Part shown: piece after piece, positions 1 through 64,000 of the stretch | How positions within the stretch are numbered: position 1 is the stretch's first letter | How the letters are laid out: every line of letters starts with the position of its first letter | Origin: Myxococcota bacterium | GTDB taxonomy: Bacteria > Myxococcota_A > UBA9160 > UBA4427 | Reading direction: 5' to 3' | Length of the DNA stretch: 64,000 nucleotides | NCBI GenBank assembly: GCA_029243605.1 | Contig: JAQWRT010000080.1 | Location: 1-64,000, forward strand | The notes under the pieces: generated by a model | Seen by the model: the letters and a program-made list of their open reading frames with translations, nothing else | Database searches by the model: none | What the model was told of the DNA's origin: nothing | Made by a program: the position numbers and the translations under genes

Positions 1-251
1 CTGCCCTCGGCCACGCTGGTCGGCCTTGGCTGGTCGGGTCTGCTCGGTATGCCTTCAGCGGACCCGAGCCAACCCTCGTCCCGACTGAAATCGACCCGGG
101 AGCGCCAAAAAACTTCGTATACCTTTGAGCGGGTCTGCTCCCAGACAAGCTGCCAATCGATGCCTGCGCCGTACTGGCGCTCCTCCTCCTCGCTGAGCGG
201 CTGAAGCCGGGAAAGCTTTCGGTAGATTTCAGGCGGAACCGATGCGGCCAT
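1..251 (-). CDS. Unknown protein, N-terminal fragment cut by the window edge
   Basis: An open frame begins at an ATG (249-251) lying inside the last codons of the integrase and runs without a stop to the left edge, giving 83 residues. It starts MAASVPPEIY and contains an acidic run (LSEEEERQYG) followed by a tryptophan-rich stretch (GIDWQLVWEQ, EVFWRSRVDF). It overlaps the integrase stop (229-231) by 23 bases, which suggests translational coupling. Because the integrase reads away from tRNA-Pro, this would be the second gene of the integrated element. I do not recognise a family. Mixed residue composition and the coupled start argue for a real gene, but only the first part is visible. Confidence 0.55.
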   Translation of the reverse strand, partial: MAASVPPEIYRKLSRLQPLSEEEERQYGAGIDWQLVWEQTRSKVYEVFWRSRVDFSRDEGWLGSAEGIPSRPDQPRPTSVAEG

Positions 252-1425
252 TGAGCGCCTCCTTGAGGGCGGATTGCGTGATGGCAGCGCCCTCACGCTG
301 GGGGTCTTCGGTGAGATGAGCGTACTTGAGCGTTGTGGTCAGGCGAGCATGCCCCAGAAGCTTCCCGACCACGGGTAAAGCAACCCCCCGGCCAATGGCC
401 ATGCTCGCGAACGTGTGCCGCAGATCATGAAGCCGAAATCGTTCGATCCCCGCCCGGTCGCAGGCCGCGTGCAGCACCTTCCGGGGGTCGCGGAGGGGCT
501 TGCCTCGCATTTTTGAAGGAAAGACCCACACCGACTCCTGGGGCAACCCGGCCAATAGTTCGAGCACAGGAGCATCGAGGCGCAGAACTTTCCGGGTCGC
601 GGACGTTCGACTCGTTTTATCATCCCGGAGAAAAGCCAACCGGCGGGCCAGGTCAATGTCCGTCCAGCGCAAATCGAGGGCCTCGTTGCGCCGGCAACCG
701 GTGAGGAGCACGAACTCGATGGCCGCCACAGCCGACGCCTTCCCCGGGTCCTGGGCGGCAATCTCACTCAACGCCCAGCCGAATGCGCCGAGTTCCTCTA
801 TTGAGAGAAAACGTTCTCGTGCGCGCTCGGGGTAGAGTTCGACAAAGCGGCAGGGATTGGCGTTTTGTGGCCGGAGTTCCAAGCGCTCGGCATGGGTGCA
901 GATCGCCGACAAGAGTTTGAGGTTTCGGTTCGCCGCGACCGGCGTCTCAACGCGCTCAGCGTGGAAGCGTTGGGCATCCTTTCGGTCCAGTTCGCCGATG
1001 GGGCGCTGGCGAAGCCATTCGGGAAAATCCGCCGCCAACTGTCTCTTGTAACCCGCTGCAGTCGAGGGTTTGCGCTTGCGCTCGACGTGTTCGCGAAGGA
1101 AGCGCTCACCAATGTCCGCCACCGAGACCCCGGCCTCGCGGCGCTGTTTCCTTCGCTCGTCCAGGGGGTCGGCCCCGTCGAGCGCCTCGACGAGGACAGC
1201 GCGAGCCCGCTTGCGGGCTTCAGCAACATGCAGAACTGAGGCCGGCCCCAACGAGAGTTGCCGCCGAGTGCCCGAGGCCAGGGCGTATCGAACGAGGTAA
1301 CTCTTGTGGCCGGAGGCGCTCATTCGCAACCCGAACCCGGAAACCTCGGTGTCCCAGACGATTGAATTTTGGCCCTTGGCTTGCGCCTTGAGGACCACCG
1401 TGCTGGTCAGTTTTTGCTTCGCCAT
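229..1425 (-). CDS. Tyrosine recombinase / integrase of an element inserted at tRNA-Pro
   Basis: Site-specific tyrosine recombinase of 398 aa that would cut and rejoin DNA at an attachment site. The N-terminal part (about 1-90) resembles the arm-binding DUF4102-type domain of P4-like integrases. A SAM-like core-binding domain follows (about 95-190), then the catalytic domain. Catalytic residues are visible: Arg245 in TGCRRNE, His333 and Arg336 in HDLRHTF, His359 in LLGHA and nucleophile Tyr368 in TLKYAH. I chose the ATG at 1425 because GGAGG sits 7 bases upstream; the frame stays open further up only because it runs through tRNA-Pro. The gene lies 145 bp from the tRNA 3' end and reads away from it, the usual layout for integrative elements that use a tRNA 3' end as attB. 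The element body lies left of the window. Confidence 0.93.
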   Translation of the reverse strand: MAKQKLTSTVVLKAQAKGQNSIVWDTEVSGFGLRMSASGHKSYLVRYALASGTRRQLSLGPASVLHVAEARKRARAVLVEALDGADPLDERRKQRREAGVSVADIGERFLREHVERKRKPSTAAGYKRQLAADFPEWLRQRPIGELDRKDAQRFHAERVETPVAANRNLKLLSAICTHAERLELRPQNANPCRFVELYPERARERFLSIEELGAFGWALSEIAAQDPGKASAVAAIEFVLLTGCRRNEALDLRWTDIDLARRLAFLRDDKTSRTSATRKVLRLDAPVLELLAGLPQESVWVFPSKMRGKPLRDPRKVLHAACDRAGIERFRLHDLRHTFASMAIGRGVALPVVGKLLGHARLTTTLKYAHLTEDPQREGAAITQSALKEALNGRIGSA

Positions 1426-1570
1426 ACCATTCCTCCGTGTCACCGATATGTCACAAAATGCGTGACCAATCGTAGCTTTGGAGTAAATGGCAGGACTTGG
1501 ACGGAGAGGACGGGGGTGGCGATTTTTCGATTTAAATTCGGGGGTTTGTCCTCTAATTCCGTCTGCGTCT

Positions 1571-1647
1571 TGGTCGGGCCGGCGGGATTCGAACCCGCGA
1601 CCTCTTGACCCCCAGTCAAGCGCGCTACCAAGCTGCGCCACGGCCCG
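1571..1647 (-). tRNA. tRNA-Pro (anticodon GGG)
   Basis: Cloverleaf of 77 nt with encoded CCA (1571-1573). The acceptor stem CGGGCCG pairs perfectly with CGGCCCG, the T arm is GCGGG-TTCGAAT-CCCGC, and the anticodon arm CTTGA-CTGGGGG-TCAAG gives anticodon GGG. Discriminator base is A. The integrase gene next to its 3' end suggests that this end is the insertion site; the 3' part of the tRNA would be the core repeat of the left attachment site. Confidence 0.97.
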
Positions 1648-1659
1648 ACCGAACGCTGG

Positions 1660-1688
1660 TTTTTAGCGGGATTGGCCGCCGTTGTCGA
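1660..1688 (-). promoter_or_regulatory. Candidate sigma-70 promoter of tRNA-Pro
   Basis: On the minus strand TCGACA (1683-1688), a 17-base spacer and TAAAAA (1660-1665), ending 12 bases before the tRNA 5' end. Position and spacing fit a tRNA promoter; the hexamers match consensus 5/6 and 4/6. Confidence 0.5.
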
Positions 1689-1753
1689 TGGCCAGACCCC
1701 CTTGGGACCCGATTCTTTGGCCAGCGGGGGTGGCCAGATACCGGCCCGAAGGC

Positions 1754-2356
1754 TCAGAGTAGATCGCGAATCTCCTGGAGTTCGCCGCGGAGGCGCCGGT
1801 AGGTGGCGCGCAACTCCTCGGCGAGCAACCCCGCGTTGATCTCTTCCTGGCTCGGGGTGCGGCCGTTGGCCTTCTGGGCGCCGTTGTCGGTGGCCGCCTC
1901 GCCCGCCCGGCCCAGGCCCAATTCGCGCAGTTGCTGGCGCGCTCCGGCGATGGTGTAGCGCTCTTCGTAGAGCAGGCGCTTGATCGCCAGGATCATCTCG
2001 ATGTCCTTCCGGCGATAGAGGCGCTGCTTGGAACGCGATTTCGGGGGCGCCATCCAGCGGAATTCGGTCTCCCAGTAGCGGAGCACGTGGGCTTTGACCT
2101 CGGTGAGTTCGGAGACCTCGCCGATGCGGTAATAGAGCTTGCCCTCGGGCAGAGCGGCGAGCACGGGGTGCTCAGCGACAGGCTCGGAGTTCTCAACGGG
2201 CGCGCCGTTGCGGGCCGGGCTGGGCGACCGAGAGGACGCCGCCTTCGCCGATTTGGCGGCCTTCGCGCCTTTGGCCGGCTTCTTCGACTTGGGGGACTTG
2301 GCCCGCGCCGAGGCCTTGCGCTTGGGGGCGCTGGACTTCTTCGCGCGCGCTGCCAT
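1754..2356 (-). CDS. MerR-family DNA-binding regulator with a lysine/alanine-rich N-terminal tail
   Basis: Protein of 200 aa. Residues about 74-145 form a MerR-type winged HTH (YRIGEVSELT, RYWETEF, RLYRRKDIEM). The first ~60 residues are low complexity, rich in Lys, Ala, Ser and Pro (KKSSAPKRKA, KSKKPAKGAK), much like a histone H1 tail. GGGAGG 7 bases before the ATG at 2356 indicates that the tail is translated. A MerR-like gene directly downstream of ihfA is a common arrangement in Proteobacteria; its target is generally unknown. The basic tail may give non-specific DNA binding (inference). There is no recognisable effector domain, only a short C-terminal helix rich in Glu and Arg. Downstream comes tRNA-Pro on the same strand. 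Confidence 0.88.
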   Translation of the reverse strand: MAARAKKSSAPKRKASARAKSPKSKKPAKGAKAAKSAKAASSRSPSPARNGAPVENSEPVAEHPVLAALPEGKLYYRIGEVSELTEVKAHVLRYWETEFRWMAPPKSRSKQRLYRRKDIEMILAIKRLLYEERYTIAGARQQLRELGLGRAGEAATDNGAQKANGRTPSQEEINAGLLAEELRATYRRLRGELQEIRDLL

Positions 2357-2426
2357 CCGCTTTCCTCCCCATCACGATCGGCTGCCCGATCTTCGAAGCC
2401 CGGATGCGGCGAGTGCGCCGTTTGGG

Positions 2427-2741
2427 CTAGAGCGTGCCGTCCGGTTGGTCGGGGGACTCCTCGTCCCCTTCGTTCAGGATATTCTTGAGTACGAGGCTCG
2501 GCTTGAAGGTCAGGACCTTGCGGGCCTCGAGGAGAATCTCCTGCCCGGTCTGGGGGTTGCGCCCTTTGCGAGCATTCTTGTGGCGGACCACAAAATTCCC
2601 GAAACCCGAGATTTTGACCTTTTCGCCCTCGGCGAGAGTGTCTTTGATGATGTCGAAGACCTTCTCAACCAACTCGGCGGCTTCCTTCTTGGAAAAGCCG
2701 ACGCGCTCGTAGATCTGTTCGACGATCTCTGCCTTAGTCAT
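2427..2741 (-). CDS. ihfA: Integration host factor subunit alpha
   Basis: Small DNA-bending protein of 104 aa in the HU/IHF family. It would act as an architectural factor in transcription, replication and recombination, including integrase reactions. The motif FGNFVVRHKNARKGRNPQTG is the characteristic DNA-binding beta arm, and MTKAEIVEQIYERV is a typical IhfA start. The open frame extends further upstream, but GGGAG 8 bases before the ATG at 2741 fixes the start. The C-terminal end carries a short acidic extension (NEGDEESPDQ). It lies between rplT and the MerR gene. In many Proteobacteria pheS-pheT stand between rplT and ihfA; here they are missing, so ihfA follows rplT after only 191 bp. 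Confidence 0.95.
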   Translation of the reverse strand: MTKAEIVEQIYERVGFSKKEAAELVEKVFDIIKDTLAEGEKVKISGFGNFVVRHKNARKGRNPQTGQEILLEARKVLTFKPSLVLKNILNEGDEESPDQPDGTL

Positions 2742-2932
2742 GCGATCTCCCACCCTCCCACGGGTCCAGGAATGCAGTCCTTGGGGGCATTCTAACCTGC
2801 CCGCCCCGGTTTTATCCATCCAACTCCGCGAAAAATCGATGGATTTCTCGGTTTCGACGCGTTCGATCTTACATCTGAGCAAGCCTGGGGTCAAAGGCCA
2901 ACACGAATTCTAGGGCCCCAGGGGCCCGAAAA

Positions 2933-3289
2933 TCATGCGGCCGCTTTCTTGGCCAGGGCTGCGAGTTCTCCGAAAGCCGACGGATCGGTGAGCGCCAATT
3001 GGGCCAGCACCTTCCGGTCGATCTCCACGCCGGCCTTCTTGAGGCCATCCATGAAGCGGCTGTAGGATAGGCTGTGCTCTCGGGCCGCCGCGTTGATCCG
3101 CGCGATCCAGAGGCCTCGGAACTGCCGTTTACGCTGTTTGCGGCCCTTGTAGGCGTAGAGATCGGCCTTTTCGACGGCTTCTCGAGCCACGCTGTTGAGC
3201 TTGCTGCGGCCGCCCGAATAGCCCTTGGCCCGCTTCAGTACTCGATTTCTACGCTTGTGGGCGGGAACGCCCCGCTTCACTCTCGACAT
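2933..3289 (-). CDS. rplT: 50S ribosomal protein L20
   Basis: Ribosomal protein L20, 118 aa, normal length. It binds 23S rRNA early in large-subunit assembly and in some bacteria represses its own operon. Typical family sequence is visible: [20 protein letters not shown] at the start, then [10 protein letters not shown] and [10 protein letters not shown]. It is the third ribosomal or initiation gene in the thrS-infC-rpmI-rplT order, 116 bp after rpmI. Just after the stop there is a GC-rich palindrome (GGGCCCCTGGGGCCC) without a clear T tract, so I do not call a terminator there. Confidence 0.98.
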
Positions 3290-3405
3290 GATATTCCTTC
3301 CTCACCGGCCCCCTCGCGGGCGGGTCCGGGTTCGCACCCCTCAAGGGCACATTTAAATGACCCTCTCTCGCCACGCCAGGTTCTGGAGCGGCCCAGAGCA
3401 GGCGA

Positions 3406-3603
3406 CTAGAGATAGGGGAGCAGACGCTCGATGCGCGGCTGATCGGCCTTGGAAACCACATCGGGCTCCCGCAAGTGTCGCTTTCGCTTGGTGGTCTTGC
3501 AGCTCAACATATGGCTTTTCATCGCCTTGTGGCGCTTGATCTTGCCAGAGCCTGTCCGGCTGAAACGTTTGCCGGAACCTCGGTGTGATTTCATCTTGGG
3601 CAT
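3406..3603 (-). CDS. rpmI: 50S ribosomal protein L35
   Basis: Ribosomal protein L35, 65 aa, full length. The sequence begins [14 protein letters not shown] and contains the expected very basic core ([20 protein letters not shown]). It sits between infC (32 bp upstream) and rplT in the conserved order, so co-transcription with both is expected. Nothing unusual is visible. Confidence 0.97.
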
Positions 3604-3635
3604 GTTCTCGCCTTCCTGTTTTACTTCCGCACGTT

Positions 3636-4358
3636 CTACTGCGCGGTGTTTTCCTCGACTGCAGGAGAATCCTCGGTGGCGGCCTGCGCCTCCGTCCCCT
3701 GCTCTGCATTTTCTTCGCTGTTTTCCGGGGCACTCGCGGCTTCTACCGGGGTCTCGTCGTTCGCCTGGTTCGCCGCCCTTTCGGCCTCTTCTTTCCGCTT
3801 CAGGTCTGCGATCACTTCGCGGTCACCCACCAGAATCATCGACATGAAGCGCCCCTCCATGCGGGGTGCGTTTTCCATCTTGGCGATGGGTCCGAGCTGT
3901 TTCGTCACCTCGGTCAGCTGAGTCCTGCCCCGCGCGGTGTGGACCATTTCCCGACCACGGAACATCACGGTCACCTTGACCTTGTCGCCCTCCATCAGGA
4001 ACTTGCGCACGTTATTGAGCTTGAAATTCAGGTCGTGCTGATCCGTCCCAGGACGAAGCTTGATTTCCTTCAGAGTCGCCGAATGCGCCGGTTTCCCCGC
4101 TTTTTTCTTCTGCTCGTATTTGTATTTCCCGTAATCCATGATCCGGCACACCGGGGGGCGCGAGTTGGCAGCGACCTCGACGAGGTCCAAGCCTTCTTCC
4201 TCGGCCAACGCGATTGCCGTCGGCGGTGTCATCACACCGAGCTGCTCGCCATCGGCCCCGATCACCATGATCTCGGGCGCGCGGATCCGCTCGTTTACGC
4301 GAGTGGAATCACGCTCGGGTGCGACAATCCTGAATTTCGATCTCGATCTGCCAGGAAT
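3636..4358 (-). CDS. infC: Translation initiation factor IF-3, AUU start, with acidic C-terminal extension
   Basis: IF-3, 240 aa, which keeps ribosomal subunits apart and checks start-codon pairing on the 30S subunit. The start I favour is ATT at 4356-4358: GGGAGG ends 8 bases upstream, just after the thrS stop, and the only ATG in frame (4421) lies well inside thrS. An AUU start is the known device by which IF-3 represses its own translation in E. coli. The N domain includes [10 protein letters not shown] and [17 protein letters not shown]; the C domain includes [10 protein letters not shown] and MFRGREM. After the normal end near residue 185 there are about 50 extra residues rich in Glu, Ala and Asn. 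A comparable C-terminal extension is known in Myxococcus xanthus IF-3 (Dsg), where it is needed for development. Confidence 0.95.
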
Positions 4359-4377
4359 ACGGTTTTCCTCCCGGGAC

Positions 4378-6324
4378 CTATGAGAGCGGTCCCATGCTCC
4401 GCTCGGCCGTGGCGGCCGCAAGCTGCTTCGCGATTGCGTCCATCGTCATCGCGTCGATCTTTTCCTTTGATTTGCGCAGGCGGGGCGAAACCGTACCGGA
4501 ATCGACCTCCTGTTCGCCCACCACGAGGGAGAGCGGAATTTTCTGTTTTTCGGCTTCTCGGATCTTAAACCCGAGGGTTTCGCTCCGAGAATCCACCTGG
4601 ACCCGGATGCCCGCCGCCTGCAACCGCGTCTTCACGGCTTCGGCGTACTCGGCCTGCTTCTCGGAAATCGGCAAAACCATCACCTGGACGGGCGAAAGCC
4701 AAAAAGGGAAATCGCCGCCGGTGTGCTCGATATAGATTCCGATGAAGCGCTCCAAGGAGCCCAAGATCGCACGGTGGAGCATAGCGGGTTGGTGGAGTTC
4801 GCCATCCGGCCCGACATATCGGAGCCCAAAACGCCCGGGCATGGCCATATCGACCTGAATCGTCGCCAGGGTCCACGCCCGGCCCAGAACATCCTTGAAA
4901 TCCGCCTCCACCTTGGGGGCATAGAACGCGGCGTCGCCGGGCTTGATTTTGCACTCAAAACCCGCCCGTTCTACGGCCTCGACCAGGGCCTTCTCGGCCA
5001 CATCCCAGTCCTCGGCCTCGCCCAGGTACTCTTCGGGACGGGTCGAAACCGCCATTTCGACCCCCTCGAGCCCCAGCTTGCCGTAGACCTCGGCCACCAT
5101 GGCGAAAAAGGCGTCCACTTCCTCGGGCACCTGCTCGGGGGTGCAATAAATGTGGGCATCGTCCTGGGCGAAGGTCCGCACCCGGGTGAGCCCCGCGAGG
5201 GTGCCGCTCCGCTCGTTCCGGTGGAGCCGGCTGAACTCGGCCCAGCGCGTCGGGAGATCCCGGTAGGATCGCTTCCCCGCGGCGAAGAGATGGCAATGGC
5301 CCGGGCAATTCATCGCCTTGACCCCGAGTTCCTCCTCGTCGTCGGAGCCCTCGAACCAGTACATGTCGCCGTAGAACTTGTCGTAGTGGCCCGAGCGTTT
5401 GAAGAGCTCCGCGCGGAAGAGCTGGGGCGTGATCACCTCTTCATAGCCGTAGCGCGGATAGAGATCTCGGATGAAATCACAGAGACCGTTATAGAGCGCG
5501 ACGCCCTTGGGCAGGTAGAACGGGGCGCCCGGCGAGAGCGCGGGGTCGAGGTGAAAGAGACCGAGTTCCACGCCCACTCGGCGATGATCCCGCTTGCGCG
5601 CTTCCTCGATCCGTCTGAGGTAGGCGCCCAGCTCCTTCTTGTTGGCGAAGCCGGTGCCGTAGATCCGCTGGAGCTTGGGCCCGTTCTCGTCGCCGCGGAA
5701 ATAGGTCCCAGAGACCTCGAGCAGCTTGGCAGCACCGATCTGGCCCGCATGCTGAACATGCGGCCCCCGGCACAGGTCGATGAACTCGCCGTGCTGAAAG
5801 AGACTGATCTCCTCGCCCTCGGGAATATCGTCGAGGCGCGAGAGTTTGAGTTCCTCACCCAGACCCGCGAAGAGTGTTCGCGCCTCCTCCCGCTCGACTA
5901 CCCGGCGCTCGAAGGTCGCGCCCTCGCCGATGATCTTCTGCATCTCGGCATCGATGCGCTCGATATCTTCCGGGGAGAACGGCGTCTCCACGAGAAAATC
6001 GTATTGGAATTTCTCCGAGTGATCGGCGCGTCCGGCGTCGACCTGGGCCTCAGGGAAGAGTCGCTTCACCGCGTCGGCCATCACGTGCTCGGCGGAATGC
6101 CGGATCACGTCACCGCCGTCGGCATCCCGAGCCGTGACGATTTCCACCGCGGCGTCCTGGCGCAAGGGGGTCCGCAGGTCGACCAACTGGTCACCGATGC
6201 GCCCGGCGAGAGCCGCCTTGGCGAGACCCGGCCCGATCTGCTCCGCCACCGCGAGCACCGTCGAACCGTTCTCCAACTCCAGGCATTTGCCATCGGGGAG
6301 AGTGATGCTGACGAGGTTACTCAT
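4378..6324 (-). CDS. thrS: Threonyl-tRNA synthetase
   Basis: Class II aminoacyl-tRNA synthetase of 648 aa, normal length, charging tRNA-Thr. Order of domains: TGS (about 1-65), the editing domain with HSAEHVMADAV, the catalytic core with motif 2 (HRNERSG) and the zinc/active-site segment MNCPGHCHLF, and a C-terminal anticodon-binding domain (VMVLPISEKQ, VVGEQEV). It heads the thrS-infC-rpmI-rplT-ihfA run and its stop is 20 bases before the infC AUU start, leaving just enough room for the infC ribosome-binding site. tRNA-Val lies upstream on the same strand. The 170 bp between them show no leader element I recognise. Confidence 0.98.
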   Translation of the reverse strand: MSNLVSITLPDGKCLELENGSTVLAVAEQIGPGLAKAALAGRIGDQLVDLRTPLRQDAAVEIVTARDADGGDVIRHSAEHVMADAVKRLFPEAQVDAGRADHSEKFQYDFLVETPFSPEDIERIDAEMQKIIGEGATFERRVVEREEARTLFAGLGEELKLSRLDDIPEGEEISLFQHGEFIDLCRGPHVQHAGQIGAAKLLEVSGTYFRGDENGPKLQRIYGTGFANKKELGAYLRRIEEARKRDHRRVGVELGLFHLDPALSPGAPFYLPKGVALYNGLCDFIRDLYPRYGYEEVITPQLFRAELFKRSGHYDKFYGDMYWFEGSDDEEELGVKAMNCPGHCHLFAAGKRSYRDLPTRWAEFSRLHRNERSGTLAGLTRVRTFAQDDAHIYCTPEQVPEEVDAFFAMVAEVYGKLGLEGVEMAVSTRPEEYLGEAEDWDVAEKALVEAVERAGFECKIKPGDAAFYAPKVEADFKDVLGRAWTLATIQVDMAMPGRFGLRYVGPDGELHQPAMLHRAILGSLERFIGIYIEHTGGDFPFWLSPVQVMVLPISEKQAEYAEAVKTRLQAAGIRVQVDSRSETLGFKIREAEKQKIPLSLVVGEQEVDSGTVSPRLRKSKEKIDAMTMDAIAKQLAAATAERSMGPLS

Positions 6325-6495
6325 GGTGTGCGTGGGTCATTGGGTGCTTCGTTGCTATCCGCGGTGGTTGTCGGCGTGGTTTCGATCGCCGGCCCGATCA
6401 GGGGGCGGCGCCGAGTTGCCCCTCGAGCGAGCCCCAGTGGCTCCTCGTGACGCTGACGTCTTGTGCGCTGTACTTGCGCGCTGTCGATCTGCAAA

Positions 6496-6571
6496 TGGTA
6501 GGCACGGGCGGATTTGAACCGCCGACCCCCACCGTGTCAAGGTGGTGCTCTAGCCCCTGAGCTACGTGCCT
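6496..6571 (-). tRNA. tRNA-Val (anticodon GAC)
   Basis: Cloverleaf of 76 nt with encoded CCA (6496-6498). The acceptor stem AGGCACG pairs with CGTGCCT, the anticodon arm is CCACC-TTGACAC-GGTGG (anticodon GAC), and the T arm is GGCGG-TTCAAAT-CCGCC. It stands 171 bp upstream of thrS on the same strand, so it may be processed from the same primary transcript. Confidence 0.97.
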
Positions 6572-6634
6572 GAATCCATCTCCCCGGGCCCCCGGTTCGC
6601 CGTGGCGGGCCGGGTATTGCCTAAGGAGGCGGAA

Positions 6635-6663
6635 TAGTTACCGATTTCGCTCTCCCATGTCAA
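6635..6663 (-). promoter_or_regulatory. Candidate promoter of tRNA-Val / thrS operon
   Basis: On the minus strand a perfect TTGACA (6658-6663) is followed after 17 bases by TAACTA (6635-6640). The -10 element is weak, but the location, about 64 bases before tRNA-Val, is sensible. Confidence 0.4.
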
Positions 6664-6752
6664 TCGCAGAGCGGCCGAGAAGCGAGAATCGTGGGCGGGG
6701 GCCGATCCGACCTCTTTTCGAGCCTCCCCGGGTGTCCGAACCCCGGCGGAGC

Positions 6753-7850
6753 CTAGGGCGCGGGGTCGTTCCCGGGCTCGGGAGCCGGGGGAAGCGGAGC
6801 CCAGGCGGCTCCCAGGACCAGGCGGCTCGGACCTCGGGGGCCGGGGGAAGCGGGGCCCCAGCCGAGGGGGGCCAGAGGGGCCCCGGGCTCGGGGACATCG
6901 ATGCTCAGGTTCGGGGGGGCCTCGGTGCGAAGCCGCTCCATCAACTCCCCAGGGCCCCATTCGCCCTCCACCTGGACCACCACTCTGCCCCGGGCAAAGT
7001 CCAGGGGCGAAACCGCCACCGCCGCCACCGGGTCGCTCTCCAAGAGCTCGATGAGCGCGGCGTAGCCGCCATAATGGGTCAACCCATAGACCTCCAGGCG
7101 AATCCCCGTGAGGGGCGAGGACTCGAGGGGGCGAAGCGCCCCGGCCTCCTCGAGACGCGCTCGGACGCGTTCGACCTCCACCTGCACTTCGAGCAGCACC
7201 ACGTACTCGGTCAGAACGTCGGGATCATCGCTGAAGAGCGCCTGGCGCTCCCCCTGGTCCTCGACGATCCGAAAGCTCTTGGTGTAGGGCACCATCTCAC
7301 GGCCGAGGGCCTTACGGATTTGCCGGGCCTGGGTCGCCAGGACCCGTCGCTCGGCGGCCAAGTTCTCCTCGGTCAGCCGGGCCTGAGCCTCGGCCTCGGG
7401 ATCCGCCTCCCCCGGCACCGGAAGCCGGCCGTAACCCGCAGAGAAGGGATCGGCGAAGCCCTGGGGGGCACCGGCATCGCCCGAGGCCGTGGGATCGAGA
7501 ACCGGGGAATCAAGAGCGGGGGGATCGAGGGGCGCCGGAATTTTCGAGCCCGGCTCTGGGGGCGGTCCCCCGGCTAGGCCGGCAATCAGCGCCGCCGTCG
7601 CCTCGGCTTCGGCCCGAGCCGCGGCATCCGCCGCACTCTGGGCGTCGAGAAGTTCTCGAGCCACGCGAAGCACCCCCTCGCGCAGACCCTGGTCGATGGC
7701 TTTTTCTTTGGATCGCGGTCCCACCCGGCTGCCCGTGTGGATCGGCGTCGCCCCCACCACCACCAGGGGGCGAACCTCGGCAAAGGCCACCTCCGCCCCG
7801 AGCCCAGTCAAGAGGGCGAGGAGAAACCCGAACCCACCCGCGGCCCTCAT
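6753..7850 (-). CDS. Secreted protein of unknown function, proline-rich C-terminus
   Basis: Protein of 365 aa that I cannot assign. Residues 1-24 form a signal peptide (GFGFLLALLTGL, cleavage near AFA). Next comes a stretch (VRPLVVVGATPI, then a helix AIDQGLREGVLRVAREL) that resembles the first domain of FlgT/DUF2066-like periplasmic proteins, in which an early conserved segment is followed by an Ala-rich helix. A Pro/Ala linker (about 90-145) precedes an alpha/beta region (EYVVLLEVQVEVERVRARLE, GGYAALIELLESDP). The last 45 residues are rich in Pro and Gly and are encoded by GC-rich imperfect repeats. Its ATG overlaps the dnaE stop (ATGA), so it is probably translated from the dnaE message. 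The FlgT comparison is weak; periplasmic location is the safest claim. Confidence 0.7.
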   Translation of the reverse strand: MRAAGGFGFLLALLTGLGAEVAFAEVRPLVVVGATPIHTGSRVGPRSKEKAIDQGLREGVLRVARELLDAQSAADAAARAEAEATAALIAGLAGGPPPEPGSKIPAPLDPPALDSPVLDPTASGDAGAPQGFADPFSAGYGRLPVPGEADPEAEAQARLTEENLAAERRVLATQARQIRKALGREMVPYTKSFRIVEDQGERQALFSDDPDVLTEYVVLLEVQVEVERVRARLEEAGALRPLESSPLTGIRLEVYGLTHYGGYAALIELLESDPVAAVAVSPLDFARGRVVVQVEGEWGPGELMERLRTEAPPNLSIDVPEPGAPLAPLGWGPASPGPRGPSRLVLGAAWAPLPPAPEPGNDPAP

Positions 7851-10800
7851 AGCCCTCGCTCCGCGACGTGGCGCCCGAAGAGCGCGTCGATGTCCTCTTG
7901 CAGGGCGTCGCTCGCGTCGGCTCCGCGCAGGCCGCCCACGGAAACGATGGTCTCGCTCTCCCCGGGGATCGTCAGGTGCACGAAAACCTCGCAGTCCCCG
8001 GGATAGGCGCTCAAGACGTTGCGCAGGGCCTCCATGCTATCCGTCGTGGCCTCCTTGGCGTAGAGCCGGATTCGCAGGTAGGTGGTCAGGCGCTGGTGCC
8101 CCTCGTCCAGGCGCATGATCTCGCGCACCAAAATCTTGGGCGGCTCGCCCTCCTCCAAATTTCCCGAAACCAGCAGCGGGATCGGCCCGTCGCCGGGCTC
8201 GGCGCCCGCCTCGGCGGTCCGCAGGAGATCGAGATAGAGGTCATAGGGGTCGGAGAAGATCACGAGATCAAAAGTCCCCTCGAGATCCTCCAGGGTTCCA
8301 AAGCCCATGCGTTTTCCACGTTTGGTCCGGGTTTCCCTCAGCCCGGTCAACAGCCCGCCCACCCGAACCTCACGGCCGTCCCGGCCCTCGGTCGCGGTGG
8401 CCGTGCAGTCGGTGTAGCGCGCGAGTTCTTCGGCGACCTCGCCCAGGGGGTGGCCGCTGACGTAGAAGCCGAGCAATTCCTTCTCGCTCGCCAGTCGCTC
8501 CCTGTCGGCCCAGGGGGGCATATCCAGCAGGGTGGGCTCGTCATTCCACTCGGTTTCGGGCAGGGCACCAAAGAGGCTCTCCTGCCCCACCGCTCGGTCG
8601 CGTTGCTCGGCGGCGGCGCGCTCCACCGCCATTTCGATACTCGCCCACGCCGAGGCCCGGTTATCGTGCACCGAATCGAAGGCGCCGCATTTGACCAGAG
8701 CCTCCAAAACCCGACGATTCACCTTTCGGGCATCCACCCGGCGAGTGAAATCGAAGAGCGAGGTGTAGCGACCCTCTTCCTCCCGGGCGTTCAGAATCGA
8801 GAGGACAGCGCCCTCCCCCACATTCTTGATGCCCGCAAAGCCAAAGCGAATCGCGCCCTCCACGACACCGAAATCCTGCGCCGAGTCGTTCACATCCGGG
8901 GGCAGCACTTCGATCCCCGATTCGCGGACGTGGGCGATATAGCGCGAGAGCTTGTCGTGGTTTCCAGCCTCGATGGTCAGCAAGGCCGCCAGGTATTCCG
9001 GACGATGGTTGGCCTTCAGATAGGCCGTCTGGTAGGTGATGAAAGCGTAGGCAGCCGAGTGGGCCTTGGGGAAACCGTAGCCGGCAAACTCGACGATCAG
9101 GTCGAAGACTTCGGCGGCTTCATCGTTATTGATATCGTTCGCCTGGCAGCCATCGATAAAACGAGCCCGCTGGAGCTGCATCTCCTCGGGTTTCTTCTTC
9201 CCCATGGCCCGACGCAACAAATCGGCCTCGCCCAAACTATACGAGGCCATCCGCTGGGCGATCTGCAGAACCTGGTCCTGATAGACGATGACGCCCAGGG
9301 TCTCTCGGGTGAGGTCCTCGATGCTCGGGTGAAGCGCCTTGACCTCCACCGCTCCGTTCTTGCGATCGATAAAATCGTCCACCATCCCGGACTGCAGGGG
9401 CCCGGGCCTGTAGAGCGCGACGAGTTGGATGATCTCGCGGAATTCACGCGGCCGAGTTTTGATGACCAGATCGGTCATCCCCGAAGATTCCACCTGGAAG
9501 ACGCCCTCGGTGTCGCCCCGGCAGAGCAGATCGTACGTGGTGGCATCGTCGACGGGGATCGAATTGACCTCAAAATCCTCGTGCCCCGGCTTGCGCCGAA
9601 TCAGCCCCTCGGCGTCGGACATCAGGGTCAGGGTCTTAAGCCCGAGAAAATCGAATTTGATCAGCCCGACCTTCTCGACGCAGACCATGTTGTACTGGGA
9701 CATGATGTCGCCAGATTTCGAGTCCCGATAGAGCGGCACCATCTCGATCAGAGGCTTGGTTCCGATCACAACCCCCGCCGCGTGCTTCGAGGCGTGACGC
9801 GTTAGGCCCTCGAGTTTGCGCGCCGTCCCAACGAGCTGCTCGACCTGACCATCGGAATCCATTCGCGCCCGGAGTTCGGGCGACTGATCGATGGCCTCGT
9901 CGAGGGATATCCCGAGTTGCTCGGGAATCAGCTTGGCGATTCGATCGACGTCGCCGTAGGCCATCCCGAGCACCCGCCCGACATCCCGAATCGCGGCCTT
10001 GGCCTGGAGGGTTCCGAAGGTCACGATCTGAGCGACCTTCATCCCGTCGAAGGTGCCCTCGCCCCGCTCACCGGGCTCCGAAACCTCGTCGTAGCGATCC
10101 GCGACATAGCGGATGACCTGCTCCCGGCCGCGCATGCAGAAATCGACATCGATATCCGGCATGGAGAGCCGCTCGGGGTTCAGGAATCGCTCGAAGATGA
10201 TGTCGAATTCGATGGGATCGATATTCGTGATATTCATCCCGTAGGCCACGAGACTGCCCGCCGAGCTGCCGCGTCCCGGACCCACCGGAATACGATTCTG
10301 CTTGGCGTAGTTGATGAAGTCCGCAACGATGAGGAAATAGCCCGGAAAGCCCATCTGGTTGATGACGTTGAGCTCGTGATTCATACGCTCGGCGTAGAGC
10401 TTTCCGTCCGGACTATCGAAGGGCTCATCCTCCCCCATTCCCAACTTCTCGCGCAGGCCCGCCCAAGCCTGGTCCGCCATCACCTCCTCGAGGTTCTTGC
10501 CCGCCGGCACCTGGTACTCGGGCATGTGGTAGCTGCCCATGGGGATCTCGAGATTGCAGCGCTCGGCGATCACCAGCGTATTTTCCACGGCTTCGGGAAA
10601 ATCGTGGAAGACCTCGCGCATCTCGTCGCCGTCTTTGACATAGAAGCCGTGGCCGTCGAAACGAAACCGCTTCTCGTCGCTCAGGTTCGCGGCGGTGCCG
10701 ATGCAGAGAAGCGCGTCGTGATGCGAGTGGTCCTCTTCTTCGAGGTAATGCGCGTCATTGGTGGCCACCAGGGGGATATCCATATCCATCCCCATCTTGA

Positions 10801-11386
10801 CGACTTCCTGGTTGACCACCTCCTGGTCGGGGATCCCGTGGCGCTGCATTTCGAGGTAATAACGATCGCCAAAGAGGGCCTTGAAGCGTTCGGCCACGGA
10901 CCACGCGCGATCCATCTCGCCATGCATGATGGCCCGGGGAACCGGGGCGGACAGGCAGCCCGAGGTGCAGATCAAGCCCTCGTGGCGCTGCTCGAGAAGT
11001 TCCCAATCCACCCGGGGCTTGTAGTAGAAGCCCTCGATATAGGCCTTGGAGACCAGGTACATCAGGTTCTGATAGCCGACCTCGTCCATGGCCAGCAGGA
11101 GCAGATGATTGATGGCGTCGAAGCCGCCCTCTTCGCGCTCACGCTTTTCCCGGTCGAAGCGAGAACCTCCGGCGAAATAGATCTCGCAGCCCACGATGGG
11201 CTTAACGTCGTTGGCCCGGGCCTTCTCGTAAAACTCCACCGAGCCAAAGAGATTGCCGTGGTCGGTCTGGGCCACCGCGGGCATATTGAGCGCTCGGGCC
11301 CGCTCGAAAAGGGGGTTGTGCTTGATCGCCCCGTCGAGCAACGAGTACTGGGTATGGAGATGAAGATGAACGAAGGGCTTGGGCAC
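7847..11386 (-). CDS. dnaE: DNA polymerase III subunit alpha
   Basis: Replicative polymerase catalytic subunit, 1179 aa, normal for DnaE1. The PHP domain spans about 1-270 (HLHLHTQYSLLDG at 7-19, TDHGNLF at 41-47). The palm carries GPGRGSSAGS (369-378) and the catalytic aspartates in PDIDVDF (410-416), with the third acidic residue expected in the FDFLGLKTL segment. Thumb, fingers (FPKAHSAAYAF) and a C-terminal OB-fold (VRVGGLLTGLRETRTKRGKR) follow. Three bases separate it from the guaA stop, so guaA and dnaE are very likely one transcription unit. Its stop overlaps the start of the secreted unknown protein. Confidence 0.98.
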   Translation of the reverse strand: MPKPFVHLHLHTQYSLLDGAIKHNPLFERARALNMPAVAQTDHGNLFGSVEFYEKARANDVKPIVGCEIYFAGGSRFDREKREREEGGFDAINHLLLLAMDEVGYQNLMYLVSKAYIEGFYYKPRVDWELLEQRHEGLICTSGCLSAPVPRAIMHGEMDRAWSVAERFKALFGDRYYLEMQRHGIPDQEVVNQEVVKMGMDMDIPLVATNDAHYLEEEDHSHHDALLCIGTAANLSDEKRFRFDGHGFYVKDGDEMREVFHDFPEAVENTLVIAERCNLEIPMGSYHMPEYQVPAGKNLEEVMADQAWAGLREKLGMGEDEPFDSPDGKLYAERMNHELNVINQMGFPGYFLIVADFINYAKQNRIPVGPGRGSSAGSLVAYGMNITNIDPIEFDIIFERFLNPERLSMPDIDVDFCMRGREQVIRYVADRYDEVSEPGERGEGTFDGMKVAQIVTFGTLQAKAAIRDVGRVLGMAYGDVDRIAKLIPEQLGISLDEAIDQSPELRARMDSDGQVEQLVGTARKLEGLTRHASKHAAGVVIGTKPLIEMVPLYRDSKSGDIMSQYNMVCVEKVGLIKFDFLGLKTLTLMSDAEGLIRRKPGHEDFEVNSIPVDDATTYDLLCRGDTEGVFQVESSGMTDLVIKTRPREFREIIQLVALYRPGPLQSGMVDDFIDRKNGAVEVKALHPSIEDLTRETLGVIVYQDQVLQIAQRMASYSLGEADLLRRAMGKKKPEEMQLQRARFIDGCQANDINNDEAAEVFDLIVEFAGYGFPKAHSAAYAFITYQTAYLKANHRPEYLAALLTIEAGNHDKLSRYIAHVRESGIEVLPPDVNDSAQDFGVVEGAIRFGFAGIKNVGEGAVLSILNAREEEGRYTSLFDFTRRVDARKVNRRVLEALVKCGAFDSVHDNRASAWASIEMAVERAAAEQRDRAVGQESLFGALPETEWNDEPTLLDMPPWADRERLASEKELLGFYVSGHPLGEVAEELARYTDCTATATEGRDGREVRVGGLLTGLRETRTKRGKRMGFGTLEDLEGTFDLVIFSDPYDLYLDLLRTAEAGAEPGDGPIPLLVSGNLEEGEPPKILVREIMRLDEGHQRLTTYLRIRLYAKEATTDSMEALRNVLSAYPGDCEVFVHLTIPGESETIVSVGGLRGADASDALQEDIDALFGRHVAERGL

Positions 11387-11389
11387 GCC

Positions 11390-12949
11390 CTACTCCCACT
11401 CGATGGTGGCCGGGGGCTTGCTCGAGATGTCGTAAACCACGCGATTGATTCCCTTGACCTCGTTGATGATGCGGTTCGAAATGCGGCCGAGCACCTCCCA
11501 GGGCACGTGGGCGAAATCCGCTGTCATGGCGTCCGCCGAAGTCACGCAACGAACGGCCACCGCGTTCTCGTAGGTCCGCGCGTCGCCCATGACCCCCACG
11601 CTATTCACGGGCAGGAAGACCACCAGGGCTTGCCAGATCGAATCGTAGAGGCCCGCCCGACGAATCTCCTCGGTCATGATGGCATCGGCCCGGCGCAGGG
11701 GGTCGAGACGCTCGGGGCTGACCTCACCCATGATCCGGATGGCCAGACCCGGGCCCGGAAAGGGGTGCCGCCCCACGGCGCGCTCGGGCAAACCAAGGGC
11801 CCGCCCGACCTCTCGAACCTCGTCCTTGAAGAGCTCGCGCAAGGGCTCGACCAACTCGAGCTGCATATCCTCGGGAAGCCCCCCCACGTTGTGATGGGTC
11901 TTGATCGTCACCGAGGCTCCCTTGACCGAAACGCTCTCGATTACGTCGGGGTAGAGCGTCCCCTGGACGAGATAGCCGGCGCCCCCCAGGCGCGCTGCCT
12001 CCTCCTCGAAGACCTCGATAAAAAGGCCACCAATGATGCGCCGTTTCTTCTCGGGGTCCGAGACCCCAGCCAAGGCACCGAGGAAGCGTTCGCTGGCGTC
12101 CACCGAGATCAGTTGGACGCCCAGAGCCTCGCGGAAGAGATCCTCGACCTCGGCCCGCTCGTTCTCGCGCATGAGCCCGTGGTCGACGAAGATGCAGGTC
12201 AACTGCTCTCCCACCGCCCGGTGCACCAACGCCGCAGCCACCGACGAATCCACGCCCCCGGAGAGACCGCAAATCACCGAGCCGTCCCCGACCTGAGCCT
12301 TGATGGCCGCCACCGACTCGTCGATGAACGCATCCATGGTCCAGCTCGCCTCGCAGCCGCAGATGCCCACCACAAAGTTCTCGAGGAGCCGCAGCCCCCC
12401 ATCGGTGTGGGCCACCTCGGGGTGGAATTGAAGCCCCCAGATCGGCGTGTCGCACGAGCGCACCGCGGCGAAGGGCGAGTGCCCGCTGCTGGCGATCACT
12501 TCGAAGCCCTCGGGCAAGTCGAGGACCCGGTCGCCGTGGCTCATCCAGACCACGTGCTCGCGATCGCTCATGACGCCGTCGAAGAGCCGATCCTCTCGCT
12601 CGAGCTTGAGATGGGCGCGACCGTACTCGCGATCGTCCGCCGCTTCGACCCGGCCCCCGAGTTGCTTGACGAGCAACTGCAGGCCATAACAGATGCCCAG
12701 GACCGGCCGGCCGAGTTCAAGGATCGCGGGGTCGAGGTCGGGGGAATCCGCATCCAGGACGCTCGACGGTCCACCCGAGAGAATGATCCCGGTGGGCGCG
12801 AAATCCTTCACCGCCTCCAGGGCGAGGTCGCTGGGGTGAATTTCGCAATAGACATGGAGTTCGCGTACCCGTCGGGCGATCAACTGGGTGTACTGGGAGC
12901 CGAAATCCAGGATCAGGATCCGGCTGGGATTCGTTTGGGCGGACGACAT
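11390..12949 (-). CDS. guaA: GMP synthase (glutamine-hydrolysing)
   Basis: Converts XMP to GMP using ATP and glutamine; 519 aa with the start chosen here. Class I glutamine amidotransferase domain about 1-200 ([16 protein letters not shown], catalytic Cys in [18 protein letters not shown]), then the ATP-pyrophosphatase domain with [16 protein letters not shown] and a C-terminal dimerisation domain ending in PPATIEWE. The frame is open 74 codons further upstream, but [17 protein letters not shown] fits the family and GGAGGA stands about 13 bases before this ATG. It lies downstream of guaB, the preceding enzyme of the pathway, separated by 297 bp in which I see no gene or clear RNA structure. 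Confidence 0.97.
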
Positions 12950-13246
12950 GGGGGGCGGGCTTTCCTCCGATGGGGAGTCTTCGCCCGCGTGTCCCGCCTC
13001 GCCCGCCAGCTCGAGGCCCGGAGATCCGAATGACTTCGGCCCTCGGAACCCAACGGAGAAAACTCCGACGAACTCACAGCAACGAGAGCGAGGCGACGCG
13101 CCTCGACACCCGACTATCGCCCCGGGTCCCACTCGGCACCCAGCGGGCGCCCGGGCATCGGGGCAAAGCAACCAATAGACTTTTCAGGGATGGGGGAGTC
13201 GCGACGAGTGTAGTCGATTCGAAGCTCGGGCGGGAGCGCAGGCCCC

Positions 13247-16283
<3,037 letters not shown>

Positions 16284-16460
16284 TCTTTTCCTCCCCCATT
16301 CATCGCCGGGCTCCACCCTGGATGCGGCCGGCCGGCAGGCCGAGAGCATGCCGCGTCCCGGTCCGCTCCGCCCTTCCCCGAAAGAGCTCCCCGGAGGCCC
16401 AAAATTCCCTCAAAAGCGACAGGAAGAAGGAACCTCAAGTAACCGCTTTTAATAGCTTTT

Positions 16461-16521
16461 TTAACATTCATCGAATGGCGTTCTAAAATGAGATTGACAA
16501 CGCCCGAGGCCCCGGCATAAT
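16461..16521 (+). promoter_or_regulatory. Two tandem sigma-70 promoters facing right
   Basis: P1: TTAACA (16461-16466), 17-base spacer, TAAAAT (16484-16489). P2: TTGACA (16494-16499), 16-base spacer, CATAAT (16516-16521). Both are near consensus in an otherwise GC-rich region. No plus-strand protein gene follows for almost 30 kb, but a terminator lies about 290 bases downstream, so they probably drive a short stand-alone transcript. Confidence 0.65.
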
Positions 16522-16527
16522 GCGGGT

Positions 16528-16814
16528 GAGCGGTGCCGGAGTCGGCGGTGCTGTTCATCTCGGGAGACTCCGAGGGAGCGCAAAGCCAGCGACTCGCAGG
16601 CCCGCTCCAGAGTCCTTGAGGCGCCTGCTCTGGGTCAACCCAGGTCCAGCCGCAAGCGGAACAAATCCCAGCAAACCACAAAGGAATTGACAGTTTCGGA
16701 GCGGCGGTGGATTGGTCATTTCTACTCGAAATGTCCAACCTCTCACCCCCCAAATTGAGTCCACCGCCCCTCCCCTGTGATGCCCCGTCGGCCCTGAAGC
16801 CGGCGGGGTTTTTT
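16528..16814 (+). ncRNA. Candidate structured non-coding RNA of unknown family
   Basis: A transcript from P2 would be about 285 nt and end at an intrinsic terminator. Visible hairpins: GGAGCG (16575-16580) with CGCTCC (16603-16608), enclosing GCC-A-GCG/CGC-A-GGC with a 3-base loop; CCAGAG (16608-16613) with CTCTGG; CCGC-AA-GCGG near 16650-16659; GCGGTGGA (16704-16711) with TCCACCGC (16760-16767), enclosing an 11-bp arm pair 16712-16722/16728-16738 with one T-T mismatch. I looked for signatures of tmRNA, RNase P RNA, SRP RNA, 6S RNA and c-di-GMP riboswitches and found none that fit. An alternative is a small protein: a 56-codon frame runs 16520-16690 but lacks a ribosome-binding site. Confidence 0.55.
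16783..16814 (+). terminator. Intrinsic terminator on the plus strand
   Basis: Stem of 10 bp (16783-16792 with 16799-16808, one G-T pair), loop CCTGAA, followed by six T (16809-16814). The T tract is on the plus strand, so it ends rightward transcription, not that of the minus-strand neighbours. Confidence 0.85.
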
Positions 16815-16862
16815 CTTTCCAGGGGTCTTCCCAGGCATTTGTGGACGGGAGCACCGAAACGA

Positions 16863-16901
16863 GAACGGGTCGAAGGCGCTCGCGGCCCCCTCGACCCGTT
16901 C
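16863..16901 (-). terminator. Perfect 11-bp inverted repeat after the thiolase gene
   Basis: GAACGGGTCGA (16863-16873) and TCGACCCGTTC (16891-16901) form a perfect stem with a 17-base loop, 23 bases after the thiolase stop. On the minus strand it is followed by TCGTTTCGG, a poor T tract, so termination is plausible but not certain. Confidence 0.4.
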
Positions 16902-16923
16902 CGTTCGGATTCTCCGTGTGCCC

Positions 16924-18159
16924 TCAATCGACTCCGACGATGAAGCTGACGCTGGTCGTGCCGCTGCCGCCGATATTGAGGGTCTGAAAATTCTTAGCAC
17001 CCTCGACCTGATAGGCCCCGGCTTCTCCCGTGACCTGCAGGCAGCCATCGAGCAATTGCCGCACGCCCGTCGCGCCCACCGGATGACCCGCACCGATCAG
17101 CCCACCGCTGGGGTTGATGGGGTGGCGGCCGTCGATCTCGAGCCAGCCCTCCTCGATGGCCTTCCAGCTTTCGCCGGGAGCCGTCAGCCCAAAATGGTCG
17201 ATGGCCATGTACTCGGAGGTGGTGAAACAATCGTGGGTTTCGATCCCGTCGACGCCATTGGCATCGGCGATCCCGGCCCGCTCCCAGGCGCTCGTAATCG
17301 TGCTTCGCACGTGGGGCAGGACATATTCGTTGCCCTGGCTCTCGGCCACCTTGTCGTCGAATCGGAGCCGGGCCGTATTATGCCCCCAGCCCTTCAGACG
17401 AGGGATCGAGGAGAGGCTCTTGCCCATCCCCTTGGCGTAGCGCTCGGCGTATTCCCGTGAAGCCAGGAAGACACAAACTGCCCCATCCGTCACCTGGGAG
17501 GCATCGGCGATCCGAATCCGTCCGCCGATGGCGGGGTTGTCGTCGGTCCGGCAGAGGGCCTGCTCTTTGTTCATGTACCAGGTCCGGGTCTGGGCGTTGG
17601 GGTTCAGCTTGGCGTTGTCGTAATTGAGCCGGCTGATCTCTGCGAGGTGCTCGTCCTTCAGCCCGTAGCGCGCATCGTACTCATCGCCCAAACGCCCGAA
17701 GAGCTTGGGAAAGGGAAACTCGATGCCCTCGGCTTCCTGGTCGTACCAGGCGGCCGTCCCGAGGTAGTCGCCACCCACGTCCGCGGCGACTGTCTTCATC
17801 TGTTCGATCCCGACCACGGCCTGGAGGCCATAGCGACCGGCCTCGATCTCGGCGGAAGCCGCCAGCAGGGCAATGCTCCCCGAGGCACAGGCCGCCTCGT
17901 GACGACCGGTGGGCAGCCCGCTGAATTCCGGGTGGACTTCGGTGAAAAAGGCGCCCAGATGCCCCTGCATGCAATAGAGCTCGGCGGCAAAATTGCCGAC
18001 ATGGGCACTCTCGATCTCCTCGGGCGCAATCCCGCACTGCTCCAGCGCCCCGAGAACACCTTCCCGCATGAGTGCGGAGAAGTGCTTGTTCTCCTTTGTC
18101 CAGTTCCGCGCGAAATCCGTCTGATAACCGCCCAGCACATATACTTCGGAGTTGGCCAT
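16924..18159 (-). CDS. Thiolase-family acetyl-CoA acetyltransferase (SCP2-type)
   Basis: Protein of 411 aa in the thiolase superfamily, expected to cleave or condense acyl-CoA. The nucleophilic cysteine is Cys91 in [12 protein letters not shown]; the second active-site segment [10 protein letters not shown] and the glycine-rich [20 protein letters not shown] are also present. The HDCF form is typical of SCP-x-like thiolases rather than of PhaA or FadA, so substrate could be a medium or branched acyl-CoA. It lies 106 bp downstream of a 3-hydroxyacyl-CoA dehydrogenase on the same strand, which suggests consecutive beta-oxidation steps. Substrate range cannot be told from the sequence. Confidence 0.88.
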
Positions 18160-18265
18160 TTCAGTTCCCCTGCTCGATTCGTTGTCGGTGGAGTCGTTCC
18201 CTGGAGAATGCGCGGCTCGAGAGCTCTTCGCAATTGCGACGAGCGGGCCCGGCCTCGTCTTTCAC

Positions 18266-19615
18266 CTAGGAGGCGACGAAATACTTGCCAATATTGACCT
18301 GCGGATGATTGAAGAATTTCTCCGTGCGCCCGGCTGAGGCCGCTTCGGCCAGGTTCGAGGGAACGGGCAGACCGGCCCCCTCGATCATGGCTACGGCAGG
18401 CCCGACACCCATGGTGTCGACCAGAACGCTCGGCGGAGCCCAATTGAAGCCGGCCCCCATGATCATATCGATGCCCGTGATGCTCTCGGTCACCTCCCCT
18501 GCGCGATGGAAGGCGTAGCTGATATATCCGGCGATCACCTTGCGGGCCATGGCCGCCTCATCGCCCTCCGCCGCGAGGAAGAGCTCCATGCCCTCGGCGT
18601 AGCGCCCGACGGTATGCAAATGCGCGACCTCGTCGATATAAGCAAGATTGGGCAGCGAAATCTCGGACTCCGGGGTGTAGTCCCCGCTGCTGGGGTTCAG
18701 CGCCAACCGAGTCTTGCCGTCCTTCTTGAAGAAGCCGCCCCCGGTCTTATTGCCCAGCACGCCCGCTTCCATCATGTTCGCCATATAGTCGGGCAGCTTC
18801 AGGGTGGCGTGGGCCTCGTCCGCTGTGTTTTGGTGAATATTGTCGACAATGGCGCGATGAATATCCCAGCCCACCAGGTCGATGGTGGCCAAAGGCGTCA
18901 TGGCACGACCCGTATAGGGGCCCACCAGACGATCCACGAGGACGGGGCCGAGTTGCTCGGCCAATTGAGCGGCCTCGTTGAGGACCTTGAAGCCCACCCG
19001 GTTGCCCGCGAAAGCGGGGGTATCCGACGTCCGAACCATTTCCCGGCCCAGGCGCACCTGGGAGAAAGCCTCCACAAAGGCCACAAGCTCGGGGTCGGTC
19101 TCCCGACCCGCGATCAACTCGGTACCCACGATCACGTTGGGCGGGTTGAAGAAATGAAGCCCCATGAAGTGCTTGCGGAAGGACTCGCTGCGCCCCTCGC
19201 AGAGCTGATTGATCGAGAGGCCAGAGGTCACGGTGGCGACAATCGAATCATCCCGGCGTGCCTTCTCGACCTTGTCGAAGATGGTCCGTTTGATCTCGAG
19301 ATCCTCGGTCAGCGCCTCGAAGACGATATCGGCGGTGGCCAGGGCCTTATCGAGGTCCTCGCCGTAATCGCCCACGTCGGCGCGGGAGGCCACGGTAGGC
19401 GAGCGGACCTGCTTGATCGCCGCCGCCAAACCCTCTTCCGCCTTGTCCCGGGTACGCGCGAGGAATGTGACCCGGGGAACAGCCTGGGTGAAGAGCGCGG
19501 CGCTGCCGTAGCCCATGGTGCCATTCGCTCCCAAAACGACCACGTGCTTGATCTCACGACTCGCCAGAGCCTTTCGCAGTTCGGACCCGCTCAGGGATCC
19601 CGTATTCTCGGACAT
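18266..19615 (-). CDS. 3-hydroxyacyl-CoA dehydrogenase
   Basis: NAD-dependent dehydrogenase of 449 aa acting on 3-hydroxyacyl-CoA. The Rossmann motif is VVVLGANGTMGYGSA near residues 25-39, slightly altered from the usual GxGxMG. FEALTEDLEIKRTIF and MGLHFFNPPNV are family signatures, with the catalytic His in the second. A second C-terminal domain follows (TPAFAGNRVGFKVLNEA, GGGFFKKDGKT). The start at 19615 has AGGAG about 10 bases upstream; the longer open frame lacks such support. There is no enoyl-CoA hydratase domain, unlike FadB-type fusions. The thiolase gene follows on the same strand. Confidence 0.88.
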   Translation of the reverse strand: MSENTGSLSGSELRKALASREIKHVVVLGANGTMGYGSAALFTQAVPRVTFLARTRDKAEEGLAAAIKQVRSPTVASRADVGDYGEDLDKALATADIVFEALTEDLEIKRTIFDKVEKARRDDSIVATVTSGLSINQLCEGRSESFRKHFMGLHFFNPPNVIVGTELIAGRETDPELVAFVEAFSQVRLGREMVRTSDTPAFAGNRVGFKVLNEAAQLAEQLGPVLVDRLVGPYTGRAMTPLATIDLVGWDIHRAIVDNIHQNTADEAHATLKLPDYMANMMEAGVLGNKTGGGFFKKDGKTRLALNPSSGDYTPESEISLPNLAYIDEVAHLHTVGRYAEGMELFLAAEGDEAAMARKVIAGYISYAFHRAGEVTESITGIDMIMGAGFNWAPPSVLVDTMGVGPAVAMIEGAGLPVPSNLAEAASAGRTEKFFNHPQVNIGKYFVAS

Positions 19616-19770
19616 TACTCTTTTGCTCCTACGCAAAACGCAGCTTTTAACCCCGGAGGACTCTCCCCGAGCCGGACCCGGCATTCTACGCCAAGCCATC
19701 TGCGACTGTCTACGCGCTATCTATCAGCTCCGCGGTGGCCGGGCACTCGCCCAGCTCGCCCCCGAGAGCT

Positions 19771-21189
19771 CTAAAGCATCAATTCGTCCACCACCTTCGA
19801 GAGTTGTCGGAGGTTTCGGCACTCCTCCACCCGGTCGCAATAGGGGGCATAGCGGTCCATCACACTATCGCCGAAGCCCCAGGCGCTCGGACTCTCGGGA
19901 TTCAACCAGACCACGTTCTTGGCCTTGTTGTGGATATCTCGCAGGCACCAGGCGCGGGGGTCGTTGTAGTTATTTCGCGCGTCCCCCAGCACGATCACCG
20001 TGGTCTTATTGTCGATGCTCGCGAGGTGATTCTTCCAGAAATCGTGGAAGGCCTGACCGAAATTCGACCGGGTATAGACGTTGATCACGTCGCCACCGTC
20101 CAGGGCCTTTTCGATCGCACTGTTCACGTCGCCGTCCTTGAAGGTATCGGTGACCTCGCCCAGGTCCGAGACGAAGACATAGGAACGAATCTTGGTGAAG
20201 GCCTCTTGAAGCCCGTACATAAACTGAAGCATGAAGCGCGAAACATTGGCCACCGAGGAAGAGACATCGCAGAGAATCACCAGCTTCGGGCGATCCTTTC
20301 GGCGGTGCTTGTAGATCACCTCGAAGGGGATACCGCCCCGGGCCATATTCCGGCGGAGGGTCTGGTGCAGATCGAGCTTGCCCCGCTTGATGCGTTTCTT
20401 CCGGACGGACAGCACATTCTTGATCCGCTGGGCGAGGCGGTTCACCACCTCCCGCATCCGGGTAATCTCGTCTTCGGTGAGGTGGTAGAAGCTCTTCTCC
20501 TGGAGCATCTCCTTCCGGAATTTCTCCATATAATCATGGTTCCGGGTCTGGAGTTCGCGCTCGACGAAATTTTTGACCGAGCGCCGCATATTTTCCAGAA
20601 GTTTCTGGATCATCTGCCTTACGCCTTCGATCTCATCGCTTCCCATGCCCATCTCGGCGAGCCGTTCGGCCAACTCCTCGAGCTGGCCCCCGGCGCCTTC
20701 GAGGTCGAGCTGCTCGTTGGTCCGACGGCTAAAGAAGCCCACCTGCAACATATTTTCGATCCGGTCGGTCCCCGCCTGCTCGGCGGCCTCCCGGATCATA
20801 TTCTCGAGCGCGGCGAGATCCTGGGTAAGCATCGCCTTGGCGAGCTCGCCGAGGTCGAGATCCCCGCCCATGCCCTCCATCATCTCGGCCATCTGGGCGA
20901 GAAGCGACTCGAGATCAAGCCCCATATCCCCCATCTGCTCGTCGAGGTTGCCAAAGGACTCGCGCAAGTTGTCGTAGAAGCCGGACCAGTAGAGATCAAA
21001 GAGTTCGTCGAACGTGTTGATCTCGTCGCCGCGCTTCACCATCGAGGCGCGCAACGCGTCCCGGAAGATCTCGCGGTCGTCGATGGAGAGCTCATCGAGC
21101 GCTTTGAAAGCGTCGATGCCCTCTGCCACTGAGACGCGGATCCCGCTCTTACGGAGCAGATTGGTAAATTCGATAATTCGCTGCTGCAT
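19771..21189 (-). CDS. VWA domain-containing CoxE-like protein
   Basis: Protein of 472 aa. The N-terminal half is helical and acidic, with Met-rich segments (LLAQMAEMMEGMGGDLD). The C-terminal half (about 290-472) is a von Willebrand A domain with the MIDAS start DVSSSVANVSR and a later TRSNFGQAF segment. Such CoxE-family proteins work with a MoxR-type AAA+ ATPase as a chaperone pair that activates metalloenzymes or other complexes. The partner ATPase lies immediately upstream with two bases between them. No obvious client gene is adjacent, so the target remains open. Confidence 0.88.
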   Translation of the reverse strand: MQQRIIEFTNLLRKSGIRVSVAEGIDAFKALDELSIDDREIFRDALRASMVKRGDEINTFDELFDLYWSGFYDNLRESFGNLDEQMGDMGLDLESLLAQMAEMMEGMGGDLDLGELAKAMLTQDLAALENMIREAAEQAGTDRIENMLQVGFFSRRTNEQLDLEGAGGQLEELAERLAEMGMGSDEIEGVRQMIQKLLENMRRSVKNFVERELQTRNHDYMEKFRKEMLQEKSFYHLTEDEITRMREVVNRLAQRIKNVLSVRKKRIKRGKLDLHQTLRRNMARGGIPFEVIYKHRRKDRPKLVILCDVSSSVANVSRFMLQFMYGLQEAFTKIRSYVFVSDLGEVTDTFKDGDVNSAIEKALDGGDVINVYTRSNFGQAFHDFWKNHLASIDNKTTVIVLGDARNNYNDPRAWCLRDIHNKAKNVVWLNPESPSAWGFGDSVMDRYAPYCDRVEECRNLRQLSKVVDELML

Positions 21190-21191
21190 TC

Positions 21192-22178
21192 CTAGTGGAG
21201 GATGCCCTTCTTCTCGGCCCCGGAATCGGATTTGGATTCCTTCGCTGGAGCCGCTGCGGGGGCGGCTGTCTTTTTCTCGATCAACTTCGAGAGCTCATTC
21301 TGGGCCTTGGCCACATCGCCTTCGTATTTCAGAATGACGTTCAACGTGTCGTTCACAATCTCTTCCTCGATGCTATCGGCATTCAGCGCCATAAGCGCCC
21401 GTGCCCAGTCGAGGGTCTCGCTGATGGAGGGCGTCTTCTTGAGGTCGAGGTTGCGAATCTTGTGCATCAGGCTCACCACCTCCTCCGCCAACTGCTGAGC
21501 GATATCGGGGACCTTTGAATCGAGGATCTTGAGTTCGAGTTCCTCGCTCGGGTAGTCGATCCAGAGATGCAGGCAACGGCGTTTGAGCGCGTCGCTCATC
21601 TCTCGCGCGTCATTCGAGGTCAAGAAAACCAGAGGCTGACTCGTGGCCTCCACCGTGCCGATTTCGGGAATGGTGACCTGGAAATCGGAGAGGATTTCGA
21701 GCAGGAAGGCCTCGAATTCGGGATCCGACTTGTCGACCTCGTCGATCAGGAGCATCGCCGGCTTCTCGGCGGTAATGGCCTGCATGAGCGGCCTGGGGAC
21801 GATGAAGCGGTTCGAAAAGAACACCGAGTCCTCGGCTCCAACGCGTTCGGCGGCCTCTGTCAGGCTCTGAGCCCCGGCGATGGTCTCTGAGACCTTGTCT
21901 TTGAGAATCTGGGTATAAAGCAGCTGCTTGCTGTACTCCCACTCGTAGAGCGCCTTGGCTTCGTCCAAGCCCTCGTAGCATTGGAGGCGGATCAACTCTC
22001 GGCCCAGGCTGGTGGCCACGACTTTCGCCAACTCGGTTTTGCCCACGCCTGCGGGCCCCTCGATCAAGACGGGCTTATCGAGTTGCTGGGCGAGGTAGAC
22101 CACCGTCGCGATCCGCTTGTCGCAGATGTAGCCAAGTTCTCCGAGGTCCTTGATGACCCCTTGCACCGAATCGAACAT
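21192..22178 (-). CDS. MoxR-family AAA+ ATPase
   Basis: AAA+ ATPase of 328 aa. Walker A is GPAGVGKTELAK, Walker B is MLLIDEVDK, and sensor 1 is VFLTSNDAREMS, followed by the arginine-finger region LKRRCLHLWIDYPS. The C-terminal tail is an Ala/Lys/Ser-rich linker (TAAPAAAPAKESKSD). It is paired with the VWA/CoxE gene directly downstream, the standard arrangement of MoxR systems, in which the ATPase remodels or inserts cofactors into a client. CoxD of the CO dehydrogenase maturation system is a close type, but no cox structural genes are in this window. Confidence 0.92.
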   Translation of the reverse strand: MFDSVQGVIKDLGELGYICDKRIATVVYLAQQLDKPVLIEGPAGVGKTELAKVVATSLGRELIRLQCYEGLDEAKALYEWEYSKQLLYTQILKDKVSETIAGAQSLTEAAERVGAEDSVFFSNRFIVPRPLMQAITAEKPAMLLIDEVDKSDPEFEAFLLEILSDFQVTIPEIGTVEATSQPLVFLTSNDAREMSDALKRRCLHLWIDYPSEELELKILDSKVPDIAQQLAEEVVSLMHKIRNLDLKKTPSISETLDWARALMALNADSIEEEIVNDTLNVILKYEGDVAKAQNELSKLIEKKTAAPAAAPAKESKSDSGAEKKGILH

Positions 22179-22290
22179 GATCGAATCCCTTCAAACGGCC
22201 AAGAGCCCTTTTGGCTCGGCCAACCAGGTCCTCGGACCTGAGCCATCCCGACAGGCCGCGCGCAATGCGGGCGGGCGGGTTCATCGGGCA

Positions 22291-23568
22291 TCAGCCCATC
22301 AAATTAAGAACGTGTCCGAGCTTTTCTTTCTTGGTCCGCAGGTAGCGAAGATTATTCGAGTTCGGTTCGATCTCGAGCGGGACACGCTCCACGATGCTGA
22401 TCCCGTAACCCTCAATGCCGGCCCGCTTGCCGGGGTTATTGGTGATGATCCTGATCTTCCTGGCACCGAGATCCGAGAGAATCTGACTCCCCACTCCGTA
22501 GTCGCGAAGATCGGCCTTGAACCCCAATTTGAGGTTCGCCTCGACGGTATCGAGACCCTCTTGATCTTGGAGCGAATAGGCCTTCATCTTATTCTTCAGG
22601 CCGATCCCACGCCCCTCTTGGCGCATATAGAGGACGATGCCCGCCCCGGCTTCTTCGATCATCCGCATGGAGGCCTCGAGTTGCTCGCCGCAATCGCAGC
22701 GCATCGATCCGAAAGCGTCGCCGGTCAAGCATTCGCTGTGGACACGCACCAGCACGGGTTCCTCACCGTTCACTTCACCCTTGACCAGGGCCATATGATC
22801 GATGTGGTCGATATCGTTCTCGTAGACAATGCAGCTGAAGTCGCCGCCGGCCCGAGTGGGCATGACCGCGGTTGCCGCGCGCCGAACCAGGCTCTCATTG
22901 CGGAGCCGATATCGAATCAGATCCTTGATCGTAACGATCTTGAGATCGTGCTCTTGGGCGTAAGCCCGGAGGTCGGTGAGGCGGGCCATGGTCCCGTCCT
23001 CGTTCATAATCTCACAGATCACGCCCGCTGGTTTCAGGCCCGCGAGGCGAGCCAGATCAACAGCGCCCTCGGTCTGCCCCACCCGGCGGAGTACGCCGCC
23101 CCGGCGTGAGCGAAGCGGAAAGACGTGGCCCGGTCGAACGATCTCGGCCGGCTTGACATCTTCACCGATGGCCACCTGAATCGTGTGGGCGCGATCGTGG
23201 GCCGAGATCCCGGTGGTCACGCCTTCACGGGCCTCGATGGAAACCGTGAATGCAGTGCCATAGGCCGCGGTGTTCTCGTAATCGGGAACCATCATGCCCA
23301 AGTGCAACTTCTCGAGTTGCGTCTCGGTCATAGCGAGGCAGATCAGTCCGCGACCGTGGGTGGCCATGAAGTTGATCGCTTCGGGGGTGACGGCCTCGGC
23401 AGCCATGCAGAGATCACCCTCGTTCTCCCGGTCCTCGTCATCGACGAGGATCACCATCTTGCCCTCCCGGATATCTTGAACGGCCTCCTCGATGCTCGAG
23501 AGAACCGAACCGGGCTCTCCCGGTGCAGATCGGAGAGCGGGCTCTAACTCGTTGTTATCTGTGGGCAT
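22291..23568 (-). CDS. ribBA: RibBA: 3,4-dihydroxy-2-butanone-4-phosphate synthase / GTP cyclohydrolase II
   Basis: Bifunctional riboflavin enzyme of 425 aa. The N-terminal half (about 25-225) makes dihydroxybutanone phosphate from ribulose 5-phosphate ([27 protein letters not shown]). The C-terminal half opens the GTP ring; its zinc site is [20 protein letters not shown] and the catalytic segment is [10 protein letters not shown]. There is no frameshift. About 20 extra residues precede the usual RibB start. SD-like AGGTGAT lies eight bases before the ATG. The promoter upstream contains a 14-bp palindrome. I see no FMN riboswitch in the 5' region. Confidence 0.95.
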
Positions 23569-23642
23569 TGCGGGATCACCTTCCGTCCGGACCCTTCGGG
23601 TTCCGGCGGCCCTGCGGCGGCTTGGGGGCCGAGTAAGAACGA

Positions 23643-23671
23643 AGAATATTCAACGCTGACACCGGTGTCAA
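23643..23671 (-). promoter_or_regulatory. ribBA promoter with a 14-bp palindrome over the -35
   Basis: On the minus strand a perfect TTGACA (23666-23671), 17-base spacer and TATTCT (23643-23648). The perfect palindrome TGACACCGGTGTCA (23657-23670) covers most of the -35 and the first part of the spacer, a position where a bound dimer would block RNA polymerase. This suggests an operator; the protein that binds it is unknown. Confidence 0.55.
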
Positions 23672-23700
23672 TTCTGGCCAAAGGGCCTCCACCGGCGAAA

Positions 23701-24758
23701 TCACGGGCTTTTTTCGCCCTGGAAGGCGGCCAGGAGTTCCCGGGCCGCAGCCGCCGGGGTGCGCCGCTGGGCTTGGACATCCTCCTCGCAGGCCGCCACC
23801 CGGGCCGCAACCGACGGATTCTCGGCCATAGCCCCCCGTAACCCCTGTTCCACGAGGTTCCACATCCAATCCCGATTCTGCTGCCGCCGCCGGTCCTCGA
23901 GGTGGCCCGCTTCCACCAGGGCCTCCCGGTGCTCACCAATCGCGGCCCAAATCTCAGCGACACCCACCTCCTCCAGGGCGCTCACCAGCAGCGCCCGAGG
24001 ACGCCACGCGGGGGTGGTCGGCCGAATCAGTTGCAGGGCGCCCTCGTAGTCCGCCCGAGTCCGCTCGGCCACCCCACGCAGATCGCCGTCGGCCTTGTTG
24101 ATCGCCAGGCAATCCGCCAACTCCATCACACCGCGCTTGATTCCCTGGAGTTGGTCGCCACCTGCGGGCAGGAGCAAGACCAGGAAAAAATCGACCATGG
24201 AAGCCACGGTAACCTCGGACTGCCCAATTCCCACAGTCTCGATGAGGACGACATCGTAACCCGCAGCCTCGCAAAGCAGCATGACCTCCCGGCTTCGGTG
24301 GGCCACTCCGCCCAGGGAACCGCCCGAGGGCGAAGGCCGAATGAAAGCTTCGGGTGACGCGGCGAGACGCTCCATCCGGGTCTTATCCCCCAGGATGCTT
24401 CCCCCGGTCACCGGACTGCTCGGGTCTACGGCCAGAACAGCCACACTCAATCCCTGGCTCACCAGATAGAGCCCGAGCGCTTCGATCAAGGTGCTCTTCC
24501 CCACCCCGGGCGGCCCGGTAATTCCTACCCGTATGGCCCTCCCTGTCTCGGGAACCAGGGCCTCGAGGACGGCCTGGCCAAACTCGGCCTGATCGGGACG
24601 ACTGCTTTCAATCAGGGTAATCGCCCGGGCCATGGCCCTTCGATCCCCCGCCCGAATCGCTTCGCAGTAATCCCCGAGCGAGGGGGTTCCCCGGGTGCCC
24701 TCCCCCGGTTCGGGAGCACAGACCCGGCCCCTTCGCCCGTGGAGAGAGAGGTCCCTGC

Positions 24759-24762
<4 letters not shown>
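23701..24762 (-). CDS. meaB: MeaB-type GTPase, chaperone of methylmalonyl-CoA mutase
   Basis: G3E-family P-loop GTPase of 353 aa that guards loading of adenosylcobalamin and removal of damaged cofactor from methylmalonyl-CoA mutase. Motifs: [17 protein letters not shown] (Walker A, about 79-95), [30 protein letters not shown], and NKAD for guanine recognition. The GTG start at 24762 overlaps the stop of the mutase gene (GTGA), so the two are translationally coupled, consistent with a chaperone and its client. The C-terminal helical region is usual for MeaB dimers. Confidence 0.95.
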
Positions 24763-26909
<2,147 letters not shown>

Positions 26910-26991
26910 TCGGTTCTCCTGCCTATTTGGGTCCATTTTCTTCGACAACGGGCGGCGAAGTCTAGCCCTTCTCCCGTGACCTTGGGAAACC

Positions 26992-29900
26992 CTACATCGA
27001 GCGGCGATAGCGCCCGCCCACGGCGAAAAGGGCCTGGGTAATCTGCCCAAGGCTCGCCACCTTCACCGTCTCCATCAACTCCTCGAACACGTTACCTCCC
27101 GCCAGGGCCACACCCTGCAGGCGTTCCAGGGCCTCATCCGTCGAAGGCGACCAACGCGCCTGAAAACCCGCCAGAGAGTCGAGTCGCTCGGTCTTCTCCG
27201 CATCATTCGACCGCATCAACTCGGGGGCCGAACTCGCGCCACTACTCTCGCCTGTGCCCTCGAAGGTGTTCACCCCAATGATGGGCAACTCGCCCGAATG
27301 CTTGAGCGACTCGTAGTGGAGGCTTTCCTCTTGGATCTTTCCGCGTTGGTAGAGCGTCTCCATCGCACCCAGCACGCCCCCTCTATCTGAGAGTCTCTCG
27401 AATTCCAGGAGGACCGCCTCCTCAACCAGATCCGTGAGCACCTCGACATAATGAGAGCCCTGGAGCGCATTCTCCGACTTCGCGGTCCCTAGCTCACGGT
27501 TGATGATCAACTGAATCGCCAGCGCCCGGCGCACGGATTCCTCGGACGGCGTTGTGACCGCCTCGTCGTAGGCATTGGTATGAAGGCTATTGCAGTTGTC
27601 GCGAATCGCCGTGAGGGCTTGGAGGGTGGTTCGAATATCGTTGAAAGCCATCTCCTGGGCATGCAGCGAGCGCCCCGAGGTCTGGATATGGTATTTGAGC
27701 TTCTGACTCCGCTCGGACGCGCCGTAGCGCTCCCGCATGGCAATCGCCCAGATGCGGCGAGCCACCCGCCCCACTACGTCGTACTCAGCCTCGAGTCCGT
27801 TGCTGAATAAGAACGAGAAGTTCGCGGCGAAGTCATCGATCTCCATGCCCCGGGCGAGGTAGTACTCGCAGAAGGTCAGCCCGTTGGCCAAGGTGAAAGC
27901 CAACTGGGTAATGGGGTTCGCTCCGGCTTCGGCCATGTGGTAACCCGAGATCGATACCGAGTAGAAATTTTTCACGGAGTGCGCGCTGAAATAGGACTGA
28001 ATATCGCCCTGGAGCCCCAGGGCGAAATCCGTCGAGAAGATGCAGGTATTCTGGGCCTGATCCTCCTTGAGAATGTCGGCCTGAACCGTCCCTCTCACCC
28101 GGGTGAGCACGTCGGCCTTGATACGCGCGTAGGTCTCGGCATCTACCACCTGGTCCCCGGGAATGCCAAGCAGGCCCAAGCCCAGGCCATCGTGGCTCCC
28201 GGGCAACTCCGCCGGCCCCTCGGGCAGACGCGCGCCCCGGTCGGCAAATTTCCTCGCCCAGGATTCGCGCACCTCTTCGAGTCGGCCCTCCTCGCCCAGA
28301 TGTTTTTCGACCTGCTGGTCGATGGCCGCGTTCAGGAAGAACGCCAGCACCATGGGTGCCGGTCCATTGATGGTCAGGGAAACCGAGGTCGAGGCGAGAC
28401 AGAGATCGAAGCCCGAATACAGGATCTTGGCGTCGTCCAGGGTACAAACCGAGACCCCGGAGTTGCCCACCTTCCCGTAGATATCGGGCCTGGATTCCGG
28501 ATCCCGGCCATAGAGCGTCACGCTATCGAAGGCCGTGGACAAACGAACTGCCGGCTGTCCCGAAGCCAGGAGATGGAAGCGCCGATTCGTCCGTTCGGGA
28601 CCTCCCTCTCCGGCGAACATGCGAGTGGGATCCTCGCTCTCCCGCTTAAAGGGGAACACACCCGCCGTAAAGGGGAAATAGCCCGGGAGGTTCTCCAGGC
28701 GCATAAAGCGCACCAACTCCCCCCAGTCCTGGGTCCGGGGCGGAGAGACCTTGGGGATGGGCGTGCCCGAAAGGCTTGGCACCCTATTTTCCACCGAGAG
28801 GCTTCGGCCTCGAATTTCGTAGCTCTGAGATTCGGCGGTGTAGCGCGCCCGTGTCTCGGGCCAGGCCTCGAGCCCCCTTCGTAACTCGACGGGAATCGCT
28901 TCCAGGCGGTCTCGGTAGAGATCGCGAAGCGCGGCCAGCGTCCCCCCGGCCTCCTCGGATTCCTCGGATTTATCGGCCTCGGGCAGAGCCAGGGCCATAC
29001 CGGGTGCAGCGCCTCCGAGCGCCCCGATGCTGCGCGCCAGGCCATCGGCCTCGGCGGCCACTTGGGCGATTTCCTGGGTCTCGGCCCGATAGCTCCGAAC
29101 GGATTCGGCGATCTCGGCCAGATAGCGGTTGCGCGCGGGCGGGATCGAACCCACCCGGTCGAAGGGTTCCGCCCCGGCCGAGCTCAGACTCGCCTTTTCG
29201 CGCTCGAAGCCGCCGCCGGTCAGGCGCGCGAGTTCCTTGCAGAGCTGTTCGAAGACCCGGTCGGTCCCCGGATCACTCCATTGCCGAGCGAGGGTGGGGA
29301 AGACCGGGATGGCGTCCTCCGCCAGAGTGAACTGCTCATGATTCCGCTGCCACTGCTTGCGGACATCGCGTAGGGCGTCGCGCGCTCCCTGCTTGTCGCA
29401 TTTATTGAGCACCACCAGATCCGCCAGATCGAGCATGTCGATTTTTTCGAGCTGGGAGGGGGCCCCGAATTCGGGAGTCATGACATAGACCGAGAAGTCC
29501 ACAAGGTCGATGATCTCAGAATCGCTCTGGCCGATGCCCGCGGTTTCCACGAGAACCAGATCAAAGCCCGCCGCCTGGAGAACTCTGACGCCATCGCGAA
29601 CCGACGAGGAAAGCGCGAGGTTCGCACGGCGGGTCGCCATGGAACGAACGAACATGCCGTCGCCATGAATCGCGTTCATCCGAATCCGATCGCCGAGGAG
29701 CGCGCCGCCCGATCGCCGCCGAGAGGGGTCGATCAAGAGCATTCCCACCGAGCATTTGGGAAAGTGCAGACGGAAGCGGCCGACCAACTCGTCGACCACG
29801 CTCGATTTCCCCGCGCCCCCGGTGCCCGTGAAGCCCAGCACCGGAGCCGGCTTCCCGGCCTGGATGCGCTCGTCCAAGCGCGTGCGCAGCGCCATCCCAG

Positions 29901-30486
29901 GCGCAGAGGGGTCGCTCCCATCCTCCTCGAGCCAGGTAATCAGCCGCGAGACCTCGGCATGACGTTCCGGGTTGAGTTCGGCGACCATGGCCTCGATTTG
30001 ACTTGGATCCCCGATGCCGGGAGAGCTCGCCAAATCGGCCTCACACCCGTCGATGATCATCCGAATCATGCCCTGAAGGCCGAGATCCCGGCCATCGTCG
30101 GGGCTGAAGATCCGGGCGACGCCGTAGGCGTGGAGTTCATCGATCTCGGCCGGGGTAATCGTCCCGCCGCCCCCGCCGTAGACCCGAACCCAGCCCGCAC
30201 CTCGGGCCTCCAATTGATCCACCAAATAGCGAAAGAACTCCATGTGGCCGCCCTGGTAGGAAGAGATCGCCACCGCGTGAGCGCCTTCGCAGATCGCGGC
30301 CTCGACGATCTCCTCCACCGAGCGATCGTGCCCCAGGTGGATCACCTCGGCGCCCTCGGACTGAAGGATCCGGCGCATTATGTTGATCGCCGCATCGTGG
30401 CCATCGAAAAGCGAGGCCGCCGTCACCACGCGAACCCGGGTGCCGGGTGCGATCTCTTGGCTGAAGGCTTTCGGAGCTGTGGTCAC
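26992..30486 (-). CDS. icmF: IcmF: fused isobutyryl-CoA mutase with G-protein domain
   Basis: Fusion enzyme of 1164 aa interconverting isobutyryl-CoA and butyryl-CoA (also pivalyl- and isovaleryl-CoA in some species). Order: cobalamin-binding domain with [15 protein letters not shown] (about 25-39); a MeaB-like GTPase (about 215-420; [26 protein letters not shown]); a linker; and the mutase barrel with [19 protein letters not shown] and [19 protein letters not shown], which are characteristic of IcmF rather than methylmalonyl-CoA mutase. The GTG start overlaps the MerR stop (GTGA). It carries its own G-protein chaperone, so MeaB downstream probably serves the second mutase. Supports branched-chain or valine-derived acyl-CoA metabolism. 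Confidence 0.96.
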
Positions 30487-30935
30487 GAATCGATCTCCTC
30501 GTTCACGCTCGGGCGCTCACCGCCGCCCTCGCTTTCGAGCAGCCGGATCCTTCCGACCACGTGGTCGCGATAGCGACCCATTTCCTGGCGCAGATCGGCC
30601 AACTCCGAAATTCGGCTGTCGAGCTTTTCGAGATGGCTGTCGAGCAACCCCCCGAGATGGCCGAGCATCACCGCAGTGGAGCCCTTGATGGCGTAGAGCG
30701 CGTTGAGCTCCTTGATTTCGCCCAAGGAGAGCCCAAGTTTCTTCAAGCGCTCGATGAAGCGAAGGCGCTCGAGCTGATCGGCGCCGTAGACCCGCCGCCC
30801 CGCCACCCGTCGACGAACGCCGGGCAAGAGCCCGAGTTCCTCGTAATAGCGGATGGTCCGGGCCGAGAGACCGCTCCTCTCGCCCACTTCGCCGATACTC
30901 AGTTCCCCGAGGGGCTCTTCTGTTTGCCAGTTCAC
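30483..30935 (-). CDS. MerR-family regulator at the head of the mutase operon
   Basis: Regulator of 150 aa. Residues about 12-80 are a MerR winged HTH (LSIGEVGERSGLSARTIRYY, RRVYGADQLERLRFIERLKK). A long coiled-coil dimerisation helix follows (HLEKLDSRISELADLRQEMG). It lacks the cysteines of metal-sensing MerR proteins and is more like the LiuR type that controls branched-chain amino acid breakdown. Being the first gene of an operon with icmF, mutase and meaB suggests self-regulation and control of acyl-CoA mutases; the ligand may be an acyl-CoA (inference). The start is GTG at 30935 with no clear ribosome-binding site. Confidence 0.85.
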   Translation of the reverse strand: MNWQTEEPLGELSIGEVGERSGLSARTIRYYEELGLLPGVRRRVAGRRVYGADQLERLRFIERLKKLGLSLGEIKELNALYAIKGSTAVMLGHLGGLLDSHLEKLDSRISELADLRQEMGRYRDHVVGRIRLLESEGGGERPSVNEEIDS

Positions 30936-30980
30936 GTTAACTGTGTATCACGCGAGGCTTCGACTGTCCAGTCAGCCCGC
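30928..30980 (-). promoter_or_regulatory. Candidate merR-icmF promoter with two short dyads
   Basis: Minus strand: TGGACA, 17 bases, TACACA, then the GTG start only about eight bases on, so the message could be nearly leaderless. One dyad (GACTG-GA-CAGTC) overlaps the -35 and a second (CAGTT-AACGTG-AACTG) covers the start codon. The -10 match is weak. Confidence 0.3.
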
Positions 30981-30990
30981 CCCGCTCGCG

Positions 30991-31899
30991 CTAGCGGTAC
31001 CCCAGCTCTTCGATCCGCCGGGCGCTCTTGAGCCAGCGGGGGTCCACTTTGACGAAAAGCTGGAGGTGAACCCGAGTTTGGAGCCACTCCTCGATGGCCT
31101 TGCGCGCGCGCATCCCAATCCCCTTCACCGTCCGCCCTCCGGACCCCACCACGATCCGTTTCTGACTATCTCGCTCGACGAGCAGGTTGGCGTGAATCAC
31201 GATCCGATCCGGCCGTCCCTCGTCGAAATCGATCACTTCCACCGCCATGGCGTAGGGCAATTCCTTATCCAGGCAGTGGAACACCGCCTCGCGGATTAAC
31301 TCGCCGCAGAGCCAGCGGAGCGGACGATCCGTAAGTTCCTCCTCCGGGTAGAGCGGAGGCGACTCGGGGAGATGAGCGATGATGGACTCGAGGAGCGCGG
31401 CGACCCCTTCACCCGTCAGACCCGAGATCGAAATCGCCTCCTCCCCCTGGGCGAGGGGGGCCGGGGGCCAGGCAAGCTCGGGGTGATCTCGCAGATCCCC
31501 CTTGGTCCCCACCACCACAAAGCGTTTCCCACTCGCGCGCAGGTCCTTGAGAAGTCGATCGTGAATCGCCGTCCAGCCGCCGGCACGATCCACCATCAGC
31601 AGCCCGACATCACAGTCCCGAATCGCATCGCCCACGCTCTCATTCATGAGCGTATTCAGGCGCGTGCCGCTCTCGTGCAGGCCAGGGGTGTCCTGGAGGA
31701 GTAATTGCGCGCCGGGCAGGGTCAGAATCCCCAAAATGCGACTTCGGGTGGTCTGGGGCTTGGCGGTGACGATGGCGAGCTTTTCACCCAACAGGCGGTT
31801 GAGGAGCGTCGATTTGCCCGCATTCGGCGGGCCGAGCAGCGCGACGAATCCCGCCCGGTGGTCCTCGGGGAATGCGCCGCCGGAACGCGGATCAGTCAT
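30991..31899 (-). CDS. era: GTPase Era
   Basis: Ribosome-assembly GTPase of 302 aa that binds the 3' end of 16S rRNA. G domain: GPPNAGKST (23-31), the Era-specific TAKPQTTRSRILGI, DTPG (70-73). The base-recognition motif reads TKGD (132-135), where Era normally has NKxD. The C-terminal KH domain is complete (SGGRTVKGIGMRARKAIEEW, LFVKVDPRWLKS). The ATG at 31899 overlaps the end of rnc by eight bases; the rnc-era order is conserved in many bacteria. It is the last gene of the long tilS-to-era run. Confidence 0.95.
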   Translation of the reverse strand: MTDPRSGGAFPEDHRAGFVALLGPPNAGKSTLLNRLLGEKLAIVTAKPQTTRSRILGILTLPGAQLLLQDTPGLHESGTRLNTLMNESVGDAIRDCDVGLLMVDRAGGWTAIHDRLLKDLRASGKRFVVVGTKGDLRDHPELAWPPAPLAQGEEAISISGLTGEGVAALLESIIAHLPESPPLYPEEELTDRPLRWLCGELIREAVFHCLDKELPYAMAVEVIDFDEGRPDRIVIHANLLVERDSQKRIVVGSGGRTVKGIGMRARKAIEEWLQTRVHLQLFVKVDPRWLKSARRIEELGYR

Positions 31900-32620
31900 T
31901 GCCGGCCCCCTGCCCCTCGAGCCGAGCGAGCCCCTCCTGGGCCGCGGCGAATTCCGCGGCGCGTTTGGTGCGACCGCTGCCGCTTCCCCAATACTCATCC
32001 TTCACCACGGCCCGGGTGGTGAAGCGCGTCTCATCCCCCTCCACGCCGCTATCCGCCAGGAGTTCGTAGCGCGGGAACTCACCGTGCAGCGCCATCACCG
32101 CCTCCTGAAACCGCGTCTTGATATCGACCTGAGCACGCGGGGCGCCCTCGGCCAGGGCTTCCCCGTAGACCCGCTCCACAAACTCCCGGGCGGCCTCGAG
32201 CCCGCCGTCCAGGTGAATCGCTCCAACCACCGCCTCCATAGCATTCGCCAGAATCGAGTCCTTGGCCTCGCCCCCGGATTGCAGCTCGGTTCGCCCCAAT
32301 TGGAGATGAGGAGCGAGTTCCAGGCGTCGGGCGAGCGCCGCAAAGGCCGGTCGGTCGACCAATTGTTGAAGCGCGCGCGACAGGTCGCCCTCCTCCCAGG
32401 CCGGATGGGCCTCGTAGAGCGAATGCGCCACCACCAGCCCGATCACCGCATCTCCCAGGAACTCCATGCGCTCGTTGCTCGCGGCGCCGGGCTCCTCGTG
32501 GGCCCGGGAAGCGTGGCGGAGTGCGGTCTCCAGAAGAGAGGGATCCTTAAAGCGATAGCCGAGGCGGGTCTCGAAATCGGTCAGATCCGGGCGGGTCGGG
32601 GACTCTGGATCCATCGTCAT
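31892..32620 (-). CDS. rnc: Ribonuclease III
   Basis: Double-strand-specific endoribonuclease of 242 aa that processes rRNA precursors and structured mRNAs. The catalytic signature NERMEFLGDAVI is intact near residues 49-60, and a second acidic cluster follows (ANAMEAVVGAIHLDGG). The C-terminal double-stranded RNA-binding domain is present (DIKTRFQEAVMALHGE, SGRTKRAAEFAAAQEGL). Start ATG 32620 overlaps the mnmA stop (ATGA); an alternative ATG lies two codons in. Downstream, era begins inside its last codons. Confidence 0.96.
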   Translation of the reverse strand: MTMDPESPTRPDLTDFETRLGYRFKDPSLLETALRHASRAHEEPGAASNERMEFLGDAVIGLVVAHSLYEAHPAWEEGDLSRALQQLVDRPAFAALARRLELAPHLQLGRTELQSGGEAKDSILANAMEAVVGAIHLDGGLEAAREFVERVYGEALAEGAPRAQVDIKTRFQEAVMALHGEFPRYELLADSGVEGDETRFTTRAVVKDEYWGSGSGRTKRAAEFAAAQEGLARLEGQGAGND

Positions 32621-33753
32621 CCCTGAATCCAGCCGCCGCCCAGGACGATCTCTCCGCGCTCATCCCCGCGACTCGCGAGATCGTAGAAGACCGCCGCCTG
32701 CCCCGGGGAGACCGCGTCGACGGGTTCATCGAACTCCACCCGCACGGTTTGCCCGGGGAGCGGGTAAAGGGTGGCTTCGGCGCCGGGATGGCGGTGCCGG
32801 ATCTGCACACGGGCGCGGACCGGTCGAGGCGGCGGCGCACCGGCGATCCAGTTCACCTCAGAGATTTCGGCGCCATCACTCCCGAGGTCCGAGGCCGGCC
32901 CCACCACCACCTGACGCGCCTCGGCGTCGATGCGCGTCACATAGAGCCGGCGATCCGAGCTGATACCCAGGCCGTGCCGCTGGCCCACGGTGAAGCGGTG
33001 AATGCCTCGATGCTGGCCCAGGACCGCGCCGGAGGCGTCGACAATCGCGCCGCCCCGCTCGCTGGCCTCGGGGCGAATCGATTCAACGACCTCGGCATAA
33101 TCGCCGCCGGGCACGAAGCAAATCTCCTGGCTCTCGGGCTTGTCCGCCGTCTTCAGTCCCAGGGCTCGGGCCCGCTGCCTCACCTGCTCCTTGGTCAACT
33201 CGCCCAAGGGAAAAAATGTTTTCGCGAGCTGGGCCTGATCGAGCTGAAAGAGGAAATAGGTCTGATCCTTCAGGAGATCCCGGGGGCGGCGCAATTCGAA
33301 GAGACCGCTTTCCGAATTCTGGGCGACCCGGGCGTAGTGACCCGTGGCGACACCCTTCCCGCCAAAAATCGTGGCGCGCTCCATCAGGTAATCAAATTTG
33401 AAGCGCTTGTTGCAGGCCACGCAGGGAATCGGCGTCCGGCCCGCGAGATATTCATCCGCGAAAACTTCGATGACCTCTCGCTTGAAGGTCTCCGTGTAGT
33501 TCGCCACATAGAAACGAATTCCCAGGCCCTCGGCGACTCGACGCGCATCATCGGCGTCTTCGAGGGAGCAGCAGCGCGAGGAATCACCCGCCAGGTGCAT
33601 GGTCACACCCACCACCTCGCGGTTTTGCTCCACCAAGAGCGCCGCGACCAGGGACGAATCGACGCCCCCAGACATGGCCACGATGATGCGCTCGCGCTCT
33701 TCGCCCCGGGCTTCGTCGGGTCCGGGCACGTGCCCCTCCTCGAGACCGCTCAT
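32617..33753 (-). CDS. mnmA: tRNA-specific 2-thiouridylase MnmA
   Basis: ATP-dependent enzyme of 378 aa that thiolates U34 of tRNA-Glu, -Gln and -Lys. PP-loop: AMSGGVDSSLVAALL; catalytic Cys in TPIPCVACNKRFKF and the second Cys in QEICFVPGGDY; also TGHYAR and KDQTYFLFQL. The frame extends 60 codons further up, but this ATG overlaps the stop of the cysteine desulfurase gene (ATGA). That neighbour is the natural sulfur donor for MnmA, and the coupling supports direct sulfur delivery. Confidence 0.96.
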   Translation of the reverse strand: MSGLEEGHVPGPDEARGEERERIIVAMSGGVDSSLVAALLVEQNREVVGVTMHLAGDSSRCCSLEDADDARRVAEGLGIRFYVANYTETFKREVIEVFADEYLAGRTPIPCVACNKRFKFDYLMERATIFGGKGVATGHYARVAQNSESGLFELRRPRDLLKDQTYFLFQLDQAQLAKTFFPLGELTKEQVRQRARALGLKTADKPESQEICFVPGGDYAEVVESIRPEASERGGAIVDASGAVLGQHRGIHRFTVGQRHGLGISSDRRLYVTRIDAEARQVVVGPASDLGSDGAEISEVNWIAGAPPPRPVRARVQIRHRHPGAEATLYPLPGQTVRVEFDEPVDAVSPGQAAVFYDLASRGDERGEIVLGGGWIQG

Positions 33754-34898
33754 TGCTCGGCTCCCGAGTTGCGAACGCGATGGACCAAGCGGCCAAAGAT
33801 TTCGATGGCATCGTCGATCTGGGCCTCCTGAACACCGTGGCCCAGGGAGAGGCGCAAACTGCTTCGAGCCTCTTCGGGGCTCAGCCCCATGGCGGTCAGG
33901 ACGTGGGAGGGCGAGATGGACCCCGAGTGACACGCCGCCCCCGCAGAAACCGCGACCCCCTCGATATCCAGGGCCTGGAGAAGGACTTCCCCGGGCACGC
34001 CTACGAACTCGACATTGAGGGTATTCACCAAGACACGACTCGGGCTGCCATTGCGTCGCACACCCCCCACCCGCTCCTGCAACCCCAGCCAGAGTCGGTC
34101 GCGAAGCGCGGCGTACCCGGACATCCGCTGGGCGAGTTCCTTGCTCGCCAGGGAGCAGGCCCGGCCGAAGCCGACAATCCCCGCGACGTTCTCGGTCCCG
34201 CCGCGCATCCGCCGCTCCTGGGGACCTCCTGCGATGAGCGGGGAAAGGGGGGCGCCCTCACGCGCCACCAGGCAGCCCGTACCCTTGGGACCATTGAGCT
34301 TGTGCGCCGAACACGAGAGGTAATCGACGGGGAGCGCGCCCATGTCCACCGGATATTTCCCGAGGGCCTGGGTGGCATCCACGTGGACCCGTTTGCCCTG
34401 GGCCTTGAGGCCCTCGACGATCTCTTGCATGGGCTGGACCACCCCGGTTTCATTATTCGCCCAGATCAACGAGACCAACGCCGTATTCCCCTCGGCCGCG
34501 GCGAAGACGGCCTCGGGATCGAGCAGGCCATCCCGGTCCACCGGCAACCTGACCACCTCCATCCCGGCTTTCTCGAGGCGCGCCGCGGGTTCGGTCACCG
34601 AGGGGTGCTCCACCGAACTGGTCACGAGTCGACCCGGACCATCCGATTCCGCGAGCAGCCCCATCAGCACCGCATTATTCGCCTCGCTGGCGCCCCCGGT
34701 GAAGTAGACCCAGCCCGGAGGCACACCGAGGCAGTCGGAAACCTCCTGGCGGGCATCCTCGACCCGGGAGAGCGCCAAAGCGCCCTCGGCATGACCGCTC
34801 GAGGGGTTCCCGTAATGCTCCGCCAGGCTCTCGGTCATGGCTTCGAGCACCTCGACGCGCAGGGGCGTCGTCGCATTATGGTCCAGGTAGATGCGCAT
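33750..34898 (-). CDS. Cysteine desulfurase (NifS/IscS family)
   Basis: PLP enzyme of 382 aa that releases sulfur from cysteine for Fe-S clusters and tRNA thiolation. Family marks: IYLDHNATTPL at the start, IWANNETGVVQP, HVDATQALGK, the PLP lysine in SCSAHKLNGPKGTG, and the reactive cysteine in SAGAACHSGSISPSHVL. MRIYLDHN at 34898 is a typical start, with GGAG about 12 bases upstream. No iscU or iscR is adjacent; with mnmA translationally coupled downstream, its main local role is probably tRNA 2-thiolation. Confidence 0.94.
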   Translation of the reverse strand: MRIYLDHNATTPLRVEVLEAMTESLAEHYGNPSSGHAEGALALSRVEDARQEVSDCLGVPPGWVYFTGGASEANNAVLMGLLAESDGPGRLVTSSVEHPSVTEPAARLEKAGMEVVRLPVDRDGLLDPEAVFAAAEGNTALVSLIWANNETGVVQPMQEIVEGLKAQGKRVHVDATQALGKYPVDMGALPVDYLSCSAHKLNGPKGTGCLVAREGAPLSPLIAGGPQERRMRGGTENVAGIVGFGRACSLASKELAQRMSGYAALRDRLWLGLQERVGGVRRNGSPSRVLVNTLNVEFVGVPGEVLLQALDIEGVAVSAGAACHSGSISPSHVLTAMGLSPEEARSSLRLSLGHGVQEAQIDDAIEIFGRLVHRVRNSGAEQ

Positions 34899-35033
34899 TT
34901 CGGGAGAAACGCTCCTCGGTGAGAGTCCGAACCCCAGGGTTCGGGGAGAGCCTGCCATTGGGGAAGCTGGCTGGGAACGACGACCCTACCCCCAGCCCCG
35001 GCGAGGGTCAAGCCGATGCCCCCGGTCCCTTTC

Positions 35034-35483
35034 TCAGGGAAATGCACATTTTGGAGCGGCCCGGGCCACGGCCCAGCCCCGCAACCCCTCCACGGTCCGC
35101 GGACCGATCCCGGAAACCCGCGCCAGGGAGTCGAGGCCGAGGAACCCGCGCACGCAGCGGGCCTCGACGATTCTCCGGGCCCTCACGGGCCCAATTGCGG
35201 GAAGGCTCTCGAGGGCACGTTCACCCACCGTGTTGATCTCCAGGGGCAAGCCGAAGAGCAGTCCCAGAGAGCCCAGGGCCGAGGCATCGTCGGGGGGAGT
35301 TTGGCTGCACCCGATTTCCAGGGCGGAGATCGCCGAAGCCCCGAGCGCCGCGGGAAACTTGCATCCCCCAGGATCGAGGGAACCCCTCCCGGAGCTGCCT
35401 CCCAGGGTCACTGCCAGGCCCCACACCACGAGCCCCACCGCCAGAGCGGCGTCGGCCTGTCCCGAGTTCTTGCCCCCGGTCAA
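35034..35483 (-). CDS. ComEA-like helix-hairpin-helix protein with N-terminal membrane segment
   Basis: Protein of 149 aa. Residues about 12-29 form a hydrophobic segment (LAVGLVVWGLAVTL). The C-terminal half has two helix-hairpin-helix motifs (ALESLPAIGPVRARRIVEAR and LARVSGIGPRTVEGLRG), the fold used by ComEA to bind double-stranded DNA at the membrane. Between them lies a poorly conserved Gly/Ser/Ala-rich region with two cysteines. A TTG start overlapping the lysC stop (TTGA) gives this length. It could take part in DNA uptake, but no other competence gene is nearby. HhH fold confident; function inferred. Confidence 0.75.
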   Translation of the reverse strand: MTGGKNSGQADAALAVGLVVWGLAVTLGGSSGRGSLDPGGCKFPAALGASAISALEIGCSQTPPDDASALGSLGLLFGLPLEINTVGERALESLPAIGPVRARRIVEARCVRGFLGLDSLARVSGIGPRTVEGLRGWAVARAAPKCAFP

Positions 35484-36718
35484 GTGCTGGGGCTTGTCGG
35501 GGCCTCGTCCACCAGAGCGGCGTGCAGGGCGCGCACCGCGAGATCCGCGTGCTCTTCTTCGATCACCACCGAAATTTTGATCTCACTGGTGCTGATCATC
35601 TGGATATTGATGTCCTGAGTCGCCAGCACATCGAACATCCGGGTGGCGACCCCGGCGTGATCCTTCATCCCCAAGCCCACGATCGACACCTTGGCGATCT
35701 CGGCATCACCCTCGACGGCGGCGCAATTCAACGCCCCGCCGACCTGCTCGGCGATCTCGAGTGCTCGGGCATAATCGGCCCGGGGCACTGTGAAGGTCAT
35801 ATCCGTGGTTCCATCGTTGGCGAAGTTCTGCACGATCATGTCCACCACGATCCCGGCCTCGCCCAGGGGCGTAAAGAGCCGCACGGCGATACCCGGCTGA
35901 TCGGGCACATTCCTGAGTCTGATCTTCGCCTCGTTCACATTGCTCGTGACACCGGAGACCACCAGGCGCTCCATGACATCCTCCTCGGGAACAATCCATG
36001 TCCCATCTTCCGAATTGAAGCTCGAGCGCACGTGGAGGGGCACCGCGTAGCGCATGGCAAATTTGACCGACCGCGTCTGCAGCACCTTGGCACCCAGGCT
36101 CGCGAGTTCGAGCATCTCCTCGAATGAGATCTTCGAAAGTTTTCGCGCGTTCTCAGCCACCCGGGGGTCAGCGGTGTAGACCCCATCGACATCGGTGTAA
36201 ATCTCGCAGACGTCCGCTTCGAGGGCCGCGGCCACCGCCACCGCCGACGTATCCGAACCGCCCCGGCCCAAAGTGGTGATATTGCCGCCCGAGTCCACGC
36301 CCTGGAAGCCAGCGATCACGCAGACCGACCCCTCGTCCAGATGGGCCTTGAGTCTGTCGGTTTGGATGCGTTGGATCCGAGCCCGGGTATGCGACGAGTC
36401 GGTCTCCATCCCCATCTGGCCGCCGGTAAAGGAGCGCGCGGGCACACCGAGTGCCTGAATGGCCATGGCCAGGAGGGCGATAGTCTTCTGCTCACCGGTG
36501 GAGAGAAGCGCGTCGAACTCCCTGGGGATGGGCTCGGCTGCGCCCGAAACCTCTCGCGCGAGAGCATCGAGCTTATTCGTTTCTCCAGACATGGCCGAGA
36601 CGCAAACCACCACCTGGTGGCCCTGCTTCTGAATCGCGGCAACACGCGCGGCGACGTTACGGATCCGGTCCACGTCGGCCACGCTGGTCCCGCCGTATTT
36701 CTGGACGATCAGCGACAT
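35480..36718 (-). CDS. lysC: Aspartate kinase
   Basis: First enzyme of the aspartate family pathway, 412 aa. Kinase domain about 1-250 (MSLIVQKYGGTSVAD, TTLGRGGSDTSAVAVAAAL, CEIYTDVDGVYTADPR). Two ACT domains form the allosteric C-terminus (LRNVPDQPGIAVRLFTPL, VSIVGLGMKDHAGVATRMF), as in enzymes inhibited by lysine and/or threonine. The ATG at 36718 gives the usual protein; the upstream open frame is not conserved in type. It follows tsaE in this order, a linkage seen in other deltaproteobacteria. Confidence 0.96.
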   Translation of the reverse strand: MSLIVQKYGGTSVADVDRIRNVAARVAAIQKQGHQVVVCVSAMSGETNKLDALAREVSGAAEPIPREFDALLSTGEQKTIALLAMAIQALGVPARSFTGGQMGMETDSSHTRARIQRIQTDRLKAHLDEGSVCVIAGFQGVDSGGNITTLGRGGSDTSAVAVAAALEADVCEIYTDVDGVYTADPRVAENARKLSKISFEEMLELASLGAKVLQTRSVKFAMRYAVPLHVRSSFNSEDGTWIVPEEDVMERLVVSGVTSNVNEAKIRLRNVPDQPGIAVRLFTPLGEAGIVVDMIVQNFANDGTTDMTFTVPRADYARALEIAEQVGGALNCAAVEGDAEIAKVSIVGLGMKDHAGVATRMFDVLATQDINIQMISTSEIKISVVIEEEHADLAVRALHAALVDEAPTSPST

Positions 36719-36827
36719 ATTTCTTCCGTCTTCAGTGCGCTTGCCAGGGAAAGAGGCCCGCCAGAGCGGTGCGACTTTAGCCTGTCCCACCGAGCCGGGT
36801 AAGGGTGTCCGGACGGGCACGCAGCCC

Positions 36828-37352
36828 CTACTCCGCCAGGCTCGCCGACCACCCCGCGAGAATCCGTGCCGCCTCGGGACCTCGGGCCTCGGCCCGGAGC
36901 AGCCGGCTCCCGCCGTCGGCCTCCAATTCGAGTTCGAGTCGATCCGAGGGCAATTCGCCCGGGAATTTTGGCCCCCACTCCACGGCCAAAATCGCCCTCG
37001 GCGCGATCAAGTCGAAGAAGCCCATGGACTCGAGCTCGTCGGGGCTTTCCAAGCGGTAAAAGTCCACGTGGTGGAGCGAGAGCCCCTCCCCGGGAGACGC
37101 GTATTGATTGGCGAGCACGAAAGTCGGACTCGACACCAGGGACTCGTCGATGCCGAGCCCCCGAGCCAACCCCTTCACAAAAACCGTTTTTCCCGCGCCA
37201 AGGTCACCGCGGAGCGAGACCACCAGGCCGCCAGGGCCCGGCGCGTTCATCTCTCGCCACACCCGGGCCAGCCCCTCCCCGTATCGCCGAGTGGCCTCAG
37301 GTTCCGGGGAATGGAAGCAGGGTCGCTGATCCAAAATCTCGCTGTCCTCCAT
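36828..37352 (-). CDS. tsaE: tRNA threonylcarbamoyladenosine synthesis ATPase TsaE
   Basis: Small P-loop ATPase of 174 aa that helps the TsaBD complex make t6A37 in ANN-decoding tRNAs. Walker A is LRGDLGAGKTVFVKG; the family marks SPTFVLANQY, LHHVDFYRLES and ILAVEWG are all present. Its ATG at 37352 lies 56 bases inside the end of the nnr gene, and a longer open frame upstream would overlap even more. Overlap with nnr is common in this gene order. Confidence 0.92.
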   Translation of the reverse strand: MEDSEILDQRPCFHSPEPEATRRYGEGLARVWREMNAPGPGGLVVSLRGDLGAGKTVFVKGLARGLGIDESLVSSPTFVLANQYASPGEGLSLHHVDFYRLESPDELESMGFFDLIAPRAILAVEWGPKFPGELPSDRLELELEADGGSRLLRAEARGPEAARILAGWSASLAE

Positions 37353-38967
37353 GCTCTCGTGCCTCCTCGCGCAATTGCTGCATGGCGCTCGGCATCTCGT
37401 CTGCGAGTTCGCTGGCGAGCAGGCCCGCCTCACCCCGCCGCCGGGCGATTCGGTCTCCCGCCCTTCCGTGCACATACGCCCCGAGCCCAGCGGCCTCCAT
37501 GCCGGCGAGCCCCTGGGCGAGAAGCGCCGCCACCAGTCCCGTGAGCACATCACCACTGCCCCCGGTCGCCAGATTGGGCCCGCCGGTGGGATTGATCATC
37601 ACTCGACCGTCGGGGCAAGCAATCACCGTCCCCGGGCCCTTCAAGAGAACCACCGCTCCGCTCAAAGTTGCCAACTCCTGGGCAGCCCCCACCCGGTCGG
37701 CATTGATGGCCTGGGCGTCGGTCCCCAAGAGCCGAGCCGCCTCCCCCGGATGCGGCGTCAAGATCGTCCCGGCCTGCCGGGCGCGAAGCGTGGCCGGCGC
37801 CTTTAACGCATTCAGGCCGTCGGCATCGATCACCAACGGAAGCCGGATCCGCTCGACCAGGGCGCGAACCAGCGCCTGAGTCTCGGGCTCTCGGCCGAGT
37901 CCCGGTCCCAGGGCCACCACGTCCCGACTCTCGGCCAAGGACACGATGGGGTCGAGTGCCGCCTCGGCGAGGGCTCCTTCGGGGGTTTCCGGCAGAGCAG
38001 CGGTCATCACCTCGGCACACTGGGCCTCGAAAACATCGCTGAGACTCGCCGGGCACCCAATGCTGACCAGCCCCGCCCCCGCGCGCGCCGCCGCGATCGC
38101 GCTGAGCGCGGCGGCCCCGGAGAGCCCGCGCGACCCTCCGATCACGAGAACATGGCCGAAGCTCCCCTTATGCCCGTCGGGCCTTCGCTCGGGCAGGGCT
38201 CGAGCCGCCGCCGGCCCCGTCCACAGCACCGCGGCGCCCTTGACCGTCTCGGTCTCCTCGCCAGGAAGGACATCGGCGATGCCGATCCGCGCGACCCAGA
38301 CCTCTCCGGCAAGACCACGCCCGGGTTCCAGCGCGAGACCCATCTTCGGGGCATTCACAGTCACCGTGGCGTCCACAGCGAGGGCCTCACCCAGGATTTG
38401 TCCCGTACCCGCGTCCAACCCCGACGGCAGATCCACCGCCACGCACCACCCACCGCGACCCGCCCGCCGAGCGTTGAGGTGCCTCACCAGATCCGCCACC
38501 GCTCCCGACAGCGCCCGCCCAAGACCCGTGCCAAAAAGTGCATCGACCACGACACCCCCCGGCGCGAGTGGGCGAGCCAGGGGCCAGGCCGGCTCCACTG
38601 AGCAGCCCACACTTTCGGCCCGGTGAAAATTCAGCGCGGCTTCTCCACGGAGTTCCGAAACCTCGCCCAAGAGCAGCGTCCGCACGGGCACACCGAGCAG
38701 CGTCAGATGCCGGGCGATGACAAAACCGTCCCCGCCATTATTCCCCGGACCGCAGAAAACCATCACCTCCGCGTCGGGCGTCGCCAGGGCCTCCGCGCCC
38801 TGGGCCAGGATGAAGTCGACCACCGAGCGGCCGGCGCTCTCCATCAAGGCATCGCCCGAGACTCCGAAGGAGTCGATGGTGTAGCGGTCCAAGGCACCCA
38901 TGCGGGCAGCGGAGACCAACGTCCAGGCGGCAAATGCGGGCATCACGCGCGCTCGGCGCGGGAGCAT
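37297..38967 (-). CDS. nnr: Bifunctional NAD(P)H-hydrate epimerase / ADP-dependent dehydratase
   Basis: Repairs hydrated NADH and NADPH; 556 aa. The epimerase domain (YjeF_N, about 15-235) includes FCGPGNNGGDGFVIARHL and VDLPSGLDAGTG. The dehydratase domain (YjeF_C, about 265-540) includes KGSFGHVLVIGGSRGLSGAA, LTPHPGEAARLLG and NPTGGPNLATGGSGDVLTG. Two starts are possible: ATG 38967 with GGGGAG close by, or ATG 38943, which begins MPAFAAWTLV; the second gives a more usual N-terminus. It stands 76 bp after glmM, with no acpS or pdxJ gene between them, although those are common there in related gene orders. Confidence 0.93.
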   Translation of the reverse strand: MLPRRARVMPAFAAWTLVSAARMGALDRYTIDSFGVSGDALMESAGRSVVDFILAQGAEALATPDAEVMVFCGPGNNGGDGFVIARHLTLLGVPVRTLLLGEVSELRGEAALNFHRAESVGCSVEPAWPLARPLAPGGVVVDALFGTGLGRALSGAVADLVRHLNARRAGRGGWCVAVDLPSGLDAGTGQILGEALAVDATVTVNAPKMGLALEPGRGLAGEVWVARIGIADVLPGEETETVKGAAVLWTGPAAARALPERRPDGHKGSFGHVLVIGGSRGLSGAAALSAIAAARAGAGLVSIGCPASLSDVFEAQCAEVMTAALPETPEGALAEAALDPIVSLAESRDVVALGPGLGREPETQALVRALVERIRLPLVIDADGLNALKAPATLRARQAGTILTPHPGEAARLLGTDAQAINADRVGAAQELATLSGAVVLLKGPGTVIACPDGRVMINPTGGPNLATGGSGDVLTGLVAALLAQGLAGMEAAGLGAYVHGRAGDRIARRRGEAGLLASELADEMPSAMQQLREEAREHGGQRDFGSATLLPFPGT

Positions 38968-39043
38968 GACTCCCCGACCCAGAGCGGTGGAAGGTCTGGC
39001 CTCGTGCGAAGTCCCCGCATGACCCCGAGCCTAGAGGTCGGCA

Positions 39044-40411
39044 TCAAGCATCGAGGTCTGCCTTGAGAACTCCGGCCAACCGGTTTGCGTAGCCCTCGAC
39101 GTCGAAGTCTTCTGCCCCTTCGACCATTACCCGGGCCTTGAGCTCGGTTCCGCTATAGCGGATCAGGATCCGCCCCTTCCCAGCCATTTCGGCCTCGACC
39201 TCGGCGATGGCCGCCTGAAGCCCGAGCAATCCTTCCAACGGCTTTTTCTGGGCAACCTCGACGTTGACCATCACCTGGGGGTATTGCTTGAATCCCGAAA
39301 CCAGTTTCGAGAGCGGGACACCCTCTCGCGCCAGGATGGCCAGGACCTGAACCGCCGTGAGTAGACCGTCTCCAGTGGTTCCGTGATCGAGGAAGATCAC
39401 GTGCCCGGACTGCTCGCCGCCCAGGTTGTACCCACCCTTGCGCATGGCTTCCACCACGTAGCGGTCGCCCACCTGGGCACGGATGAGGTCTAGCCCCTGC
39501 TCGGCAAGCGCCTCCTCGAGCCCCAGGTTACTCATCACGGTCGTGACCACACCGCCTCCCTTGAGGCGACCGTTTTCCGACAGATAACGGGCACACAAGC
39601 CGATCACGATATCGCCGTCGAGGACCTCGCCCCGCTCGTCGATGATCATGACCCGGTCGCTGTCTCCATCGACTGCGATCCCGATATCGGCCCCCACCTC
39701 ACGCACCCGATCGGAAACTCCCTCTGGGTAGAGCGAGCCGCAATTCTTATTGATATTACGACCGTCCGGCTCGACGCCCAAGGTGGAAAGCTCGGCACCC
39801 AACTCGTCCAGGACAATGGGGCCCACCTGGTAGGCCGCCCCATTCGCGCAATCGAGAACGATTCGCATCCCCTCCAGAGTCAGGTCGCGGGGAAAGGTAT
39901 TCTTGAGAAATACGACGTAGCGCCCCTCGGCATCGTCGATACGAGTGGCTTGGCCGACCTCCTCCGCCTTGGCTCTCAACTCGGGCAGCCTGCCGGATTC
40001 GATCAACTCTTCGATTTTCAGTTCAAGTTCGTCGGCCAGCTTGAAGCCGTCACGACCAAAAAACTTGATGCCGTTGTCCTGGTAGGGATTATGGCTCGCC
40101 GTGATCATGACCCCTGCATCGCACCGCATATCCGTGGTCAAAAAGGCCATCGCCGGCGTGGGCATCGGGCCCACATGAATGACATCCACCCCCATGGAAC
40201 AGATCCCCGCGGCCAGGGCATCCTCGAACATATAGCCCGAGAGCCGAGTATCCTTACCGATCAGAATCTTATGCTGGCGATCGCTGGTCTGGCGGAAGAC
40301 ATGAGCCGCGGCCTGGCCGAGAGCGAGGGCCACCTCCGCCGTCATCGGGTGAACGTTTGCGGTCCCCCGAACGCCATCCGTCCCGAAGAGTTTTCGACCC
40401 TCATCTGCCAT
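39044..40411 (-). CDS. glmM: Phosphoglucosamine mutase
   Basis: Interconverts glucosamine 6- and 1-phosphate for peptidoglycan and LPS precursors; 455 aa. N-terminus LFGTDGVRGTAN; phosphoserine loop MITASHNPYQDNGIKFFG; metal-binding loop AVDGDSDRVMIID; sugar-binding loop GGEQSGHVIF; phosphate-binding loop IRYSGTELKARVMVEG. All functional loops are intact. ATG 40411 has GGGGAA about eight bases upstream. The gene follows cdaR and cdaA; in Gram-positive bacteria GlmM binds and inhibits CdaA, and the shared operon suggests a similar link here. Confidence 0.96.
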   Translation of the reverse strand: MADEGRKLFGTDGVRGTANVHPMTAEVALALGQAAAHVFRQTSDRQHKILIGKDTRLSGYMFEDALAAGICSMGVDVIHVGPMPTPAMAFLTTDMRCDAGVMITASHNPYQDNGIKFFGRDGFKLADELELKIEELIESGRLPELRAKAEEVGQATRIDDAEGRYVVFLKNTFPRDLTLEGMRIVLDCANGAAYQVGPIVLDELGAELSTLGVEPDGRNINKNCGSLYPEGVSDRVREVGADIGIAVDGDSDRVMIIDERGEVLDGDIVIGLCARYLSENGRLKGGGVVTTVMSNLGLEEALAEQGLDLIRAQVGDRYVVEAMRKGGYNLGGEQSGHVIFLDHGTTGDGLLTAVQVLAILAREGVPLSKLVSGFKQYPQVMVNVEVAQKKPLEGLLGLQAAIAEVEAEMAGKGRILIRYSGTELKARVMVEGAEDFDVEGYANRLAGVLKADLDA

Positions 40412-40458
40412 CGTATCTTCCCCGCTGTTCACAGTCTCGGTCACCCGCGCCCCGGAGT

Positions 40459-41163
40459 TCAGGGCGCACCCTGGCTCCCCGGGTCCGCCCCCCCTGGAAG
40501 CTGAGCCGCTTCGAGGGGAGCATCCGGTTCGATCCGAATCTTAACCTCCACGGGCCGATCATCTTCCATCCAGACCGTACCCAGTCCGGGGTTGACCCTT
40601 GCCTCGGCAATATAATCGGCATTGAGCCCGGTCAAATTGATGTTTTCCGTGACGACTTCATCGAGTCGCATCACCTGGCTTCGGGCGCCCACCAGCCAAA
40701 CCTTGGGCGGCTCGATAGCCGCGGAGACGAAGTGGAAGCCCGCTGCCGGCTCGCCCTGAAGATCCGCGCGCACCCGCACTGACTTGCGCCCCCTCTTCTC
40801 GAAGCGGACCTGAACCCGAGATGGGGCATGACTGACAAACCGGGCAGCCCGAGGCAGGTCGATCTTGGAGAGGTCCACGTCGTAGACCGCCACCCCCGGC
40901 TTGGCGCCGGAAACGTCGATTTCCAACTTGTAATTATCGGGGTTCACGCTGCGCAGGACGGCTCGACTTCCCATCACGCGCACATTGATATCGTCAATGC
41001 TCTGCTCGGTGACCACCAAATTTTCGGGCAGACGATCCAGCACCACAGGAATATCGAAGCCGCGCTCGGCATTGCTCGTCCCCGACGCGATTCCCCAAAG
41101 GAACACAGCGATGGCCAGTGCCAGCAAAAAGAGTCCTGGGCGAACTGACGGATATCGACGCAT
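40459..41163 (-). CDS. cdaR: YbbR-domain protein, CdaR-like regulator of CdaA
   Basis: Membrane-anchored protein of 234 aa. Residues about 10-27 form one transmembrane segment (LFLLALAIAVFLWG). Two YbbR-like beta domains follow (about 35-125 and 125-215), including VRVMGSRAVLRSVNPDNY and WLVGARSQVMRLDEVVTENI. In Firmicutes, CdaR is a partner of the diadenylate cyclase CdaA and modulates its activity at the membrane. The gene sits between cdaA and glmM on the same strand, the canonical order. It has two YbbR units, fewer than the usual four of Bacillus CdaR. Confidence 0.88.
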   Translation of the reverse strand: MRRYPSVRPGLFLLALAIAVFLWGIASGTSNAERGFDIPVVLDRLPENLVVTEQSIDDINVRVMGSRAVLRSVNPDNYKLEIDVSGAKPGVAVYDVDLSKIDLPRAARFVSHAPSRVQVRFEKRGRKSVRVRADLQGEPAAGFHFVSAAIEPPKVWLVGARSQVMRLDEVVTENINLTGLNADYIAEARVNPGLGTVWMEDDRPVEVKIRIEPDAPLEAAQLPGGADPGSQGAP

Positions 41164-41204
41164 CTGGCTGACTTATCCCTTCCCTACCCCGTGACTCCCG
41201 AGTT

Positions 41205-42092
41205 CTAGCCTCGAGAAATTGCCTCATCGCCCAGGCCGGGAGGGTTCCCGGAAGGCTCACCCGACGAGCGCTCGCCCTCACCGCCACCCCGCAATTTCTG
41301 GGTCTCTCCCGTCAGGATCTCGTGGAGCATGACCCTGAGCCGAGAGGCGTCGAGCCCTCGAACCATTTCCCCCGCCATGACCACCGAGATCGTCGCCGTC
41401 TCCTCCGAGACGACCACCACCACCGCGTCGGTCTCTTCGGTGATGCCCACGGCGGCCCGGTGCCGAGTCCCGATCCCCTCGGGCAGATTATCGCGCTGGG
41501 CAAGCGGAAGAATGCAGCCCGCCGAAGCCACTCGGCCATCGCGCACGACCACGGCACCGTCATGCAGCGGCGAGACCGGCTGAAAGAGCGCGACCAGAAG
41601 ATCGGCGCTGACCCAGGAATCAATGACCCGGCCCGCCTCAATCTGGTCTGTCAGCGCGCTTTCCCGCTCGAGCACGATCAGCGCCCCGACCCTTTTCTGA
41701 ACCAGGCTCTGGGCCGCCCGAACGATCTCTTCCAGCATCTTGGATTCCTGCTGGGCGGAGACGGTGGGAAAGAAGCCCCTTCCCACTCGAGCAAGGGCCC
41801 GCCGAATATCGTTCTGAAAGAGCACAATGATAATCAGCACAGCCGACCCGAGGAAATTCTGCAGGATCAATCGCACGGTGGGCAACTGAAAAACCTCGGA
41901 GGCGAGACTCAGTCCGATGAGAACGATCAACCCCACCAAAATCTGGATCGCTCGGGTGCCACGAATCAAGAGCAGCAGCCAATAGATCCCGATTGTGACC
42001 AAAAAAATATCCACGCTGTCGCGCCAGGGATCGAAATTGGCGGCGAAAAAATCACCGACCTCGCGAAGGAAGGTCCAGATGACCTGAATCAC
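41205..42092 (-). CDS. cdaA: Diadenylate cyclase CdaA
   Basis: Makes cyclic di-AMP from two ATP; 295 aa. Three transmembrane segments occupy about residues 25-95 (VTIGIYWLLLLI, ILVGLIVLIGLSLAS, SAVLIIIVLF). The catalytic DAC domain has both motifs: LHDGAVVVRDG and GTRHRAAVGI. The C-terminal tail is Gly/Ser-rich. The GTG start at 42092 has AAGGAG five bases upstream and overlaps the folP stop (GTGA); a longer frame upstream reads through folP out of phase. The second messenger is best known from Gram-positive bacteria but is also made by deltaproteobacteria. Confidence 0.94.
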   Translation of the reverse strand: MIQVIWTFLREVGDFFAANFDPWRDSVDIFLVTIGIYWLLLLIRGTRAIQILVGLIVLIGLSLASEVFQLPTVRLILQNFLGSAVLIIIVLFQNDIRRALARVGRGFFPTVSAQQESKMLEEIVRAAQSLVQKRVGALIVLERESALTDQIEAGRVIDSWVSADLLVALFQPVSPLHDGAVVVRDGRVASAGCILPLAQRDNLPEGIGTRHRAAVGITEETDAVVVVVSEETATISVVMAGEMVRGLDASRLRVMLHEILTGETQKLRGGGEGERSSGEPSGNPPGLGDEAISRG

Positions 42093-42949
42093 GCCAACTC
42101 CTTCCGACGCGCCGAGCCGAGTGCCCGGCCGACCTGAACCGCTCGGAGCGCCCCGGCCGGGTCGTGGACGCGAACAGCATCCGCGCCACCGAAGGCCGCG
42201 ACCGCGCAGGCCGCATGACTGGCGAACTCGCGGTCCGCCACCGCTTCCCCGGTAATGGAGCCGAGAAAGGCCTTGCGCGAAGCGCCCACCATCACGGGCA
42301 AGCCGAGACGGCCCTTCAGCCAACCAATATGAGCGATCAGTTCCAGATTGTCCTCGAAGCGCTTCCCGAAGCCGATACCGGGATCGACGACCAAGTTACG
42401 ACTGGCCACACCCGCCGCCCGGGCCTGCTCGACGGATCGTGCCAATTCCAGGGCGACCTCCTCGAGGACATCTTCGTAGCCGGGGGAATCCTGCATAGTC
42501 GCCGGAGTCCCGCGCAGATGTCCAAGAATCAACGTGCTCCCAGCCTCGGCCACTTCCGCCGCCAGGGTCGCATCGCTCGACAGCCCGGATATATCGTTGA
42601 CCACACGCGCCCCGGCCTCAATAGCGCAGCGAACCACAGGGGTCCGACGCGAGTCGATGGAAATGGGAACGTCCAGATCCTGGGCGAGTTTCTCGATGAC
42701 ACCCGCTGTACGATCAATCTCTTCCTGAACCCCGACCTCGCCGGCACCGGGCCGGGTCGACTCACCACCGACATCGATCATGTGGGCACCGGCCTCCACC
42801 AAAGCATGGGCGGCCGCAAGGGATCGATCGAGACAGATATCCCCGCTCGAGCCCAAGAGTCGCCCCCCGTCCGAGAAGGAGTCGGGCGTAACATTCAAGA
42901 CCCCCATCACGGTCACTCGATCGGCTGGAAAGAGTTGGTCGTCGCCCAC
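42089..42949 (-). CDS. folP: Dihydropteroate synthase
   Basis: Folate enzyme of 286 aa joining p-aminobenzoate and dihydropterin pyrophosphate; target of sulfonamides. TIM-barrel marks: MGVLNVTPDSFSDGG, DVGGESTRPGA, SIDSRRTPVVRCAI, NDISGL, DPGIGFGKRFEDN and the C-terminal VRVHDPAG. All are in place. GTG start at 42949. It lies between ftsH (21 bp upstream) and cdaA (overlapping), the ftsH-folP-cdaA order known from several proteobacterial lineages. Confidence 0.95.
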   Translation of the reverse strand: MGDDQLFPADRVTVMGVLNVTPDSFSDGGRLLGSSGDICLDRSLAAAHALVEAGAHMIDVGGESTRPGAGEVGVQEEIDRTAGVIEKLAQDLDVPISIDSRRTPVVRCAIEAGARVVNDISGLSSDATLAAEVAEAGSTLILGHLRGTPATMQDSPGYEDVLEEVALELARSVEQARAAGVASRNLVVDPGIGFGKRFEDNLELIAHIGWLKGRLGLPVMVGASRKAFLGSITGEAVADREFASHAACAVAAFGGADAVRVHDPAGALRAVQVGRALGSARRKELA

Positions 42950-42970
42950 GCCGCTTCTCCTTGGCGCAAC

Positions 42971-44878
<1,908 letters not shown>

Positions 44879-45073
44879 TGCTTATCCTCTACGCTCTACT
44901 CGCAAACGGTAGTTCGCGATGCACTTCGCCGAACGAAAGCCCGGTTTCAGCTCCTGGACCGTTGTCGAGACGCCGCCTTGGGCGCCTTAGTTCACCGGAG
45001 CCGCCAACTGCCCATGAGCTGCACACCGCCCGCTTCCTGGGACGCATGCCATCGCTGCATAACCGAGTTGAGC

Positions 45074-46150
45074 TTAGCATGAACCCTTGGCATCTACCTC
45101 AACCCGCCCCATTCGAAAAACCCCCCGGGCCTTGATCAACCTAAGCCCGCCTGGAAGTTCAAGCTCGGCGCCCGTGTACAAGTTCTCCGCCGCTAGGAAG
45201 CGCCAGAGGCGCACGAGATGCACCCGGCTGATGTCCCGACCCGCTCCCAACTCCCTCATGGCGCGGGCGGCCAGCCGCAGGGCCAGCGCCTCGGGCAGCT
45301 CAGCCCATCCCTCTTCCACGAGTTCCAGGCCTCGCCCGGACATCCGCCCCTCAGCGTCGTCGTGATCCTTGATCCCCCAAAGCTCCCCTGCTTTCAATTC
45401 CACCAACTCGTCGATCCACTCCGAGTCTCGCCTCTGACTCTCGGCCAGGCGAGCGACCGCCCTGAGAAGTTGAGGGTTGAATTCCTCTGCCAAGCCGGGA
45501 ATCCAGTGACGACGCAAACGGTTTCTCGTATAGGCGTCACTGGCATTCGACGAGTCCTCTCTCCAATCGAGACCTTCGCTTCGGGCGAAAGCCTCGATCT
45601 CGGCCCGGCTGGCCGCGAGCAAAGGCCGCACCACGCCGCCCTCGCGAGACCGCTCGGGGATTCCCCCCAAAGCCGAGGGGCTCGCTCCCCGAAGCAACCG
45701 CATGAGGACGGTCTCCGCCTGGTCGTCGAGGGTATGGGCGGTGGCGATGCAGTCTGCGGCATGCTCCTCCGCGATGGTCTCGAGGGCCCGGTAGCGACAC
45801 GTCCGCGCGGCCTCTTGCAGTGTGGGCCGGGCTCGCTTCGTGCCCCCCTCCCGGAGGCTTCGTGGATCGACCCGAGCGCTGGAAAAGCGCAATCCCATCT
45901 CCGCAGCCCGCAGCGAGACGAAGCGCTCGTCGCCGTCGGATTCCTCGCCGCGTAGGCCGTGGTTGATATGGGCCACGGAAAGCTTCAGGCCCTCGGCCGA
46001 AGCAACCCGATGCATCCCCTCGAGCAACACTGTGGAATCCACACCGCCGGATACGGCGATCAGCACGTGCTGCCCTCCCAGTCGAAGGTCTCGAACAGCG
46101 CGGCTGAGGACATCCAGGACCATCCCGGGAGAGTACCTCGCGCGCCCCAT
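45074..46150 (-). CDS. tilS: tRNA(Ile)-lysidine synthase
   Basis: Modifies C34 of tRNA-Ile(CAU) to lysidine, so that it reads AUA; 358 aa. The PP-loop is IAVSGGVDSTVLLEGM (about 31-46); further marks are AHINHGLRGEESD, ATAHTLDDQAETVLMRLLRG and RPLL. C-terminal substrate-binding region is shorter than in the E. coli protein but present. It is the first gene of the long minus-strand run that goes down to era, 195 bp upstream of ftsH; that gap holds no gene I can support. A divergent acyl-CoA ligase starts 67 bp away on the plus strand. Confidence 0.94.
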   Translation of the reverse strand: MGRARYSPGMVLDVLSRAVRDLRLGGQHVLIAVSGGVDSTVLLEGMHRVASAEGLKLSVAHINHGLRGEESDGDERFVSLRAAEMGLRFSSARVDPRSLREGGTKRARPTLQEAARTCRYRALETIAEEHAADCIATAHTLDDQAETVLMRLLRGASPSALGGIPERSREGGVVRPLLAASRAEIEAFARSEGLDWREDSSNASDAYTRNRLRRHWIPGLAEEFNPQLLRAVARLAESQRRDSEWIDELVELKAGELWGIKDHDDAEGRMSGRGLELVEEGWAELPEALALRLAARAMRELGAGRDISRVHLVRLWRFLAAENLYTGAELELPGGLRLIKARGVFRMGRVEVDAKGSC

Positions 46151-46217
46151 CCCGTCGCCTCATCGTGTCCCCGGATCCCTGGCGCGAATTCGGCATCTGA
46201 AGTATTCCCCAGCCCCT

Positions 46218-47792
46218 ATGACCCCGACGGCGCCGACCCGCCCTCCCGCTGGACAACGCTCCCCCCATCACAACCTGGGCGAGTGGCCTTCGCATTGGGC
46301 GCGGGTCACCCCCGATGCACCCGCTCTGGCCGATGAGACCCGCAGTGTGACGTGGCGTGAATTCGCCGACCGGGTTGCCCGATTGGCCGGCTGGCTCAGG
46401 GATGGGCACATCGCCCCGGGCGACCGGGTTGCCCTCCTTCTCGACAACCGGACCGAGTTCCTCGAGCTCTTCTTTGCCACGGCCCGAACCGGCGCCATCA
46501 CCTTTCCCATCAACCTGCGCCTCACCCCCCGAGAGATCGCATTCCAGCTCGACGACTGTCGTCCGGCCGCCATTTTTTACGAGGCCGCGCTGCGCCCTAC
46601 CCTCGAAGAGGCCCTGGCTCTCGCGAGTCATCGACCCGCCCTGGGATTCGCCATGGATCGGGCAGGAGATCCTTTGGGAGAAGCCTGCGCAGAGGCGTCA
46701 CCTCTCGAGGAGGCCGTGGCTGTCCAAGCCGATACTCCAGCCATCCTGATGTACACCTCCGGAACCACGGGCCATCCCAAGGGCGCTCTGCTCCCCCATC
46801 GCAAGGCGCTCTATAACGCCCTCAACGCGGTGGAGGCCTTCGGCATTCGTCCGGGCGACCGGGTGCTCGTCGTCGCTCCCCTGTTCCACTCCCTGGGGCT
46901 CCAAATTCTCGCGATTCCCCTGCTCTATTCGGGAGGCCTCCTGGTCCTCCACCGACGCTTCGACCCGGAAGCCGTTTGGAAGGCTGTCGCGCGCGAGAGG
47001 ATCAACTATTTCGGAGGCGTACCCGCCATGCATCAGCGGCTCTACGAGCGCCTGGCGGCGTCTCCCCCAGCCAGCCTTCCCGACTTGCGTTTCGTCTTTA
47101 GCGCCGGCTCGGCGATCTCCACCGAACTCATCCGGAATTTCGCCTCTGCTGGGATTCTCGTTCTCCAAGGCTATGGCCAAACGGAAACCTCGACGCTTAC
47201 TTCCCTCACCCTCGAGGACGCCCCCACCCGAGCGGGAAGCGTTGGCCGACCCGTCCTGCACGCCGAACTCCGGGTCATCCGAACCGAGACCGTCGCCCGT
47301 CCACCCATGGAGTGGGAAGACGCCCGAGAACACGAAACCGGGGAAATCGTCGTCCGCGGCCCCATCACCATGGTGGGCTATTGGGAGCGACCCGAGGCCA
47401 CGGCGGAGACTCTCACCGAGGGCTGGCTGAGAACCGGGGACCTCGCCCAACAGGATGCCGAGGGATTTCTGACCCTGGTCGGGCGCGCCCGAGAAATGCT
47501 GATCTCGGGGGGTGAAAACGTCTACCCCGCCGAAATCGAAGCGGTCTACCGGGAACACCCCGCGATTCAGGAAATCGCTGTAATCGGCGTCCCCGATCCC
47601 CAATGGGGAGAGGTCCCCCGGGCCCACATTCTCCTCGAACCCAACCGGGACCTCGACAGCCAGGAACTGGAGAGTTGGGGCCGGGAGAGGCTCGCCGCTT
47701 TCAAAATCCCGCGCAAGATCATCATCGAAAACGATCTCCCCCGGACCGCCAGCGGCAAGGTGCGCAAACACAAACTCCGCAACCCCGCCTAG
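46218..47792 (+). CDS. Acyl-CoA ligase of the AMP-forming family
   Basis: Adenylate-forming ligase of 524 aa, probably fatty-acid--CoA ligase. The P-loop-like AMP motif is MYTSGTTGHPKGALLPH; other marks are GYGQTETSTLTS, the hinge GWLRTGDLAQQDAEGFLTLVGR, MLISGGENVYPAEIE, and the catalytic lysine near the C-terminus in LPRTASGKVRKHKLR. Start ATG 46218; the frame is open further up but would run antisense through tilS. The stop TAG shares the four bases CTAG with the stop of the convergent histidine kinase. Substrate could be a medium- or long-chain acid; not decidable from sequence. Confidence 0.88.
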   Translation: MTPTAPTRPPAGQRSPHHNLGEWPSHWARVTPDAPALADETRSVTWREFADRVARLAGWLRDGHIAPGDRVALLLDNRTEFLELFFATARTGAITFPINLRLTPREIAFQLDDCRPAAIFYEAALRPTLEEALALASHRPALGFAMDRAGDPLGEACAEASPLEEAVAVQADTPAILMYTSGTTGHPKGALLPHRKALYNALNAVEAFGIRPGDRVLVVAPLFHSLGLQILAIPLLYSGGLLVLHRRFDPEAVWKAVARERINYFGGVPAMHQRLYERLAASPPASLPDLRFVFSAGSAISTELIRNFASAGILVLQGYGQTETSTLTSLTLEDAPTRAGSVGRPVLHAELRVIRTETVARPPMEWEDAREHETGEIVVRGPITMVGYWERPEATAETLTEGWLRTGDLAQQDAEGFLTLVGRAREMLISGGENVYPAEIEAVYREHPAIQEIAVIGVPDPQWGEVPRAHILLEPNRDLDSQELESWGRERLAAFKIPRKIIIENDLPRTASGKVRKHKLRNPA

Positions 47793-49660
47793 GCCGTGTT
47801 CTCCCCGGTGACCGGCTCCCTCAGCGGCTTCGGAGACATCAGGACCTCCTGCACTTTCGCGAGGAGCGAAGCCCTCTCGAAGGGCTTCTGAAGGAAGGGG
47901 ATGACCCTCTCCTCTGGCCCGAGCATCCCGTTGTCGTAGCCCGACACCAGCAACACCTTCATTTCTGGCACTCTCTCGCGGAGGGCGTGGCTGAGTTCCA
48001 CCCCGGATGTCCCCGGCAAAACGAGATCCGTCAGCAGCAGGTCGACCTCCTCGCCCACATCCTCGAAGATTCGCATGGCATCTTCAGCCCCCGCGGCGAC
48101 CAGCACGCGATAGCCCTCGCTCTCCAAAACCTCCCGGGTCAACACGCGCACGAGACCCTCGTCCTCCACGACGAGCACCGTACTTCCGACCACCGGGACC
48201 GAGGGCGTCACTGTCTCGACTTCCCCCTCGACCGAAGGCAAATACAACCGAAAAGTGGTTCCCTCGCCGATACGGCTGTCCACCTCCAAAAAGCCGCCAC
48301 TCTGGGACACAATTCCGTAGACCATGGCGAGTCCGAGGCCGGTGCCTTCCCCTGCCCCCTTCGTCGTAAAGAAGGGTTCGAAGATCCGGGTCAAGGTTTC
48401 CTCGTCCATTCCAGCCCCGTTATCTCGAACGCTGAACACGACGTACTCGCCTGCTGGGATTGAACTCGAACTGCCCGCTGGAATCACCGTATCCGACTCC
48501 ACGTACTCGGAGAAGAGGGCCAACTCGAGGCGCCCCACCCCGACCATGGCGTCTCTCGAGTTAATGGAAAGGTTCAGGATCACCTGCTCGAATTGGTTTT
48601 CGTCGACATCAACCCAGCCCAAACCCTCTTCCGCCGCCACGATGACTTCGATGCGCTCACCGATCAATCGCCCGAGCATTTCTTCCATGCCCCGAAGCAC
48701 TTCCTCGGGCTTGACCACGCTTGACCTCAAGACCTGCTTGCGACTGAAAGCTAGGAGTTGCCGTGTCAGCGCCGCCGCCCGCTCTCCGGCTGAAACAATC
48801 TGACCGGCGCTGGCCCGAGAGGTCGTGCTCAGCGCCGAGTCGTCCACCAGGGTTTCGGCATAGCCCAGGATCACGGTCAGGAGATTATTGAAATCGTGGG
48901 CCACACCTCCGGCCAGTCGCCCCACGGCTTCCAACTTCTGAGACTGTTGCAACTGCAGTTCCAACTCCTGTTGCCGCTCCTGGAGTTGAACCGCTGATGC
49001 CAGGGCATCCACCGAGTCATTGAGGCGCAGAAACTCCTCGGCCCCCTTGAACGGCTCATCCGCCACCGGCTCCCCCGCCGCGAGTCTTCCGAGTTTTTCA
49101 TCGATCTTCCGCAGGGGGTAGACGGTCAAGCGATAGAACCCGATCACCAGCACAGCGGCTGTAAGAAAGAGCAGCCCCGCGAAAAAGATCTGAAGCTCCA
49201 CCACGTGCTGCGCCGCTTGGGCCTCGACGTCGCCCAGGTCGATGACGATTTCGACCTCACCGACCTCGTACTCCCCGGCTCTCAGCATGCGACTCACTTC
49301 GAAGGTGGCCGACCCACCAAAGGCCACAGTCCCCTCGCTCTCGACGAGCACGCTGCCGTCTCCGCCTCGGATCCGCATGGCACGAACAGCCGGATAGGTT
49401 TGCTTAAAATCGTCGGCGATCCTGCGAAGAACGGGCAGGTCGATGTCGGCATCGGCGGTGATCACCTGATCCTGGAGCACCGGAACCAGCGCGCCTAATG
49501 CGCTCCAATACTGCTCCCGCATCAATCCGACCATGGCGTCGGTCTCCATGCGCCGAACGGGCTCGTTGGTCAGCAGAAAGAGGCCAAACGAAACCACACC
49601 CAGAGTTGCAAAAAGCCTTCTCCGAATTGACCACGCTGCTGGCCTAGGTGCACCCGTCAT
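47789..49660 (-). CDS. Hybrid sensor histidine kinase with C-terminal receiver
   Basis: Membrane sensor of 623 aa. TM1 about 14-31, a periplasmic sensor region of ~125 residues, TM2 about 157-178, HAMP-like segment, a short Gln-rich coiled coil ([15 protein letters not shown]), HisKA with His255 in [11 protein letters not shown], HATPase with DNGAGM and [13 protein letters not shown], then a receiver with phospho-acceptor Asp545 in [10 protein letters not shown]. Probably acts on a separate histidine phosphotransferase or regulator not in this window. The gene for a PhnD-type binding lipoprotein lies 35 bp upstream on the same strand, suggesting that the binding protein presents a ligand to this kinase. 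Confidence 0.93.
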
Positions 49661-49695
49661 CTAACTCGCCTTTACCGCTGCCCATCCAGATCGAC

Positions 49696-50622
49696 TCAGG
49701 ACTCAGCGCCAAATTCCCTGCTTGCCCCAATGGCCGAACGGATCGGATCATAATCACTGTCTTCGCCGGCCAGAAACCCATCCTTCTTGAGCGCCTTGAG
49801 CGCCTTCTCATCGGTCATCTCAAGCAACGCTTTCTGGACCGCCACGAAGAGTGTCGGATCCAGATCGGCGCGCGCGATCCACGGCTTGGTCACGTTCGGA
49901 AATCGAGCGAGCACCCGAATCGGCTCCCCCTTGGCCACCAACTTCTTGAAAGTACCCTCTTTCAGGGCACCGGCCGCATACATCCGGCTCCCCACCGCCA
50001 TGCCCACCTTGTCGTGTCGCCCAAGATAATCAAAGCCACCCAGATCCTCGGCCCCTATGCCGTTTTTCAGCAGCAGTTCCTGGGCCAGAAAGCGTCCGAT
50101 CGTCGAGCGCGAATCGCCGAAGGCGAAACGCTCACCCTTAATTTCCTCGAGAACCTCGATTTCACTGTCGGCGTGCACGCAGATAACGCCGTAGAAAACC
50201 TTTTTCCCTTTTTTGCTTTCCATGGCAAGAAGCTGAATTCCCGGCTCCATCTCCTTCGCCATCACGTAGGAGGCCGGACCCATCCGGGCGAAATCGACCC
50301 GACCCTCGATCAGGTCATTCACACCGCCCTCGTAGGTAGAGGCCACCTTCAGGGAAACCCTGACCGGTCGGTCCAACTCCGCCGAGAGCGCCGACTCGAG
50401 GGCCGCGGTCGCGGGAGCGAACTGCTTCACCATCTCGGTGGCCGCGTCGGATGTGTAGATTCCGAAGGACAGTTCCATCGCCGGCTTGCCTTGCTCCAGG
50501 CTCGCCTCATTTTGGACGCCCGGAGCAGGGGCCGAGGAATCACAGGCCCACGTGAAGCCAAGCAGAAGCCACAGGCCCACAGCCCGACGAACTAAAGCGG
50601 ATCTATGGAGACCGTCAACCAT
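49696..50622 (-). CDS. PhnD-like phosphate/phosphonate-binding lipoprotein
   Basis: Periplasmic solute-binding protein of 308 aa, PhnD/PF12974 type. The signal peptide ends in a lipobox (GFTWAC), so it should be a lipoprotein. Family segments: LSFGIYTSDAATEMV, GRVDFARMGPASYVM and AFGDSRSTIGRFLAQEL (phosphonate-binding loop region). No permease or ATPase gene is adjacent. Instead the next gene is a hybrid histidine kinase. Orphan PhnD proteins paired with kinases are known in several bacteria, where they serve as ligand sensors. Ligand not certain: phosphonate, phosphite or something else. Confidence 0.88.
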   Translation of the reverse strand: MVDGLHRSALVRRAVGLWLLLGFTWACDSSAPAPGVQNEASLEQGKPAMELSFGIYTSDAATEMVKQFAPATAALESALSAELDRPVRVSLKVASTYEGGVNDLIEGRVDFARMGPASYVMAKEMEPGIQLLAMESKKGKKVFYGVICVHADSEIEVLEEIKGERFAFGDSRSTIGRFLAQELLLKNGIGAEDLGGFDYLGRHDKVGMAVGSRMYAAGALKEGTFKKLVAKGEPIRVLARFPNVTKPWIARADLDPTLFVAVQKALLEMTDEKALKALKKDGFLAGEDSDYDPIRSAIGASREFGAES

Positions 50623-50776
50623 GGCTATTTACCCAGAGTTCGCCCGTTGTGAACGGACGGTTTCGAGTCGCGTGTAGAAAACGAAGGATAGCACTTCCCC
50701 AGCCAGGGTTGAGCGAGACCAGGAAACTCGACCGCCGAGTACGCGGGAGCCTTGGGATCCGCTCGGGTAGGAGGGG

Positions 50777-50853
50777 TGGTAGCGGTGGCTGGACTTGAAC
50801 CAGCGACCTACGGCTTATGAAGCCGTCGCTCTAACCGACTGAGCTACACCGCC
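50777..50853 (-). tRNA. tRNA-Met (anticodon CAT)
   Basis: Cloverleaf of 77 nt with encoded CCA (50777-50779). Acceptor GGCGGTG pairs with CACCGCT (first pair G-U); anticodon arm ACGGC-TTCATAA-GCCGT gives CAT; T arm GCTGG-TTCAAGT-CCAGC. A first-pair G-U rather than C-A mismatch suggests elongator Met rather than initiator; tRNA-Ile2(CAT) with lysidine cannot be excluded. Confidence 0.95.
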
Positions 50854-50940
50854 TCACCCCTGACTCGGAACTGGGTGGGGTGGTACCACCCGTTCCATGC
50901 GGGCGGGGAATCTAGCGCAATCCCCCGACCGATCGAGTCC

Positions 50941-51726
50941 CTAGGGCGTAAGCTCCAGGTTCTTTTGCTGGAGTGCCTGGACCGTGGCCTCGAGGGTCTG
51001 CACCCTCTGCAGCAAGTCCGCCCTGCTCCCAGGAGCGGGCGTGGTCGGGGAAACTCCGGGCTCGGCGTCGGGCTCGTAGCCGTCAACCGCAAAGCGCGCC
51101 ACTTTCCCGACCAGGTCGTCGAGATCGGGGATGACCTCGCCGATCGCGCCCGAATGGACAAAGATTTCACGCAGGTTGTCCTCGTCCCCACCCGGGTCGG
51201 TTGAAGCCGCGTGCATATCGAGGCTTGCCCCCTCGCCAAAGCGAGTAAACGAGCCGAAGAGAACGAAATCGGCGCCTGCCCCTCGGCCCGCCGCCACCGC
51301 TTCCTCGAAATCCGTCGTCGCCTGCTCGGGATCCTCGATTTGAATCAATTGAAAATCGGCGCTCTGATGGAAGCGCGCCATCAGCATGTCGGATATCCCT
51401 CGCCGAAGGTATCCTGGGCTCTCGGAACTGTGGACCACCATGGGCAGCAGCAAGATGGTAGGCCTTTCGTCGCTCGCCGACGCTCCAGGCATCAGCAGCA
51501 TCGCTCCCAGAACACCCATGACCGATAGCGCCACGCCAAAGCCCGAGCCCGAGCCCGAAATCGAGTGTCTCGCTGCCTGGCGGCCCAATTTTCGATTCGC
51601 AATTCCCAAAACCCGGACTCCGATCCCGATGGCTGGGGCCGACTGTGAGGGTATCTCCTCGCCTCGCCGACCACGTTGGCCGGCCCGAGATGGGCCGACG
51701 CTGGCGACGGGAGTTTCTGGGATCAC
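50941..51726 (-). CDS. Exported protein, possible TolB/CsgG-like N-terminal domain
   Basis: Protein of up to 261 aa, unrecognised. The mature part begins near DERPTILLLPMVVHSSE and continues GYLRRGISDMLMARFHQ, an alpha/beta pattern seen in TolB-N and CsgG-like domains; then GADFVLFGSFTRFGEGASLD. The C-terminal 30 residues form a coiled coil (LLQRVQTLEATVQALQQK). A signal peptide is likely at VALSVMGVLGAMLLMPGASA. The start is unclear: GTG 51726 lies ten bases after the kinase stop but gives a long charged leader and has no ribosome-binding site; a TTG about 42 codons in would give a standard signal peptide. Probably co-transcribed with the upstream kinase. Confidence 0.65.
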   Translation of the reverse strand: MIPETPVASVGPSRAGQRGRRGEEIPSQSAPAIGIGVRVLGIANRKLGRQAARHSISGSGSGFGVALSVMGVLGAMLLMPGASASDERPTILLLPMVVHSSESPGYLRRGISDMLMARFHQSADFQLIQIEDPEQATTDFEEAVAAGRGAGADFVLFGSFTRFGEGASLDMHAASTDPGGDEDNLREIFVHSGAIGEVIPDLDDLVGKVARFAVDGYEPDAEPGVSPTTPAPGSRADLLQRVQTLEATVQALQQKNLELTP

Positions 51727-51736
51727 TCGGGGTGCG

Positions 51737-53428
51737 TCAAGCTGTTCCGGAAGGGGGGGGCGTAGAGACCGCCGTCTGGGGGAGACGCACCCGGAACACG
51801 GTTCCGAGGTCGACTTGACTCTTGACGTCGATGGTGCCCCCGTGCTCGGAAACGATCTGGTGGACCACCATCAGCCCCAGACCGCTCCCGCCATCCGGAC
51901 TTTTGGTCGTGAAAAAGGGATCGAAAATCTGCTCGAGATCGTCGCCCGCGATGCCACACCCCTCGTCCCTAACCCGAATCTGGAGCCACGACTCGGGCTC
52001 CTGCGGATCCGGGAAAATCCCGACCTCGACGGAGCCACCCGGCGGAGTCGCCGCGAGGCCATTGAGGCAAAGATTCAAGAGCACCTGATGAAGCTGATCT
52101 CGGTCTCCGATGACGCTCAGCGGCTCTTCGAGCTCTTCGCAGGAAAGCCGAACCTGTCCCCGGGCGGCTTGGCCCTCGAGCAGAGCCGTCACGTCCCGGG
52201 CCATCTGGCCCACGTCCACCTCGGCATGATTTCCGGTGGGATTCGGAGTGTCATTGCTCCCCAGCCCCGCCATCCGCTCGACTAGACCGCGCAGCCGAGC
52301 CAACTCGCCCAGGGCCAGCCGGTGATAGTCGCCCCAGAAGGCATCGTCCCTCTCGTCGCGCATCTCCGGGGCCAGATTCACGAAAGTATTGATGGAGACA
52401 AGCGGATTATTAATCTCGTGGGCCAGACCTGCCGCCAGTGTTCCAAGGGTCCCCAAACGGTCGGCCCGTTGAACCTGGGCCCGGGTCGCCCGCAAATCCT
52501 CCACAAGGCGGGCATTCTCCAAGGCAACCACAGCCTGGGTCGCCAGACCATCGAGAAGCCTCAAGTCCCCAGGCCCAAAGCCGCGACTGCCGCTCCGGTT
52601 GTCCACGGCCAGGGCACCCACGACCCCCTTTTTGCCCATGAGCGGGATCACCAGAAGTTCCTCGGCGGAGACCTCGGTCAACCATCGGTGAAGCGGTCCC
52701 TCGTAGTCCTCGACATCGTCCATCGAAAGCCTCTGGGTATGTCCCAGCAGAACTCGATCGAGAAAATCCGAGGCCTCGGGGCGGGTCAACTCGATCTTTC
52801 GCAGACACGAGGACAAATCCGATTCGGCCGGAAAGAGCGATTTCCAGCGGAGATTCTCGCCTTCGTCGTCGAAAAACAGAAGAGCTCCACCATCGAAGCC
52901 CAAGTCTTTATGCATGACGTTGAGCAGCTGTCCCACCAACCGATCCAGATCCATTTCCTGGTGCAGGGAGCGCGAAAGCCGATTGATGGTTTCCAACTCC
53001 CCGAGTAGCGCGGTGCGCTCTTCCTCAAGGGCATAGGTCTCGATCGCCCGACGCAGGGTGAGGCGCATGTCGTCGGGCTCCCAGGGCTTGGGGAGGTAGC
53101 GGTAGATCGAACCGTCGTTGATCGCGTTACCGAGAATTTCGACGTCGCCATACGCGGTGACAAGCATCCGAATCGCCCGGGGATCCAGGCTGCGGGCACG
53201 CGCCAGAAACTGGACGCCGGTGACCCCGGGCATACGCTGATCCGAAAGCACCACGGCAACCGGATTCGCGTTCAGGATCTCCATGCCCTCCTCGGCGGAA
53301 GACGCGGTCAGGACGGTGAATTCCCGCCTGAATGTCAGTTCAAAGACCCGGAGGTTATCGGGCTCGTCGTCGACATAGAGGATGGGAAATTCACGATAAT
53401 CAAGGGCTTGCAGCGGCCTGGGTCGCAC
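51737..53428 (-). CDS. Receiver-GAF-histidine kinase signalling protein
   Basis: Soluble signalling protein of 563 aa with inverted order. Receiver domain about 14-130 (ILYVDDEPDN, phospho-acceptor Asp63 in VVLSDQRMPG, conserved Lys in LPKPW), GAF domain about 150-310 (LFFDDEGENL, VIPLMGKKGVVGALAVDN), HisKA with His337 in GLAHEINNPLVSI, and HATPase (DEGCGIAGDD, SGLGLMVVHQIV). No transmembrane segment. The receiver is of the kind found in RpfG-like or cyanobacterial kinases where an upstream kinase controls a second kinase. No cognate regulator is adjacent; the next gene is an exported unknown protein. GTG start. Confidence 0.92.
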   Translation of the reverse strand: MRPRPLQALDYREFPILYVDDEPDNLRVFELTFRREFTVLTASSAEEGMEILNANPVAVVLSDQRMPGVTGVQFLARARSLDPRAIRMLVTAYGDVEILGNAINDGSIYRYLPKPWEPDDMRLTLRRAIETYALEEERTALLGELETINRLSRSLHQEMDLDRLVGQLLNVMHKDLGFDGGALLFFDDEGENLRWKSLFPAESDLSSCLRKIELTRPEASDFLDRVLLGHTQRLSMDDVEDYEGPLHRWLTEVSAEELLVIPLMGKKGVVGALAVDNRSGSRGFGPGDLRLLDGLATQAVVALENARLVEDLRATRAQVQRADRLGTLGTLAAGLAHEINNPLVSINTFVNLAPEMRDERDDAFWGDYHRLALGELARLRGLVERMAGLGSNDTPNPTGNHAEVDVGQMARDVTALLEGQAARGQVRLSCEELEEPLSVIGDRDQLHQVLLNLCLNGLAATPPGGSVEVGIFPDPQEPESWLQIRVRDEGCGIAGDDLEQIFDPFFTTKSPDGGSGLGLMVVHQIVSEHGGTIDVKSQVDLGTVFRVRLPQTAVSTPPPSGTA

Positions 53429-53525
53429 GATTGCCTCCGAAGTGTGCGGGAACGAAACCCGGCACCCCTCAGCATTCGGCCACCTCCAGGCGAGGATTGA
53501 GGGGAATCACCCCAGTCGGCAAAAA

Positions 53526-54530
53526 TCAGCCCGCGAGGCCCGCCTGGCGAACCTTGACTCCGGCCTCGGCCAGCAGATCCAGGGATCTTCCCCCGAGGGG
53601 GTACTCCGCGTTGTACACCACCTCGCTGAGGCCCGCGTTGATGATCATCTTGGTGCACTGCAAGCACGGCGAAAACGTGGTGTAGAGAGTGCCGCTCTGG
53701 AGCGAAACGCCGTGGTAGGAGGCCTGGGTGATGGCGTTCTCCTCACCGTGGGAACAGAAACACTCGACCAGCCCAGTCCCGCCCGGAGCCAGATCGTTGC
53801 AGCGCGGGCACCCGCCCTCGTTGCAATTGCGCGTGCCGCGGGGCGTTCCGTTATAGCCGGTGGACACGATGCGCCGATCCCGGGTAACCACCGCCGCGAC
53901 CTTGCGCTTGACACAATTGCTCCGGGAGGCCACGACCTGGGCGATGCTCATGAAATATTGGTCCCAGGTCGGACGCTCAAAAAAAAGGCTTTCGCGAAAG
54001 ACCTCCCGAACCCGTGTGTGCAGTTCGTCGAAGCCCTCGTCGTTGGGGATCACGAAATCGGCCACGGCTTGGACGGCGAGCAGTTGTTGACCCGCTGAGT
54101 TGCTGTTCGCCAACTCCCGCGCCTCCTGGGCCCGCAACTCTTCCAGGTCGACAGGATCCCCCGGACGCGCCCTTTCCTGCATGCGCTGAAAGCGCCGAGC
54201 TTCGTCGGCCTCGACCCAGACCAGTTTGAATTCGGACGAGAAATTCCGCAGGACCTCGACCTCCGCGGGGTGTCGAATCGAATCGACGGCGTAGTTCCGA
54301 TCGGGCTGGAGCTGAGCCACCAGAGCCTCGGCCAGAGCACCCGGCCCACCCGCCTCTCGCAGCGCCCGGCCGGCCTCGATCATTCGGTCCCGGGTCTCGT
54401 CAAGGCCCTGGCGCTTGAGCTCCGCCCGAACCATATCCGAGAGCGAAAACACGTAAAAGCTGCGCTCGGCGAGGTAATCGACGATGGCTCCCTTGCCCGC
54501 CCCGTTCCGCCCGCTCACTCCGATGATCAT
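53526..54530 (-). CDS. P-loop kinase-like domain fused to dCMP deaminase
   Basis: Fusion protein of 334 aa. Residues 1-180 resemble an NMP- or dephospho-CoA-kinase: Walker A GRNGAGKG (7-14), then AVDSIRHPAEVEVLR and VWVEADEARRFQRM. Residues ~185-334 are a zinc-dependent deoxycytidylate deaminase: His261 and Glu263 in SHGEENAI, Cys289 and Cys292 in SPCLQC, plus extra cysteines (NCNEGGCPRC) as in true dCMP deaminases. The ATG at 54530 fits the kinase start. The same order, P-loop then deaminase, occurs in yeast Dcd1 and in antiphage DcdV/AvcD, which are larger. A plain housekeeping dCMP deaminase is the main alternative. Divergent from the reductase gene, only 85 bp apart. Confidence 0.88.
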   Translation of the reverse strand: MIIGVSGRNGAGKGAIVDYLAERSFYVFSLSDMVRAELKRQGLDETRDRMIEAGRALREAGGPGALAEALVAQLQPDRNYAVDSIRHPAEVEVLRNFSSEFKLVWVEADEARRFQRMQERARPGDPVDLEELRAQEARELANSNSAGQQLLAVQAVADFVIPNDEGFDELHTRVREVFRESLFFERPTWDQYFMSIAQVVASRSNCVKRKVAAVVTRDRRIVSTGYNGTPRGTRNCNEGGCPRCNDLAPGGTGLVECFCSHGEENAITQASYHGVSLQSGTLYTTFSPCLQCTKMIINAGLSEVVYNAEYPLGGRSLDLLAEAGVKVRQAGLAG

Positions 54531-54615
54531 ACGCCCCCCATTCGGCCTCCAAGGTAGCAGAGCCCAGGAAGAGAACGTGTTTGCACCCCCCCGGCGGCTG
54601 TGGAACGCTGCGCAG

Positions 54616-55518
54616 ATGAAAATTCTGGTGACCGGCTCGCTTGGCTTCGTGGGAAATCGCCTTATCCCGCACCTCGAGAGCGCCGGCCACGCTGTCACGG
54701 GCTTCGACCGAGACACGGTGGACGTGAGCGACCCCGAGGCCGTTTCGGCCTTTGTGCGGGCCTCAGCTCCCGAAGCCGTCATTCACCTGGCTGCCATTGC
54801 CTTCGTCCCCTCCGCTGCCCGGGACCCCAACTTGGCGCATCGGGTGAACGTCGAGGGAACCCGAAATATCATCGAAGCCGTCCGAGCGCATGTCCCCGAG
54901 GCGCGGCTGCTGCTCATCGGTTCCGGCGACCAATACCCGCCTCAGGCTCCCGGCGACCCGCCCTTGAGCGAAGAGAGAGCCCTCGCCCCCCTGGGCGTCT
55001 ACGCCGAGACCAAGGCGGTCGCTGAGGAACTCGGGCACGCGGCGGCTCGCGCGGGCATGGACGTCGTCCGGATCCGCGCCTTCAACCACACCGGCCCGGG
55101 CCAATCCCCGAATTTCGTCGCTCCGGACTTCGCTCGCCAGATCGCTCGCATTGAAGCCGGCGACCGGGCCCCCATGCGGGTGGGCAATCTGGATAGCGTT
55201 CGGGATTTTCTCCACGTGGACGACGTCATCGAAGCCTATCGGCACCTGATCGACCCTGAGGTCCCGAACGGCGTCTACAACGTCTCGAGTGGGGTGGGAA
55301 TCCGCATCGGAGAAATCCTGGCAGCCCTGGCCTCGAGAGCTGGGGTTGAACCCGAAATCCTTAGAGATGAAGCCCGCTGGCGCCCGGCCGACGCCCGGGT
55401 GGGCAATTGCCACCGCCTCCAAGAGGTCACGGGCTGGAAGCCTCTCCGCACTCTGGACCAAACCCTGGAAGCCGTACTCGACGACTGGCGAGCGCGGATC
55501 CGCGAGCCAGGTGCCTGA
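54616..55518 (+). CDS. NAD-dependent epimerase/dehydratase, probably GDP-6-deoxy-D-mannose reductase
   Basis: Short-chain reductase of 300 aa. Nucleotide motif TGSLGFVGNRL near the N-terminus, catalytic YAETKAVAE (YxxxK) near residues 137-145 and the Ser in IGSGDQY. RAFNHTGPGQSPNFVAPDFA is characteristic of Rmd-type GDP-4-dehydro-6-deoxymannose reductases, which make GDP-D-rhamnose for surface polysaccharide. Start ATG 54616 is preceded by no strong ribosome-binding site. No GDP-mannose dehydratase gene is adjacent, so the pathway context is missing here. Product confident at family level, less at substrate level. Confidence 0.85.
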   Translation: MKILVTGSLGFVGNRLIPHLESAGHAVTGFDRDTVDVSDPEAVSAFVRASAPEAVIHLAAIAFVPSAARDPNLAHRVNVEGTRNIIEAVRAHVPEARLLLIGSGDQYPPQAPGDPPLSEERALAPLGVYAETKAVAEELGHAAARAGMDVVRIRAFNHTGPGQSPNFVAPDFARQIARIEAGDRAPMRVGNLDSVRDFLHVDDVIEAYRHLIDPEVPNGVYNVSSGVGIRIGEILAALASRAGVEPEILRDEARWRPADARVGNCHRLQEVTGWKPLRTLDQTLEAVLDDWRARIREPGA

Positions 55519-55531
55519 GACGCCCCGTGCT

Positions 55532-56407
55532 TCAACCCGAAAAACCGAGCAGCGGCGAAATCCATTGGGCCCCAGACGCGTCTCGGCGCGCGCCCTCGGC
55601 GAGGGGCGAGAGACCTTCCTCGGCGAAGGCAGCGAGCACCTCCTCCCGATCTGACTCGAGCAAGCCAGAGAGCACCAACCTGCCGTCCCCGGACAGCGTT
55701 CCGACGATCTCTTTCGCGATGGGAAGCATCTCGCTGCGAAGGAGATTGACCAGAACCAGATCAAAGCCCCCAACGGCGAGGGCCTGGATCGGTCCGGCGA
55801 AGAGGCTCAGCTTGTCGCCGAGTCCGTTCACGCGCGAAACCTCGCCGGCCTCCCGAACCGCTCCCCGGTCGAGATCGAAGCCCAGAGCCGAATGTGCCCC
55901 CAATTTGAGCGCTGCCAGAGCGAGCACCCCCGAACCCGTTCCGACATCGAGTACCCGGCGCGGGGGCTCGGCCCCATCGAGGAGCCCATCCAGCCAGTCC
56001 AAGATCAGTCGCGTCGATTCATGGCCGCCAGTCCCGAAGGCCTGGCCCGGGTCGACGATGACCTCCTGCTGCCCGGGCAGCAGGTCGTGGGCCACGAAGG
56101 AGGGACGCACCACCAGGCGGGGCGAGATGATCAAGCTCTCGAGCCCTTCCTTCCACGCCTCGCTCCAGTCGAGATCCTTCAAAACCTCGAGTTCACCGGT
56201 CACGACCCCCTCGCTCGCAAGTTCGCTCAGGGCGCCTCGAATGGCCGCCTCCCCCTGGCGATCCAAGTAGATGAGTAAATCCACCCCCCGGTCCCCTGCA
56301 GCCTCCTCGACGCCGAGGGCGCCCACCGCCCAAACCTCGGCCACGACCCGGTCCGCGCAATCCTGGTCTCTCGCCCGGGCTGCCAGGCGAAAATCGGCGC
56401 TCTTCAT
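55532..56407 (-). CDS. prmA: Ribosomal protein L11 methyltransferase
   Basis: SAM-dependent methyltransferase of 291 aa that methylates L11. N-terminal recognition domain about 1-95, then IVDPGQAFGTGGHESTRLIL, the SAM motif LDVGTGSGVLALAALKLG, and the catalytic-site NLL segment (LVLVNLLRSEM). Start at 56407 is well supported by AAGGAG four bases upstream. Its first 137 bases run antisense to the 5' end of the next gene on the plus strand if that gene uses its only in-frame ATG. Confidence 0.94.
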   Translation of the reverse strand: MKSADFRLAARARDQDCADRVVAEVWAVGALGVEEAAGDRGVDLLIYLDRQGEAAIRGALSELASEGVVTGELEVLKDLDWSEAWKEGLESLIISPRLVVRPSFVAHDLLPGQQEVIVDPGQAFGTGGHESTRLILDWLDGLLDGAEPPRRVLDVGTGSGVLALAALKLGAHSALGFDLDRGAVREAGEVSRVNGLGDKLSLFAGPIQALAVGGFDLVLVNLLRSEMLPIAKEIVGTLSGDGRLVLSGLLESDREEVLAAFAEEGLSPLAEGARRDASGAQWISPLLGFSG

Positions 56408-57416
56408 CGTACTCCTTGGCCTCTCGCTGTTCTCTGGAGGCTGCTACTACGGACACCTGGCTCAGGGACAGGCCCAGCTACTCTGGAAACGAATTGATAT
56501 CGAGGATGCCCTCGCCGCCCCCGACACTCCACCGATTCTGGCCGATCGCTTGCGGACGGTCATCGCCACCCGGAGCTTTGCCGGGGAGATAGGACTCGAA
56601 GTAGGCGGACAGTACACGAGTTATGTCCCGTGGACAGGTGACCGCATTATCACGACTCTCGTGGTCACCGAACCCGGGGAGCTCGACGCGCGTCCCTTTG
56701 TTTTCCCCATCGTGGGCTCGGTTCCCTACAAGGGTTTTTTCGACCGCTCCCTGGCCGAGGACCAAGCCGAGAACTTTCGCGACCAGGGTTTTGACGTTTG
56801 TCTGACTCCGATCACCGCCTACTCCACCCTGGGCTTCTTCGACGATCCCGTGAGCGCTCCGATGCTGCGGGCGAGCCAGGGTCGACTCGTCGAGACCCTG
56901 CTTCACGAATTTGTCCACGCCACATTTTTTGTCGAAAGCGAGCCCGGCTTCAACGAGGGGGCCGCCCTCTTCATCGGCCAGGAAGCTTCGGTGCTCTTTT
57001 TCGTCGAGGTCCCGGAGAAGGCTCACCGCCGGCGCCAAGAGGTCCAAGATGCCCGACTCCTCGCCCAATTCCTGCTTGAATTCCAGCGCCAAATCCAGGC
57101 CCTCTATGCCGAGGCAGACGATCCGGCCGAACGCGGCCGGCGACGAGCGGTCGCCGAGCAGGCGGTCAGAACCCAGTTGGCCGAGCTTCCCTTCTCGGCC
57201 TACGACGGCAAGAAACTGGCCGCCTCCCTCAAGCTCAACGACGCGTGCCTGGCGCTGCGGGGAACCTATACCGAGGATCTCCCGCTTTTCGAGCGTGCGC
57301 TCGCCGGCCACCAGAACGACCTCAAGGCCTTCATCGCCGCAGTGCGCACCGCGGCGGAATCCGAGGAAGCCCGGGAGTCTCTCTTCGATCCTTCCCGTTC
57401 TGACCCAGACCGGTAG
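56271..57416 (+). CDS. Predicted aminopeptidase lipoprotein (PF10023 type)
   Basis: Protein of up to 381 aa. RRKSALFIVLLGLSLFSGGC is a textbook lipoprotein signal ending in a lipobox. The rest matches predicted aminopeptidases of the PF10023 family: CYYGHLAQGQAQLLWKRIDI, the zinc motif LLHEFVHATFF and FNEGAALFIGQEA. The start is a puzzle: there is no ATG, GTG or TTG between the ATG at 56271 and the lipobox, so either translation begins there (45 extra residues, antisense to prmA, no ribosome-binding site) or a rare codon is used nearer to the RRK. I report the long frame but favour a mature lipoprotein starting near residue 65. Confidence 0.78.
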   Translation: MSKSTPRSPAASSTPRAPTAQTSATTRSAQSWSLARAARRKSALFIVLLGLSLFSGGCYYGHLAQGQAQLLWKRIDIEDALAAPDTPPILADRLRTVIATRSFAGEIGLEVGGQYTSYVPWTGDRIITTLVVTEPGELDARPFVFPIVGSVPYKGFFDRSLAEDQAENFRDQGFDVCLTPITAYSTLGFFDDPVSAPMLRASQGRLVETLLHEFVHATFFVESEPGFNEGAALFIGQEASVLFFVEVPEKAHRRRQEVQDARLLAQFLLEFQRQIQALYAEADDPAERGRRRAVAEQAVRTQLAELPFSAYDGKKLAASLKLNDACLALRGTYTEDLPLFERALAGHQNDLKAFIAAVRTAAESEEARESLFDPSRSDPDR

Positions 57417-57436
57417 ACGCCGGAGAAACCCCGCGC

Positions 57437-58021
57437 TCAGAGCTGCACGACGCTCTTCTCGATGAGGCCCTGAAAAACGGCGAGACAGGCCTCGGTATCC
57501 ACCAGGGCATCGTGTGCGCCCACCAGTTCCTGCTTCGTGAAGTAGGTGTACGCTTCGGCAAGAGACGGCCACTTATACGAATCGAAACGCCCGGGCAGTT
57601 TCAGAAGATCCGTAGATTCTTGCATCGTGCAGACCAGGCGGACGTCCTCCATCCGGTCGGGCTTGCCCCCCAGTCGGTGGAGCGCGGTCTGCATGATCGA
57701 ACGATCGAAGGCCATATTGTGGGCCACGATCACTTCGGCCTGAATGCAGAGTTGGTTAAAAAGAGAAACGGCGACCATGGCCGGCACCCCGTAGCGGGCG
57801 CAGTCCTCCTCGCTAATTCCGTGGGCCTTCTTCGCCCCTTCCTCGATCCGCGCACCCTCAGGGAGTCGCACCAACATCGAATGCCGGGCTCGCGGTGTCC
57901 AGTCCTCGGTTTCCACGAGGAGCATGCCCAATTGCACCAGGTCGGGCTGGGCAGAGTCCTGGGGTGGCCTGTCTCGCACCACCATGCCCGTGGTTTCCGT
58001 ATCGAAGAGCAGCGCCTTCAC
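57437..58021 (-). CDS. DnaQ-type 3'-5' exonuclease
   Basis: DEDD exonuclease of 194 aa. Motif I FDTETTGM at the N-terminus, motif II VIVAHNMAFDRSIM, motif III HDALVDTEACLAVF. The length and lack of a helicase or polymerase domain suggest a stand-alone proofreading or RNA/DNA-trimming enzyme of the epsilon family. The GTG start at 58021 has GAGGAGG about six bases upstream. Convergent with the aminopeptidase gene, 20 bp between the stops. Confidence 0.88.
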   Translation of the reverse strand: MKALLFDTETTGMVVRDRPPQDSAQPDLVQLGMLLVETEDWTPRARHSMLVRLPEGARIEEGAKKAHGISEEDCARYGVPAMVAVSLFNQLCIQAEVIVAHNMAFDRSIMQTALHRLGGKPDRMEDVRLVCTMQESTDLLKLPGRFDSYKWPSLAEAYTYFTKQELVGAHDALVDTEACLAVFQGLIEKSVVQL

Positions 58022-58159
58022 GATTTCCTCCTCCGGCCAACAGATCCCTACCCGAAGGGAATTAGCACTTTTCCGGCCCCTTGCGATGAGTTTTACTCCC
58101 GGGACCGGCGGCCACCCACTCACCGAGGACCGGCTCGAAGTCGCTTGAGAGGTTCTAGC

Positions 58160-59008
58160 ATGCCCCGAAAACGCCGAAGGATTCCGTTCTGGCTCTCTCT
58201 CCTCGTCCTGGCGACACCCTGGATCGCAGGCGCCGAGTCTCCCGCTCCGTCAGGATCCGTCGTCCAGACCGAGCCGAGTTCGACGACCGGGCGCCAGATC
58301 ATGGAATGGGCCGACGAACGCGACGATGGCGACAACGGGATCTCCGACCTCAAAATGGTCTTGATCGACAAGCGCGGCAACGAACGGATCCGAAGCATGA
58401 GGAATTTCTCCCGGGATCAGGGTGACGACCGCCTCTCGCTGATCTTCTTCCTCTCTCCCGCCGACGTAAAGAACACAGGCTTCCTCAACCACGATTATGA
58501 CGATGCTGATCGGGACGACGACCAGTGGCTCTATTTGCCCGCGCTCAAAAAGACCAAGCGCATCGCCGGTGGGGACAAGAGCGGGAGTTTTATGGGCTCG
58601 GACTTTTCCTTTGCCGACATGTCGTCGCCCACACTCGACCGGTACACCTACACCCTCATGAAGGAAACCGAGGTCGACGGGATCCCGGTCTGGCAGGTCG
58701 AAGCCGTGCCCAATGCCAAGGAGAGCAAGGAAACCGGCTACACCAAGACCATCAGCTTCGTCCGAAAGGACAATTATGTAGTCATTCGAAGCGTCAGCTG
58801 GCTCAAGAAGGGAAAGCGGTTGAAGTATATGAACGTCGACAAGCTCGAACAGATTGACGGCATCTGGGTCCCCACTCAAATTACCATGAGCACTCGCAAG
58901 GGGAAAAAGACGCTTCACAAGACGCGGATTCAGGTTTCCAACGTCAAATTCAACCAAGCCCTCGGTGACGACATGTTCACGATTCGCCGCCTCGAAAAGG
59001 GGATTTAG
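58160..59008 (+). CDS. LolA-like outer-membrane lipoprotein-sorting protein
   Basis: Exported protein of 282 aa, PF17131-like. Signal peptide about 1-25 (RRRIPFWLSLLVLATPWIAG). The core has the pattern of this family: KMVLIDKRGNERIRSM, RLSLIFFLSPADVKNTGF, DDDQWLYLPALKKTKRIAGG, SFMGSDFSFADM, and KYMNVDKLEQIDGIWVPTQI. Such proteins usually accompany MMPL/RND transporters and a DUF1302 barrel. Here the barrel gene follows five bases later, but no transporter gene is adjacent. GAGAGG precedes the start. May carry a hydrophobic ligand across the periplasm (inference). Confidence 0.87.
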   Translation: MPRKRRRIPFWLSLLVLATPWIAGAESPAPSGSVVQTEPSSTTGRQIMEWADERDDGDNGISDLKMVLIDKRGNERIRSMRNFSRDQGDDRLSLIFFLSPADVKNTGFLNHDYDDADRDDDQWLYLPALKKTKRIAGGDKSGSFMGSDFSFADMSSPTLDRYTYTLMKETEVDGIPVWQVEAVPNAKESKETGYTKTISFVRKDNYVVIRSVSWLKKGKRLKYMNVDKLEQIDGIWVPTQITMSTRKGKKTLHKTRIQVSNVKFNQALGDDMFTIRRLEKGI

Positions 59009-59013
59009 ATCGA

Positions 59014-60600
59014 GTGCGATGGATCCATGGGCCCCAAAATCGGCTGCTCACCCTCGCGCTCGTATTCACCTGCTTGGCCCTCCCTGCCGCGGGCAAGGAC
59101 GAAGATCAAAGCCTCGACGATATTCTGGCGGGCTTCGAGGACGAACCGTCCGGCCCTCCAGAAACGGACCCCGGCAAGGAGGAAGGCTCGGGCAAGGAAG
59201 CCCAGAAGGCGGGATTCGCGCGCTATCTCGATCTCACAGGGGCTCTGAGTCTGGGCGCCTCGTATAATCTCGACAAGCACCGCTCCTCCATTGGTCCCGA
59301 TTTTCCGGCCGGTCCCGGGACGGATTACTCGGGCGTTCAGCGACTCCGCACCCGGCTGGACATTCAAGCCGATGTCGACCTCCCCCACGACTGGAAAGGC
59401 CGACTCCAAGCCTTCGGATTCTACGATTTCGCCTACCTCGCCCAGGGCCGGGACGCCTACACCCAGCAAGTCCTCAATGACTACCAGGCCGAAGCCGAGA
59501 TTTTGGACCTCTGGGTCGAGGGCAACGTCACCGGCTGGCTCGACCTCAAACTCGGCCGACAGGTGGTCAACTGGGGAAGATCCGAGAGCCTCCGGGTCAC
59601 CGATATCTGGAACGCGCTCAACAACCGGGAGCCCGGAATGGTCGACATCGAGGAGTTGCGACTCCCCGCCACCATGGCCCGAGCGGATGCCTACTTTGGC
59701 GCCTGGCAGATCACCGCGCTCATCGTCCCGGAGATTCGTTACGACTACAATCCACCCCCGGGCTCGGATTTCTTCGCCCTCCCCAATCCCTCGAGTCTTC
59801 CCGACCCGCCGCCGGGCGCACCGCCCAAGGCCATCCTGGCCCAGCAGATTTTTGGCTCATCGGGGGTCGCCAACCAGGCGCCCCAATGGGGTGCCATTCC
59901 CGAGTACGGCGCGGCACTCACCGGCGTCTTCCAAGGCTGGGACGTCTCGCTCTACGTCGCCCGGATCTATCAGAATCAAACCTCCAGCATCATCGGGTTG
60001 CCCGACCCGAGCCTGGCGGACGCCTACCAAATCGACACGGACCACGATCGAATCACCTTCGTCGGCGGCGGGATGAACTACACCATCGGGGCATGGCTGT
60101 TCAAGCTAGAAACCGCCTTCCTCGACGACCTCGATTACACATTTCTGGAACCCAACCCCGAGTTTTCCCAACCGACGGATCCCGCTTACGTCGCCACCTC
60201 CACCCGACTCTCGCGGGTAGACTGGATGGTCGGGCTGGAATACTACGGTCTCGGCGACACCTCGATGTCTCTCGACCTCGCCCATCGCCACGTGCTCGAC
60301 TACGACCCGGCCCTCCAAGCGTTTCCAAACTATGTCTACGAAAATAGTGTCGAAGTCGCGTTCAGGATCTCCTCGGAGTTCTTCAACGCCCGCCTGCGAG
60401 CCAATGGGCTGGGACTGGTCCTCGCTAATGAAGAGGGTTTTCAAGGTGGGGTTTTGCGCCTCTGGCTCGACTATGAGGTCGCCGAAGCCCTTATTATTAC
60501 TGCGGGATATATCGACTATTTTGGGACGGATCAGCTGCCTTTCGACACCTGGGAGCAAAACGCTCGGGTTTTCAGCAAGCTCAAGTACAGCTTCCCCTGA
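59014..60600 (+). CDS. DUF1302 outer-membrane beta-barrel protein
   Basis: Exported protein of 528 aa, DUF1302 family. Signal peptide about 1-27, an acidic linker (EDEPSGPPETDPGKEEG), then repeated amphipathic strands with aromatic girdles, for example RLQAFGFYDFAYLAQG, WLDLKLGRQVVNWGRSESLR, WLDYEVAEALIITAGYIDYF, and a C-terminal phenylalanine before the last Pro (KYSFP), suited to barrel insertion. GTG start five bases after the previous stop. Works probably with the LolA-like protein upstream in export or uptake of hydrophobic compounds; the substrate is unknown. Confidence 0.86.
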   Translation: MRWIHGPQNRLLTLALVFTCLALPAAGKDEDQSLDDILAGFEDEPSGPPETDPGKEEGSGKEAQKAGFARYLDLTGALSLGASYNLDKHRSSIGPDFPAGPGTDYSGVQRLRTRLDIQADVDLPHDWKGRLQAFGFYDFAYLAQGRDAYTQQVLNDYQAEAEILDLWVEGNVTGWLDLKLGRQVVNWGRSESLRVTDIWNALNNREPGMVDIEELRLPATMARADAYFGAWQITALIVPEIRYDYNPPPGSDFFALPNPSSLPDPPPGAPPKAILAQQIFGSSGVANQAPQWGAIPEYGAALTGVFQGWDVSLYVARIYQNQTSSIIGLPDPSLADAYQIDTDHDRITFVGGGMNYTIGAWLFKLETAFLDDLDYTFLEPNPEFSQPTDPAYVATSTRLSRVDWMVGLEYYGLGDTSMSLDLAHRHVLDYDPALQAFPNYVYENSVEVAFRISSEFFNARLRANGLGLVLANEEGFQGGVLRLWLDYEVAEALIITAGYIDYFGTDQLPFDTWEQNARVFSKLKYSFP

Positions 60601-60705
60601 GAGGAAACGCGGAAAAAACCACAGGGGCGAAGGCCTGAGCTATATTGCGCCGCCCAGGGGTCCGCAATCCGGCGGCCCATCCAGCGCACCCAGGAGTCTG
60701 AGCAC

Positions 60706-62136
60706 TTGAGCGCAAAAGTCCTGGTAGTCGACGACGAGGCCCTGATCTGCACGATGCTTGAACGGACCCTCCGTCTCGGGGGGTACGAAGTCAAGAGCGA
60801 GACCATCCCCGAGGACGGCCTCACACTCCTCAAACAGGAATCCTTCGACGTCCTGATTACAGACCTCCACATGAGTGGAATGAACGGGCTCGAGTTGCTC
60901 CAGCGGGCTCGGAAGATCCAGCCCTCCTGCGAAGTCGTGATGATGACGGGCTACGCCACAGTGGAAACGGCGCGCGAAGCGCTCAAGCTGGGGGCAATCG
61001 ACTACATCACCAAGCCCCTCAAGGTTGACGAAGAACTCCACCCTCTCCTCTCCAGCATCATCGACTCGGATCAGGACGAGCAAGAAGACCCCGAGGATGT
61101 CGACGAGGTCCGCACCCAGGACGCCTGGGGGGATTTCGTGGGTCGTGGCAAAGCCACTGTCGCCCTGCTTCAGAAGGTCACCAAGATCGCACGCTCGGAT
61201 GTGCCCGTCCTGCTTCAAGGCGAATCGGGAACGGGCAAGGAGATGATTTCAAGCCTTCTCCACAAACTCTCTCGCCGGGTCGAGCGCCCCTTCATCAAGG
61301 TGAATTGCGCAGCCCTGTCCGAGACCCTGCTCGAAAGCGAACTCTTCGGGCACACCAAGGGCGCGTTTACCGGGGCCACCAGCGATCGCGACGGCCTCTT
61401 CAAAGCCGCGGACGGCGGGACCCTGCTCCTCGATGAGATCGGTGAGATCTCCCGCACCTTCCAGCCGAAATTGCTCCGGGTTCTCCAGGACGGTGAGTTT
61501 CATCGAGTCGGCGAGGCCCAGCGAGGCGTGAAGGTCGACGTCCGAATCATCGCGGCGACCAACCGGGATCTGGCGGACGCAATCCGCACCGGTGAGTTTC
61601 GCGAGGATCTCTACTACCGCCTCAACGTCGTCCCGCTGAAAATCCCGACTCTTCACGAGCGCATCGAGGATCTTCCCGAGTTGCTCGATCACTTCATCGC
61701 TCAGGCTGCGCGCAAACATCAGGGTTACAAGAAGGTTTCCTTCCCCGACGATCTCGTCCAGATCCTCGGTCGATACACTTGGCCGGGCAATATCCGTGAA
61801 CTCGCGAATGCGGTGGAAAGCGCCACGGTTCTCGCCGAGGAAGGCGAGGTGCGCCTCGTCGATCTACCTCTGGCCATTCAGGACTTCGCCCGGAGCCTCG
61901 GTGAAGAAGTCGGGGGGCAAACGATTCCTCAGGCCGGCCAGACCCCCGAAACCCTCGAAGAAATCGAGATGCGCTGCATCCTCCAGTCCATGACCAAGAC
62001 GGGCTTCAACCGAACCCGGGCCGCCGATCTCCTGGGCGTCACCCGGCGAACCCTGAGCTATCGAATCAACAAATACGAGCTCGAGGCTCAATTGGCGCGT
62101 CTCCAAGCCGAGCGGCCGAAGGCCACGTCCAACTGA
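60706..62136 (+). CDS. Sigma-54-dependent response regulator, NtrC family
   Basis: Transcription activator of 476 aa. Receiver about 1-115 with Asp53 in LITDLHMSGMNG; AAA+ domain with Walker A GESGTGKE (172-179), sigma-54 contact loop GAFTGA (219-224), Walker B TLLLDEIGEI and RELANAVE; C-terminal Fis-type HTH with TRAADLLGVTRRTLSYRINKYEL. The TTG start at 60706 has AGGAG nine bases upstream. No kinase is adjacent: the nearest sensors are at 47.8-53.4 kb. It follows the DUF1302 gene by 105 bp, in which a TATATT may be its -10 element. Confidence 0.94.
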   Translation: MSAKVLVVDDEALICTMLERTLRLGGYEVKSETIPEDGLTLLKQESFDVLITDLHMSGMNGLELLQRARKIQPSCEVVMMTGYATVETAREALKLGAIDYITKPLKVDEELHPLLSSIIDSDQDEQEDPEDVDEVRTQDAWGDFVGRGKATVALLQKVTKIARSDVPVLLQGESGTGKEMISSLLHKLSRRVERPFIKVNCAALSETLLESELFGHTKGAFTGATSDRDGLFKAADGGTLLLDEIGEISRTFQPKLLRVLQDGEFHRVGEAQRGVKVDVRIIAATNRDLADAIRTGEFREDLYYRLNVVPLKIPTLHERIEDLPELLDHFIAQAARKHQGYKKVSFPDDLVQILGRYTWPGNIRELANAVESATVLAEEGEVRLVDLPLAIQDFARSLGEEVGGQTIPQAGQTPETLEEIEMRCILQSMTKTGFNRTRAADLLGVTRRTLSYRINKYELEAQLARLQAERPKATSN

Positions 62137-62157
62137 TCCGCCCCTTGGAGGAGACGC

Positions 62158-62952
62158 TCAGAGCGCCCCGTAGACCCGATGAGTCTGGGGGATCAGGCGC
62201 ACCTCCCGGACCCTCTCCTGACAGAAGCGAAGTTGCCCCAGGAGTGTCTCGGCCGACGGCTGTTCCTTGACCTTTCCCATGGGCGTCACCGGCTGAAGAA
62301 TCAGGGGTGTGCTCGGTGCAATCGCTGTCAGCGCGGCACAGACCCGTTCGAGTTCCGAGTCCAGGGTGTTTTTCGTGATCACCACCTTCACGCTGGCCTC
62401 GAGTCCCCGGGCGGCGAGCAGGCCGAGGAATTCCTCGTGAAGCCGCCCGAATCCCCCGGCGTACCTTTCGTCGCCGGCGGCCTCCTTGGAGGCAGTGACA
62501 TCGCTTTCGAGCTTCCAGTCCATGGATACGTAATCCACCGAGCCAGCCACATGCTCCATCGCGTCGTGCGCCAGACCATGGGTCTCAAGGGCCACCCGAA
62601 GGCCCCGCTCGCGCCCCAGCCGAGCGGCGACCCGCACCGCCTCGGGCTGCAGGAGCGGCTCCCCGCCCGTGAGACTCAGGAACGTCCCGGGCATCGGGCC
62701 GAGGGCGGTCAAGGCCTCGCCGATCTGGCCCGCTGAAATCGGGTTCGACTGAGACCTGAACTCACCGCTCCCGGGAGCGACCTCCCAGCGAAAGGTCTTG
62801 GCGGGCAGCCAGGTCCCGGGCGAATCGCACCAGGCGCATCGCAGGTCGCACCCCCCGAAGCGGAGAAAGACGGTGGCGCAACCCACATGGGGGCCTTCCC
62901 CCTGGGCCGACCAGAACATCTCGACCAGGTTGAATTCGACGTCTTCCGCCAT
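62158..62952 (-). CDS. queE: 7-carboxy-7-deazaguanine synthase QueE
   Basis: Radical-SAM enzyme of 264 aa in the queuosine and 7-deazaguanine pathway. The cluster motif is CDLRCAWC (CxxxCxxC) near residues 35-42; other marks are SLTGGEPLLQ, ALETHG and the extended region DYVSMDWKLESDV. Length is at the upper end of the family. It does not lie next to queC, queD or queF in this window. Gene upstream (five bases away) is a DHH-like protein. A similar radical-SAM activating enzyme is the alternative, but the GGEP and ETHG motifs favour QueE. Confidence 0.88.
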   Translation of the reverse strand: MAEDVEFNLVEMFWSAQGEGPHVGCATVFLRFGGCDLRCAWCDSPGTWLPAKTFRWEVAPGSGEFRSQSNPISAGQIGEALTALGPMPGTFLSLTGGEPLLQPEAVRVAARLGRERGLRVALETHGLAHDAMEHVAGSVDYVSMDWKLESDVTASKEAAGDERYAGGFGRLHEEFLGLLAARGLEASVKVVITKNTLDSELERVCAALTAIAPSTPLILQPVTPMGKVKEQPSAETLLGQLRFCQERVREVRLIPQTHRVYGAL

Positions 62953-62957
62953 CGGCT

Positions 62958-63980
62958 TCAGCGTTCGAGAATCGAACGACCCATCGCGATCTCTCCCACG
63001 ACCTCATTGAGCCGTTCGGCGTGGACTTCGAGCCCGCCCACCAGGAATCGCGCGACGTGATCGTCGTCGGGCAAGGCCTCGACCCAATCGAGTTTATCCG
63101 ACAGGTGCTCGGCGAGAGCCCCGAAATCCAACGTTCGACGCCCCCCCGACTCCTCGCCGGACAGGATAAAGAGATCCCCTCCCTCGTGATACCCCAGCGA
63201 GAGTTGGGCCCCGTAGCGTTCCCGGGCGACTCGAGCGGTCAATTGAATATCGAAACCGGCACCGACCTGGACCACCACCATGGAATATCCCGCAAAGTGG
63301 ACGAGCCTGAAATCACGGGTGGCCACATAATCCACCTCATCGGGCACCGCCGGAACCTCGGCCTTGGCTGCCTCTTTCGCCAGATCACTCGGGCGGCCCG
63401 CCAAGAGAGGCTCGATCTCACTGCGGATTTCGCCGGTCTTATTCGCAATTTCACCCAGGCGCCACCACCACAACCGGCCCCAGCGTTCGTAGTCGTGCTC
63501 GGTAAAGCGGCCGCAGGCCAGGTCCACGAGCTTGTCGGAAAAACGACTTCGGCGGGTGCTGGTGGCCAGAACCAGGGGCAGGGTCGAACCCGCCCCGGCC
63601 GCGTGGTGGACCGCCTCTTCTCCGATCGCCTGTTTGAGGGCGAAAAGATCTTCGGGCGGCCAAGGATGATGGTCATACCAGCTCAGTCGGTCACGGTAGA
63701 GCGCCGAGGCCTGGAGAACATCCGTCGCCGGCGAAGGAACGAACCCCACCAAGTGGATCGGAACATCCTCTTTCACATCGGGCATCACTTCACGGAAAAA
63801 ATTCATCAGTTCGGCCTGTTCGTAAACCCAGACCCCCTCGAGCAGGCGCACGTCTCTCGCCAGCAGCACCGCGGTCAAAACCGAGTCGCGATCGGCAGCC
63901 GCGACGATCACGGCCCTCCGGCGCGGAGCACGAGGGGCCTCGACGGCCACCGGAACGTCGGCGATATCCGCCTTGCGCAC
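62958..63980 (-). CDS. DHH-like phosphoesterase family protein, possibly 5'-truncated
   Basis: Protein of 340 aa. The region AVIVAAADRDSVLTAVLLAR and the motif WYDHHPW are reminiscent of a DHH phosphoesterase domain; the C-terminal segment SGEESGGRRTLDFGALAEHL recalls a DHHA1 domain, but its usual GGGH motif is degenerate. Tryptophan-rich WGRLWWWRLGEI lies in the middle. Metal-binding residues other than the DHH pair are not obvious, so catalytic activity is doubtful. A GTG start at 63980 is only 20 bases from the right edge; the frame remains open before it, so the true start may lie outside. Ends five bases before queE, so probably one operon. Confidence 0.6.
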   Translation of the reverse strand: MRKADIADVPVAVEAPRAPRRRAVIVAAADRDSVLTAVLLARDVRLLEGVWVYEQAELMNFFREVMPDVKEDVPIHLVGFVPSPATDVLQASALYRDRLSWYDHHPWPPEDLFALKQAIGEEAVHHAAGAGSTLPLVLATSTRRSRFSDKLVDLACGRFTEHDYERWGRLWWWRLGEIANKTGEIRSEIEPLLAGRPSDLAKEAAKAEVPAVPDEVDYVATRDFRLVHFAGYSMVVVQVGAGFDIQLTARVARERYGAQLSLGYHEGGDLFILSGEESGGRRTLDFGALAEHLSDKLDWVEALPDDDHVARFLVGGLEVHAERLNEVVGEIAMGRSILER

Positions 63981-64000
63981 TGCCCTGCGCTTGTCGCGCT

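Follow-up and report, generated by a model that had tools for sequence, protein, structure and literature searches.

A small RNA gene divergent from miaB is conserved across a class of Myxococcota and carries a C-rich loop complementary to the ftsA and ftsZ ribosome-binding sites of five relatives

A segment on the plus strand of the 64,000-nucleotide stretch of Myxococcota DNA analysed here (the window) is a real small RNA gene, as judged from sequence-level evidence and without expression data. Its transcript exposes an invariant C-rich loop, which matches the ribosome-binding sites of ftsA and ftsZ where these can be examined, and the RNA is for this reason probably a built-in control of cell division, its regulation in vivo being inferred. 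The explanation that we consider likely is a trans-acting antisense small RNA (sRNA) that blocks the translation of FtsA and FtsZ via their ribosome-binding sites, in which both the pairing and the repression are predictions. The features of the locus are as follows.

14886-16292, minus strand: miaB (radical SAM, UPF0004), the divergent neighbour (Pfam, synteny)
16475-16493, plus strand: A-rich block adjoining the -35 element and including 'TAAAAT' (recurs in relatives)
16494-16521, plus strand: promoter, with -35 TTGACA at 16494-16499, a 16-nt spacer and -10 CATAAT at 16516-16521 (consensus match)
16528-16697, plus strand: transcribed leader, unconserved, with a GGAGCG hairpin and a 56-codon frame at 16520-16690 (promoter-core distance varies)
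16698-16773, plus strand: conserved sRNA core with an inner hairpin and a C-rich 3′ bulge (covariance model, covariation)
16698-16701/16770-16773, plus strand: closing end of the core, GGAG/CUCC
16703-16711/16760-16768, plus strand: outer stem (covariation)
16712-16738, plus strand: inner hairpin UUGGUCAUUUC-UACUC-GAAAUGUCCAA (fold and covariation)
16737-16752, plus strand: invariant 16-nt loop AACCUCUCACCCCCCA, largely unpaired, the proposed antisense seed (alignments)
16782-16816, plus strand: intrinsic terminator, hairpin 16782-16809 followed by a U tract (also at the loci of relatives)
16924-18159, minus strand: thiolase gene, the convergent neighbour (Pfam, synteny)

The promoter matches 11 of 12 consensus positions (0.1 such sites expected in the 2 kb scanned) and is the sole match to a near-consensus promoter pattern in the 64 kb window. 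Of 72 homologous loci, 62 have a similar promoter no more than 260 nt before the core; among 805 control windows, only 1 does. A preliminary description of the segment had placed two sigma-70 promoters in tandem, of which this one is borne out by its consensus and its recurrence. The other, at 16461-16489, is doubtful because its -10 element is the A-rich block of the relatives and its own -35 element is not kept in them, as judged by eye. This block, directly before the -35 element, is kept across the class, the relatives carrying 'AAAAT..cgtg/gaga' before TTGACA (alignment by eye); it is possibly an UP-element-like sequence for a very strong promoter, a role that is inferred. The transcription start is inferred at about 16528. 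The terminator described earlier is present and was detected at 70 of the 72 homologous loci. At the sequence level, the RNA thus qualifies as an independent transcript, with its own promoter and intrinsic terminator.

The preliminary description took 16461-16814 as the element, in which a functional part does lie, with the difference that it is narrower (16698-16816). The conserved core and terminator amount to about 120 nt, DNA conservation is strongest in 16693-16777 and in the terminator, and the covariance model R1, for which 50 sequences were used, matches 16692-16782 with an E value of 6.6e-23. The full transcript (16528-16816) has a folding energy of -129.7 kcal/mol, a z-score of -3.9 against shuffles. 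Both stems proposed earlier, the 16712-16738 hairpin and the one enclosing it, were recovered, the latter one pair longer than the 16704-16711/16760-16767 first given, and alignment of relatives revealed compensatory changes in each. Double-sided changes affect 7 of 17 pairs (1.9 in shuffles) and 15 alignment cells (2.5 in shuffles); 95.5% of the alignment cells are paired, and sliding the partners abolishes the covariation signal. Covariation therefore supports a fold in which a closed stem holds an inner hairpin and AACCUCUCACCCCCCA lies in the 3′ bulge. The plus strand is fixed by the promoter, the terminator and the many G-U pairs, which the opposite strand would have as A-C. The loop AACCUCUCACCCCCCA shows no variation in two alignments of 50 sequences each (A1 and A2), with the caveat that the collection scan itself demanded the motif. 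With 16 invariant nucleotides and a mean unpaired probability of 0.87, it fulfils what is required of a conserved unpaired seed.

Conservation in relatives was confirmed by a DNA search, which recovered the element from 53 of 61, and R1 finds one copy per genome in 76 of 91 class genomes (families f1-f8, f11 and f12). The class is apparently UBA9160, a class of Myxococcota in GTDB (PMC11937823), as suggested by an isolate of that name among the collection matches. When the 15 class members without a hit were searched again, in nearly all of them miaB was missing, was represented by a weaker paralogue only, or was cut at a contig end; in one (G020) the RNA is present, split across contigs. In G037, an intact locus upstream of miaB (L198) holds a diverged RNA of little sequence identity, in which the outer stem has 14 bp, an inner hairpin is present and a bulge of nine C occupies the same place (z -4.7). 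Picked by eye, it is no more than suggestive of a structural counterpart.

In the rest of the phylum, the model yields only two matches, with E values of 0.003 or worse (L087 and L088), which were rejected as homologues since they are weak and look chance-like by eye. When the regions upstream of 26 miaB genes were scanned with a structural descriptor, nothing with both promoter and terminator came up; the descriptor was too loose for this outcome to carry information. Scanning 84,980 species for the exact pattern returned 64 stretches. Almost all carry the label Deltaproteobacteria, Myxococcota/Myxococcales or unclassified bacteria, and many are on contigs that had already been recognised as belonging to the class; one (L138) was discarded as a chance match without RNA context. 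No viral contig matched the core motif, and a mobile origin was rejected on this ground and on the fixed synteny. The absence of an Rfam match, class-wide conservation and covariation, with nothing convincing outside the class, uphold the earlier view of a lineage-specific regulatory RNA without a recognisable family.

The search for targets used the exact complement of 11 loop bases, GGGGTGAGAGG. This 11-mer is rare and, genome-wide, is not enriched over a reversed control. Eighty exact sites outside the sRNA gene were fetched from 41 genomes and grouped by the proteins encoded there. The largest group of related sites is that of ftsA and ftsZ, identified by Pfam: five of the 80 sites immediately precede a start codon, that of ftsA in G038, G041, G036 and G043 and that of ftsZ in G015, with 0-3 nt between the complement and the ATG. 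These five genomes represent four families. In each of them, GGGGGGUGAG or a close variant forms the Shine-Dalgarno region of ftsA as well as that of ftsZ, with 7-14 nt complementary to the loop, and the extended form of the target, GGGGGGUGAG(AGG), spans the Shine-Dalgarno region. All sense-strand matches of at least 9 nt at the five division loci are at ftsA (five of five) or ftsZ (three of five). The partner genes carry GGGGGGTGA (ftsA of G015), GGGGGGTGAG (ftsZ of G041 and G036), GGGGGGTG (ftsZ of G038) and GGGGGGT (ftsZ of G043). Three of the five TIRs that were not used in the search carry matches of 9-10 nt, against an expectation of about 0.005. This figure rests on a background of 71 per 1.73 Mb, measured in 860 kb of the window's genome, and ignores the G-richness of ribosome-binding sites; because these are G-rich in general, the true excess is smaller.

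Predicted duplex energies at the division genes range from -19.1 to -36.3 kcal/mol; the background averages -10.5 (sd 4.6, n=1012). Seven of the ten sites are within the best 0.2% of the 1012 background start regions and the other three within the best 1.4-5%. As these three rank lower and the reversed loop also scores on them (-15 to -22), G-richness is part of the signal. Seed-target complementarity is thereby met for ftsA and ftsZ in five genomes and four families, not including the window's genome, and the figures were obtained without a comparison to Myxococcota lacking the RNA. In the window's own genome, the start regions of ftsA and ftsZ were not found in the approximately 0.8 Mb of 4.4 Mb that was read, and a search with the full 16-mer complement gave no near-perfect site, its matches not clearly outnumbering those of the reversed control. 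The remaining genomes lack the exact 11-mer, the only form searched there, at their ftsA and ftsZ starts. The target sites are present in G038, whose sRNA locus is truncated at the end of a contig.

Two other sets of sites were observed. Exact 11-nt complements lie just upstream of other predicted starts (L232:726 in G030, L245:694 and L246:711 in G041, and L277:710 in G011), which by eye include those of one protein resembling a lipoprotein and one membrane protein resembling a glycosyltransferase, and these are candidates for further targets. In addition, GGGGTGAGAGG occurs on the sense strand shortly after the stop codon of one gene in four genomes and families (L239, L242, L251 and L255), the product of which ends in the C-terminal motif SCxDCGxIMIRxGxCYKCxNCGxxSGCS; these are a possible further site of the RNA.

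Known sRNAs with C-rich loops usually have several targets. It could thus be argued that this RNA, too, acts on many mRNAs, that its main regulon lies elsewhere and that ftsA and ftsZ are a few of its targets or a coincidence, which would fit that habit and also an invariant loop of 16 nt, more than a single seed needs. The few other start regions with the 11-mer point the same way. However, ftsA/ftsZ is the only recurrent group of orthologous start-codon sites, the second gene of the pair matches although it played no part in the search, and the other group found in several genomes sits just past the coding sequence of an unrelated gene. A broad regulon of this kind therefore appears unlikely, while still deserving consideration.

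Absolute conservation of the loop would suit recognition by a protein just as well, and the nine-C bulge kept in the diverged RNA of G037 is compatible with a C-rich bulge that sequesters, or assembles with, a protein. The complementarity to ftsA and ftsZ would then be incidental, but such a role does not predict a complement so precisely placed and repeated at both genes, and we regard it as improbable.

Under the antisense reading, the transcript starts at the strong promoter and ends at the intrinsic terminator, as sequence and conservation show, and folds, with covariation in support, so as to expose AACCUCUCACCCCCCA in the 3′ bulge of the closed stem, beside the inner hairpin. The loop is inferred to pair with GGGGGGUGAG(AGG) over the Shine-Dalgarno sequences, directly upstream of the ftsA and ftsZ starts. 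Covering both ribosome-binding sites could keep ribosomes off, so that the synthesis of FtsA and FtsZ would be lowered together and division held back. The existence of the RNA, its fold and the complementarity are established as far as is possible without expression data; pairing in the cell, the repressive sign and the inducing condition are inferred only. A search for Hfq (PF17209) found none in 31 relatives and was positive in 5 of 14 control genomes. Dependence on Hfq, which requires a host that encodes it, is thus not supported in any of the 31, and the RNA is apparently independent of this chaperone. Since no Hfq was found, the C:G pairing, presumably stable, either could do without a chaperone or might rely on an unknown one. 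A wider proposal, that an ancient, class-wide and Hfq-free core-genome RNA sets FtsA and FtsZ jointly through twin Shine-Dalgarno sites on the division operon, loop and sites being selected together and the RNA being a standing part of division control in the class, is in our judgement evenly balanced between true and false.

Where homologous loci have flanking sequence, miaB almost always diverges from the RNA; on the other side of the RNA lies a convergent thiolase or VWA gene, a CoxE-type VWA gene in most relatives. The preliminary description had put it downstream of miaB; since miaB is transcribed away from it, the RNA is instead upstream and divergent. This constant position could indicate a cis element, either a leader or an antisense regulator acting on miaB or on the thiolase/VWA gene. 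Nevertheless, the RNA has its own promoter and terminator on the strand opposite to all its neighbours, that strand being defined by the G-U pairs and the terminator, and no plus-strand gene overlaps it, which makes control in cis very improbable. Its own signals and the lack of a nearby same-strand gene downstream mark it as a stand-alone gene.

The leader differs from the core in its conservation. Among the relatives, the distance from the -10 element to the core ranges from 7 to 217 nt (176 here), and the nearest relative (G001), with 38 nt, keeps query positions 19-94 and 234-391 and lacks most of the leader. Because of this variation, the leader hairpins and the 56-codon frame fall outside the conserved function, and the weight that the preliminary description gave to this half of the transcript is misplaced, conservation being in the 3′ core. 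The GGAGCG hairpin is indeed predicted, but it sits in the part mostly absent from G001. No second copy of the leader was found elsewhere in the window's genome, and a repeat or an inserted element was ruled out on this basis. The small protein gene that had been offered as a less likely alternative is refuted: the frame is open in the window's genome, but it cannot fit in leaders that reach down to 7-40 nt in relatives (38 nt in G001, 7-21 nt elsewhere).

Comparison with Rfam 15, which had been advised, gave no match in the region at the gathering threshold and no known class at relaxed thresholds; the best sub-threshold model was anti-hemB (18.2 against 49.5 bits), driven by the terminator. 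Like 6S RNA (RF00013), the miaB-linked RNA is small, structured and unpaired in an internal region, but the RF00013 model does not match it. A 6S identity, for which no fit had been seen before, was rejected, as there is no RF00013 match at the locus and G041 has a distinct 6S RNA alongside this one. A 6S RNA was recognised in just 2 of 31 relatives (L163:1501-1691 in G041 and L164 in G037), and a diverged 6S RNA, overlooked by the Rfam model, is probably present in the class.

This is a new RNA family, for which a covariance model is available, with a concrete predicted target pair, ftsA and ftsZ. A literature search of limited coverage found no earlier description of it. The ftsZ-repressing RNAs DicF and DinR, studied in enterobacteria, are lineage-specific or prophage-borne. 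If the antisense reading is true, RNA control would reach the basic division circuit of a major uncultured environmental lineage of Myxococcota.

Relative to DinR, DicF and Yfr1, the miaB-linked RNA stands apart in its motif, architecture and genomic neighbours and in its apparent Hfq independence. In Klebsiella pneumoniae, DinR binds the ftsZ mRNA where translation starts, so that the ribosome-binding site is occupied and division is inhibited; it is SOS-induced, cut from the dinI 3′ UTR and Hfq-dependent, with a Klebsiella-specific pairing region (PMC10907235). The proposed block at the ftsZ ribosome-binding site is similar, with the differences that the miaB-linked RNA has its own promoter, is class-wide, also matches ftsA and occurs where no Hfq was found. 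DicF, from the Qin prophage of E. coli, represses ftsZ by covering the Shine-Dalgarno sequence (PMC10907235), as is proposed here. However, DicF is prophage-borne and processed from a polycistronic message, whereas the miaB-linked RNA is a single-copy locus kept across its class, and no sequence relation between the two has been shown. Control of the FtsZ level by RNA was also proposed for the E. coli antisense RNA StfZ (PMC9628754), which is encoded in cis in the ftsA-ftsZ region, whereas the present RNA is encoded beside miaB. The miaB-linked RNA is also reminiscent of the cyanobacterial Yfr1 (54-69 nt), which is likewise lineage-wide, ends in an intrinsic terminator and has an unpaired motif, ACUCCUCACAC, that is conserved without exception (PMC2190773). 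The motif of Yfr1 lies between two hairpins, whereas that of the miaB-linked RNA is a different one, held in a bulge inside a closed stem.
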